This document shows positions 1 to 64,000 of a stretch of DNA of 64,000 bases, piece after piece. The DNA lies in contig JAANDG010000220.1 of NCBI GenBank assembly GCA_036852015.1, positions 122,001-186,000 of the forward strand, read 5' to 3'. Under the pieces are notes generated by a model. That model did no database searches. It was given only the letters and a program-made list of their open reading frames with translations, and was not told the origin of the DNA. A program made the translations under genes and the position numbers. Within the stretch, counting starts at the first letter, position 1. The number at the start of each line of letters is the position of its first letter. The DNA comes from Pelodera strongyloides. Its lineage: Eukaryota > Nematoda > Chromadorea > Rhabditida > Rhabditidae.

Positions 1-2505
1 GAATTGAGACAGCAGGAACATGAAAATTATTAAGATCGTTCAAGTGAAATCAAGAATTAGTCAGTTTCAGTTGCCATACCATACCCGAGTGTTCATAAAA
101 ATCAAAGTGCTTCAGCCCATAGACGTACCGATGATGATTTCAAATATAAAAAAGGAACTACCGTATCGGCTCTTGGTGCGGTGACTGATAGACTTATCGG
201 CTTCGGAGGAGGCGAAACCTATAATATTCAAATAGTTCAGTATTCAGCAAATAATTAACCAAGCGACTTCAATTTGTAACTATTCTGCGTCACTTCTTAG
301 GAGGACGGCACATGAGCAAATGTCTGACTATGACAATACTTCTAACTTGATGAGGGAGAATAACAAGCACGTAACCAATGGGGCAAGTAAACTTAAAATT
401 GCAATCATTTCTAACCACAGCTTTCTTCTTCTCCGGTACGACGGGAACAGATGGCTTCTCTGTTTGTACTGGTTTCGGAGTCGACACAGGTTTACTACGA
501 GTCTCTTGTAGTATTGCGGGCACTGAAGTTACTTCCTTCCGGGACTTTGATTTTGCAAGCGCCTAAAAACTCAGATATGAAAAAAACATCGTGCACGTGC
601 TTGACTTTGCAGTCGCCTAAAAACTCAGATATAAAAAAAAACATCTTGCTCTTTTCAGTTAAGCGTATGGAAATTTCAAACATAGCCACAAGTCACTATC
701 GTAAGCGCCATATTTCTACAGATCACATTACAGTGAATTCAACATACATTTTCCTTCTGCGATGGGCTTGTAGTATCAATTGATGCTTCCACTTTACCCG
801 TCTTCTAAACTGTATCATATTAGTGATGCTCTTTATCAGTGTACACGTAGTGTACGAATGCTAAGATTATGAACATGAACTAAACATTAATACATATTCA
901 ACGTACCTTTTTTGGTGACGATTTCTTGGCAGGGCCATTACCACCACCACCACCACCAAAGAAGTCGAGGGGGTTAATCTTCTTGAGGGATTCTAAACAA
1001 ATAGTTACTATTTACAGTATAAGAAACTAGAAACGTGAAAAATATAAATTTAACAACTACACACAGTTACACAGTATAATTCAAAAATACTCTTGTATTA
1101 AAGAATCGGAGACAATTCTAAAACTAACCTTTTTGCTTCTCTTGTTCGTGTGCCTTTTTCTCCTTCTTCGTCACTTTCTTCTCCTTGAATTCATCCTCGC
1201 TGTCTGTAGCAGACACCATCTACAACGTGCAAACACAAGGGGTTAAACTGTTATTCAACTACACTACAGTTATAAAAAAATACTATGCACCAATAAACTA
1301 TTCAATTTATCAACAACAGTTACAAAAAAAAACTATGCACCAGTAAACTATTCAATTTAGGCTACGATAGGTCATATTTTTCGAACCGCGCCTCCAAGTA
1401 GAGCATATTAATATTCATTCACACCGGGAAAACATCAAAATATAAAACATACATTGTCAAAAGAGCATCCTTAAAGCGAAATGCTAGCCCCTTTGGAAAA
1501 TTTGCATATGATAAGCAAATCCTATGTATCCTATGCTAATTGTGTACGATCGTCCACGGCAATCGTACAAAATTAGCATAGGATACATAGGATTTGTTTA
1601 TCATATGCAAATTTTCCAAAGGGGCTAGCATTTCGCTTTAATACACAGAAATACTTTTTAGTGCAAGGAAATTATTTCCATTCCAATAAACATAAAACAC
1701 TCACCTCCTCATCCTCATCACTTGATATGACCGGTTTGCGTTTCTTCGCTTGTTGGGTGACTGCTGGTTCTGAAATACTTATATGATTCTAAAACAACTA
1801 ATTAGACAACAGTGGTAAAGCAATGATAATCCATTACAAAGCTGTCTGGTTTAAAACCGTCACATAGCACAAATGCGCGACTATAACTCAACAATTAGCA
1901 CGTCTGTACGTCAAATAAAACACAAACCTGACTCAGTCGTTCTCTTTTTGCTATTGATATTCTTCGTAAAAGACTCCATGTCCAGCATACTGACTTCTGC
2001 AACAAATAAACTGGGGATTATACAAAAAGACGAAAAATAACTACATGTATCAAAGTTGTAATTGCAAATAACATCAGCAAGCCAAACCAAGCCAAAACAT
2101 ATTGTTTCGTACAATTGCTAGCATAAACAACAGGAAGTAATTAGTAATTACGATAGTAAGTAGTCACACTACCTTTCACCTTCGCAAGTTTTCTTGTGCC
2201 TGCCGGGATCGGATCCTCCTCATCATTATCAGCTAAACAAAATGAATAGAACAGTTTTTCATCATATCGCCAATCACTGCTGGTTTCCCTTCTAGACACA
2301 TAACACCTTGAATTATGAGAGAGTTACTTACAATTATTTAAATAACTTACACGAATCAAAAACGTCCCTCCTTGGGGCTCGTGTGGGCGGACGACGTTTT
2401 TCCGTGGACGCTGATTGGGTCTGTAACTGCAGCACAAAAATAATCAAACTCGGATATATTACTCACCTGCAGCCGGAAAGAACGAATCACACTAACCCAG
2501 ACCAT
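1..2505 (-). CDS. RFC1-like protein, amino-terminal part (runs off the left edge)
   Basis: Nine exons can be joined in phase on the minus strand: 2467-2505, 2351-2426, 2173-2232, 1928-1996, 1705-1769, 1129-1219, 907-992, 416-562 and 129-218; the rest lies beyond base 1. The visible 240 or so residues are low-complexity, Lys/Ser/Pro-rich and acidic, with KKRKPVISSDEDEE (exon 5) and INPLDFFGG followed by six glycines (exon 7). Basic/acidic stretches around an L-D-F/Y-F-G motif are typical of the disordered start of the large subunit of replication factor C, the clamp loader that puts PCNA on DNA; no BRCT or AAA+ domain is reached here, so the assignment is a resemblance. The start ATG directly follows a CGCAG acceptor-like site. 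Exon 2 could also start at 2420 (a six-base, in-phase choice). Confidence 0.5.
565..650. repeat. Imperfect tandem duplication at an RFC1-like exon edge
   Basis: The acceptor side of exon 8 (CGCCTAAAAACTCAGATAT on the plus strand) is repeated about 50 bases further on, so two TTTTTAGGCG-like acceptors stand in tandem. Only the inner one leads directly into the long open exon. Confidence 0.5.
1471..1641. mobile_element. TTAA-flanked hairpin MITE, near-perfect palindrome
   Basis: A 171-bp segment that is almost its own reverse complement. It begins TTAAAGCGAAATGC and ends GCATTTCGCTTTAA, with an 11-base loop near 1553. TTAA on both sides is a piggyBac-type target duplication. It sits in an intron of the RFC1-like gene. 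Its outermost bases (AGCGAAAT) are shared with the longer MITE family at 12451, 29097, 48624 and 58436, but the interior differs. Confidence 0.8.
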
Positions 2506-3703
2506 CTGCGAACACAGTTAGTTCGTTAGTTGACGACTGACGACAAAACCGACTGGCCCTATCTGGCCACTAAGACTAAGCCTCCATTTCTGCATTGGGA
2601 CTTGGGACACATGCCATCAATCTATTAAGTCAAGGATACGTCGATAGTTATGTAGATTATAACCTTTTTGGGCGAAGCTGCCGGGGTTTCAGTCCGTTTC
2701 CGGGGGCTTTGTCGCCGGCCCACCTCCATTTCTTTCCTAGCCAAAGTCAGCGCACTGGGCGGACCTGAGATCGTCTTGCGATCAGCTTCACCCTTTTTGA
2801 AAAAGCCGCGGATGTCCTAAAAGTTTTTTTTCTTTATTTTTTTTATTAGATACCTCTTACGTGGCGAGGAACATAAATCACGCCATCCACCCCGCACCCT
2901 AAACCCTATTTAGCCTATATCTATAATTTTTACAGTCTGAAATCTGAAATTTTTATTGTCGCGACATGTATTAGGGTAAGACTTTACTTCGAGTTCAGTG
3001 GAAACACAACGTTCAGGTTTCGAAGGAATCAAAAAGAGAAATCAAATCAGAAATTCAGAAACAACGCACAGACATGAACTTGAATCGTAAGTTCCAAGTC
3101 AGCGCTTCCTTTGGTGAGGTAAAAATGTTGATTTACCTGAAAAGAAAAATGCAAATATATAGAATTATAGGACAAAGGCCTCCAGTAAAGTATGGAAAAC
3201 ACTGCAACGAAATCACAAGGAGATAGGTATATCATCAGACCAAAACTGAAACACATGTACAGAAGAAATAATTTCAATGTACGTAAAAATTTATCAATAA
3301 TCTATCAACGTGGTGCGATTAAGAATTAATAATGTCGGTCGGACCGCAGCTACAGCTTGAACGTACGCATGTTGCAACTAGATATGTACAACAATATATT
3401 TGAATTTAAAAAGAAACTACCAGTAATGAAGCACAACACATAGCCAATACGGAACTAACACACAATTAACCAATAATGACAACCCAACGAATGACTAGTC
3501 GTATACAAATAAAGAAAAGAGAGCCAAAGGAACAGTTTTTGTTCAGAGTTCAGGCTAAGAAAACACCAGTACCGGTTCGAACACGATAAAACAAGGGGTG
3601 CGGCAAGTCATACTTCAAACTATATACAACGTGACTATGTGACATATGAGTTTATGTAGATTTGGCAGATGAAGATGATAAAATAAAGGTTAGTCTGACC
3701 AAG
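2506..3703. other. Intergenic region between the RFC1-like gene and ATG5
   Basis: This is 5' flank of the RFC1-like gene and 3' flank of ATG5, both on the minus strand. It holds a T-rich stretch at 2822-2850 and no open frame with splice support. A 76-codon hydrophobic minus-strand frame at 3047-3277 has no recognisable motif and is probably chance. Confidence 0.5.
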
Positions 3704-6163
3704 TTATCCATCAAGTAAACAAACGTGGACGAAATTGTCAGGATATGAAAAGTTGCGCGCCATCCAGATGAGTGGAGTTTCTCCGGGCACTTCAATTCCG
3801 TGGCAAACGAATCTGCCGCTTTTCGCTTCTTCTTCGCTAAAATGTACTACTACAATAAGATTGGAAATCCGCCAAGAAAGTGCAAATCGCAGGCTAAATC
3901 GGAGAAAGATGGTCGTCCTATAAAATAATTGTACGGTAACTTTGCGCGTGCGTTGATGGAGGCGGCGATACCTATCTCAGCCTCGAGACATGGGTTGTTC
4001 GGGATTTGTGTACTTATTTTTGTGGGCATACCGTCATACATATTACAAAAAATTGGACAGTAGGAGGCACCTTACCTTACATACTACAACCAGAACCACC
4101 GGTCAATCCCCCAAAAAAGATAATGCTAAACAAAATTGAGTAGTGCATACATCACTTTGCAGAATCTATTCAGTTGAACTGAAGCGTACCTGGAAAGTGC
4201 AGAAACGGCGTCATAAAGCGTAGTTAGACGTCCTTGATTGGAGGGAGTTATCGGCACTTGTTTGAATGCGAATCCATTCTGAAGGCATTAACATTTAAAT
4301 AACTTAGTCCTCATAATAATTTTTGTACAAAAGGAACTTCTTTCATTGCTTCATTCAGACGCCAGACGGGTTTAGTGAAAACAACAGCAAAACATAGGAG
4401 TACACATACATGACAGACAAACCTTGTACAATCGAATCGGTATGTGGAGAAAGGGGTCAGAGTCGGAACATTCCATCAATCGCTTATTCACAGCCCAAAA
4501 GTCGTCAAATTGATCTGAAAGGAGAAGTGTTACAGTTACACTCTCATATATCACCAAATGTAAAAATAAGACATAATAAAGGAGAAGAGTTTACTTTTTT
4601 GCTTGTGTGAACTGTGAACGTAACAAAACCTGTTCATAAAGTTTAAATGTCTCACAATCGAAATCGAACACACAAAACACAAAACATTGGCATCGAGTGA
4701 GGTTCGAACCTGCCACCTCTGGCTTCATAGTCCAGCGCTCTACCTCCTGCGCTATGCTGGCAAATCACAACAGAATCCTTCCGCTCTACACAAGAGAACG
4801 TTCAGTGTCAAATTGTTAAATTTGCTTTGCATGGCACAATACAAGTAGTCGTTTCCAGGATCCATAGTTATACGTTTTTTTCAATCATATATGACTATGA
4901 CATGTCAAACAGAGGGAAGGGGGCAGACTCATACTTTTTTTAAATTGGTACCAATACCTCAAGTCGGAGAAGAGCCCGTTAGGGCTCTTCCTCCGACTGG
5001 TAAGTCATAAACGCACAACTGCGTTGAAAAAAAACGTACTATTCACTATTCCGCTCCACAGCTGCTTGTGGTCTTCACTCTTCATAGCGTTCACAACGGC
5101 AGCCTAGAAGCAAATAGGGAAATCACAGAGCCACCCGCCACAGACAATCATCATTAGTCTATGAAACCATACGCTCTTTAGACTTTTCTATACCAAGATT
5201 GGATAAATAACTCACATAACTAACAGCGAACACGGACAGCTAATAATGAAAAGGTCATTTTTCTAATATCAACCAACCTTTCTTTTCAAGTAGTCGGCTT
5301 CCTTAATTGTCTGTATAAGCATTGACTGCATGACGTCACGCCCCAGTGAATAAGTGACGTCAGACTTCTAAACAGAATAACACATTTAGGTCGCAGTGGT
5401 GTTCCCATTTTAGACATTCAATGCTCACTTATCAGGCCAGGTCATCAGAAAAAGGTATCAAGGATCAATAGCAACTTTTGCCCTACCTGAGTGACCCAAT
5501 CTCAACTCAGTCAGTGCATAAGTGTCGCGTTCCAATATAATACTATGTAGAACTTACGCCGGTTTTCAGGGTTATTCTCCATGGAAGTGAGTCATCTCGT
5601 CTCGTAAGATCAAAAAGCACCCCAATAGGATAGTATCTGGAAACACAATACAGTTAAGATATTCACCAGATCGAACAGGCCAACCCTCTTGGTCCCTTGA
5701 GCTTCAAACTGTGGTTAGTGTGGAACTAACTGCAATCCTGCATGAGAGCACCTCAATGGTACCAACTCCTCGTCGATACCATTCTGATGAATTAGATGGA
5801 ACATGGAACAGAAAATAAAACTAACGTACGGTTTGAGAGGCACGCGATTACATTCCAGCCATATGGAGTCTAAGTCGAGTGAAATCTGTTCATTGCACGT
5901 CAGGAAGTACTGCACTGCTTTTGGGATGACCACACTCAAGTAACTACAGCGCTGCATCATCGCCTAAACATTTGAATTAACCTCCACACAAAATTGCAAA
6001 GTTATACACAACCCAACATAGAAATCCAGTTGTAAATCACAGAAGAATACGAGAAGAAACTCACATAGAAAGGCTTAACGGGCTCAAGAAGGTCATCCGA
6101 CTCCAGCGAAATCTCTACCGGAATTTTGCTGTCCCATATTTTCCTGGAAATTTCGTAGTCCAT
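3704..6163 (-). CDS. ATG5: Autophagy protein ATG5
   Basis: Eight exons join without a phase break: 6065-6163, 5830-5963, 5558-5636, 5278-5367, 5040-5103, 4423-4514, 4190-4278 and 3704-3836, giving 259 residues (human 275). ATG5 is conjugated to ATG12 and, with ATG16, acts as the E3 that attaches ATG8/LC3 to phosphatidylethanolamine on the growing autophagosome. Family signatures are clear: start MDYEISRKIWDSKIP; YYPIGVLFDL; EADYLKRK (the helix carrying the ATG12-acceptor lysine region); DHKQLWSGIVN followed by QFDDFWAVNKRLME; HIPIRLYK; and the end ETPLIWMARNFSYPDNF. The ATG lies 10 bases after TTTTATTTTAG, a likely trans-splice acceptor. The gene is head to head with the proteasome gene. Confidence 0.95.
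4688..4761 (-). pseudogene. tRNA-like sequence, probably a tRNA pseudogene
   Basis: Seventy-four bases in an ATG5 intron carry a B box GGTTCGAACC, a D-arm GCGC/GCGC and an anticodon-arm-like CTGG/CCAG. Acceptor and T stems pair poorly, so a functional tRNA is unlikely. Confidence 0.4.
4965..5003. repeat. Long hairpin in an ATG5 intron
   Basis: AGTCGGAG, AGAGCCC and their complements GGGCTCT and CTCCGACT flank a GTTA loop, forming a near-perfect stem of about 16 bp. No function can be read from it. Confidence 0.5.
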
Positions 6164-6914
6164 GAGAAACACTAAAATAAAATTCAGGGTGAAAACTGGA
6201 AAAAAGGGCTCTCGTATCAAACCCAAACTATGTAAAGGATACTGTCACGAGTAGCAAGGACTAGCACGAATTTAGACGTATCAATAAAAATTAATTAATT
6301 GATAAATAAAATAACAACAAAAAATCAAAAAATTGGACAATGTTGCGCCGATCCAGCAGCGCGCATGGGTTTTGCATACGTCCAGCATGGCATAATGAGC
6401 AGACCTTGCACGAGGAACGCAAAATGTGAAAGGTAGGTAAAATAGATACAAAGTACATACTATCTTCTTTTTTAGCATGTAGACAATTATTGCAAGAGGC
6501 AAAAATCACACTAAATACGAACAAGCAATGATCAATCGATGCAAAGTTCATACTAAAGGTATCTGGCAGATGACTTTTAATCAATGCTAGATCGACGTAA
6601 ATTTGATACTTTGAGACTATTTTTTGCCAGCATCTGTACTAAATGCATCTAGCAAAGTTCTTGAATTTATGCAAACTTGCGGAAACTACGCATTTTTCAA
6701 AGAAATTTCTGCGGTGTGCACAGAAAACTACCGTAATAACACACAAAGTAAGCAATTTTGTTTCAAAAAAAAAAAAAATTGTGGCAAATTCATTCGGTTG
6801 GTTTGTGCGTGTTTCTTCTTGTTACATTTTATCTGTTTGCTTCTTTTAGTGACGAATTGCTTGCTCCGTATTGTTTTACACGTATTGAACGTCTCATTTT
6901 AATTTCAGCAGAAA
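6164..6914. promoter_or_regulatory. Divergent promoter region of ATG5 and PSMB1
   Basis: The 751 bases between two head-to-head start codons must contain both promoters. On the PSMB1 side TTTTAATTTCAG ends six bases before the ATG, and on the ATG5 side TTTTATTTTAG ends ten bases before it; both read as trans-splice (or 5'-UTR intron) acceptors. No TATA box was assigned. Confidence 0.4.
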
Positions 6915-8998
6915 ATGGTGCATATGCATGTGGATCTCAAGAAGGACCCTTTGTCTGAGATGCGAGCTTTTAAATCCGTATTTCGCGAGGTTGTCGCCAA
7001 TCCCGACTGGAAGAATCACAGACTGATTGAGAGACAGCGTTGGAATCCTTATTCATTTGAAGGAGGGTAAGTTAGGGTTTGACCCGACGGATTTTCTTAA
7101 TGCATTGAAAGTATATGCAAGTATTGCAGCATCGGGATGTGACGGGCATTAGCCCTCTCCTCTATTAGCAATATGTGAAATAATATGTCTATTTTCAGTT
7201 CAACTTGTGCTATTGCCGGCGAAGACTTTGCCATCATTGCCTCGGACACTCGTATGTCACAACATGAAGTCAATATTTTGACTCGTGACGCCGAAAAGAT
7301 GAACATTCTGAACGATTCAATCGTCCTTGCAACTTCGGGATTTTACGGAGACGTGCTGCAGCTTAAGAGGGTTCTTGAGGTGATTTGTTTTCTGTTCGTT
7401 ATTCGTTTTCACATTTTGCTATGGAATACAGCGCAAGCCTCGCTGGCCATAAACGGTGCATATACATAAGGTGACGCACATAAGGTGACGCACGCACCGT
7501 ATTGGCCCAGCCCGTTTGCAGTCGTGTGTGTACGTGACATTTCAACGCACCCTTGAGGCATGCCCTATCCCTTACAGTGTTCTTCTAAAACAGACCACAA
7601 ACGTCTGGTGTTTACTTTTTGCCGTGATCATCCCTCTTGTCTGTGTTCGTTACTTATGTTTGCGTTTTTTAGTCGCGTCTTCATCAATATCGCTTCCACT
7701 ACCGCTCTGAGATGACCGTCGATTTGTGTGCCGAACTGCTGGCCAGAAATCTCTATTACAAGCGGTTCTTCCCCTATTACACCGGAGCAATTTTGGCTGG
7801 AGTTGACGAAAATGGTGTGTTTGATGTAATTTAAAAAAATTGAACATGCTCGGATGGGGATTATCCGTGCTAAGATTTCTGGTTGAAATGCTCAATAAAA
7901 AACAATCGCAACAAACTTGTTTTTTTTTATATCGAACGGCGAACTCTCAGTTTCTCCGTCCAAGCGTTACTGAATTTTATGGAAGCGGTAATTGGCTCAA
8001 TAAAAGCTTATTTGGCGAGGATATGAGCTATTAAACTTCTGTTACTCGTACAGCGATAGTTCCTTTTGGTTTTAGACATTGTAGTTAGTATGACCGTTTT
8101 TTTTTTCAGGAAAGGGAGCGGTGTTCAGTTACGATCCGATCGGTTGTGTGGAGAGAATCGCCTATTCTGCTTCGGGAGCGGCCGAACCCATGATCATTCC
8201 CTTCCTCGATTGTCAGGTTAGAATTCATCTGAATATGCCGTCATTTAGCTGTATAATACATTGTGATCGTGATGCAAAGTAACTTATTTATTTTAGTGAA
8301 AAATGGTAGTTATCACCTTAAAAGTAGTGAATAGTTTTACGCCATGAGTTGTCATCAAATACATTCTTTCACGGAGGGTTTATGATCTCAGGACTGGAGT
8401 GTGTAGTTTGTGTTCAAATTTTGTGCTAAAAGGCTTAACTAACTGTTAGTTGAGCTTTTTAGCACAAGACTTTCTCTATTCGAATATATGACGATTATAT
8501 TTATTCCTTCAGATTGGTCACGTAACCCTTGCCGAAAACGTGGCGCGCCCCGCGTTGACAATTGAGAGAGCGACTTCCCTGATGAAGGACGCATTCAGAA
8601 CTGCGGCCGAACGTGAGACATCCACTGGAGACAAGATCCATCTCATCATCTGTCAGGTAAGCATTCTCATCAGACTTGTTTGGAGTTTTGTAGTTAAGAT
8701 AGAGAAAATAGTAACGACTAACGTCAACTTGTGAGGTGCAACAGTCAGTCGATGAACTAATATGCTACAAGTGTTGAGCAAGGAGCCTACGTTACGTTGG
8801 AACAATTTTATTTGATCCTTGCAAATTTATTTTGTCCGTAAGATTTTGAGTGCATCAAGAATCAAGAGCTCACTGCTTTTTTTGTATCTATTCGGATATG
8901 TTTCAAATGAACCATGTGGTACAATTAAGATTGTTAATTACTATTTTCAGAAGGGCCAGCCTACCCGCCAACAATTCCTTCCCCTGCGTGAGGATTAA
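6915..8998 (+). CDS. PSMB1: 20S proteasome subunit beta-6 (PSMB1 / PBS-6)
   Basis: Six exons in phase: 6915-7066, 7199-7379, 7673-7814, 8110-8216, 8513-8656 and 8951-8998, giving 257 residues. It forms part of the two inner beta rings of the 20S core. Signatures: WNPYSFEGG before the mature start; AIAGEDFAIIASDTRMS; FYGDVLQLKRVLE; RFFPYYTGAILAGVDENGKG; AVFSYDPIGCVER; LMKDAFRTAAERE and TGDKIHL. Beta-6 subunits lack the catalytic Thr1 and are structural, which fits the sequence here. The downstream neighbour is convergent sorbitol dehydrogenase, 327 bases away. Confidence 0.96.
8424..8468. repeat. Hairpin in a PSMB1 intron
   Basis: GTGCTAAAA at one end and TTTTAGCAC at the other enclose complementary GCTTAACTAAC/GTTAGTTGAGC, a stem of about 20 bp with a very small loop. 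The stem is short for a microRNA precursor. Confidence 0.45.
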
Positions 8999-9325
8999 CC
9001 GAGCAATGTTCTGTATTATTTTCGGGTTTGGCCTCCCGGTTCTGCGCTATTATATTTATTGTTTTAATTCTGTAATTTATTAATTTTTTTTTTTGACTAT
9101 TTGAGTAAAATTTCGTTGTAATTGTTATTCTTTCGCTTTGTGTATTGGAGCTTGCATTTCAATTAGTCACAGTTCGCATACTGGTAGTGCATAAAATTGG
9201 GTGAATAATAGTCGTGTAATACTTGTTTTTAATGAAATGCTGCTGAAAACTTAAAGTGACGTGACACGATAACTCTACATTAAGATATGTTTATTATAAC
9301 GGTATCAAGGAACACAGTGATAGTT
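8999..9325. other. Convergent 3' intergenic region
   Basis: Only 327 A+T-rich bases separate the PSMB1 stop from the sorbitol dehydrogenase stop. Both polyadenylation regions must lie here. No further feature was seen. Confidence 0.6.
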
Positions 9326-12300
9326 TTATTCGTTTTCGCAATTGATGAACACTTTGATGACGTCCGCCTTCTGGGCTCTCCTGAAATACAAGTGAAAAAA
9401 TGAGAAGTGCAGCTGCAATACAGACTACTTGAGAACTCCCAAAATTATGCGCCAATGTCAATGGGCATCTAATCTAACCCATTCCCCTTTCTGAAAGTTC
9501 ACTTTGGTTCTAATTCTCCTATTATCATCTATGTTTGGTTATGACTAATATAATCTGACGGAGCAAACTGCCCTTGACTTACTTGAATGCTTCGAGTGTC
9601 TCCTCCAGTTTGTAATGAGCTCTGGTGAGTCCAGAAAGGTCGACTTTCTTGGAAGCTACCAGTTCCAATGCAGTTTTGTAGCTGAACTGAGCATTTTATG
9701 TAGTGTACATATGAAGATCGACGATTTTGTAGCTAAATATACTAATTTGTCCTATAAACTAACGATGAGAGTAGTCATACCAGTTGGCATATCTGAAGAT
9801 TCCTCTGATATCGATTTCTCGAGTCGCTGCTTCTACAATGGGTAGTTCGACCCGGTCCTTGCCTAGACCGACTAGGACTATTGTGCCCCCGGACGTTGTC
9901 GTCTGAAATGGAGTACTGTAGCTTAACTTACTAATTTGCATATTTTTACTGTTATTACTCTCAACCTCAACAGGTCACAATTGTATTCCTACCGTAATAG
10001 CGGCTTCAATACTGCTCTGGACTCCAGTGCACTCCAAGGCCACTTCGGGGCGCTGTCCAAGAAGTGTGATAGCGGTTTCCATAATCTCCAGGGGAGTTTT
10101 GTGCCTAAGAAAGTTGAATAAATAGTTTTGACACATCAACTTTGCACACGCGCGCTCGTGCTACCATTGATTTGCAATCACTTACAGTCTTCGTACTGTA
10201 ATTTATACCAAGAAAGGTAGTAAGAATATGCCGATGTTATCATGTAGTGGCGCACTCCGATAATGCCTGATATTTACACACAGAGCTGCTCAATTACGGG
10301 AGTTTGAATGCGTTAAATTATGTTTTTGATTTCCAGGATATCATGTAGTGATGCCCACCATGATATGCTGCTCTTTCACAAGTGGTAATTAAATGAAAAA
10401 ACTACGCGCGTGGCTAATATTTATATGCTCACTTACCTAACATTAAGAGTGTGATCGGCTCCGAGCTTCTTCGCCAATGCTAATCGCCCATCATAGATGT
10501 CAGTGATGAGAACTTCGGCAGCACCGGCTGCCTTAGCAGTCATCATGACTAGAATTCCGATAGGACCTGAACATGTCTTATGCAATAGGCGTGAAATTTA
10601 GCCGGCACAGTAATCATACCGTACACCTACATGATACCGCTACCAAGACACTACGGTGCATATGCTAATATTGTCGAGGTCAGATTTCGGATTCTCGTCA
10701 TTGGACACATGCTAATTTTATACAGTAGACATGTTATATGCTATTTTTCGGTCTAGGCAATGTTTTGCGCGCCATATGTCGCCATATGTATATTTCATGG
10801 CTTCTACATGAGCTTGGTTCCACTTCCACTTCATTAGTAACGTAGTACTGACCAGACCCTAACACGAGTGCCTTGTGTCCAATTTTCACTCCAGCTCGTT
10901 TGCAAGTGTGTACGGCGACAGAAAGAGGTTCCAGAAGCGAGCCCTCTTCAAAAGTAACGCTGTCCGGGAGCCTGGAGAAAACATATTTTGCTTAGTTCAT
11001 AGCCGAGTGAATTGTGCTTCTCTTTCCCCCGAAATGTAGGCCTTTAGTATGAAAATTTCACTTTAAATGGAAGCTGAATCAATAAGAATTGCTTTTTCAT
11101 CGTCTCATTGTCAAGTCGATGCGTTATTTCTAAGAGTCTGTAATAAGCATTTAGACATTAAAAAAATTCGGACATACAACAAGACAGACTAATTAAACAC
11201 GGTGTCTTTCAACAATTTCACACTAATTTATGAATTGCAATTTTGGCTCACTTGAAACAGAAATCAGCATCGTGTGCCACAAATCTAGCGAGAGTTCCGT
11301 GCACTGGCGGTGTGGCGAAGAATCGCATGTCTGGACATAAATTGTAGCTTCCACTCTAAAAGTCAATGTATAATCTCTATCGTAAAAATAGTTACTATCG
11401 TAACTGTAAAAAGGGGTGTTTTTGGTTCTTCAAAAAGTGAAAAATTCAGTGTTGGAAAATATACAAAAAGAGATGAATTCAGCTGATCCTATGACTGGAC
11501 AAAAAGAGAACAATTCATTTTTGTATTATCTTAATTTCAGACCTCAATAATTTAATAAAGAACTCGCTTCGCTCGCTAGCTCCGATTCATTCCAAACAGA
11601 ACCAAAAAATTGCAGCTTGGTACAACTCGTACATGCTCAATAACCACACCACATTATCAATTTCAATTATATGCTTCAATTTTATGTTCAAAATTCTAAA
11701 ATAGCTACAACTCTAAATTTCGCTTCCTCTTGGTAGTTCTCCTACTCTCCCAACGGAATTTGAAACATCCGCTGTAAAAAAATCTTCATTAAAAAATCAA
11801 TCACCAGTTTTCATTAAAAAATCAATCAATAACGTTTGAAAAACAGTAGTGTAGTGTAAACCAGAATTACCGTTTGGATCTCACTGGCTCATAGGTAACT
11901 TCTGTATAAACTATTATTGTATAACCGGACAGATACATCGCAATTTTTTTGGTTCTGTTTGGAATGAATCGGAGCTAGCGAGCGAAGCGAGTTCTTTATT
12001 AAATTATTGAGGTCTGAAATTAAGATAATACAAAAATGAATTGTTCTCTTTTTGTCCAGTCATAGGATCAGCTGAATTCATCTCTTTTTGTATATTTTCC
12101 AACACTGAATTTTTCACTTTTTGAAGAACCAAAAACACCCCTTTTTACAGTTACGATAGTAACTATTTTTACGATAGAGAATTGTACGCTTTTTGCCGGA
12201 TATTTGTCTAAATATCCGTTTAGTAATAAGCTAGAAGTGAAAAAATAGTTCTCTCGAAATTATCGTTTAAATATCCGTTTAAATAAACTAGATAATAGGA

Positions 12301-15300
12301 ATAGTTCTCTCGAAATTATCGTCTAAATATCCGTTTAGTAATAAGCTAGAAGTGAAAAACTAGATAATAGGAGTAGTTCTCTCGAAATTATCGTTTCATA
12401 GTACAAATTGCAAAGGAGAACACAATTTTTTTACACGAAGCGCGAATAGTTTAAAGCGAAATACCGGCCGGTTTTTGAAACGCATCGAGTCACCAACATT
12501 CTTATGCGTCATATGCACATGAACATAATTTATCATAATTTATCAATTTATCATATGCTTTAAAAACTCGGGGCGTGAGTTCCTTAACATCGGCTATAAA
12601 GCATGTTATTACACCGACAAAACATCCAACAATACGTATTCAAAAACAGAGATCAAACAAATAATCGCCTATTTGATTAAAAACAGCTTTCTAATTTTCA
12701 AAAATGAGGTTTTCCATCAAATAAAGGGAGTACCACAAGGAGGTAACGCATCACCGTTACTTGCAGATCTTACTCTTTCTATGTTAGAATTCAGATACCT
12801 TAAGGATCCTACTAACATCCAGTTAAGTCGCAATGCTAAAATATATAGGTATATGGATGATATTCTATTGTTATATAATCATGATAATATCCCCAATAAG
12901 TTACAAAATATATACCCTAACGCTCTAACTCTAGAACAGGCGAATGAAGCAGACAAGGAAGCAGCATTTCTAGATTTATACCTCAGTAAGCATGACAAAT
13001 GGATAATTAATCTGTACAATAAAACAGACGATTACTCATTCGAAGTCAATAGGTTTCCTATCTATGACACAAAATTATGTATTTCAATCAAACATAACTG
13101 CATAATAGGAGAAACCCTACGAATTAACCGTTGTACGTCAAATTTAGTCCTTTTCAAAGCTAAACTTACCGAATTTTATAATAAACTATTCAAGAATGGA
13201 TACCCAAAGGATGTTGTTATAAATATGTACATCAAATGTTTTAATGTTTACCCCATATTATCTCACAAGTACAGAACTTCCGCTAAATCTCTTATTGCCT
13301 GGGTTCGTTCCACATTTGCAATCAATTGATCGAGATAAGACACATTTCACCGGGTAGCAATTAGAATATGAGGTCACTGTTAACGCAACGCAACACACAG
13401 ATTATCCATGGATACGCAACGCATAGCTATAGCACATTGGTAAGAACATATGTATATACATATGACGTTACCTACACACCGTCATCCCCCACATTTTTAT
13501 AATTTTTAACCATTATTAGTCATTTTAACTGATCAACTTTTAGTCAGGGTGTCGTACTGACGAGACCCCCACCCTGATTAAAAAATCCTCGTCTACGACA
13601 GGGGTCGAAACGAGGTCCGTGTTTTGCACGGTAATTATATTCACTCAATACATTCTAACTTTAATAATTATTATTATTTACATTCATACATTTTTATATT
13701 TATAATAATATTTGTTTATTGTTCAAGGTCTAGGATATAACTGTTGGAGGATTAATTTCCCCACGTTACATCCGAGGACCATAAGTTTTTTCTTCTAACC
13801 TTTTTATTATTGTATTTTTACCTTTTCCTGCCATTTATTTGGTGGGCCAAGTCCTTTGGGACTCTTCTCTATCTCTCGAGATGGAGTATGCTCTTATGAG
13901 CATGACACCTGCCATATGGCGGGTTTAGTCCTTATGGACTATTTTGTACATGTATAATATACATGTATATACATATCTTTATACTATTTTATTATTTTCA
14001 TTATTATTTTCTTTCCTACCTTTGGGTGGGTCAAGCCAATGTGGCTGTCCTCTATCCGTCAGGATGGAGAATGTTCCTCGGAACATACACACCTTCCTAC
14101 AAGGAGGGTTTATCCCTTTGGGATTTTAATCCGTTTTTTTCGGATAAATTTTTCTTATATTTCTATCTAAAAGATATTTACAACTATATATATGTCTATG
14201 TTTTGCAACCATATCTATGTTTTGCAACTATATCTATATTTTTAATTTTTTTTGCACAAAATATATTGAAAAATCTTTGATCTTACTACGCAAAACTACA
14301 ATTCATCACGATATTTTTCAGTTGGTTTTTTATTAACCACGCACATAAGGTACTTCTTTACATAATTATGGTACTCTATAAACATTCACGTCAATAATTC
14401 TTGAACTTTCATCAGCTCATTTGGGTTTTCGGGCTTCAATTTACTGTTACTTGTGAGGTAGCAGACAATTACTATTTGTCAACACTGTACGATCATTCTC
14501 ATACATTAACAACTCTTTGTGGCACAACTATATATATATTCATTTTCTTACTGTCACAATCATTTTCCAATGATTACAATATACGTATAATTTAACAAAT
14601 TCAACTTCATATTTCATAAACTACGTATACTGTAATCATTTATATACTTTCAATAACACATGTCGGATTACTATGATTGTTGGAGGCTTTGATGTCGATT
14701 CTTACTTTACAAATTCATTATTTTGGTCTCCTAGTCGCTATGATGGGGGCAGAAATTACAATCATACTATTACATTTATATTGTACTGTTCACTTCTCAT
14801 CTCTGATAGGGGCCTAGGCGGTTTAATGGTGTTAGACTGGGAGCTCACCATGGACCCTGAGGAGCCCTAGCGACAACATGGTAGAGGTTTTTACTTTGAA
14901 ACCGCCATGGGGTCCTTAGGTTGGACCGAAGTGCTCCCTGTAACACCTTACCTCTGAAGCCTAGGGCGGCGGAAAGAGGAACACTGTATGCCCTACGAAT
15001 ACCCAAAATGCATATTTTCTTTGTAAAACTTTAAGTTCAACTAAGCTTTGCCCGAAAATGTACATTACATCTCTACAAGGTACTCAAGAATTTGGCGTTC
15101 CTTGTGGAAGTAATAGATGTAAATTGTGTCCTAGCATTTCATTTGAACAAGTCATACGTAGTAACTCAACCAAATACTTTTCTAACCTATATGGAACCTC
15201 ATCTTCCAACTGTTGTAGTAAAGGAGTAATATACTGTATAACATGCGGAAAGTGTGGAATACAGTATGTCGGAGAGACTAAACGTACTTTAAAAGCTCGT

Positions 15301-18300
15301 TTGGTTCAGCATAGATGGCATTTTAAGAAAAATTCGCAAGATACCATCTTGTACAAACACTTTTCTGACTGCCAGCGTGCCACAGACAATAAAATTTTCA
15401 CACTTCACTTACTTGATGCACTGGAAGAAAATAAGAATGATTCACTTCGTAAAGATAAAGAAGTTTTTTGGATAAAACTGCTTAATAGTGCATTTCCCTA
15501 TGGTTTGAATGACCAAATCAAAGGTTATGGAATTATAAGCGATCGCAGTAAATCAGGACTAGGTAATTCCAATATACCTTATTGGTCTCTAAAAATTATT
15601 AGACCTTATAAGATCCGTGGTCCTAGAAAACGACGCAGTGTCGATAAAAATCCTGTTGAAGAGCTAGATCTGTCCGTTCTGACATCATACGACAAATTGC
15701 ACGATTATAATTTTTCTTTGCGTAAATCTGCAAAGAAATTCTTATTGCGAGAATACCACGATAACGATATGTCTCATTTACAACGTAAATACATAGAAGC
15801 GTTGTGTGGTAGATTGACTATACCAGATCGGAATGCAAAACCGACCACTAAGCCAAAACAACCGGACTTCAAGTTAAGTATTCCCTTTTACGATGACAAA
15901 AAATCACCTAATTTGCAATATTTAATTAAAAAACGTATCAAGGAATATTTTCTTAATAATAATATTAATGTGGAAAAACGTCCATTTATTCGTTTCTATT
16001 ACAAGTACAATATTCCTAATGGTCCTAAACTGTTTAACTATAAGGATCACACTACAAATAACATAGTTATCGATCAGTGCCATTGTGATGAGTATTTGCA
16101 ATTCTGTACTAACAAAGAAAAGATCATTCTAGATAATACTGAGCACATAATAACTGGTAATTCGGATATTTTCTTAGATAAATTTCCTAATGCTGTCAAA
16201 GTATTGCAAAAAGGTACCAAATACCGAGAAACATTCACGAAAAAATGGTTGCAAAAGTTGATTGATTGTTTAAAACGAGACTTAAAAGAAAAATTAAGCA
16301 AATATTGTAACAAGCATGGGTTAACTACATCATCTTCATTAAATATCGATGATATTATTTCTTTTGTTTGTAACCATGCCGAACCATCTTCCGTTAATAA
16401 TGAAGAACTTGCAATAATTAGAAAACAATTTGTTATCACATGCGTTGACAAAGCCCCTAGTAATTTCTGTTTTAGTTGTCCACGCTTGTATAAAATGTTC
16501 TTAGAACAGGAACTAGGAAATAGCGGTGGTCGCACTATTGGCAATGAAACATATTCTCCTTACAATGTACGTACTATAGAAAATATTATAAATGATCACA
16601 AGGCATTTTCTAGCCTGTTTAAAATTAAATTACTGGAGGAAGACTTGATTCTGCCTAATATGTATGCCATTCCAAAACTACATAAGGAAAGTATAAAAAT
16701 GAGATTTATTACCGCTGCTAAACGTAGTAGCCTTAAACAATTATCTATACTCGTACAAAAAGCCTTAAAGCATCTAAAATCTCATTTCAAAAACTATTGC
16801 AACGCCTCTTGCAATTGGTCTACAAATACATACACTCACTTTTCTATAGATAATTCGCTAATTATCACTAATGGATCTGATATAAACAAGTTTGAAAAGA
16901 TAAAAACCTTAGATTTTGCAAGCTTATTTACCAATCTACCACATAATATTATTGTTAGCAATATTTCTGAATTAATAGACATATGCTTTAAAAACTCGGG
17001 GCGTGAGTTCCTTAACATCGGCTATAAAGCATGTTATTACACCGACAAAACATCCAACAATACGTATTCAAAAACAGAGATCAAACAAATAATCGCCTAT
17101 TTGATTAAAAACAGCTTTCTAATTTTCAAAAATGAGGTTTTCCATCAAATAAAGGGAGTACCACAAGGAGGTAACGCATCACCGTTACTTGCAGATCTTA
17201 CTCTTTCTATGTTAGAATTCAGATACCTTAAGGATCCTACTAACATCCAGTTAAGTCGCAATGCTAAAATATATAGGTATATGGATGATATTCTATTGTT
17301 ATATAATCATGATAATATCCCCAATAAGTTACAAAATATATACCCTAACGCTCTAACTCTAGAACAGGCGAATGAAGCAGACAAGGAAGCAGCATTTCTA
17401 GATTTATACCTCAGTAAGCATGACAAATGGATAATTAATCTGTACAATAAAACAGACGATTACTCATTCGAAGTCAATAGGTTTCCTATCTATGACACAA
17501 AATTATGTATTTCAATCAAACATAACTGCATAATAGGAGAAACCCTACGAATTAACCGTTGTACGTCAAATTTAGTCCTTTTCAAAGCTAAACTTACCGA
17601 ATTTTATAATAAACTATTCAAGAATGGATACCCAAAGGATGTTGTTATAAATATGTACATCAAATGTTTTAATGTTTACCCCATATTATCTCACAAGTAC
17701 AGAACTTCCGCTAAATCTCTTATTGCCTGGGTTCGTTCCACATTTGCAATCAATTGATCGAGATAAGACACATTTCACCGGGTAGCAATTAGAATATGAG
17801 GTCACTGTTAACGCAACGCAACACACAGATTATCCATGGATACGCAACGCATAGCTATAGCACATTGGTAAGAACATATGTATATACATATGACGTTACC
17901 TACACACCGTCATCCCCCACATTTTTATAATTTTTAACCATTATTAGTCATTTTAACTGATCAACTTTTAGTCAGGGTGTCGTACTGACGAGACCCCCAC
18001 CCTGATTAAAAAATCCTCGTCTACGACAGGGGTCGAAACGAGGTCCGTGTTTTGCACGGTAATTATATTCACTCAATACATTCTAACTTTAATAATTATT
18101 ATTATTTACATTCATACATTTTTATATTTATAATAATATTTGTTTATAAAAAAAAATAGACCCCAATTAGAGCCCACTTCGCATAAATCCATAAGAATGC
18201 AGTTGTCCACGATGAGTTTCAAAAACGGGCGAACGGGCGTAAGTGCGCAAAATAAGCAAAAATCCCTTGGGAAGTCACACGCTGAAAACGCTTCACTTAA

Positions 18301-20234
18301 CAAACAAATTTTCACAAAAGTCAGAATCGAAAAATGAACTCGGGTAGAATTGAACCTGCGTTGTGTGCTTGCTCCTAGGTCACGATGCCGTTGCGCTATG
18401 GCACACATTGAAAGGTAGTGCACGTGAAGTGTTACACTGCAAACCTCGTACCGAGATGAAAAGCAACAAAGTGACTGCGAATAGTATTATGAATAGCTGA
18501 AAACGCAGCAGAAATTCAGAGGTTTTCACTGAAATGAATTTCCCAAAGCTTACCATACTTAATTGAGACACTAACAATAAGCATGAAATAAAAGCGTAAT
18601 GTATGGAATAAACAGCAGTAGCTAAAAAACCAACAATCATTAATTATGCGCAAGAATCAAGAATCTTAAATGTTTCTAACGTTCATCTGTTACTCCTTCG
18701 ATTTACCTAATGTCCAAAGAAAAACCTACTAATGACCACGCAACCGGAGCAAAAATGTAATTTAGTAAAAAAAAAACGCCCGAAATTCTGCCGAAAAATC
18801 GATAAATAGATAGATAGCCAATTACGCAAATTTGCTGTACTAACCACACAGGGGCATCGTAGGTATGACACTGGAGTTACATTAACATTTCTAGCCACAT
18901 TCATTCATTTACAGGAGCGCTATAACACAAAATGTACCCAAATTGGTGGAAAAATCGATAAATCGATAATTAAAAGTTAAAATTTAAAAATTTCATAGGC
19001 ATATTCGGAGCTTACGAGACCGATTACCCTATATGCAAAAAAGATCAAAAGAGAAAGACCTAATATTCGCAAAAAATCAGGAAACGACAATCACGAAAAA
19101 AAAAAAAAAAAAAATCAGAAACAAACACTGCTATATTTTCAATTTTTTTTAAAGACAGTTCGACGAGAGTCCACCTTCCTATCAACTAACAAGTATTATT
19201 CAACTTAACTACTCAGAAAGTTTGGAGTTGATCGGTCAAATGGTTTTTTTGAAAAGTTATAAAAAGAGTGAAAAAAAGACGCAGACCCCCGGAGAAGAAC
19301 CAAAAAGGGCTAGGCGCGCTACCGCGCCCTAGCCCCAATAAATGTTGCACTTAAATTGTAGATATTTCAGAAATTGGTAATTATAGAAGTAGGAGTAAAC
19401 CTTGCAATGTGCACATCCCCGGCATGGAATGCCTGGTTCCATAGCCACACGATCACCTAAATAATAATAATAATAAGAAACTATATTCTTTGTTGAATAA
19501 TTCAAGATAGTGATACTCGCTTATTTGACGATTTGGTGTTCAACAAATTTCCACGGTTGGTATCCCATGCATAGTAGTTAGTAATGTACAACCAACAAAC
19601 AAATACAAATGAATTAATTCAAGTGACAATTCATCAAAACAAATTCTAAAAATAATAATACACACATTATAGTTTTGACGCCTGAACAGGATATGGAAAT
19701 TGGCTTACCGACAGCAAATCCCGTAACACCGGGCCCTACTTCCACTACTGTGCCAGAGGTCTCATGTCCAACCACCATGGGCTCTCGCACCTGAATTAGC
19801 ATGCTGTATCTGTATCTCATACTCATTTATAAAAATTGTCTCTTTGACTTTTATTCGGTTGGAGTTTCGATACAGATATAAAAAGCTTAGACGACAGCAC
19901 ATACCACGAATGGGCCAATGGAGCCATGCGTCCAATAGTGCACATCGCTACCACAGATGCCAACGGTGTGAATTCTGAATGGGGAATATTATCAATGGTC
20001 AGCACCTAATAATTCTACATAGTTTTATCTGGGTAGAATTTATAGGGGTGCTTGATTGTGTCAAGTGACACAATCAAACAGTAACCTATCTAACGTCCGA
20101 TTCAAAAATAACAAATTTGCATGGATCTATCACCTGATTAACAGCTGGTTTATTCCTGCCTTTGGAACTGGTCTCTGCTCCATTCGAAGGTCATCTTTTG
20201 CATGCAAAACTGCAGAAAGATTGTCGACGGACAT
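9326..20234 (-). CDS. SORD: Sorbitol dehydrogenase (zinc-dependent MDR family)
   Basis: Eleven exons with matching phases: 20134-20234, 19905-19974, 19709-19790, 19401-19456, 11252-11355, 10853-10971, 10437-10566, 9993-10104, 9781-9902, 9583-9681 and 9326-9380. The spliced frame is exactly 1050 bases (349 residues; human 357). The enzyme oxidises sorbitol to fructose with NAD+ in the cytosol. Visible: catalytic-zinc site [11 protein letters not shown] and [27 protein letters not shown] with metal-site cysteines; [19 protein letters not shown]; Rossmann turn [44 protein letters not shown]. The start ATG lies two bases after GTTTTCAG. Intron 4 is 8 kb long because of nested transposons. Confidence 0.96.
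11375..12179. mobile_element. 805-bp foldback element with 239-bp inverted arms
   Basis: Bases 11375-11613 and 11941-12179 are almost perfect reverse complements, beginning CTCTATCGTAAAAATAG. AAT on both sides may be a 3-bp target duplication (Harbinger-like). The 330-base centre has no coding frame, so this is a non-autonomous DNA element. It lies 20 bases upstream of the acceptor of sorbitol dehydrogenase exon 5 (minus strand). Confidence 0.75.
12200..12405. repeat. Short tandem repeat next to the foldback element
   Basis: Two to three degenerate units alternate AATATCCGTTTAGTAATAAG and TAGTTCTCTCGAAATTATCG with unit lengths of roughly 70-100 bases. Confidence 0.6.
12451..12551. mobile_element. 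Left half of a TTAA hairpin MITE split by the Naiad insertion
   Basis: Begins TTAAAGCGAAATACCGG and continues with the CATTCTTATGC module seen in intact family members (48624-48802, 29097-29287). The sequence stops where the retroelement starts and resumes at 18148. Confidence 0.75.
12552..13329 (+). pseudogene. Truncated copy of the Naiad ORF (RT carboxy-terminal part)
   Basis: This is the last 258 or so codons of the element's ORF, identical to 16980-17757, including GVPQGG and YMDD. The endonuclease and first RT motifs are missing, so it cannot make an active enzyme. It is the coding part of the upstream pseudo-LTR. Confidence 0.9.
13541..13631 (+). ncRNA. Hammerhead-like ribozyme with unusual strand order, upstream pseudo-LTR
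   Basis: Core CUGACGA (13557-13563) and GAAA (13607-13610), with a GUC site ending at 13593. Helix I pairs 13551-13556 with 13594-13599; helix II 13564-13569 with 13601-13606; helix III 13587-13592 with 13610-13615; all are 6 bp and Watson-Crick, including the diagnostic A15.1-U16.1 pair. A fourth, 10-bp helix pairs 13541-13550 with 13571-13580 (one G-U). The order of strands is I5'-II5', then III3'-I3', then II3'-III5', which is not one of hammerhead types I-III. A CCGTG/CACGG hairpin (13617-13631) follows. Cleavage would fall between 13593 and 13594. Activity is inferred. Confidence 0.65.
13846..14125 (+). ncRNA. Duplicated five-hairpin block in the Naiad 5' leader
   Basis: Consecutive hairpins 13850-13863, 13867-13886, 13888-13903, 13908-13923 and 13927-13940 have counterparts in the same order at 14034-14046, 14050-14069, 14071-14086, 14092-14108 and 14112-14124. 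Stems persist although bases differ: the fourth pair of hairpin 3 changes C-G to U-A, the innermost pair of hairpin 2 U-A to C-G, and the fourth pair of hairpin 4 G-C to U-A. Paired changes imply selection on RNA structure. The role is unknown (translation, packaging or RT recognition are possible). Confidence 0.6.
15058..17757 (+). CDS. Naiad polyprotein: GIY-YIG endonuclease plus reverse transcriptase
   Basis: An intact 899-residue ORF. Residues 16-24 hold a Cys cluster (CGSNRCKLC). GIY-YIG follows: GVIYCITC (56-63), YVGET (70-74), R81 and H85, then H101 and C105. A linker holds the CHC motif (341-343), matching the CxC motif described for N-terminal-endonuclease Penelope-like elements. The RT is carboxy-terminal: [11 protein letters not shown], the catalytic-palm [15 protein letters not shown] (700-705) and YMDD (741-744). 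The GIY-YIG nuclease nicks the target and the RT, a relative of telomerase, primes on it. No in-frame UGA is present, so this copy is not a selenoprotein, unlike some spider and clam Naiads. The frame is complete and the pseudo-LTRs appear identical, so the copy may be active. Confidence 0.93.
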   Translation: MYITSLQGTQEFGVPCGSNRCKLCPSISFEQVIRSNSTKYFSNLYGTSSSNCCSKGVIYCITCGKCGIQYVGETKRTLKARLVQHRWHFKKNSQDTILYKHFSDCQRATDNKIFTLHLLDALEENKNDSLRKDKEVFWIKLLNSAFPYGLNDQIKGYGIISDRSKSGLGNSNIPYWSLKIIRPYKIRGPRKRRSVDKNPVEELDLSVLTSYDKLHDYNFSLRKSAKKFLLREYHDNDMSHLQRKYIEALCGRLTIPDRNAKPTTKPKQPDFKLSIPFYDDKKSPNLQYLIKKRIKEYFLNNNINVEKRPFIRFYYKYNIPNGPKLFNYKDHTTNNIVIDQCHCDEYLQFCTNKEKIILDNTEHIITGNSDIFLDKFPNAVKVLQKGTKYRETFTKKWLQKLIDCLKRDLKEKLSKYCNKHGLTTSSSLNIDDIISFVCNHAEPSSVNNEELAIIRKQFVITCVDKAPSNFCFSCPRLYKMFLEQELGNSGGRTIGNETYSPYNVRTIENIINDHKAFSSLFKIKLLEEDLILPNMYAIPKLHKESIKMRFITAAKRSSLKQLSILVQKALKHLKSHFKNYCNASCNWSTNTYTHFSIDNSLIITNGSDINKFEKIKTLDFASLFTNLPHNIIVSNISELIDICFKNSGREFLNIGYKACYYTDKTSNNTYSKTEIKQIIAYLIKNSFLIFKNEVFHQIKGVPQGGNASPLLADLTLSMLEFRYLKDPTNIQLSRNAKIYRYMDDILLLYNHDNIPNKLQNIYPNALTLEQANEADKEAAFLDLYLSKHDKWIINLYNKTDDYSFEVNRFPIYDTKLCISIKHNCIIGETLRINRCTSNLVLFKAKLTEFYNKLFKNGYPKDVVINMYIKCFNVYPILSHKYRTSAKSLIAWVRSTFAIN
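17969..18059 (+). ncRNA. Hammerhead-like ribozyme, downstream pseudo-LTR copy
   Basis: Identical to 13541-13631 at offset 4428: helix I 17979-17984/18022-18027, helix II 17992-17997/18029-18034, helix III 18015-18020/18038-18043. Cleavage at both copies would release one 4428-nt unit containing leader, ORF and tail. Confidence 0.65.
18148..18237. mobile_element. Right half of the split TTAA hairpin MITE
   Basis: Resumes with AATAGACCCCAATTAGA and continues through GTTGTCCACGATGAGTTTC to a degenerate ACGGGCG end. Together with 12451-12551 it rebuilds a MITE like that at 48624-48802. Confidence 0.7.
18343..18412 (-). pseudogene. tRNA-like sequence, probably a tRNA pseudogene
   Basis: Minus-strand CCATAGCGCAACGGCATC resembles a D arm, and GCAGGTTCAATTC a B box. 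The anticodon arm and acceptor stem do not fold convincingly. Confidence 0.3.
19307..19335. repeat. G+C-rich hairpin in sorbitol dehydrogenase intron 4
   Basis: GGGCTAGGCGCG and CGCGCCCTAGCCC flank a CTAC loop, a 12-bp stem with one bulged C in an A+T-rich setting. No function recognised. Confidence 0.5.
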
Positions 20235-20617
20235 TCCTGAAAACTTTTACAAAAGTAGCCCAAAGCATAAGAATATAATAATGTTACAAGTTGTGAGACA
20301 GAAAAGAAATCAGGAGGGCTTGACAGATTGAAAACATGTTAAGAAATATCAACTCAACAATTATAGCCATACAATAAATAAGGGTGCAAACGATAATCTT
20401 CCTATTCATGAGAAGCAAACTTTATGTATTATTGTTCATAACCTTTGGGGATAAATATTAGTTGTTAGTTAATGAACAAATATTGGGTGTAAGGGTGTAT
20501 CTCGTGGTTGATATATGACCTCCGCGTGCGTTTTGCGTTCATATATCATATGGGGGCATCAACATACAGTGTAAACTTTGGGTGCGCACCGAGTCGCAGA
20601 CATCGAACATCAACGAG

Positions 20618-20817
20618 AGATATGGTTTATGCTAATGAAACAGTGGATACGAAGGGGTATAAGAGAAAATATCTTCGATCAGAGATGCCTTCCGCTGGAT
20701 TATAATTTTCATTCGTTTTTGGATGAAGTTCGCGTAAAACACCAAAATTCTTATAAGGCAGCGTGCTATTGGCTATTGACCTTTCCAGATTGTAGTGTAA
20801 CCTTAGGAAGACTGTAA
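20618..20817 (+). CDS. Unassigned short ORF or terminal exon
   Basis: A plus-strand frame from the acceptor-like GCAG near 20600 to TAA at 20815-20817, followed at once by AATAAA (20818-20823). The translation is rich in aromatic residues (REIWFMLMKQWIRRGI, LDYNFHSFLDEVR) and reads more like protein than its neighbours, but I do not recognise it. No upstream exon could be tied to it. It lies between the divergent SORD and Cys-rich genes, so it may be a lone remnant. Confidence 0.2.
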
Positions 20818-21465
20818 AATAAATATAGTTATTTAGTATTTCATGAACTTTACTTTTCGCAGGTAAGTTTCTCTACAAAAAGAAACATAAAAGTGTTCTT
20901 AGATAAAAAAAAGAAGCAATTTTTCTAGTCTCCGACTGAGAACGAACGTTTTATCAATGATATGATGGTATGGCACATGTTTAGTTCCATATCAAACTTT
21001 TTTTACAGGGAAAAGCGAGCATTTTCATCCTTTTCCAAACAAATGATTGAAGAGGATTGTAAATTGATATCACTTTTTTGTGTGTGAAAGTGTGAATGGG
21101 CAGGGTAGGGTCACATCAAAATGTACCAATTTAGTACCTTTTTATTGGGCAGCTAACTTCGAACTGTCACGCTAGGATAACGGTGAGTAATCCAGAATCT
21201 ACAAATATAAGTTAACAGTATTTAGCTTACACTCAAAGCGTATCTCTTAAGTCTTAGTCTACTTACGCATGTGTCATTGGTTACTTACTTTTACGCTTAT
21301 ACCATCACTAATCCCGTCAACAAGCTCTCGCGTTGATTATCTATTATCTTTTATCTTATAACGGCTAGTCAACCCTCCGACCGCCTCTAAGATTGACTGG
21401 TCGAACTTGTTTTTCCTACAGAGCGGTATGTGGTACAATCTCGTAACTGGGTTAGCCAGACAAAT

Positions 21466-24400
21466 ATGTCACCATCATATACTCTAGCTCTAATATTATG
21501 CAATCTACTTCTACTAAAGGCTGCCTTCATAGGTAATGTGGTCTGATTTACGCATGGCAAATTGCAATCGTCAAGTTTTGATTACTTTTCTTGCACCTAT
21601 ATTCTATATTTCCTCGAATGGAGTACTCATACAACGGCTTGTGATTTCACTGTTTTACAACTAATGCGAAGTTTCTAAAAGTGCACATTACCTCGCACTT
21701 CGCTGCTCTATGCGTAAAGTCCTAGGTAGTGTAACTAGTGTTCTGAAGATCAATGAATAACTCTCACACGTCGTCTCGTTTTAGAAAAGCCTGGATGTGA
21801 TACGAGGTTGTGGTGTGCAGAATCGTGTAAGGTTGATTACGATTCAGAAGACTGTCCCAGGAACTGTGTGTGCCAACAGCCTAAACGGTATGTGTAGAGT
21901 GTACAGTGTACATTCTTTTTACTTTTTTGATTTTACTCTGACAAATAGAGACATTTGTGAAGTAAATGGGTTCATATGGATACACGAGTACAAGCATACT
22001 ACAATTATGAATTACTAGTTTTATAATAAGCAATGATGCACGCCGTTGCTTTCTTATTTTCGTATAACCATTCAGATGCCCCTTGGTGACCTGTCCAGCC
22101 AAAGAACCAATTTGTTCCGTTTATACACAACTCGATCGATGTCAGGTAGTGAATAAATGTTCACTCTTTTTTCACACATACTACACCAAACAACTAGTAA
22201 TTAGGCAGCATCTTATACACTATTTTTCCACTCACAAGGTCAAAACGCGGCCAATAGGTAACTTATGAAAAATCTGCCGATGCCACACGATAAGTAATAT
22301 ATACGATAACATTTAATAAGAAAGTTTATCACCTCAACACTTTTCGCAAGCGAGATAAGGTTTTTTTCGGTCATTGTCACAGGCTGCCAGAACCACAATT
22401 TGAACCATCGTTTAGTGTAGTGGATAGGGCTTCTGACTGCCAAAAGGAAGGTCACGGGTTCGAATCCACCCTGCGGACATTATTTTTGCATTTATAACTG
22501 TAATATTTTTGGCATTTTAAAACTTAAATTTTGGATGTAAAGAGCAATTGCTTCGCGTCTGTTCTAATTTAATAGTGTCCATAAGACCTTTACGCACTAT
22601 TTAAGATAAAAAAAAACGGGATTTCATTTTTCCAATTTTTCATGAAAACACTGATGGTACCCATAGCCCATAGGGGAAAATGTCAGTCGAAAATTAAAGT
22701 ATGAAACAACAATAAAAATGATTGTGAAACATAACTTCATAGTTTCAGGGTGTAGACGATTGAAAATCATGTATATTTTATTATATATGAGTGATGATGT
22801 TTCCGATTATATGTTTCTGATGAGCGTGAACTTGGAGTTCATGAGAGAAGACATCTGTGTGACCTTCCGCAGAACCTTCGTAGACTTCGATAGACTTTCT
22901 CTTCCTTGAGATGAACTGACACAGATCGACGCACAATCTACAATAAAATTTGAAACTAAAAGATAAACTACGAATTATGGACGGTCATCCGCCCATCCTG
23001 CCGCCGGCTCTCCTAGACTTTGACGAAGGTGATACAGTATTCAAGAGGCACGAGCGCATGATCTGCCTCGCCGTTGTTGTGCGTCGATCTGTGTCAGTTT
23101 GTGTCATCTCAAGGAAGAGAAAGTCTATCGAAGTCTACGAAGGTTCTGCGGAAGGTCACACAGATGTCTTCTCTCATGAACTCCAAGTTCACGCTCATCA
23201 GAAACATATAATCGGAAACATCATCACTCATATATAATAAAATATACATGATTTTCAATCGTCTACACCCTGAAACTATGAAGTTATGTTTCACAATCAT
23301 TTTTATTGTTGTTTCATACTTTAATTTTCGACTGACATTTTCCCCTATGGGTACCATCAGTGTTTCATGAAAAAAAAAATTGGAAAAATGAAATCCCGTT
23401 TTTTTTATCTTAAATAGTGCGTAAAGGTCTTATGGACACTATTAAAGTAGAACAGACGCGAAGCAATTGCTCTTTACATCCAAAATTTAAGTTTTAAAAT
23501 GCCAAAAATATTACAGTTATAAATGCAAAAATAATGTCCGCAGTGTGGATTCGAACCCGTGACCTTCCTTTTGGCAGTCAGAAGCCCTATCCACTGCACT
23601 AAACGATGGTTCAAATTGTGGTTCGGGCAGCGGGTGATAATGACAGAAAAAAAACTTATCTCGCTTGCGAAAAGTGTTGAGGTGATAAACTTTCTTATTA
23701 AATGTTATCGTATATATTACTTATCGTGTGGCATCGGCAGATTTTTCATAAGTTACCTATTGGCCGCGTTTTGACCTTGTCAGGTGGGAGACTTCGTTTC
23801 CGTTTAGCAAAATAAGATAAATAATGCCTAATTCGCATGTCACTCCTTAATTACAAGCTTCAGACTGAACCTAATACAGACAAGCCCTGATAAGTTAGTT
23901 TAGTTCACTAAGCTCCCACGGAGACAGGCTGCCAGCGAGACAGACTTATTTTCTATATCTTTGAGACTTGTGCTTGCCGTCTTCCCTATGTGGTGGTTGG
24001 CGATGAAAACACTACAAAAGAATTCGGATTTGTATTCGTCGATAAAGAGGAAATGAACAAAGTGAGACGAAGCATGGAGACCGACAAATGTTTGTTTATG
24101 TTTCTAATCAGTTCTTTCTCCAGAATTTAACCCAGTGGCCGTATGCACGAACTGCGGGAGCCTCCCCGGTTGGGCCAATTTGTCTCTGTGTGTCTCTGAT
24201 TCGTGTGGCCCCTCTCCTTCTCTCACTGTCTCAACTCCCACTGGGAGGCTGGGAGCCTCCCGGCGCGTTCGCGCATAAGGCCACATGTCAGCTAAAATTA
24301 CCGCCTACCGCCTCTCTGACTTATTTAGTGCTGGATGGTCGACATATAATGGGTGGATCGATGTGTACACTGGATGCCATCGATAAAGTGGATAAATGCC

Positions 24401-27400
24401 TGCAGGAAACTATTATCTATAAGGAATCGCTCTCTGGGAATGTAAGTGATCCACAAGAAAAATGGCAGCACTCGTGGCACCGCCCATCGTTCAATCTACC
24501 GTAGACTCCGTAGATGGCCGAATAATTGCCGAGAGCCATTGGTTCTTTATCGAACCTTCCGTAACCAATTACATTCAGTCACAAGACTAAATAAGTTGTT
24601 TGCAGCTAACGGACAAGCAACTTCTCTACTCACAGAATCCAATAGTGAAGTTTGACAAAAGAGATCTGCGGCATTTATGCAAATTGTACAATGAGGCCAA
24701 AGTTTGCATGACATCCGATGTCTTTCAGGTGCTTATCCTTTCCTTTTATTTATCCATACACATTTAGAATTACCAGTTTCAAGCACGGAAGGAGGGAACC
24801 GGTTATTTGTGTTTCCAGGACTGCCGTAAGATCCATAGTCAGTTAGCAACACTGGATTCAATATTGGGATATTCATGTGGACAACATTTCGAACAATTTA
24901 TCTTGCATTTAACGTGCATCCAAAATGCACATCGGAAGAGTCTCAGGTATGTTCTGTTACCATAAGAGATGTCTTATCCTACTCTTGTGCAGGATCAGAT
25001 TGTTTTACCGGTGAGTCATTTGAAATACTCTGTATGAATGCCTGTTCCAGACTTGCTCTATGCGAAGACAACACGAATCGAGCGTTGAATCTTATCAAGG
25101 GAAGTGCAGTACGGGATATTGAGGAAAAGGAGGTATGCAATTTTTTTTAGATACTACAAATCACACAGTTGGCTAATTTTCAATTGTGAATTCTCGTTCA
25201 GCAACTACAATGTGATTCCATTCAATGGCAGCTCGTATGCGAAGCGGCAACAATCCAACGGGAGTGTTCTTCCGCCGCAGCACAACTCAATCGAGAAGCA
25301 TTGCTATGGGCACATCACTACACAAATCCACGTGGGTTTCTTTCATAACAGATCCATGTAAGAAAAGAAATGCGTAAATGTGGTCAGAAAAAGATTATAT
25401 TGAACTCTGCAGAGCGGTGTGAATTGTTGATTATAATTGTCGGTACTTTTTAATCTGGTTTTAATTTTCAATTGTTCCATATTCAGAATGTGCTCAGCAA
25501 TTCAAACGAAATGCGACGAAAACCGAGGCGTTCAAATCGTGTTCCCTACAAATGAGAAGGGATCTTGACGTAGCGTTTCGGTTTGTGATTCATTTTGGTT
25601 TTGTGCCTAACATTTTTACAGCCTTCGATGAAACAAGGCGGATCCAGAATAAATATCGCATATATACATACTGTTTGGGTGCTCAAGCCATGTTTGAAAT
25701 TTATAGCGCTTTCACCTAAAGACACCCAAATATTTGAATGAATGCATCGCCAAAAAGACTCTGTAAATAATGTAGTTGGAGTTGCAATAAATTGGTTGTA
25801 TAAAAATGGCCCCCAACTCTCATATTTCGTACTTTTAGATCACTGTACAAAAATCTGACACAAAGAGCGGAGAGCAAGAAGAACTTTGCTTATCCATATG
25901 CATATCTTTTCGGATTGTAAGTTATCAGTAAATCACACGATATATTTCAAATACTAGCCAACCCCTATAAGACTAAAAAAACTGACGGGCGCTCTTTTTC
26001 CTTCTGAAACAATTGATTGGGTCACCTAATTTATCTAAACTTTTTGGAATTAGCTTTGCAAAAACCTTTCTTCAAAACAAAAAACTAGGGATCTCAACCA
26101 TTATGTTTATAGTGAAGAACTTCTCGAAATGTGCGGCGAGTACCGCAACGCACACAACAAAACCGAGATTACGACGAGAAGGAGTTGTTTTCACATACAT
26201 AATGGATACAGTAGGGTAAAATTATTCTATCTAATTTGTTCTCGAAAGAAGGATGAAGTGTACTCATAGAAAAATGGGCGGGAAATTATTAGTCTCTTGG
26301 CCGGAGCTAATGTATACCTTGGGCTTTACTTGCTTGTGGATTTTATGAGAATAACTAAATAAAGTAATTTCCAGGCGCATTTTATGTTGGAATATCCATG
26401 TAGCCGAGTTCGACAGGCTTCATTTATGAGGTTTCTGGCTAAGTTTTTTTGTTTAATAAAACTAAATTCTACTTTTAATAAAATAAAAATAGATTACAAT
26501 TAATCATTTTTCCAGGTCATTCTCGTGCCTCCAGTCCGCACACAACGATGATCATGTGAAGAAATGTGAAGAGGAAGCAACACGGTTTGAATATTTATTT
26601 TCTTTATTCATCTAAGAAAACTCACCAGTTCGGTGTTCTCGTGGCTCACGTTTTCAGGTTTTCTTCAAATATTCCTCCTTATTCAAGCATAATGGGGTTT
26701 GCAAGTATGCCGAAAAATCTGTCTTCGAAAAATGAGTCTTGGAACGATTTTATAATTACTCATGTTATATATCCATTCTTAGTTCCAAAATACGGTACTT
26801 CGTGTATATACTTGCAAGGAATTGTTGCATACTTGCAAACCCCATAAATAAGCAAATGGAAGAAGGCAGTTGTAAATTTGCGAGAATTTAATGATATTCC
26901 ATTTCTGCATGGGCCTATAAATTTTGAATTTCTACATTATTCCAGACACCTTGAGGATCCATCAAACGATCCTTGTGAGACTTTTGAACTCTTGGTGGAT
27001 TGTTTGTATGAGCCCATTGTTCAGGTATGACTGTTTTACTGTAGTTTTTTTTTTTAATTTACGATCCAAATGTAATAGTTATGTAGTTTTTTCGCAAGCC
27101 ACGTGCCACACCGTTTTCAACGTCAAACAGATTTGCCCCAATGAAATTGATCAACTAAACTTAATTGCTTCAGAAGTGCGGTATCGAAGGGTGGGACGTG
27201 GAGTTCCATTACATTTCTTATATGGTCACAAATATCGTTCCGCAGTGTGTTATACAAAGGATTGACAGAACTGTAGGAACCATTTCTACCCAAGAAGAAT
27301 ATTCGACTACAGTATCCTCTCCCATCGGGGAACCTGAAGCCAGATTGGTTTCTAAGACAATACAAAGCAATGTCATTGGTAATCCGACAATTGTTGAAAA

Positions 27401-27437
27401 TACTGTGGAATCCATAAACGACACAATTACTACATAA
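21466..27437 (+). CDS. Large secreted cysteine-rich protein (DUF19-like modules)
   Basis: Sixteen exons give 583 residues with every phase matching: 21466-21532, 21785-21887, 22076-22145, 23936-24089, 24329-24441, 24636-24728, 24819-24946, 24993-25010, 25051-25132, 25202-25331, 25487-25580, 26089-26215, 26375-26442, 26516-26584, 26853-27024 and 27174-27437. It starts with a signal peptide (MSPSYTLALILCNLLLLKAA), then a short Cys-dense segment (CAESC, CPRNCVCQQ), then several helical modules with spaced cysteines (HLCKLYNEAKVCMTS, GYSCGQHFEQF, CEAATIQRECSSAA, CEEEATRKWKK, CETFELLVDCLYEP). The pattern recalls nematode-expanded DUF19/T20D4.11-like secreted proteins; this is resemblance only. AATAAA overlaps the stop codon. 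Exon 8 is only 18 bases. Intron 3 holds a 1.55-kb foldback element. Confidence 0.75.
22234..23780. mobile_element. 1.55-kb foldback element with 700-bp arms and tRNA-like inserts
   Basis: Bases 22234-22939 are the near reverse complement of 23080-23780, with a unique 140-base centre. Ends read ACAAGGTCAAAACGCGGCC. Each arm carries a tRNA-like block (A-box-like TAGTGTAGTGG, B box GGTTCGAATCC). A 95-codon frame (22950-23237) runs from the centre into the right arm but has no recognisable domain. The arms differ at scattered positions and by small indels. It sits in intron 3 of the Cys-rich gene, which must splice around it. Confidence 0.85.
22406..22480 (+). pseudogene. tRNA-like block in the left foldback arm
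   Basis: Pol III box A-like TAGTGTAGTGGATAG and box B GGTTCGAATCC are 30 bases apart. Acceptor and T stems do not pair, so it is a tRNA-derived (SINE-like) remnant. The mirror copy is at about 23538-23612 on the minus strand, where a single base difference changes TAGTGTAG to TAGTGCAG. Confidence 0.5.
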
Positions 27438-28581
27438 TAAAACGCATTGAAACAGATAGTGTATGTCCTTCCAAAAATATTTATTTCCTTAGTTTAGTCA
27501 CGTTTGTTTGTCCAACATGATATAGTACGGCATCAGTCGGAAAATGAATTACTCGACAAAAATGTGTTACTTATGTATGTGCTATTTTTTTTACTCGGCA
27601 AAACTGTATGTTGCTTTTCTCATGAATTTTATGCGTACGTAATAAATGTTTATCATCAATTATCATGCCTACACAATAAAGTCGTATTCAACTCACTCTT
27701 TTATGCCAATTTTCTTTCAAATTTAACTAATAACAACGAATTCTTATTTAGCATGCTACACATTTCTTTCGTACATCGTGCAATTTTTAGAGCGAAAGTT
27801 GTACATTATCGATTTCCATGGTTTTCTTTTTTTTTCTTTTTTTTTCATATACCGGCCTGTTTTTTGGAACACATCGAGTGCACCTGCATTCATATGCAGC
27901 TTATGCAAATGACATAAATTAGAATAAAAATCGAGATAATTCGAGTAACTTAACATAAAAGAATTCAGTTGTCCACGATGCGTTTCAAAAACCGGACATT
28001 TCGCTCTAACTTTATTTGCATCGCGCTACCTTACATTACTTCACCGCCTGTTGATTCCTTCATAGAAATAGGGTTTATCTTGGTGCTAAAGTTTTTACCC
28101 ATTATCATTATGCACTCATTATTATTTTGTACTTAAATATTGTATGGCTGAATGAGAAGTGAATCTTTTGTACCACGTTTCGTGTTGACACAGCCTTCGA
28201 GTATATACAATCGGGGATAGAGCGGATATTGAATCAATTGACGCAGCTCTTGTATGTACCATCTGTAAGTTTTTCTAGTTTTTTTTTATTCTTTGCTCTT
28301 TTTTTGATCGTGGATGCAAATTTTCTAGCTTGGTTTAACTTTGGATTAAGTTTATTTGAAATACACTCTTTCTGGATATGGACGGAGAAATACACAAATT
28401 AAAGGCGAGAAAGCTGTCCGTTAGCTCAAAATCTAAAACAAAGCATCTTTAGCCTCGCGCTTCTGACAGTGAGAATGTTTCTAGACCGAGGAAAGATGGG
28501 CGTGCACGCGACAACGCTATGGCGTGCCATTTTTTCTCACACTTCAACTTATACAATGATTTATAATCAACTTTCAGCACA
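27438..28581. other. Intergenic region between the Cys-rich and FkbM-like genes
   Basis: A+T-rich. It holds the downstream region of the Cys-rich gene, a worn MITE at 27848-28009 and the 5' flank of the next gene, where CAACTTTCAG ends six bases before its ATG. Nothing else was recognised. Confidence 0.5.
27848..28009. mobile_element. Degenerate TTAA-type hairpin MITE
   Basis: Starts ATACCGGCCTG, ends AACCGGACATTTCGCTCTAA, with the family's CATTCATATGCAGCTTATG and AGTTGTCCACGATGCG modules inside. The outer bases are worn. Confidence 0.65.
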
Positions 28582-31524
28582 ATGCGTTCAACACGAAATT
28601 CGCACAGTTCAATTGTGATCTTCTTCATTGCGATCATAATTGTTATTGTAGTTCACAGAAGGAGGATAAGGTTTTCATTTTTTTTTGCGTTTGAGAATTT
28701 TCATGTATAATACCGTAAAAAAATCCTGACACTAGCACACTGGAAATCAAGATCAACATGAAACTCTGTTACGTTTTCGTTACAGTTCGCCTCCCGTGTT
28801 CAAGACTCCGGAGTTTCTGCTCGACTCACTTTCGTGTATGAAAACACAATTTGAACCGAAGACCGATCGAGATGTGAGCCAAACATTTTTACATTAGAAT
28901 ATTCATTTTATTGTTTTTTTTTATTGTCAAAATCTACCATGGATCTATATTTTATTATGCCCGGCGATTTTTGGAATGTTTGAATTTACAGGTCCAATGG
29001 ATGTCTTTGTGAATAAATATGGTAATTGACACAAAATGTGTAGTACAAAATGTACATGAAAATGTGCAAAATGTAGTACAAGCGTACAAAATGTGTCAAG
29101 CGAAATACTGGCCGGTTTTTGAAACACATTGAGTACACTTGCATTCTTGTGCGGCTTATGCAAATTAACATAAAGAAAAAAGAATAAAAAAATCGAACTA
29201 AATTCGGGGAACTTATTGTTAGCATAAATACGTGAGAATTCAGTTGTCCACGATGCGTTTCAAAAACCAGTCGGTATTTCGCTTTAAACTCGGAATGTCT
29301 AGATTTGGGAGGACTTCTCAAAAGTGGTGATGAATTGTACAGTAATCGATCAGCTCCGAACTGTTATGTATCAAAACAGAGATGACACGAAATTCTTCGC
29401 CCTGCCTGCGAGATATGCACAGAATCCCTTTATTGTAGGTTTTATAAAAAATATTTATAAAGCATATTTATATTTAACGTATTACTTCGTTTCAACCTCA
29501 GTGTTTAGTCACATATTAGGTTCCTAACTGTAAGATAACTGAGTGAAAGAAACTTTCATATTTTTTTCATAGAGTAAGAGTTCTCTAGTACACCCTAAAA
29601 TGGTTTTATTCAAACCAGCGCCAGCCACAAAGACTGACAAAGACTATGGATTCGACTAGTACGTTTCTTAAAAAATAACACGAAACGAATGTTCCAGAAC
29701 GATTGTCAAGTGGTTGTACTCGACAATGGAATGGATGTGAGTTCGGAAGTTGCGCTACAGGTGAATGAAAGCTTTATTTTAGTTATTATTCAACGTCAAT
29801 TGATGTTTTAGTTTTCAGTAGTACATCTATTACGTGTCACATCGGCTGTCGGTAACTCATAATCAGCTTACAATTAGTTTAGTTTAGTGGACCGGTAATC
29901 TGAAGAGGCTAAGTTCGGTTCTCATTTGCACAATAGAACTGTTGTTTTTTTCGAATCAGCTAGCGGGCCGTTCTATGTTGTGTGTTTTAGACATATGTAG
30001 AGGTTGTGAATAATGAATAATACACAATATAGCCATATACTCTTTATCTCATGGACGGCGGTCAAGAGCGTGTGATCTTGGACAACGTACACACACAACT
30101 GATGTTAGTAGTAGCTTGTGTTAGTGTAAACAACATAAGCAAGAGAAGTGCAATATATCTAAAATGTAGAGTACGACTACCTTCAAAAATATCACAAATA
30201 CCTAAATACAAACTCATTAATCACTTGCTAGCTGCTCCTCACTTACATTTTCAATTCCAGCAAAACTTCCCTCTGTGTACAATCGTTCGCGCTGGACCTT
30301 TGGAGGATAATAATGGGGTATTCTGTTTTTATAATCACAGAGCATTGTCATTCACCAGTTGACCCCAGAAAATAGCATTTTAATGTGAGAAACGGAGAGA
30401 AAAAAGACGGGGAATTCCCCATGGGGGATTTAGTGGTCAATATGGCCTCAGAGTGTTACTGAAAACATTTTCCTTCTCTTTGCAGATTGGAACGCACATT
30501 CAACAAATGGTGGGCGGCACAAACGGAACAATTCAAGTCGATATCCCGGATGGATGTGAATAATGTTTTTATTGATTATCAAAATCAATCAATAAAATCA
30601 TTTAGATCTACTGCAGTAATTAAACCTCCTCATTCCAGCTGGTTCATATCACAAGACCAACATCTCGGCCATTGATATTGCGACGTTCTTTAGCAAAAAT
30701 GTGAAGCGGTTGGTATTTTTCCAACTAACTTTTTATTGTAAAATCCCCCTCCCTCTCCCCCTACCTCCTATCTATCTCTCTCCCTTTCAAGGAGAGACTT
30801 CGACCAACGTATGTAAAAGTCAGGTAAATATCATCGACGCTGTAGTTCTTTTACAGTGGCGTTGTCGACGTCCTGTGGATCGACACTGAGTACTCTGAGT
30901 ACGATATTTTGCCATTTTTGCTGAAAAGCGGGCAACTTCATCAACTAGGATACTCAATTTGTCAGGTATGGATAAATTCTTGCAAAATAGGTTCTCGTTT
31001 TGAAAAATATCCCAACAACCAATCCTTTCAATTTCGATAAAGCATGAATGCCAGGTTGGTGTGTATCGCTCGTGGACCTATTTTTTCCCATGAAAGTTGG
31101 TGCTTATTTTTAGATCAACGTCGAAATCCATTCCCATTTGAACAAGGACGAATATATTGGGAAATATGCGAAATTTGTGCGAGAAATGATGTCAGAAGGC
31201 CGGTTTTTGCCCCTTCACTCACTACAAAGCGTCAATTTGAGGTGGGCAATAAAAGAGATAATTCGATTATGTTATTTCAATAACGAGTTCCGAATAATAC
31301 TTCGACGGATTAACCGGGGTTAGTCGAAATAATACACGGTGTGAGGAAGAAGAAAAATAGACATGGGCCGAAGCGAGACCTTACATTATTAATATTTTTA
31401 AGGACTTCAAATTAAATTTTACATTTCCTTTTGCAGAACTTTTCTCGTCAACTTCGGTGATCCGGACTGCTTCGACCGATTTTTCGAAACTTTTGAAGTT
31501 CCGGGAAGTGAATTCGACGAATAA
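28582..31524 (+). CDS. FkbM-family methyltransferase-like type II membrane protein
   Basis: Eleven exons: 28582-28670, 28786-28873, 29303-29434, 29573-29658, 29698-29760, 30261-30317, 30486-30555, 30639-30708, 30857-30965, 31114-31241 and 31437-31524. An amino-terminal membrane anchor (SSIVIFFIAIIIVIVV) leads to a lumenal or extracellular part with the nematode FkbM-like order: CQVVVLDNGMDVSSEV, KTNISAIDIATFF, VLWIDTEYSEYDILPFLL, SICQINVEIH and LVNFGDPDCF before the stop. FkbM proteins are SAM-dependent methyltransferases; the acceptor here is unknown. All junctions keep phase except exon 4 to exon 5, where the only GT-AG pair leaves two bases (TA) before a codon-phase-0 exon and would create a stop. 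This may be a one-base lesion, an assembly error or unusual splicing. Confidence 0.75.
29097..29287. mobile_element. TTAA hairpin MITE beside an FkbM-gene splice acceptor
   Basis: Starts CAAGCGAAATACTGGCCGG and ends AGTCGGTATTTCGCTTTAA, with family modules inside. Its right end lies 15 bases before exon 3, so it has replaced most of the natural upstream acceptor context. Confidence 0.75.
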
Positions 31525-31835
31525 TGATATATTACTATGATTTTGACGTTAGAGTTATTCTAGTTATTTAACGTGGCAGCTATCACATCTTACTGTTGCC
31601 TTTGTGTAGTGCTTATGAGAATTTTGGCTTGCTTGCAAGCTTATTAGATACGGTTTATCATCTGAAATGAAAGATTGAATTGAATCAATGTTGTAGAATT
31701 AAATCCTTGTATAACTTATCTATTTCCTAGAATTAGTGACACTTAATTTAGTATGGTCTGGAGCAGAAATGCGGCCCAATTGTTGCTTTTCTGTGTCAAC
31801 ATAACATACGAGCCTATCAGTTTATATTGAGCAAA

Positions 31836-33911
31836 ATGATGCGAACCATTCACTGTTTCTTATTATTGATTAATTTGATTAACTGTGAATTTAATCCATG
31901 CAATTTGGATTCCGAAGCATGTGTTCCTTTGATCGATTTTCAAGTAGGTTACTATTTTGATAAATAATACAATACGGCACAGTTCAAATACGCTGATGGA
32001 GTATTTATGTTAAGTTTTCGCGCACTTTCGCATGCGAAAGTATCATCCATGTTATTGCAGTTTCTATAGTGGGAAACTACTCGAATTTTACATACAGTAA
32101 GAAATTTACATACACCTGCGGCGTGTTTTGCATACACGTTCAGCTATGATGTGGTGAGTTCAGGAGGCCGTTTTCACCAACATTTACTTCTGTCATAAAT
32201 TTTTGACCATCAAAACGGTATTTAGGTTAAGTAAATTTATGACTGAAGTACGCTGCCACACGCTTTTTGATGGATTTCACCAACATTTACTTTTTTTGAA
32301 GGAAAACGTTGGATAACAGTTAGATTACGTTTTAAAACGAATATGATACACATCTAAGTGATTACTAGAAGTTGTTTACCATGTAAACAAGAAATATATA
32401 AAAGCGTGTAATCACTTTATAAATTGTGAAATGTGATCCAAAAACTGAAATCATGTCAATTAATGTTTACAAAACATATTTACCATAAAAACCATACAAT
32501 AATTAAACAAATTAAGTTAATTAGTCTTCATAAAGGAGAAAAAACTGAAGTACAGGCTTACTTTCACCTTTTTGGTGGAAGTACGCCTCCCGTGTTAAAA
32601 GCGTACTTCTGTCAAAACCTAAGTACCTTTTTGACAGAAGTAAATGTTGGTGAAACCAGAAGTACCGCGCGCTTTTGACTGAAGTACCCTTTTTGACAGA
32701 AGTAAATGTTGGTGAAAACGGCCTCAGATATGATATGGTTTCTGCGTTACTGGCCCTAGAGATCTACAATTATGTTCAACGGAATATCAATTTGATATGA
32801 TTTCGGTCGTCTACAAACATCAGTTGATGTTGATCATGTAGCATATAAAAGCCGTGGTATTGGGTATTGGTGCACTCGGTGGGACTGAACCTATCATACA
32901 TGAATGCTAAAGTCTAAAGTACAAAAAATGTTCGTAAACGACATGTGTGTTTCGTTTGCAGGTGAATTGCACGTGTATTCTGGTAACTTCCGAAGACGAC
33001 GTCGTCAACGCCACAGATGATATTTTACTATTTTTCCAAGGCTGGGAAATACCGATGAAATTATTCGAGCAAAAACCGATGCACACGGTTTTCAAGAGGC
33101 TTTTAGGTAGTAAATTGATTGAAAACTGAGATATTAACAAAAAATACATATTCTACACTCCAAGAGAAAGAGCTTATTTCATTATTGAAGGGTGTACAAT
33201 GATATTGAAGAGTGCACAATACAGCAAGTTAAGTTGTTCAGGGCCCATGGGCCAGAGGGCAAGCTGATCAGATAAATTACTGCTGGAATTCAGGAATACA
33301 CTAATTCAGACGAAATATTTTACTCTGTTCTAGTTTTAATTCGCAAGTTTAGGTTATTTTTGGGTCTAATGTCTACGAACGCTGTAACTATGAGACAGTT
33401 GCATAATAGTTTTTTTTCTAATTTTAGATTCCCGCATCCTGAAACTCTCTGATTTCGATCCAAATTTGGAGTTGCCTCCAACTGTTTATCAGGATCTGCA
33501 AATGGAGAAAGAGACACATTTATTCCTTGTTCGGAATGAAGCATTTCAACGAGTTATTAGGGAAATTGTCGAACAGAATGTGAGTCTCTTGTGAAATGAC
33601 TGCTTTCTAATGAGTGGTCGTCAATGGCTCAATTTTTATTTTATTTTCGTCTATTTTACTGAAAGGGTGTTGTGTCTTGCTTGTCGCCTTGTCGCATTAT
33701 CTCTCTATTATTGTTTGTTTATTGGAGGGAGAAGGGGAATCACACTTATTCGTATCTCTAGTCTGGATAGCTAGATTTCCACAGTTTATTAATTGTTTTA
33801 GTGTTTAGATAAGTCGGACCAGCGATGTCCGCACCAATATCGACCAGTGGTGCCAGGAAGGAGAGTGCTCACTTTATGTTTCCCAGCAATCCAGAAATAC
33901 AAGCAACTATG
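31836..33911 (+). CDS. Secreted protein of unknown function, 5' part; interrupted by Helitrons
   Basis: Four exons in phase (31836-31943, 32962-33106, 33428-33579, 33809-33911) encode a signal peptide (MMRTIHCFLLLINLIN), a short Cys segment (CNLDSEACVP), NCTCILVTSEDDVVNATDD with two N-glycosylation sequons, and a mixed region (WCQEGECSLY). The exon-4 donor is followed after 85 bases by the first of three Helitrons, and no continuation was found up to 46973. Intron 1 contains another transposon (32164-32725). I do not recognise the family. It may be a gene with a very long intron or one beheaded by the insertion. Confidence 0.5.
32164..32725. mobile_element. Foldback DNA element with about 32-bp inverted repeats
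   Basis: Ends GAGGCCGTTTTCACCAACAT and its complement. The phrase TTCACCAACATTTACTT recurs inside in both orientations (about 32277, 32636 and 32698), suggesting a nested or rearranged element. No coding frame. It lies in intron 1 of the secreted-protein gene. Confidence 0.7.
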
Positions 33912-34479
33912 GTCAGATGGAGTTATTATAACTACTGTAATTAGTACTCACATGACCGTACCAAATACAGCTTACATAAAAATAGGCTTTAAATTGTCTG
34001 CATTGTGTAGTAATATAGACGAGTTCTGTCTGTCACGTTTCAGATCGTAGGTTAGCAGTAGAGCTAAGGACTTGGGTCTTCGGCCTTAAGGTCCTTAGGG
34101 AAAAATAAGAATTAGCTTTTTTCTGATTATCGATTGCTTATCAGATAATCGATATATGATGATTAAAAAATAAAAGTTGAAGCTTAGACCCCTAAACGCA
34201 ATAACTTTAGGTGAATCGAATTTTGATCAAATCAAAAATCGATAAATCGATAATCTAAATTTTGGCAACTTGCCAACTGAACTTAAGCACTTCCCAGAAC
34301 ATAGTGAAATCGTCAGCAGACATCGAAAAATTCATCATGAGCTTCTGGCCTGGGACCCTGGCTAACGTGCTCCATATGGAGAACGAAGAATGTTGACACA
34401 GAAAAAAATCAATAATCAATCGATAATTTTTTTGAGGGCTAAAACTCGGCTTAGGAGTTGAGATAGCGACTCGGGCCCT

Positions 34480-37400
34480 CTGATCAATAATGCTCAACTT
34501 CGAAAGATAAATTGAATGATCAGTTTGAAAAAATCGATATCGATCGATAATCCATAGAAATCGCAAAAACAGATCCAGATCCGGCTTCGGAACAGAGATA
34601 GAGACTCGGGCCCTCTGATCAATAATGCTCAACTTCGAAAGATAAATTGAGTGATCATTTTGAAAAATCGATATCGATCGATAATCCATAGAAATCGCAA
34701 AAACAGATCCAATCCGGCTTCGGAACAGAGATAGAGACTCGGGCCCTCTGATCGATATGCTCAACTTCGAAAGATAATTGAATGATCATTTTGAAAAAAT
34801 CGATATCGATCGATAATCCATAGAAATCGCAAAAACAGATCCAGATCCGGCTTCGAACAGAGATAGAGACTCGGCCCTCTGATCAATAATGCTCAACTTC
34901 GAAAGATAAATTGAATGATCATTTTGAAAAATCGATATCGATCGATAATCCACAGAAATCGCAAAAACGGATCCAGATCCGGCTCGGAACAGAGATAGAG
35001 ACTCCGGCCCTCTGATCAATAATGCTCAACTTCGAAAGATAAATTGAGTGATCATTTTGAAAAAATCGATATCGATCGATAATCCATAGAAATCGCAAAA
35101 ACAGATCCAGATCCGGCTTCGGAACAGAGATAGAGACTCGGGCCCTCTGATCAATAATGCTCAACTTCGAAAGATAAATTGAATGATCATTTTGAAAAAA
35201 TCGATATCGATCGATAATCCATAGAAATCGCAAAAACAGATCCAGATCCGGCTTCGGAACAGAGATAGAGACTCGGGCCCTCTGATCAATAATGCTCAAC
35301 TTCGAAAGATAAATTGAATGATCATTTTGAAAAAATCGATATCGATCGATAATCCATAGAAATCGCAAAAACAGATCCAGATCCGGCTTCGGAACAGAGA
35401 TAGAGACTCGGGCCCTCTGATCAATAATGCTCAACTTCGAAAGATAAATTGAATGATCATTTTGAAAAAATCGATATCGATCGATAATCCATAGAAATCG
35501 CAAAAACAGATCCAGATCCGGCTTCGGAACAGAGATAGAGACTCGGGCCCTCTGATCAATAATGCTCAACTTCGAAAGATAAATTGAGTGATCATTTTGA
35601 AAAAATCGATATCGATCGATAATCCACAGAAATCGCAAAAACGGATCCAGATCCGGCTTCGGAACAGAGATAGAGACTCGGGCCCTCTGATCAATAATGC
35701 TCAACTTCGAAAGATAAATTGAGTGATCATTTTGAAAAAATCGATATTGATCGATAATCCATAGAAATCGCAAAAACAGATCCAGATCCGGCTTCGGAAC
35801 AGAGATAGAGACTCGGGCCCTCTGATCAATAATGCTCAACTTCGAAAGATAAATTGAATGATCATTTTGAAAAAATCGATATCGATCGATAATCCATAGA
35901 AATCGCAAAAACAGATCCAGATCCGGCTTCGGAACAGAGATAGAGACTCGGGCCCTCTGATCAATAATGCTCAACTTCGAAAGATAAATTGAATGATCAT
36001 TTTGAAAAAATCGATATCGATCGATAATCCATAGAAATCGCAAAAACGGATCCAGATCCGGCTTCGGAACAGAGATAGAGACTCGGGCCCTCTGATCAAT
36101 AATGCTCAACTTCGAAAGATAAATTGAATGATCATTTTGAAAAAATCGATATCGATCGATAATCCATAGAAATCGCAAAAACAGATCCAGATCCGGCTTC
36201 GGAACAGAGATAGAGACTCGGGCCCTCTGATCAATAATGCTCAACTTCGAAAGATAAATTGAATGATCATTTTGAAAAAATCGATATCGATCGATAATCC
36301 ATAGAAATCGCAAAAACAGATCCAGATCCGGCTTCGGAACAGAGATAGAGACTCGGGCCCTCTGATCAATAATGCTCAACTTCGAAAGATAAATTGAATG
36401 ATCATTTTGAAATATCGATATCGATCGATAATCCATAGAAATCGCAAAAACAGATCCAGATCCGGCTTCGGAACAGAGAGATAGAGACTCGGGCCCTCTG
36501 ATCAATAATGCTCAACTTCGAAAGATAAATTGAATGATCATTTTGAAAAAATCGATATCGATCGATAATCCATAGAAATCGCAAAAACAGATCCAGATCC
36601 GGCTTCGGAACAGAGATAGAGACTCGGGCCCTCTGATCAATAATGCTCAACTTCGAAAGATAAATTGAATGATCATTTTGAAAAAATCGATATCGATCGA
36701 TAATCCATAGAAATCGCAAAAACAGATCCAGATCCGGCTTCGGAACAGAGATAGAGACTCGGGCCCTCTGATCAATAATGCTCAACTTCGAAAGATAAAT
36801 TGAATGATCATTTTGAAAAAATCGATATCGATCGATAATCCATAGAAATCGCAAAAACAGATCCAGATCCGGCTTCGGAACAGAGATAGAGACTCGGGCC
36901 CTCTGATCAATAATGCTCAACTTCGAAAGATAAATTGAATGATCATTTTGAAAAAAATCGATATCGATCGATAATCCATAGAAATCGCAAAAACAGATCC
37001 AGATCCGGCTTCGGAACAGAGATAGAGACTCGGGCCCTCTGATCAATAATGCTCAACTTCGAAAGATAAATTGAATGATCATTTTGAAAAAATCGATATC
37101 GATCGATAATCCATAGAAATCGCAAAAACAGATCCAGATCCGGCTTCGGAACAGAGATAGAGACTCGGGCCCTCTGATCAATAATGCTCAACTTCGAAAG
37201 ATAAATTGAATGATCATTTTGAAAAAATCGATATCGATCGATAATCCATAGAAATCGCAAAAACAGATCCAGATCCGGCTTCGGAACAGAGATAGAGACT
37301 CGGGCCCTCTGATCAATAATGCTCAACTTCGAAAGATAAATTGAATGATCATTTTGAAAAAATCGATATCGATCGATAATCCATAGAAATCGCAAAAACA

Positions 37401-39015
37401 GATCCAGATCCGGCTTCGGAACAGAGATAGAGACTCGGGCCCTCTGATCAATAATGCTCAACTTCGAAAGATAAATTGAATGATCATTTTGAAAAAATCG
37501 ATATCGATCGATAATCCATAGAAATCGCAAAAACAGATCCAGATCCGGCTTCGGAACAGAGATAGAGACTCGGGCCCTCTGATCAATAATGCTCAACTTC
37601 GAAAGATAAATTGAATGATCATTTTGAAAAAATCGATATCGATCGATAATCCATAGAAATCGCAAAAACAGATCCAGATCCGGCTTCGGAACAGAGATAG
37701 AGACTCGGGCCCTCTGATCAATAATGCTCAACTTCGAAAGATAAATTGAATGATCATTTTGAAAAAATCGATATCGATCGATAATCCATAGAAAATCGCA
37801 AAAACAGATCCAGATCCGGCTTCGGAACAGAGATAGAGACTCGGGCCCTCTGATCAATAATGCTCAACTTCGAAAGATAAATTGAATGATCATTTTGAAA
37901 AAATCGATATCGATCGATAATCCATAGAAATCGCAAAAACAGATCCAGATCCGGCTTCGGAACAGAGATAGAGACTCGGGCCCTCTGATCAATAATGCTC
38001 AACTTCGAAAGATAAATTGAATGATCATTTTGAAAAAATCGATATCGATCGATAATCCATAGAAATCGCAAAAACAGATCCAGATCCGGCTTCGGAACAG
38101 AGATAGAGACTCGGGCCCTCTGATCAATAATGCTCAACTCAACTTCGAAAGATAAATTGAATGATCATTTTGAAATATCGATATCGATCGATAATCCATA
38201 GAAATCGCAAAAACAGATCCAGATCCGGCTTCGGAACAGAGATAGAGACTCGGGCCCTTTGATCAATAATGCTCAACTTCGAAAGATAAATTGAATGATC
38301 ATTTTGAAAAAATCGATATCGATCGATAATCCATAGAAATCGCAAAAACAGATCTAGATCCGGCTTCGGAACAGAGATAGAGACTCGGGCCCTCTGATCA
38401 ATAATGCTCAACTTCGAAAGATAAATTGAATGATCATTTTGAAAAAATCGATATCGATCGATAATCCATAGAAATCGCAAAAACAGATCCAGATCCGGCT
38501 TCGGAACAGAGATAGAGACTCGGGCCCTCTGATCAATAATGCTCAACTTCGAAAGATAAATTGAATGATCATTTTGAAAAAATCGATATCGATCGATAAT
38601 CCATAGAAATCGCAAAAACAGATCCGGAACCGGCTTCGGAACAGAGATAGAGACTCGGGCCCTCTGATCAATAATGCTCAACTTCGAAAGATAAGTTGAA
38701 TGATCAGTTTGAAAAAATCGATATCGATCGATAATCCATAGAAATCGCAAAAACAGATCCGGAACCGGCTTAGGAACAGAGATAGAGACTGGAGCCCTCT
38801 GATCGATATTGCTCAACTGTGAAAGATAAGTTGAATGATCAGTTTGAAAAAATCTATATCGATCAATAATCCATAGAAAACGCAAAAACAGATCCAGATA
38901 CGGCTTAGGAACAGAGATAGAGACTGGAGCCCTCTGATCGATATTGCTCAACTGTGAAAGATAAGTAGAATTGTGCAATTCAGAAAATCGATATCGATCG
39001 ATAATCCATAGAAAT
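34480..39015. repeat. 135-bp satellite array, about 33 units
   Basis: Units are nearly identical in the middle and diverge at both ends (length indels near 34760-34870, 36415-36475 and 38130). Each holds ATCGATATCGATCGATAATC, a dense ATCGAT palindrome block. The period is a multiple of three, which creates long minus-strand open frames (up to 528 codons) that are not genes. Confidence 0.95.
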
Positions 39016-39029
39016 CGCAAAAAGGGTGC

Positions 39030-40100
39030 CAATTTCACCTTAGCTCAAAAGATAACGATGAAAATAAAGTTCAATGCTAAAGTGAAGCGTGAATTAGAGA
39101 GAGATTGCCGATCGTGCTTCTGATTCAGAATCTATGACGTCAGAAATAAGTCGACGTGCAAATTTCGCCGTAGCTAAAAGATAACGATGAAAATGGACTT
39201 GAGTGATCAAGTGAAGATGGTATCAGAAAAACATTCTCGTTCACACTTCTGCTTCAGAATCTGTGACGTCCAAGTAAATCGACGTACAAAGTTCACCGTA
39301 GATAAAAAGTAACGATGCAAATTGACTCCCGTGCTGAAGCGAAGCATGCATCAGAGACAGATTGTCGATCGTGCTTCTAATTCAGAATCTATGACGTCAA
39401 AAATAAGTCGAAGTGCAAAGTTCACGGTAGATCAAAAGTAACGATGCAATTCGACTCCCGTGCGAAACGAAACATGCATCAGAGATAGGTTGTCGATCGC
39501 GCATCTGATTCAGAATCTATAACTTCAAAAAAATAAGTCGACGTGCAAATTTTGCCGTAGCGCAAAGATAACGATGAAAATCGACTTCTGTGATCTCGCG
39601 TCCGAGGCAAATTGTCGATCACGCTTCTGCTTCAGAATCTATGACGTCCAAAGTAGGTCGACGTGCAAATTTCGCCGTAGATCAAAAGTAATGATGCAAA
39701 TCAACTCCAATGCTGAAGCGAAGCATGCATCAGAGACAGATTGTCGATTGCGCTTCTGATTCAGGATCTATGACGTCCAAAGTAAGTCGACGTGCAAATT
39801 TCGCCCGTAGATCAAAAGTAATGATGCAAATCAACTCCAATGCTGAAGCGAAGCATGCATCAAAGACAGATTGTCGATTGCGTTTCTGATTCAAAATCTA
39901 TGACATCAAAAACAAGTCGATGTGCAAAGTTCACCGTAGATCAGCAGTAACGATGCAAATCGACTTCAGTGATCAAGAGGAGCTCGCATCAAAGACAGAC
40001 TCTACATCACGATTCTGCTTCAGAATCGATGACGTCAAAAATGAGCTAACGACTAAACTCTGAATCTCATATAGAAATCTTCAAAATAAAGATGAAGCCA
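39030..40100. repeat. Second tandem repeat within Helitron copy 1 (about 120 bp)
   Basis: About eight diverged units share CAGAATCTATGACGTC, AAGTCGACGTGCAAATTTCG and CCGTAGATCAAAAGTAACG. The same unit recurs twice in each of copies 2 and 3. Confidence 0.75.
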
Positions 40101-40227
40101 ATTCAGTGTAGTGCCAATCTGAACCTAAACTTCAAACATTAAAATCGTTAGCTTATCAAGAACAAAAGCTCAAGCTAAAGCCATATCGCTAGAGCGAGGC
40201 GCGCGCGCAGCGCGCGCCGAGCTCTAG

Positions 40228-43200
40228 TCTGCATTGTGTAGTAATATAAGGAGTTCTGTCTGTCTGTCACGTTTCAGATCGTTGGTTAGCAGTAGAGCTA
40301 AGGACTTGGGTCTTCGGCCTTAGGGTCCTTAGCGAAAATTAAGAATTAGCTTTTTTCCGATTATCGATTGCTTATCAGATAATCGATATCTGATAACCGA
40401 AAAAATGAAACCTATCCTAAACGCATCCACTATCGACGTGATGAAAAAATGATCCAATCAAAAAAAAATCGATAAATCGATAATCTAAATTTTGGCAAGT
40501 TGCCAACTGAACTTAAGCACCTCCCAGAACATAGTGAAATGACAGAAAACGGTGAAAAATTTATCGAGAGCTTCTGATCCTGGGACCCTGGCTAACGTGG
40601 TCAGGCTGGAGAACGAAGAATGTTGGCACAGAAAAAAATCAATAATCAATCGATAATTTTTCCGAGAGCCAAAAATCGCCTTAGGAGTAGAGATAGAGAC
40701 TCGGGCCCTCTGATCAATATTGTTCAGCTTCGAAAGATAAGTTGAATAGTGAAATTGAAAAAATCAATATCGATCGATAATCCATAGAAATTGCAAAAAA
40801 GATCCAGAATCGGCTTAGGAACATAGATAGAGACTCGAGCTCTCTGATCAATATTGTTCAGCTTCGAAAAATAAGTTGAATAGGTTGAAAAAATCAATAT
40901 CGATCGATAATCCATAGAAATTGCAAAAACAGATCCAGAATCGGCTTAGGAACAGAGATAGAGACTCGAGCCCTCTGATCAATATTGCTCAACTCTCAAA
41001 GATAATTTGAATTGTGAAATTGAAAAAATCAATATCGATCGATAATCCATAGAAACCGCAAAAACAGATCCAGAACCGGCTCAGGAACATAGATAGAGAC
41101 TCGAGCCCTCTGATCAATATTGCTCAACTCTCAAAGATAATTTGAATTGTGCAATTGAAAAAATCAATATCGATCGATAATCCATAGAAATCCGCAAAAA
41201 AGATCCAGAATCGGCCTTAGGAACAGAGATAGAGACTCGAGCCCTCTGATCAATATTGCTCAACTCTCAAAGATAATTTGAATTGTGAAATTGAAAAAAT
41301 CAATATCGATCGATAATCCATAGAAACCGCAAAAACAGATCCAGAACCGGCTTAGGAACATAGATAGAGACTCGAGCCCTCTGATCAATATTGCTCAACT
41401 CTCTCAAAGATAAGTTGAATTGTGCAATTGAAAAAATCAATATCGATCGATAATCCATAGAAACCGCAAAAACAGATCCAGAATCGGCTTAGGAACAGAG
41501 ATAGAGACTCGAGCCCCTTTGATCAATATTGCTCAACTCTCGAAAGATAATTTTGAATTGTGAAATTGAAAAAATCAATATCGATCGATAATCCATAGAA
41601 ATCGCAAAAACACAGATCCAGAATCGGCTTAGGAACAGAGATAGAGACTCGAGCCCTCTGATCAATATTGCTCAACTTCGAAATATAAGTTGAATAGTGT
41701 AATTGGAAAATCAATATCGATCGATAATCCATAGAAATCGCAAATAAAGTGCCAAAACTGGGCTTAGGAGTAGAGATAGAGACTCGAGCCCTCTAATCAA
41801 CATTGTTCAACTTCGAAAACTAAGTTGAATGATGAAATTGAAAAATCGATATCGATCGATAATCCATAGAAATTGCAAAAACAGATCCAGAACCGGCTTA
41901 GGAACATAGATAGACTCGAGCCCTCTGATCAATATTGCTCAACTTCGTAAGATATGCTCAATAATGAAATTAAAAAAAATCAATATCGATCGATAATCTA
42001 TAAAAATCGCAAAAACAGATCCAGAACCGGCTTAGTAGTCGAGATAGAGACTCGAGCCCTCTGATCAATATTAGTTGAATGATGAAATTGAAAAAAATCA
42101 ATATCGGTCGATAATCCACAGAAATCGCAAAAAGAGATCGAGAACAAGCTTAGGAACAGAGATAGAGACGAGCCCTCTGATCAATATTGCTCAATCGCCA
42201 AAGATAAGATGAATTGTGAAAGCGAATATCGATCGGATTCACAAAAAATCGCAAAATGGTCTTAGGAGTAAAGATAAGAGCTCAGCTCTCCGATCAATAT
42301 TGCACAGCTTCTGAAGGTGAAATAACATCCTCTAAAGTAAACCACAACGAACGTTGATGCGAGCGAGGCGGGCCGAAGCCTCGCCGAGTGAGCTAACGAC
42401 TATAAATCAGAATCCCTCGATCAACATTGCTCAAATTTAAAAGATAAGTTGAATGTTGAAATTCAAAAAATCAATATCGATCGATTATCCATAGAATTCC
42501 CCAAAATGGTCTTAGGAGTAGTGATAGAGCTGAGCACTCTGATCAACATTGCATAAGTTCCGCTATGATCAACATTCAGGTGAAATAAGATCCTCCTAAG
42601 AAAACCACAACGAACGTTGATGCGAGCGAGGCGGGCCGAAGGCCCGCCGAGTGAGCTAACGACTATAATCCCGAATCTTAATCAAAATCCTCAACATTGA
42701 GCCATATTAATGCAATAGCTTAAAGATAAAGGTGGAAATGAACTTCAGTGCTCAAGTGAAGCTCGCATCCTAAACCGCTTCTCGATCACGCTTCTGCTTC
42801 AGAATCTATGACGTCAAACATAAGTCGACGTGCAAATTTCGCCGTAGCTCAAAGAAAACATAACTACGATAACGATGGAAATGAACAACCTTGAATCATA
42901 GTGAACGTCGGGCGAGCGAAGGCGGGCCGAATGCCCGCCGAGCGAGCTAACGACTAAAGTCCGAATCTCTTAAAAAATCTTTAAAAAATCAAAATGAAGA
43001 TGATAATCCCGAATCTTAATCAAAATCTTCAAAATTGAGCCATATTAATGCAATAGCTTAAAGATAAAGGTGGAAATGAACTTCAGTGCTCAAGTGAAGC
43101 TCGCATCCTAAACCGCTTCTCGATCACGCTACTGCTTCAGAATCTATGACGTCAAACATAAGTCGACGTGCAAATTTCGCCGTAGCTCAAAGAAAACATA

Positions 43201-43452
43201 ACTACGATAACGATGGAAATGAACAACCTTAAATCATAGTGAACGTCGGGCGAGCGAAGGCGGGCCGAAGGCCCGCCGAGCGAGCTAACGACTAAAGTCC
43301 GAATCTCTTAAAAAATCTTTAAAAAATCAAAATGAAGATGAAGCTAATTCAGTGTAGTGCCAATCTGTACCTTAACTTCAAACATTGAAATCGTTAGCTT
43401 ATCAAAATCTCAAGCTCAAGCTAAAGCCATATCGCTAGAGCGAGGCGCGCGC
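40228..43452 (+). mobile_element. Helitron-like element, copy 2 (3' hairpin truncated)
   Basis: Starts TCTGCATTGTGTAGTAATAT directly after the CTAG of copy 1. It holds a diverged, shorter array of the same repeat (40690-42300) and three G+C-rich hairpins of the form GAGGCGGGCCGAAGGCCCGC. It stops inside its 3' hairpin (GAGGCGCGCGC), where copy 3 begins. Confidence 0.7.
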
Positions 43453-46400
43453 TCTGCATTGTGTAGTAATATAGAGCAGTTCTGTCTGTCTGTCACGTTT
43501 CAGATCGTTGGTTAGCAGTAGAGCTAAGGACTTGGGTCTTCGGCCTTAGGGTCCTTAGCGAAAATTAAGAATTAGCTTTTTTCCGATTATCGATTGCTTA
43601 TCAGATAATCGATATCTGATAACCGAAAAAATGAAACCTATCCTAAACGCATCCACTATCGACGTGATGAAAAATGATCCAATCAAAAATCGATAAATCG
43701 ATAATCTAAATTTTGGCAAGTTGCCAACTGAACTTAAGCACCTCCCAGAACATAGTGAAATGACATAAAACGGTGAAAAATTTATCGAGAGCTTCAGATC
43801 TGGGACCCTGGCTAACGTCTTCGGCCTTAGGGTCCTTAGCGAAAATTAAGAATTAGCTTTTTTCCGATTATCGATTGCTTATCAGATAATCGATATCTGA
43901 TAACCGAAAAAATGAAACCTATCCTAAACGCATCCACTATCGACGTGATGAAAAATGATCCAATCAAAAATCGATAAATCGATAATCTAAATTTTGGCAA
44001 GTTGCCAACTGAACTTAAGCACCTCCCAGAACATAGTGAAATGACATAAAACGGTGAAAAATTTATCGAGAGCTTCAGATCTGGGACCCTGGCTAACGTA
44101 GTCAGGCTGGAGAACGAAGAATGTTGGCACAGAAAAAAATCAATAATCAATCGATAATTTTTCCGAGAGCCAAAAATCGCCTTAGGAGTAGAGATAGAGA
44201 CTCGGGCCCTCTGATCAATATTGTTCAGCTTCGAAAGATAAGTTGAATAGTGAAATTGAAAAAATCAATATCGATCGATAATCCATAGAAATTGCAAAAA
44301 CAGATCCAGAATCGGCTTAGGAACATAGATAGAGACTCGAGCTCTCTGATCAATATTGTTCAGCTTCGAAAAATAAGTTGAATGGTCAGGTTGAAAAAAT
44401 CAATATCGATCGATAATCCATAGAAATTGCAAAAACAGATCCAGAATCGGCCTAGGAACAGAGATAGAGACTCGAGCCCTCTGATCAATATTGCTCAACT
44501 CTCAAAGATAATTTGAATTGTGAAATTGAAAAAATCAATATCGATCGATAATCCATAGAAACCGCAAAAACAGATCCAGAACCGGCTCAGGAACATAGAT
44601 AGAGACTCGAGCCCTCTGATCAATATTGCTCAACTCTCAAAGATAATTTGAATTGTGCAATTGAAAAAATCAATATCGATCGATAATCCATAGAAACCGC
44701 AAAAACAGATCCAGAATCGGCTTAGGAACAGAGATAGAGACTCGAGCCCTCTGATCAATATTGCTCAACTCTCAAAGATAATTTGAATTGTGAAATTGAA
44801 AAAATCAATATCGATCGATAATCCATAGAAACCGCAAAAACAGATCCAGAACCGGCTCAGGAACATAGATAGAGACTCGAGCCCTCTGATCAATATTGCT
44901 CAACTCTCAAAGATAATTTGAATTGTGCAATTGAAAAAATCAATATCGATCGATAATCCATAGAAACCGCAAAAACAGATCCAGAATCGGCTTAGGAACA
45001 GAGATAGAGACTCGAGCCCTTTGATCAATATTGCTCAACTCTCAAAGATAATTTGAATTGTGAAATTGAAAAAATCAATATCGATCGATAATCCATAGAA
45101 ATCGCAAAAACAGATCCAGAATCGGCTTAGGAACAGAGATAGAGACTCGAGCCCTCTGATCAATATTGCTCAACTTCGAAATATAAGTTGAATAGTGTAA
45201 TTGGAAAATCAATATCGATCGATAATCCATAGAAATCGCAAATAAAGTGCCAAAACTGGGCTTAGGAGTAGAGATAGAGACTCGAGCCCTCTAATCAACA
45301 TTGTTCAACTTCGAAAACTAAGTTGAATGATGAAATTGAAAAATCGATATCGATCGATAATCCATAGAAATTGCAAAAACAGATCCAGAACCGGCTTAGG
45401 AACATAGATACAGACTCGAGCCCTCTGATCAATATTGCTCAACTTCGTAAGATATGCTCAATAATGAAATTAAAAAAAATCAATATCGATCGATAATCTA
45501 TAAAAATCGCAAAAACAGATCCAGAACCGGCTTAGTAGTCGAGATAGAGACTCGAGCCCTCTGATCAATATTAGTTGAATGATGAAATTGAAAAAAATCA
45601 ATATCGGTCGATAATCCACAGAAATCGCAAAAAGAGATCGAGAACAAGCTTAGGAACAGAGATAGAGACGAGCCCTCTGATCAATATTGCTCAATCGCCA
45701 AAGATAAGATGAATTGTGAAAGCGAATATCGATCGGATTCACAAAAATCGCAAAAATGGTCTTAGGAGTAAAGATAAGAGCTCAGCTCTCCGATCAATAT
45801 TGCACAGCTTCTGAAGGTGAAATAACATCCTCTAAAGTAAACCACAACGAACGTTGATGCGAGCGAGGCGGGCCGAAGCCTCGCCGAGTGAGCTAACGAC
45901 TATAAATCAGAATCCCTCGATCAACATTGCTCAAATTTAAAAGATAAGTTGAATGTTGAAATTCAAAAAATCAATATCGATCGATTATCCATAGAATTCC
46001 CCAAAATGGTCTTAGGAGTAGTGATAGAGCTGAGCACTCTGATCAACATTGCATAAGTTCCGCTATGATCAACATTCAGGTGAAATAAGATCCTCCTAAG
46101 AAAACCACAACGAACGTTGATGCGAGCGAGGCGGGCCGAAGGCCCGCCGAGTGAGCTAACGACTATAATCCCGAATCTTAATCAAAATCCTCAACATTGA
46201 GCCATATTAATGCAATAGCTTAAAGATAAAGGTGGAAATGAACTTCAGTGCTCAAGTGAAGCTCGCATCCTAAACCGCTTCTCGATCACGCTTCTGCTTC
46301 AGAATCTATGACGTCAAACATAAGTCGACGTGCAAATTTCGCCGTAGCTCAAAGAAAACATAACTACGATAACGATGGAAATGAACAACCTTGAATCATA

Positions 46401-46973
46401 GTGAACGTCGGGCGAGCGAAGGCGGGCCGAATGCCCGCCGAGCGAGCTAACGACTAAAGTCCGAATCTCTTAAAAAATCTTTAAAAAATCAAAATGAAGA
46501 TGATAATCCCGAATCTTAATCAAAATCTTCAAAATTGAGCCATATTAATGCAATAGCTTAAAGATAAAGGTGGAAATGAACTTCAGTGCTCAAGTGAAGC
46601 TCGCATCCTAAACCGCTTCTCGATCACGCTACTGCTTCAGAATCTATGACGTCAAACATAAGTCGACGTGCAAATTTCGCCGTAGCTCAAAGAAAACATA
46701 ACTACGATAACGATGGAAATGAACAACCTTAAATCATAGTGAACGTCGGGCGAGCGAAGGCGGGCCGAAGGCCCGCCGAGCGAGCTAACGACTAAAGTCC
46801 GAATCTCTTAAAAAATCTTTAAAAAATCAAAATGAAGATGAAGCTAATTCAGTGTAGTGCCAATCTGTACCTTAACTTCAAACATTGAAATCGTTAGCTT
46901 ATCAAAATCTCAAGCTCAAGCTAAAGCCATATCGCTAGAGCGAGGCGCGCGCGCAGCGCGCGCCGAGCTCTAG
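43453..46973 (+). mobile_element. Helitron-like element, copy 3
   Basis: Nearly identical to copy 2 over its length, with a 281-bp internal tandem duplication (43536-43816 repeated at 43817-44097). It keeps the full 3' hairpin and ends GAGCTCTAG followed by T, as expected for Helitron insertion. The high identity to copy 2 suggests a recent tandem event. Confidence 0.75.
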
Positions 46974-47399
46974 TCATAATGTCCATATAATCCCCTAGCC
47001 AATTTTTGAAAGCCCTAACGGGCAAATCGTACGTTGTTAGTGAGACACAATCTCCGAAAATGCATATTATATGCAAAGGACTTATGATTGAACTATTGCA
47101 AGATACATATGTGTGTACCATGCGTTTGCAGCTAACTCGCTTTTCGATCGTTCTTTTAATTTCTTCAGCGTTCTTACTCCAATAAATTGATCAACACCGC
47201 CTATTCACTAATATCTAATACTATATGAGCTTTGTGGCGAAACCCAGAGATGAACATTTAACATATTTTCACAAAATACACCCACAAATAGGGTAATATA
47301 CCATTTATTCATCAAATGGTGCACCAAAATCTGCTACCGTTTCTGTTGAGAGTCAGTAATTACGTAACAATGGCTTGATTGAGGGATATTTTTTATATT

Positions 47400-47549
47400 T
47401 CACAATGTATCCAAACAGATAGCCAATATGTCTATATTCATCGAGTTATCGTTGAATATGCCCTCAAACATGTTGGTTTGGACGAAAAGGCAAAAAGTAT
47501 TGGAAACAAATTCCTTGAAGAATTCGACAAAAAGATGAAATGTCGTTAG
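47400..47549 (+). pseudogene. Captured protein tyrosine phosphatase carboxy-terminal fragment, copy A
   Basis: The frame reads CIQTDSQYVYIHRVIVEYAL and continues through GLDEKAKSIGNKFLEEF to TAG at 47547-47549. Q-T-x-x-Q-Y-x-F/Y-I-H is the Q-loop motif near the end of classical tyrosine phosphatase domains. No upstream catalytic segment with HCSAG is present, so only the last exon was captured. The same fragment is at 56741-56890. Confidence 0.6.
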
Positions 47550-47910
47550 GTCTAGGAGAATTTAAAGCGATGTGGCACGTGGTTTCTGCAGTTCCGTGCG
47601 TGAAATTCTGTGTCAATGGTTCGGCACATAATGGACACTATTGTCACTTTGCGTGTAATACATGTAAGCAGTATAGACATGATTTATGTGTTCAAAACCA
47701 CATGCCATACCGCTTTATACCGTTCATGCGTTGCGCAAAGATTACGTTGGCAACACTTAGGAAACATTACGGTAGACAAATTGAGAATTTTTGTGAGTAA
47801 CAAATTGCTTATTATTATACGCATTCGAATTGAAATTGAAATTGTGATCATTTTCTTTTTAGTTGGAATGCCGTTTGTCTCACTTTTCGCCAACTCTTTA
47901 GTTGTTGTAG

Positions 47911-48417
47911 AGGGATGGGGTCAGTTCAAATCGCCCCTTTGTTTATTTCTTATATGTATTGTACATCTCAAATAAATAACATCCAATCCAAGAAGATTTC
48001 AAATCAAGGATCCCAGAGTTTGTAGTTTGCTGATATTGGATAGACTTGATATGGATATGAATCCCCGTTCTATTCGACAGTTGGTGCACTGTAACCGGCA
48101 GCAAGATAAGGCTATAGCAATGAGAGTTAGGGAAATAAATCACTCTCTAACTTTGTTGGTATCTCAACAACTTTATCAGTCTTTATCTCTCACTTCATTA
48201 TATCGTTATTTTCCTGCCTGTTACAGTGCATCAGCTGTCGAATAGAACTTATAGAATGGGGATTCATATCAAGTCTATCGAATATCAGCAAACTACAAAC
48301 TCTGGGATCCTTAATTTGGAAACATTTTGGTTTGGGTGTGATTCATTTGAGGTGTGCAATACGTATAAAAAATAAACAAAGGGGCGATTCGAACTGACCC
48401 CATCCCTGTAACTTTTC
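47911..48417. mobile_element. 500-bp palindromic element in copy A
   Basis: AGGGATGGGGTCAGTTCAAA at the left is mirrored by GAACTGACCCCATCCCT at the right, and the arms stay complementary for about 200 bases (for example GGATCCCAGAGTTTGTAGTT). Copy C preserves TAAAGGG at its ends, suggesting a TTAA target. Confidence 0.75.
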
Positions 48418-48623
48418 ATAGTATATTCCTTTCTCTATGTCGTTCCATCTGTTCAAAAAAGAGTAAGGGGCCAGGATCACAAGGATATCAATATGCTTAA
48501 AATTTCCCACAATTAGATTACACGTGTACTATGTATCCGAATATATATTTTCCAAAACCAACCAATCAATGGCTACCAAATCTCACAATTTCATGCAGAA
48601 AACTCTTTTCCTCGTGAATTTGA

Positions 48624-48802
48624 CGTGAAATAGCGGCCGGTTTTTGAAACGCATCTAGCAGACCAGCATTCTTATGCAGCTTATGCAAATGAACACAAAT
48701 TAGAATAAAAACTAGACCCCAATTAGACCTCACTTTGCATAAATGCATAGGAATGCAAGTACTTGAGATGCGTTTCAAAAACCGGCCGGTATTTCGCTTT
48801 AA
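48624..48802. mobile_element. TTAA hairpin MITE, best-preserved long member
   Basis: Left GTGAAATAGCGGCCGG, right CCGGCCGGTATTTCGCTTTAA; the arms form a long hairpin. This copy shows the full family layout used to recognise the copies at 12451/18148, 27848, 29097 and 58436. Confidence 0.8.
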
Positions 48803-49650
48803 GAACTCGTGTAGACCCACTAAAACTTACCTGTAGGCCTGTAGTAGTATTTTCTTACATTTTTATCGATATTTATCAATCTGTGATAGTGATTCATTTT
48901 TTTTCGTGATTTTCACATATTAATTCTATTAATGCTAAAATATTCATATAATTGAATATATTATTCTGCCAACGGGTTTCCCCCCAAATTTCTCTCTATT
49001 ATGACACTTATGAATTGGTCGCTTTTTCAAAAAACGTTGCGATTTAATATTTTATAAAAAGCTCTAATCTAATTCTAATAAAATAATATAGTATCTATAT
49101 TATACTATACAAACAATTCTAGTCACTTGCAGCTTTCACAAATGAATATTGAGATATTACTATGGTTTTGGTTTATATGTTGTAAAATGAACCATGATAA
49201 ATGAATAATAAATTTCTTTTTATATTGTACATGAGAAAAATGAGAGTAATCTGAATTTGTGAAATTGTATGTACCACCGGAAAGCATAGGGAAAAGAATA
49301 AAGAATGGTTTTCGTGTTGAAGCTCTAAGTAAGCAGTCTAGAAAAATATTATCATTTGGAAGGTAAGTACTACATAACTTACAATTATGGGGTTGCAAGT
49401 ATCCCAAAAATTCTGTGTGATTCTGTCAATACTACCGTATTTCTGCACGAAACCTGCATATATAATATGAAAAATTACAAAAATATTCTTGTGTAGTTCC
49501 AATATACGGGAAATTTTCAGTATACTTGCAAACCCGATTAGAAAGCAATCATTCATGAGCATCTTACACATTTAGCTGAAAGGTGAAATATTTTTGGATA
49601 ATTCGTGGCTTGCGCCACATAGCGACCTATGTAACAAATAGGTATTAATT
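48803..49650. repeat. Dispersed A+T-rich repeat block
   Basis: Bases 48968-49560 match 51536-52020 (CCCCAAATTTCTCTCTATTA, CTTTATAAAAAGCTCTAAT and others), and the first 50 bases recur at 58718. Short minus-strand frames inside have no motif. No gene was seen. Confidence 0.6.
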
Positions 49651-49999
49651 CTCAGTGAAGCGGCGATGTTCAAAAATTTATTGGAGCCAGAACAGACAAC
49701 GCTAAAAGGAAAGGAAAATAATGATCAGAAAGCGAGATACGAACAAACAAAAAACATGGTGCACACAAATAAACACCACTTGTCAGTGCGTCTTATTGTC
49801 TTTTTTTCTTATCACTGTTACTTCAACCATACAGTCATCCTTTGCATATAGTATGTATTTACGTATATTTCACTAACCACGTACAATACTGACCCACATT
49901 TTGCCCGTTTGGGCATTTAAAAATTGGCTGGGGGACATGATCAGGGTCATTGCTTTAATAATGAAAATGGTCACGAAACCATGAACCATTATCTCACAA

Positions 50000-50443
50000 G
50001 CTTATCCCGACAATGAACCGGTGACCCCACGGCACTTGAATTTAAACCAACACAAAACCAACTTTAGCTTCTTTTACAAGCACGCTGCGGAATATCAGAC
50101 ATGCGATTACACCGCACAGCAATAGCCTGTGGACAAAATTTTTAGGACTGTTGACGGTTGATGTTCCATCCCATTGTGTGTGATGGTTCATGTTCCATCC
50201 CATGTTTGATATTGGTATAGGTTTAAAAAAAATAACGAGACTTAAAACTATACTTGCGGCACATACACAGGACAGTTAAAACCCCGATTTCACCCCGATC
50301 ATTTGCCGAAAAAAACCCCTAAAAGCCCGATCACGTCCCGATTTCGCCCCTATCACAAATAATCGGGGCGAAATTGGGCCAGGGGAGCAAGTAACGCGTA
50401 TTACTATGGAAAAGGGGAAGGGAAGTTTGAAATTGATTTTCTT

Positions 50444-50476
<33 letters not shown>

Positions 50477-51150
50477 GTTGTTGTTTTCCTTAATTGGGAA
50501 CACACTTTCTATTAATACAACTGAACTTCAAAAAGAGGGTAAATATTCCCTTTAAATCGAAATTTATTATGGTGCATGGAGTGTTTAGATTGTAGGTAAA
50601 TTAGTTAGTTATTCGAACAACGAACCATCACACACAAGAGAAGCTTGCGTTTTTTTGCCTATGGTTCTTTGAGCGCCGTGTAAGCGCATGTCTGATACTC
50701 CGCAGCTTGTCAACAAAAGAAGCTGAATATCATGCTCTGTGGCTCACAGCGAGCAACCTGCCGTGGGGTTAGCGGCGGGCTGGCCTGCTTGTCGTTGATA
50801 ATGACAGTGGTCATGTGTGGTCATAATGTCCATATAGTCCCCTAGCCAATTTTTGAAAGCCCTAACGGGCAAATCGTACGTTGTTAGTGAGACACAGTCT
50901 CCGAAAATGCACATTATATGCAAAGGACTTATGCTTGAACTATTGCAAGATACATGTGTGTGTGTACCATGCGTTTGCAGCTAACTCGCTTTTTCGATCG
51001 TTCTTTTAATTTCCTCAGCGTTCTGACTCCAATAAATTGTTCAACACCGCCTATTCACTAATATCTAATACTATATATGAGCTCTGTGGCGCAACCCAGG
51101 GATCAACATTTAACATATTTTCACAAAATACTCCCACAAATAGGGTAATA
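50000..51150. repeat. Dispersed repeat segment, copy B
   Basis: Starts CCCGACAATGAACCGGTGAC and matches 59748-60950 (copy D) throughout. It includes a block of GATTTCGCCCC-type motifs (50280-50370), a poly-T run (50450-50478) and the TCATAATGTCCATATAGTCC part shared with copies A and C. Confidence 0.75.
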
Positions 51151-52113
51151 TACTGTAAGTGAGGAGAAGTTGCAAGTTATTAATTGTTTTTTAATGTAAC
51201 GTTGGGAACTAATGTAACGTTGGGACACATGCACCTATTACTGGGTAGCCAATTCCTGAATATATATACTACGTACAACTACTCCTGAATATATACTACG
51301 TACAACTACTCCGCATAAGCGTTATGTTACGATATCACCCCTTTTTTACTTTCATATACACCTACGGTTATTTTTTAATGGCTTTAGTGGCTTTAGTACT
51401 ATTTCTTTTCTTTGATTTTCCATCTACAGTATTATCACCCTTTATCAACTGAAAGAATCGATGCAACAAAGTGGTCGCGGTCGCGACAACGTCATAGATT
51501 CTGAAGCAGAAGATATACACAGTCAAATGCGCGTCTGCAACGGGTTTTCCCCCCAAATTTCTCTCTATTATGACACTTATTCATTGGTCGCTTTTTCAAA
51601 AAAAAACGTTGTGATTTAGTACTTTATAAAAAGCTCTAATTCTAATAAAATAATATAGTATCTATATTATATGTACAATTCTAGTCACTTGCGGCTTTTA
51701 CAAATGAATATTGATATATTACTATGGTTTTGGTTTATACGTAAAATGAACCGTGCTAAATAAATAATAATTTTTTTATATTGCACATGAGAAAAATGAG
51801 GGTAATCAGAATTTGTGAAATTGAAATTGTATGTACCAACGGAAAGCGTGGAAAAAAAGAATATTCTGGTTTTGTTGCTGAAACTCTAAGAAAGCAGTGT
51901 ATAGAATTATTCTTATTTGGAAGGTAAGTAATTACATAACTTACTGCATTCTTATGCATTTCTAAGTTACTCGAATTTAGTAATTACATAACTTACAATT
52001 AGAAAGCAATCATTCATGAGTATCTTCATTGCTGACAACCCAATTTGGAGTGCTATGGCATGCGAGTTCCATATTCGCGATTCATTTTCCCACAAAATTT
52101 TCTTAATTTGAGC
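51151..52113. other. Repeat-derived, no gene seen
   Basis: It contains a short duplicated TGAATATATACTACGTACAA motif (51260-51310) and the second copy of the A+T-rich block (51536-52020). No supported coding region. Confidence 0.5.
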
Positions 52114-52522
52114 TTAAAGGAACAGGCCCATCAAAGTAAACCTATTTTTACGATACGTTCATAATGATTATAAAGCATTTTTATTACAGTATATACAAAC
52201 CAAATTTCACCTACATTCACCCTGCCTGGGGAACTCCTTCCGATGCGCGCTCATCGTGTATGTGTACCGTAAAACTGCAGATATCAAAGCTGCCTATATG
52301 GCCTATGCAAATTTATCATGAATTTAGAATATGATCAAAATTTGCATATACGGCTTTGAAATCTGCTGTTTTACGGTATACATATACGATGAGCGCATAG
52401 GAAAAGGTTTCCCAGAGTGAATGTAGGTGAAATTTGGTTTGTATATAATGGAATAAAATGCTTTATATTCATTATGAACCTACCGTAAATATACGCTTAC
52501 TTTGATGGGCCTGTTCCTTTAA
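52114..52522. mobile_element. TTAA-flanked 409-bp palindromic MITE
   Basis: Starts TTAAAGGAACAGGCCCATCA and ends TGATGGGCCTGTTCCTTTAA; the arms are complementary for about 180 bases each. The ends resemble those at 61523-61935, pointing to one TTAA-targeting transposase family. Confidence 0.85.
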
Positions 52523-54311
52523 CAATATGTTCTAAAATTATTTGTTATACGAAAAATGAACCATCACACAGATGTTTGCGTTTTTTTTTCATACAGTTCT
52601 TTGAGCGCGCCGCGTAATCGCATGTCTGATACACCGCAGCTTGGCTATACACGGAGTTGAAGTTGCTATCGTTGGTTTAATTACCTTAGCGCCCATTGGG
52701 TCAGCGGCGGTAGAGACCTCCTTTGAGACGGCCCTAGGTTGTGAGCCGAAGCGAGAGAAGTTAAGCTCACGATCGTCACCCACAGCCAATTTTTGCACGC
52801 CTATATGGGCAAAATTTCCAATTCGGCCTTTTTCATTTCTTGTAGCAACCAAGGTTATATCGATCAGGTTAGATTTTAGATTGTATACTAAGGGGTGCCC
52901 CCGATTTTTGCCCGATAATGACTCATGTCCTTCCGGGACCGAATCGGGCACATCACGGGGTTGCTTGAAATAATAGTGGGCATGTCGGGGATTTCACATG
53001 CCTACTCTTTTTTAAGTATGCACAATTTTTATGGAATAAAGAGTTAATAATAATAACAATAATAATAAGGATATACTACTCAGCAATCATGTTTTCCCAA
53101 CTATAAGAACCGAAAAAAACTTGCAGAGGGCTAATTTTTAAACTTTTAATATATTCATAATTGGCTAATATTTAATATTTTTGTTCACAAGCCCATGATG
53201 TGCCTCGGAATCGCAATGTCTGATTCTCCGCAGCTTGTCGGCGAAAGGGGCTGAATTTCATACTCTGTGGCGGCGTGCTTGGCGTTGACTTGCAATTCGT
53301 TGTGAGCTATAATGACAGCGGTCATAATCATGACGTCATAATGAGCATACACTGGAGAAACTCCGCTTTTGCGCGGCGGTCTTATGGCGCAAAAAAGGTG
53401 CGGTGCAAAGGGGGGGACTCTTGATTTGACCTCTTGATTTTTGGATGGCCCAGGCCAATTTTTCTCGGATACTCGCAAAATGGTCGGCAAATCAAATGGT
53501 CTCTAATTGATTGTCCAATGGTCTCTAAGTGTTTGTCAAATGGTCTGTGAGCGTTCATCAAATGGTAACCGTCGTTTTCCTGTGTGTTTTCCAGGTCTCA
53601 CTGCTTATAGTGAGCGCCGCGTAATCGCACGTTTGATAGCCCGCAGCTTTGTGGGAAAAGCAGGTGAAGTCACAAACGGTTGGTTCAATAACCATGGCTG
53701 TCGTCTCTATTCCGCCCACTGGGTCAGCGGTTTGGAGGAGACTATAAAAGACGGCCCTGGTCGGTAAGCTGAGGCAAAAAAAAGTGGGCATCGTTGCCGC
53801 CCATAGCCAATTTTTGCAAGCCCAAATGGGCAAGAATGGAGGAGTCTATGAGACTGTGAAGCAATCTGCTCGTTCTGGAACACAGGAAAGTGAAAACCCC
53901 GATTTCGCCCCGATCATTTGCCGAAAAACCCCGATTTCGCCCCGATTCTTTCAAAAAAAAAACCCTAAAAGCCCGATCACAAATAATCGGGGCGAAATTG
54001 GGAACAAGGCGATTTCGCCCCGATTCTTTCAAAAAAAAAAAAAGATTTCGGCCCGATTTTTTGCGGGACCTCATCGGGGCGAAATCGGGGCATTTGGTTT
54101 TCCATGTAGCGAAACATTGCGACGTATCAGCCACAGTATTGGAAAGTCGCCTCAGGCGGCGATAGCCGACTGGTATAATATATTCGCTGAGAAATTAGCT
54201 GGCGCATCAAATTGCAACTACACTTGCAGTGTGCCTACAGTTTTGAAACATATGATGGACAACTTCATTTCTATTTATTTATGCTAACAGTAAGAGCTCA
54301 TTATGGTGCAT
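52523..54311. repeat. Mosaic of old repeats
   Basis: Fragments of the AATCGCATGTCTGATACTCC family occur near 52615, 53210 and 53610, and inverted CCCCGATTTCGCCCCGAT blocks at 53897-54090. Short frames on both strands lack motifs. No gene was seen. Confidence 0.5.
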
Positions 54312-54319
54312 GGAAATTC

Positions 54320-55252
54320 GGCTCTATTCAAGAATAGCCGTCCCAAGGAAGTATAGCCGTCCCAAGATTCTCAACCGTCCCATGGAGAGGCCAACCGTCC
54401 CATGGCGGGGCCAACCGTCCCAAAAAAGTATAGCCGTCCCAATAAAAAATAACCGTCCCAAACATCCCACAGAATTGAATGTGCAGTACGTCTGGGGGCT
54501 TTTGAACATGAAAACATCGACCTTAACAAAATTTTTATTTCTTATCAACAGTTAAAATCCGTAGTTATTGGCTATCTTAAGTAATAAGTGATTTAAAATC
54601 TTTTCCATGCACACGTCTGAACATATAATTATAGAGGTAAGATGGGAGCAGGTCTTCGTCGGTACCATACAGATGTTTAATGGAACGTTTCAAAGCACCC
54701 CATGTAGCTTCGATGCGTTGGGTATGAGCCGCTGGGTCGGAAGGGTTGACAAAGTGCGGCTTATGGTTGACCCAACGGTGGTAGTATTGTTGTTGTAGGG
54801 TGTTGATGTACAAGCCGCCCATCCGTCGGAGACCACGGAGACCACGACGAACGTTTGTTCCGCCCACCCCACGACGCTCATTCCTACCAACCTATGGAAT
54901 AAGCCACGGGAAGTGGCAACATTTTTAGGCCTCTTATAGCCCATCTCGCGAGGATGATCAACCATGCTGGCTGCCTCCGGCAACAACAACAACAACAACG
55001 AACGTTTGTTTTATGAACAGCGTTCACAGACTCAAACACAAATACACGGTATATTGGTTATCTAAAAACATAAAAATTAAAATGGGACGGTTGGCCTCTC
55101 TATGGGACGGTTGGCCTCTCCATGGGACGGTTGGCCTCTCCATGGGACGGCTATACTTTTTCGGGACGGTTGACCCTCCCATGGGACGGTTATTTTTTTA
55201 TGGGACGGCTATACGCTATACTTCCTTGGGACGGCTATTCTTGAATAGAGCC
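54320..55252 (-). mobile_element. Merlin/IS1595-like DNA transposon remnant with repeat-built TIRs
   Basis: Ends GGCTCTATTCAAGAATAGCC and its complement. The 8-bp target duplication GGAAATTC is exact on both sides (54312-54319 and 55253-55260), the length typical of Merlin. Each inverted repeat (54320-54462; 55082-55252) is built of about seven or eight copies of a CCGTCCCA motif separated by short spacers. Confidence 0.85.
54577..54998 (-). pseudogene. ISXO2/Merlin-like transposase, carboxy-terminal remnant
   Basis: The minus-strand frame 54577-54867 ends with the family's last segment: HRWVNHKPHFVNPSDPAAHT, QRIEATWGALKRSIK and YLYNYMFRR. In IS1595/ISXO2-type DDE transposases the V-N-H-x-x-x-F-V-(D/N)-P and H-T-Q-x-I-E pieces surround the last catalytic acidic residue. 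Upstream sequence continues only in another frame (to 54998), so the gene is frameshifted and lacks its first two catalytic acids. Confidence 0.75.
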
Positions 55253-56205
55253 GGAAATTCTGTTATCCTTCATAAATTGGCTGTTATACCGCTTCAATAT
55301 AATCTGTGGGCGCAACAAACAAAATGGCACGAATAAACAAAAATTGTGCTTCAGATATTGCTTGACCCCATTGAATGTTATGACATCCACTTTTCACATA
55401 TCCATTTAAAGCGAATATGTATGTAGACAAAATGCGCAAAACAAAACACGAAACTGGCGTTTCCATATCAGACATGCATCAAATAGACGACTGATTGTGT
55501 AAATTCGTATTTGCATGCCCTGCATCTTGAATCTTACTAATTGCCGATATTTGCATACATAAGTTGAAATTTGCTCCACTGCCACTGGCGGGTAGGGGAG
55601 CAAGTAACGCGTATTGCTATGGAAAAGGGGAAGTTTGAAATTGATTTTCTTTTTACTGTGAAACTTTTGACAAATTTTGTTGTTGTTTCCTTAATTGGGA
55701 AAACACTTTCTATTAATACAGCTGAACTTCAAAAAGAGGGTAAATATGCCCTTTAAATCGAAATTTATTATGGTGCATGGAGTGTTTAGATTTTAGGTAG
55801 ATTAGTTAGTTATTCGAAAAATGAACCATCACACACAAGAGAAGCTTGCGTTTTTTGCCTATGGTTCTTTGAGCGCCGTGTAAGCGCATGTCGGATACTC
55901 CGCAGCTTGTCAACAAAAGAAGCTGAATTTCATGCTCTGTGGCTCAAAGCGAGCAACCTGCCGTGGGTTTAGCGGCGGGCTGGCCTGCTTGTCGTTGATA
56001 ATGACAGTGGTCATGTGTGGTCATAATGTCCATATAGTCCCCTAGCCAATTTTTGAAAGCCCTAACGGGCAAATCGTACGTTGTTAGTGAGACACAATCT
56101 CCGAAAATACATATTATATGCAAAGGACTTATGCTTGAACTATTGCAAGATACATGTGTGTGTACCATGCGTTTGCAGCTAACTCGCTTTTCGATCGTTC
56201 TTTTA

Positions 56206-56494
56206 TGGGGTCTCGATGTATGGCAAAAACAGCGCATTTTGCTTCCAAGTATCAAATTGCATCTCGTGTACGATTTTACATACACCTTTGAAAGTTAGAA
56301 AATGCACCATTGATAATACTAGAGGAGGCAAAAATGCACAGTTTATGCACGCTCGAAAAAAATGGTCCTGTGGCTACCGCCGCGGGACCATTTTTTGGCG
56401 GTCTGTAGATGTTCTCGTGTAGTGCCAATCTACGGTAATTAAAGCCATACTTGGAAGCAAAATCCGGCAATTTTTGCCATACATCGAGACCCCA
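56206..56494. mobile_element. 289-bp MITE with TGGGGTCTCG inverted ends
   Basis: Begins TGGGGTCTCGATGTATGGCA and ends TGCCATACATCGAGACCCCA. The uninterrupted site (GTTCTTTTAATTTC) is preserved in copies B and D, which proves insertion. An internal hairpin AAAATGGTCC/GGACCATTTT is also present. Confidence 0.85.
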
Positions 56495-56740
56495 GAAATT
56501 TCTTCAGCGTTCTGACTCCAATAAATTGTTCAACACCGCCTATTCACTAATATCTAATACTATATATGAGCTCTGTGGCGAAACCCAGGGATCAACATTT
56601 AACATATTTTCACAAAATACTCCCACAAATAGGGTAATATACCATTTATTCATCAAATGGTGCACCAAAATCTGCTACCGTTTCTGTTGGGAGTCAGTAA
56701 TTACGTAACAATGACTTGATTGAGGGATATTTTTTATATT

Positions 56741-56890
56741 TCACAATGTATCCAAACAGATAGCCAATATGTCTATATTCATCGAGTTATCGTTGAATAT
56801 GCCCTCAAACATGTTGGTTTGGACGAAAAGGCAAAAAGTATTGGAAACAAATTCCTTGAAGAATTCGACAAAAAGATGAAATGTCGTTAG
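56741..56890 (+). pseudogene. Captured protein tyrosine phosphatase fragment, copy C
   Basis: Same sequence as 47400-47549, with the Q-loop motif QTDSQYVYIH and a TAG stop at 56888-56890. Copy D (60950) stops at GAGGGATAT just before this fragment. Confidence 0.6.
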
Positions 56891-57269
56891 GTCTAGGAGA
56901 ATTTAAAGCGATGTGGCACGTGGTTTCTGCAGTTCCGTGCGTGAAATTCTGTGTCAATGGTTCGGCACATATTGGACACTATTGTCACTTTGCGTGTAAT
57001 ACATGGAAGCAGTATAGACATGATTTATGTGTTCAAAACCACATGCCATACCGCTTTATACCGTTCATGCGTTGCGCAAAGATTATAAGCTGCCCACGTT
57101 GGCAACACTTAGGAAACAATACTGTAGACAAATTGAGAATTTTTGTGAGTAACAAATTGCTTATTATTATACGCATTCGAATTGAAATTGAAATTGTGAT
57201 CATTTTCTTTTTAGTTGGAATGCCGTTTGTCTCACTTTTCGCCAACTCTTTAGTTGTTGTAAACGCAGT

Positions 57270-58233
57270 AAAGGGATGGGGTCAGTTCAAATCGCCCCTT
57301 TGTTTATTTCTTATATGTATTGTACATCTCAAATAAATAACATCCAATCCAAAAAGATTTCAAATCAAGGATCCCAGAGTTTGTAGTTTGCTGATATTGG
57401 ATAGACTTGATATGGATATGAATCCCCGTTCTATTCGACAGTTGGTGCACTGTAACCGGCAGCAAGATAAGGCTATAGCAATGAGAGTTAGGGAAATTGT
57501 TCCAACTATCGTTAGAACCAACTGAAACGTAGGATTATAGAAGCCGGAAGTATGTAATTAAGCTGTAGACAATAGACACAAACAAGACCGTGATTAACAT
57601 AGGATATCCTAGGATATAAGGAACCATACACCAAAGGGTGTATGATCAGTGGGCATCATCTTTTGTAACGTCGTAGGGGTTGACAGATCCTCCCCAAAAC
57701 TGTTCCCTTCTCTCTTCCCTCTTGCGGCCGGTGGGCAGCCGTGAGAGTCTGGACGTCGTGGCGGTGGCGAGGATCCGTGTCGCAGTGGCAGTGACCCCGG
57801 CAGTAAGGAGGTCTAGCAGCGAGCCCTGGTGGCCCCTGGACGCTTCAAGAACAAGCACACTCAAGCCACGAACAAGCACGTCCCTTCCCATCAATAAATA
57901 AGATTTGAATCTATCGTGTATTGTCAAGGGTCTGGTTACTTCGTAATCAGATTAGAAATAAATCACTCTCTAACTTTGTTGGTATCTCAACAACTTTATC
58001 AGTCATTATCTCTCACTTCATATAGCGTTATTTTCCTGCCTGTTACAGTGCATCAGCTGTCGAATAGAACTTATAGAATGGGGATTCATATCAAGTCTAT
58101 CGAATATCAGCAAACTACAAACTCTGGGATCCTTAATTTGGAAACATTTTGGTTTGGGTGTGATTCATTTGAGGTGTGCAATACATATAAAAAATAAACA
58201 AAGGGGCGATTCGAACTGACCCCATCCCTTTAA
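57270..58233. mobile_element. Palindromic element in copy C, interrupted by a solo LTR
   Basis: Same element as 47911-48417, with TAAAGGGATGGGG at the left and CCCCATCCCTTTAA at the right. The inserted LTR lies near its centre. Confidence 0.75.
57498..57954 (+). mobile_element. Solo LTR, 457 bp, with 5-bp target duplication
   Basis: Starts TGTTCCAACTATCG; GAAAT occurs on both sides (57493-57497 and 57955-57959). The copy-A site reads GGGAAATAAATC without it. CAATAAATAAG near 57894 is a plausible polyadenylation signal. Length, TG start and 5-bp duplication suit a BEL/Pao or Gypsy LTR; there is no internal coding part. Confidence 0.75.
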
Positions 58234-58435
58234 CTTTTCATAGTATATTCCTTTCTCTATGTCGTCCCATCTGTTCAAAAAAGAGTAAGGGGCCAGGATC
58301 ACAAGGATATCAATATGCTTAAAATTTCTCGCAATTAGATTACAATATTTTCCAAAACTAACCAATCAATGGCTACCGTGACTCACAATTTTATGCGGAA
58401 AACTCGTTTCCTCGTGAATTAGACTCAAAGCGAAA

Positions 58436-58553
58436 TGCCGGCCGGGCATCGAGTAGACCAGCATTCTTATGCAGCTTATGCAAATTAACATAAATTAGAA
58501 TAAAAACTAGACCCCAATTAGAAAACTAGACCCCGGCCGATATTTCGCTTTAA
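58436..58553. mobile_element. Shortened TTAA hairpin MITE in copy C
   Basis: AAAGCGAAATGCCGGCCGG at the left and CCGGCCGATATTTCGCTTTAA at the right. It is an internally deleted version of 48624-48802 at the same place in the duplicated segment. Confidence 0.75.
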
Positions 58554-59747
58554 TAACTCAAAAGTGTAGACCGACTAAAACTTACCTGTAGTAGTATTTT
58601 CTCACATTTTTATCGATTTATCAATCTGTGATAGTGATTCATTTTTTTTTTCGTGATTTTCACATATTAATTCTATTAATGCTAAACTATTCATATAATA
58701 TAATTGAATATATTATTCTGCCAACGGGTTTTCCCCCCAAAATTTCTCTCTATTATGACACTTATGCATTAATAGAAAGTGTGTTCCCAATTAAGTAAAC
58801 AACAACAAAATTTGTCAAAAGTTTCCCAGTAAAAAGAAGATCAATTTCAAACTTCCCCTTTTCCATAGTAATACGCGTTACTTGCTCCCCTGGCGCAATT
58901 TCGCCCCGATTATTTGTGATAGGGGCGAAATCGGGACGTGATCGGGCTTTTAGGGGGTTTTTTCGGCAAATGATCGGGGCGAAATCGGGGTTTTAACTGT
59001 CCTGTGTATGTGCCGCAAGTATAGTTTTAAGTCTCGTTATTTTTTTCAAACCTATACCAATATCAAACATGGGATGGAACATGAACCATCACACACAATG
59101 GGATGGAACATGAACCGTCAACAGTCCCTAAAATTTTGTCCACAGGCTATTGCTGTGCGGCGTAATCGCATGTCTGATATTCCGCAGCGTTCTTTGCTCT
59201 CCTAAAAGGCCGGGCACTCGCAAAAAATCTTGAAAAGGAGACAGAATAAAGTCCTAATCATAAAGAAAACAAATGCTGTAATTAAATGGGAAGTGATTTT
59301 GGTTGTTGATTTGTAAAACTGTTGGTTTGCGGTAACAATACACTGTTGGAACGAAATAAGTTGCAGGTTAACTTACAACTATTGGTTAGAGAACGGTTAT
59401 TTGGTTTTGTTTTTATTTTATGCTTATTGTCTAACACAGTTTCTGTTTATTAGAACTGTTGCATGGATAGAAATTATGTACAAAATTTATATTTCAATAA
59501 GTCAAATAATTTCAAAAAGTTATCGTGTAAGAAATAAAATTCGCCTCTCGAGACCCGTTGTAGTCTCATGAAACGTTTGCAACAACTCTCGCGACTTTCC
59601 AAGTATCGTGTGATGAGATGTGGCTTGTTCGCGATACTTTTCTAAAGTATCACCAAAAGCCCCGCCCGCCTCTCATGAGAGGTCTCGCGGGTTCATGCGA
59701 ACTATCATGAGAGTTTTTTGACGAGTTATCGCGATGACAATGCTCTA
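58554..59747. repeat. Repeat fragments including an inverted piece of the B/D segment
   Basis: Bases 58770-59200 are the reverse complement of parts of copies B and D (ACGCGTTACTTGCTCCCC, then the CGGGGCGAAATCGGGG block). From 59220 to 59747 there is A+T-rich sequence with a TCATGAGAGG-type short repeat near 59680 and no gene. Confidence 0.6.
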
Positions 59748-60955
59748 ATCCCGACAATGAACCGGTGACCCCACGGCACTTGAATTTAAACCAACACAAA
59801 ACCAACTTTAGCTTCTTTTACAAGCACGCTGCGGAATATCAGACATGCGATTACGCCGCACAGCAATAGCCTGTGGACAAAATTTTTAGGACTGTTGACG
59901 GTTCATGTTCCATCCCATTGTGTGTGATGGTTCATGTTCCATCCCATGTTTGATATTGGTATAGGTTTAAAAAAAATAACGAGACTTAAAACTATACTTG
60001 CGGCACATACACAGGACAGTTAAACCCCGTTTCGCCCCGTCATTTGCCGAAAAACCCCCAAAAAGCCCGATCACGTCCCATTCGCACAAAATAATCGGGG
60101 CCAAAATTGGGCCGGGGAACAAGTAACGCGTATTACTATGGAAAAGGGGAAGTTTGAAAATGTCTTCATTTACGCTGGGAAACTTTTGACAAATTTTGTT
60201 GTTGTTTACTTAATTGGGAACACACTTTCTATTAAAACAGCTGAACTTCAAAAGAGGGTAAATGCCCTTTAATCGAATTTTATTATGGTGCATGGAGTGT
60301 TTAGATTTTAGGTAGATTAGTTAGTTATTCGAAAAATGAACCATCACACACAAGAGAAGCTTGCGTTTTTTGCCTATGGTTCTTTGAGCGCCGTGTAAGC
60401 GCATATCTGATACTCCGCAGCTTGTCAACAAAAGAAGCTGAATTTCATGCTCGGTGGCTCAAAGCGAGCAACCTGCCGTGGGGTTAGCGGCGGGCTGGCC
60501 TGCTTGTCGTTGATAATGACAGTGGTCATGTGTGGTCATAATGTCCATATAGTCCCCTAGCCAATTTTTGAAATCCCTAACGGGCAAATCGTACGTTGTT
60601 AGTGAAACACAATCTCCGAAAATGCATATTATATACAAAGGACTTATGCTTGAACTATTGCAAGACACATGTGTGTGTACCATGCGTTTGTATCTAACTC
60701 GCTTTTCGATCGTTCTTTTAATTTCTTCAGCGTTCTGACTCCAATAAATTGTTCAACACCGCCTATTCACTAATATCTAATACTATATGAGCTCTGTGGC
60801 GAAACCCAGGGATAAACATTTAACATATTTTCACAAAATACACCCACAAATAGGGTAATATACCATTTATTCATCAAATGGTGCACCAAAATCTGCTACC
60901 GTTTCTGCTGGGAGTCACTAATTACGTAACAATGGCTTGATTGAGGGATATTGAC
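59748..60955. repeat. Dispersed repeat segment, copy D
   Basis: Matches copy B from CCCGACAATGAACCGGTGAC onward and extends to TTGATTGAGGGATAT, where copies A and C continue into the phosphatase fragment but this copy enters unrelated sequence. Confidence 0.75.
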
Positions 60956-61522
60956 GCAGTTCGTACCAGAACATATTCACTCACTTCAACAGATGTTTGC
61001 TTGATTTGATATAGGAAAGGGGAACTGGATATCACTGCCATAGAACTATTGCGAAGTTACTAAAGGACATGCAATAAGCATTGGGTACCTTCACTTATTG
61101 TTAGTTAGGAACAGCAATTGCTTGATCAGTCATGAATTTGTATTTATTTTGGTAAATAGCCGTTAAAACATTCTTTTCGCGCTTATTGGCCACAGAACGG
61201 CTCAGCACTAACAGTTATATGAACATCGCACAGTAAACAAGTAGGCTATAGACTATAAGCAATAATGTATCAAATGAAGTAGAAGTATAGTTTTAGAGAA
61301 TGGTAGTGATAATGGGATAACATCAATTCTGATCCGCTTGAAATGTTTTCCCACAACAATTTTCGAATTTGCGAACCGAAATATGAACTTTTAATAGCCT
61401 CTCTTCCACATAGCCTGACTTACGGGCCAATACGACATGTTTCACTACTTCACTGAATTGAATAGCGTACTTATGCAGTTTGTAAACAATGGTATACTCT
61501 TACCATCAGTTATGGTCAGCTA

Positions 61523-61935
61523 TTAAAGGGTCAGGCCCATTTCAAATGACCCCTATTTTTGATGATTCCATCTGATTCTTCATGTCAAATATAGTAGGAT
61601 ATGATATTTTCCTAATTTTCAAGCGCAAAATTCACGCAGTATTCGTCAATTTACCATTGCCAGTCATACCCAACTATTTATCGCAGTTGTCACGCCCCTT
61701 CGCGCTAATTGGGCAATATGCTCTATTGGGCGTGGCAATTGCGATATTGTCCAATAGCGCGAAGGGGCGTGTCAATGCGATAAATAGTTTGGGTATGACC
61801 GCCCACGGTAAATTGCCGAATAGTGTGTGAATTTTGAGCTTGAAAATTAGAAAATATAGCATAGCTATATTTGACATCGAGAACTAGATGGAATCATCAA
61901 AAATAGGGTCATTTGAAATGGGCCTGACCCTTTAA
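61523..61935. mobile_element. TTAA-flanked 413-bp palindromic MITE
   Basis: Starts TTAAAGGGTCAGGCCCATTT and ends AAATGGGCCTGACCCTTTAA; the arms remain complementary over most of the length. Confidence 0.85.
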
Positions 61936-62427
61936 ACAAAAAAAAAAATACCGCTTTAAAAAAAAAAAAAAATACATTTTTTTTTTTTTTTTTTGCAACA
62001 TTTTTTTTTACATTTTGTATAAACAAATTGTGAGGTGTGTGATTCTAATAAATTAGATTCACACAATGGTGCGACCGCCTTCAGAATTTAAATTTCCCGC
62101 TTCTTGTAAGAATTCCGACAGCTGTCGTTTGGATTTACTCGTAGTGTTGTTTTGATTGTTTTGAGTGTAGATTGTTGATCTTCATCTTTATCTTCACTGC
62201 AATTAGCATATGCTATGAAACAATGAAACCCTATCATAATACCCAAAGTCTTACCAATGATATGCGAGTTCATTATAGTATCTTCTTATGCAATATATCT
62301 GTGCATATACCAGACCAGTTGATATCTGTTAACCCTTGGGCACTTGTCCTCTTTCATCCTTCCCGTATAGGGTCATCGAGCACTGATACAAATCCTCATT
62401 TGTACGTGAACAACTGTTGGGACTCTA

Positions 62428-62437
62428 GATCTCTCTT

Positions 62438-62485
<48 letters not shown>

Positions 62486-62498
62486 CCTCTTTCTCTCT
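62428..62498. repeat. TC-rich microsatellite
   Basis: CTCTCT repeats with a few CCC and TTT interruptions, about 150 bases upstream of the mucin-like start codon. Confidence 0.9.
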
Positions 62499-62647
62499 GG
62501 TCATTCTATCCGACTCCGCCCACTCTTGCTCAGAGGAGGTCCTTTGGGGAGGAAAAACTCCCTCATCTTTCTGTGACTCATTCCCTGTCATATCTTCCTG
62601 ATCTGGCATTCCTCAAGATTCCAACCAAATCCGGCACCTACTACGTC

Positions 62648-63924
62648 ATGTCTGACGTCATCAAAAAGAAGAAACCCTCTCTCCTACTGTACTTACTACT
62701 AGGAACTGTTGCTTTGATTACTGTAATTGCAATTGTGTTATTTTTCTTATTGTCTGGTTTCAATAAGGAGACAGCACTACCTCTTGAAGGCGGAAATACG
62801 ACGGTTATTCCTGACGTTGACCTTTTGGAGACCGTTACTGAAGGTAATAGAGACACGTCGACTGCTCCGACGCCAAGTACCGTAGTAACTACGACGGAGA
62901 CGAGTACGTCAGCAGAGACTTCGAGTTCGGAAGAGACTACTGAAGGCTCGACCACTCGACAGTCCTCCGACGAAGAACTACCAGAACTGACAACGACCAC
63001 AGAGACTATTTTGAGAATGACAACATTGGAGTCGACAACGCTTTCTGAGTTGATTACTTCTACTGTTGACACCACGACGGTTACTACTGAATCAACTACT
63101 TCGGAAGCTACTACTTCGGCCACGGAAACTACGACGGAAGTTACCACATCAGAGGTAAGATTTATACTTGTGTACAAACACTGCTTGTTGTTAGAGGGAA
63201 TTTCGCCGTAAGATAAGTTTACATACGTTTTGCTACCCACAACCATTAGATCTTGTTACTGAAATAACAACAACTTTCTCTGTTACCCCACTTGATTAAT
63301 GACTACTGTTCGTGGTTGTTTGTGTTTGTTTACTGTTCTTAGTTTGCTTGTTTGTTTGTTTGAGTGTTACGCTCCTGTTAGTAACACTACTAAATGAGTC
63401 ATTTACACGGTGTTCCACTTGACAGCTTTCTAGTGCATATTTACGTAAATGGAAGTCAAATGACACACAAATAAACTAACACCACTGCTTAAAACTAACA
63501 AAGAATATGATGTCTAATTCTTAATTTTATTTTTCATTTATTTATTTTCTATCATTCGCAGCCTGTTACTGAAACAACAACGACTTCTGAGACGGCCACT
63601 CCTATAGATGTTTCCAACTTATTGGATACTAATCAAGAGGTTTATTATTTACATATTTTCACTCACATTTGTACTTTAATAATAATTTTGTTTTTTCAGC
63701 TAATAATTCTCTAACTCTAAACAACATTAACAGTAATATAAATGAATTTAGATTGCAAATGAAAAATTGGCTATGGACGGCCTTAGTGCTCAATGGGCAA
63801 TTTGTACAAACATTTGAATAACATAAATGATAATATAATATTTTCAGCTTGCCTCAAAAGTCGAAAAGTGTTCTGCAGTGTTGTCCACAGCAATTTCTTG
63901 TCCAATTACAGCACAGGAAATACG
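62648..63924 (+). CDS. Thr/Ser-rich mucin-like single-pass membrane protein (runs off the right edge)
   Basis: Three in-phase exons are visible: 62648-63154, 63562-63639 and 63848-63924, and the last donor (GTATGT) shows that more follow. The ATG was chosen because the next residues give a short Lys-rich cytosolic tail (MSDVIKKKK) and then one membrane helix (about residues 12-36, LLLYLLLGTVALITVIAIVL). The following 130 residues are dominated by Thr, Ser and Glu (TTTVTTESTTSEATTSATET), a heavily O-glycosylated stalk. After it come Cys residues (KCSAVLSTAISCPIT) that could begin a folded ectodomain. The nature of that domain is beyond the window. Confidence 0.75.
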
Positions 63925-64000
63925 GTATGTTTTCAGATTTATTTGACTAACCAGACGGCTATCGCCGCCTGAGGCGACTTTCAAAATCTAAAATGCAGAA

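Follow-up and report, generated by a model that had tools for sequence, protein, structure and literature searches.

The segment at 13538-13615 of the 64,000-nucleotide stretch of Pelodera strongyloides DNA analysed here (the window) very probably encodes a functional hammerhead ribozyme of type CSG, located in the pseudo-LTR (3' region) of a Naiad-type Penelope-like retroelement. The parts of the ribozyme and of its host element are listed below.

12552-13719, plus strand: upstream partial unit (ORF end and 3' region; pseudo-LTR arrangement), equal to 16980-18147
13538-13550, plus strand: fourth helix, 5' strand, pairing with 13571-13583
13551-13556, plus strand: stem I, 5' strand, pairing with 13594-13599
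13557-13563, plus strand: block C core CUGACGA (C3-A9, N7 being C13561), by direct reading; only N7 varies freely among 58 distinct profile matches
13564-13569, plus strand: stem II, 5' strand, pairing with 13601-13606
13571-13583, plus strand: fourth helix, 3' strand, pairing with 13538-13550
13587-13592, plus strand: stem III strand of block S, its last base being U16.1, pairing with 13610-13615
13593-13594, plus strand: predicted cleavage site between H17 (C13593) and U13594, by homology with hammerheads and CSG-1/CSG-2
13594-13599, plus strand: stem I, 3' strand, by direct reading
13601-13606, plus strand: stem II, 3' strand, by direct reading
13607-13610, plus strand: block G core GAAA (G12, A13, A14, A15.1), by direct reading and profile matches
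13610-13615, plus strand: stem III strand of block G, by direct reading
13617-13631, plus strand: accessory hairpin 3' of the ribozyme, by folding, in 14 of 18 sequences
13720-18147, plus strand: full element unit of 4428 bases, delimited by the repeat boundaries
15058-17757, plus strand: Naiad-type ORF of 899 aa, with GIY-YIG at residues 55-144, CxC at 341-343 and RT at 543-754
17966-18043, plus strand: second ribozyme copy (fourth helix to stem III), identical, 3' of the ORF

Direct reading confirmed to the base the claim of the initial annotation that all hammerhead core nucleotides are present, with CUGACGA at 13557-13563, GUC at 13591-13593 and GAAA at 13607-13610; in hammerhead numbering, the first of these is C3-A9, the last is G12-A15.1, and U16.1-H17 fall at 13592-13593. 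The three 6-bp helices and the A15.1-U16.1 pair that it described were found as well, this pair lying within stem III, as were A13600, the single base between the far ends of stems I and II, and the 10-bp fourth helix (13541-13550/13571-13580), which contains one G-U pair (G13543-U13578) and can be extended to 13 bp (13538-13583). U13550 has two possible partners, A13571 in the fourth helix or A13600 in stem I. The blocks follow each other in the order C (CUGACGA), S (GUC) and G (GAAA), which is type CSG. The opposite, non-canonical strand order noted initially is therefore real, but it is not new, as it had already been published in 2023 as type CSG on the basis of two metagenomic sequences (PMC10085705).

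Eckert, Friedrich, Weinberg and Weinberg (2023) defined six block orders and found type SGC and two type-CSG sequences (PMC10085705). The latter, CSG-1 and CSG-2, are two similar sequences described from metagenomes only, for which that study names neither host nor element and calls the covariation modest; both RNAs self-cleave in vitro at the equivalent site, at 0.004 and 0.026 per minute (PMC10085705). Judged from their published description, they resemble the motif studied here in size (77-78 nt constructs), in having their blocks in the order C-S-G with every conserved core nucleotide, and in the helix by which the far ends of stems I and II are connected (PMC10085705). The present motif differs in occurring in a large genome, in one retroelement type and in approximately 13 families, several of which have one extra or bulged nucleotide at stem II. 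Type SGC (HRIMA-1), described in the same study, shares the opposite cyclic order and the helix linking stems I and II but differs in its first block, being a circular permutation, and in its source, metatranscriptomes (PMC10085705). No report tying permuted or type-CSG hammerheads to Naiad-type elements was found in the literature searched, and the Naiad-type home of the motif, its spread over so many families and its strong covariation appear to be new.

The motif is carried by a truncated unit followed by the full unit, an arrangement known from Penelope-like elements as a pseudo-LTR structure; the repeat at 12552-13719 and 16980-18147 is identical at 1168 of 1168 bases, and the ORF sits between the two motif copies. 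This repeat, the second motif copy and the hairpin at 13617-13631 are additions to the initial annotation. The endonuclease domain encoded by this ORF (GIY-YIG, PF01541, residues 55-144) was matched with an E-value of 0.0019 and 18.9 bits, under the curated 22.6; PF01541 was matched by six of 12 aligned members, with E-values up to 0.01, and the short endonuclease motif Y.GET was present in eight of 12 other translated loci. The C-terminal RT domain (PF00078, E 4.6e-9, residues 543-754) has YMDD at 741, and the CxC between the domains is CHC at 341-343; both YMDD and CxC were present in all 12 other translated loci. This order, with an N-terminal GIY-YIG and a C-terminal RT, is what we take to be the permuted order that defines Naiad elements. 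Craig et al. (2021) are said to have described Naiads as having an N-terminal GIY-YIG, a CxC, a C-terminal RT, pseudo-LTRs and tandem copies, and our assignment to the Naiad type rests on these criteria, namely the domain order, the CxC and the pseudo-LTR or tandem arrangement. The same elements are reportedly described there as lacking canonical hammerhead motifs, and we know of no mention of a permuted hammerhead in Naiads in that work.

Head-to-tail copies lie approximately 4.4-4.8 kb apart in several families. Because the 1168-base repeat is identical and at least seven identical 91-base copies of the motif occur in the genome among the matches listed, recent activity of the element is suggested. 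Both flanks (12458-12532 and 18144-18230) resemble neighbouring segments of a further repeat, located at 48627-48786, and these matches suggest the bounds of the insertion; this short repeat itself looks like the uninterrupted form of the insertion site. A separate part of the window (34460-46841) is occupied by large arrays of a 135-base tandem repeat and its longer-period relatives, and ORFs within 34255-39038 on the minus strand have scattered Pfam matches that look like tandem-repeat artefacts.

Searching the 160-Mb assembly, the one genome from which all compared sequences come, with the element protein gave at least 53 matches with 47-100% identity (51 of 661 candidates scored). We assembled 55 loci, of which 30 ORF loci and an additional 15 3' flanks came from this search and 10 from a second one, and left out L054-L065, whose places were already included. 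The core and stems I-III were intact in 48 of the 55 Naiad-type loci, the fourth helix not being demanded; this number takes in every motif within the retrieved sequence, also those of near-identical copies or of elements next to the locus, so that the loci are not independent, and the annotator calls a motif intact only with CUGANGA, GAAA and a non-G H17. Four loci had partial motifs (L014, L041, L048 and L074) and three had none: the 3' side of L028 looks like unrelated sequence, the flank of L050 is cut by the contig end at 508 bases, and in L072 a Naiad-like ORF end is followed on its 3' side by 901 bases without a recognisable ribozyme. The motif was on the coding strand in all 34 matches among the 30 ORF loci. 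Loci with intact motifs fall into approximately 13 by-eye families, whose proteins share as little as 47% identity, and the copy numbers are lower bounds (40 scored of 183, 390, 105 and 176 candidates, and 23 of 23 in another search). Among 20 further, hand-picked diverged copies, 10 had intact and 10 had partial motifs, the latter as expected of old copies decaying. When 16 representative 3' flanks were aligned pairwise, the motif aligned in 74 of the 120 pairs and other sequence in 11, not all of these pairs being between families, as several flanks come from one family (for example, L034 and L037). The related loci thus bore out what had been claimed for the window, namely the hammerhead core, the opposite cyclic order, the closure by a fourth helix and the Naiad-type setting.

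The core letters were assessed in a search that did not demand them, which returned 102 profile matches, 58 of them distinct, and for which all 20 diverged copies were eligible, the profile itself still favouring look-alikes. Each fixed place of CUGANGA was kept in at least 53 of 54 distinct matches, each place of GAAA in 57 or 58 of 58, N7 was C in 29, U in 24 and A in two, and H17 was either C (31) or A (26) in all 57, never G or U. In hammerheads, N7 alone is free to vary within this block and the cleavage site follows NUH. A fixed core, a free N7 and an H17 that is C or A form the pattern expected of catalysis.

Covariation was assessed in 18 of 24 distinct annotated sequences, after five near-duplicates and one sequence cut by the locus end had been dropped, and in a 13-family set with one sequence for each by-eye family; L077 was the only one of the 20 diverged copies to enter these tests. 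In the 18 sequences, the strands of stem I formed 5.50 of six pairs with their own partners against 4.91 when swapped, a total reached by 0 of 2000 shuffles, and those of stem II 5.00 of five against 4.90 (15 of 2000 shuffles); in the 13 families, each stem was reached by 0 of 5000 shuffles, all these tests ignoring kinship, so that relatedness among the sequences inflates them. Both-sided changes occurred at three of the six pairs of stem I (A-U/G-C at two and C-G/U-A at one), whose outermost pair was also U-A in two of the 13-family set and was open in eight of 17 sequences. Stem II had an A-U/G-C exchange at one pair in the 18 sequences and both-sided changes at two of six pairs in the 13 families, in which its sixth pair was C-G in eight, A-U in two, G-C in two and unpaired in one. 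In L011, L013, L018, L019 and L023, one extra base lies between CUGANGA and stem II, or a bulge follows the first pair or pairs. The linkers between stems I and II measured 0-4 nt.

The fourth helix differed in sequence, with equivalent pairing, in each of the 13 family representatives, examples of its arms being GUCAGGGU/ACCCUGAU, GCUGUAGU/ACUACAGC, CCACCGGGG/CCCCGGUGG, AAUUGCGG/CCGCAAUU and GUGGCACGG/CCGUGUCAC. Own arms paired with -15.5 kcal/mol against -6.3 kcal/mol for swapped arms (0 of 20000 shuffles), and the own partner was the best one in 11 of 13. Stem III was fully paired in the 18 sequences, with U-A, U-G and C-G steps at one pair, and reached nine pairs in L077; its covariation was not above that of shuffles in either the 18 sequences (320 of 2000) or the 13 families (1389 of 5000). 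In alignment A1, made with MAFFT, 96.0% of cells were paired, against 32-49% with partners slid by one to three columns; three of its rows (the window, L011 and L013) are out of register in stem II and so weigh against the structure. One of five measures on A1 went against the structure (further pair types, 8 versus 10.0 in shuffles), and another was weak (pairs changed on both sides, 4 versus 2.4, reached by 37 of 500 shuffles). Whether related elements keep the helices had been named in the initial annotation as a decisive question, and stems I and II and the fourth helix proved to be both conserved and covarying.

A hairpin 3' of stem III was found in 14 of the 18 folded sequences, some of these hairpins being no better than shuffles, and was absent from L018, L033, L075 and L073. 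Its arms differ among families, and the between-family arm test was weak (212 of 20000 shuffles, with 12 of the 13 families, L077 being too short). This hairpin may be an accessory part, perhaps aiding the folding of the ribozyme or binding the element's protein.

A scan of both strands of the window for all six block orders, with stems of at least 4/4/4 bp, found only the motif (core at 13557) and its copy (core at 17985), and the cyclic order C-G-S of canonical types I, II and III was absent. The same scan of 60 dinucleotide-shuffled windows gave four matches in total, none with three 6-bp stems; the flexible annotator was positive in none of 1950 shuffled 900-base 3' flanks, and a 5/5/5 any-order scan was positive in one of 800 shuffled loci. 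A canonical order among the relatives, which had been named as evidence for a scrambled copy, was not found when 38 loci were scanned for all six orders with 4/4/4-bp stems, CSG being the only order present. Rfam at gathering thresholds gave nothing within the window, and the Hammerhead_1 model scored 14.7 bits against its threshold of 34, as expected because the stems of this fold cross. The nested fold of the motif region is unusually stable (z -4.57). It resolves into two unconnected hairpins and replaces stems I and II by small inner stems; pseudoknots are beyond what the folding program can represent. These inner stems are competitors of stems I and II and were judged by eye, in a few families, not to be conserved.

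We propose that two hairpins would form in the order of transcription, the fourth-helix hairpin with block C in its loop and then the stem III hairpin, whose loop would contain the scissile position and the first bases of block G. Pairing between the two loops would form stems I and II and with them an ordinary hammerhead core, which would cut within one molecule between C13593 and U13594, the new ends being a 2',3'-cyclic phosphate and a 5'-OH. The fourth helix and stem III have their far ends on either side of the core, with few bases, most of them A, to connect these ends, and this could possibly put the fold under strain. A tandem transcript cut at both copies would yield a 4428-nt unit-length RNA (13594-18021) with the whole ORF inside, and we infer that the cutting of tandem transcripts to unit-length RNAs is the most likely role of the ribozyme.

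It is rather improbable that the core is instead built between two copies, with block S cut by blocks C and G of another unit or another RNA, either in the canonical type III order across approximately 4.4 kb or as a trans dimer resembling the hammerhead dimers of other Penelope-like elements. Tandem units could put both partners in one transcript, the covariation of stems I and II fits pairing in cis or in trans equally, and minimal type I hammerheads of Penelope-like elements may self-cleave as dimers (PMC7761336). However, the fourth helix and the short linkers between stems I and II keep the strands within one copy, stems I-III are full length, unlike those of the minimal hammerheads, and self-cleavage in vitro is known for short RNAs that carry one type-CSG motif (PMC10085705).

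We consider it very unlikely that the motif is a conserved RNA structure for the element's protein, acting in binding, priming or packaging, that is not, or is no longer, mainly catalytic. Strong conservation beside the ORF and the frequent accessory hairpin would suit such a signal, and so would the finding that the PAc hammerhead cleaved only with protein present and that insertion in vitro did not depend on it (PMC11167929). Nevertheless, the unpaired catalytic places are fixed while the helices change, and the restriction of N7 to C, U or A and of H17 to C or A but not G in the 58 distinct profile matches is the expected catalytic pattern. Chance, or the scrambled decay of a canonical hammerhead, is scarcely credible and is refuted for this genome, for although hammerhead motifs are short and some copies are clearly decayed, no shuffled flank was positive, one arrangement recurs across approximately 13 families with compensatory changes, and the canonical order occurred in none of the 38 loci scanned for all six orders.

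A functional type-CSG ribozyme in this position would have counterparts in Penelope-like elements and Terminons, whose minimal type I hammerheads (Cervera and de la Pena 2014, cited in PMC7761336) likewise lie in the pseudo-LTRs of tandem Penelope-like elements but have the canonical order, a minimal or missing stem III and no tertiary loop contact, and are possibly dimeric (PMC7761336). For PAc, a canonical Penelope-like element, it is reported that the hammerhead cut only with protein added, that ribozyme mutants left insertion in vitro unchanged, and that no RNA-seq reads start or stop at the hammerhead site (PMC11167929). These findings on PAc weigh against the reading proposed here.

No relatives were found in viral contigs with three element protein queries and protein alignment A2, nor in genome contigs with one element protein query, and the conservation described here accordingly holds within one genome. 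Motif DNA patterns had no matches in viral contigs and none in genome contigs, and a looser DNA pattern matched six viral stretches, none with the CSG fold even at 3/3/3 bp; one of them (L101) has a loose GSC-order match elsewhere in it. As a tentative extension, the pseudoknotted CSG fold might be the hammerhead of Naiads at large, unseen by standard searches, and the orphan metagenomic CSG pair might derive from such elements.

With this work, one of the rarest hammerhead arrangements reported is given a biological setting, numerous natural cases and covariation, which had been rated modest at its discovery, and RNAs of this kind can be missed by nested-structure models such as those of Rfam. 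The role of ribozymes in these retroelements becomes testable in a second architecture and, if the finding were extended to other species, it would answer why Naiads reportedly seemed to lack the hammerhead of other Penelope-like elements.
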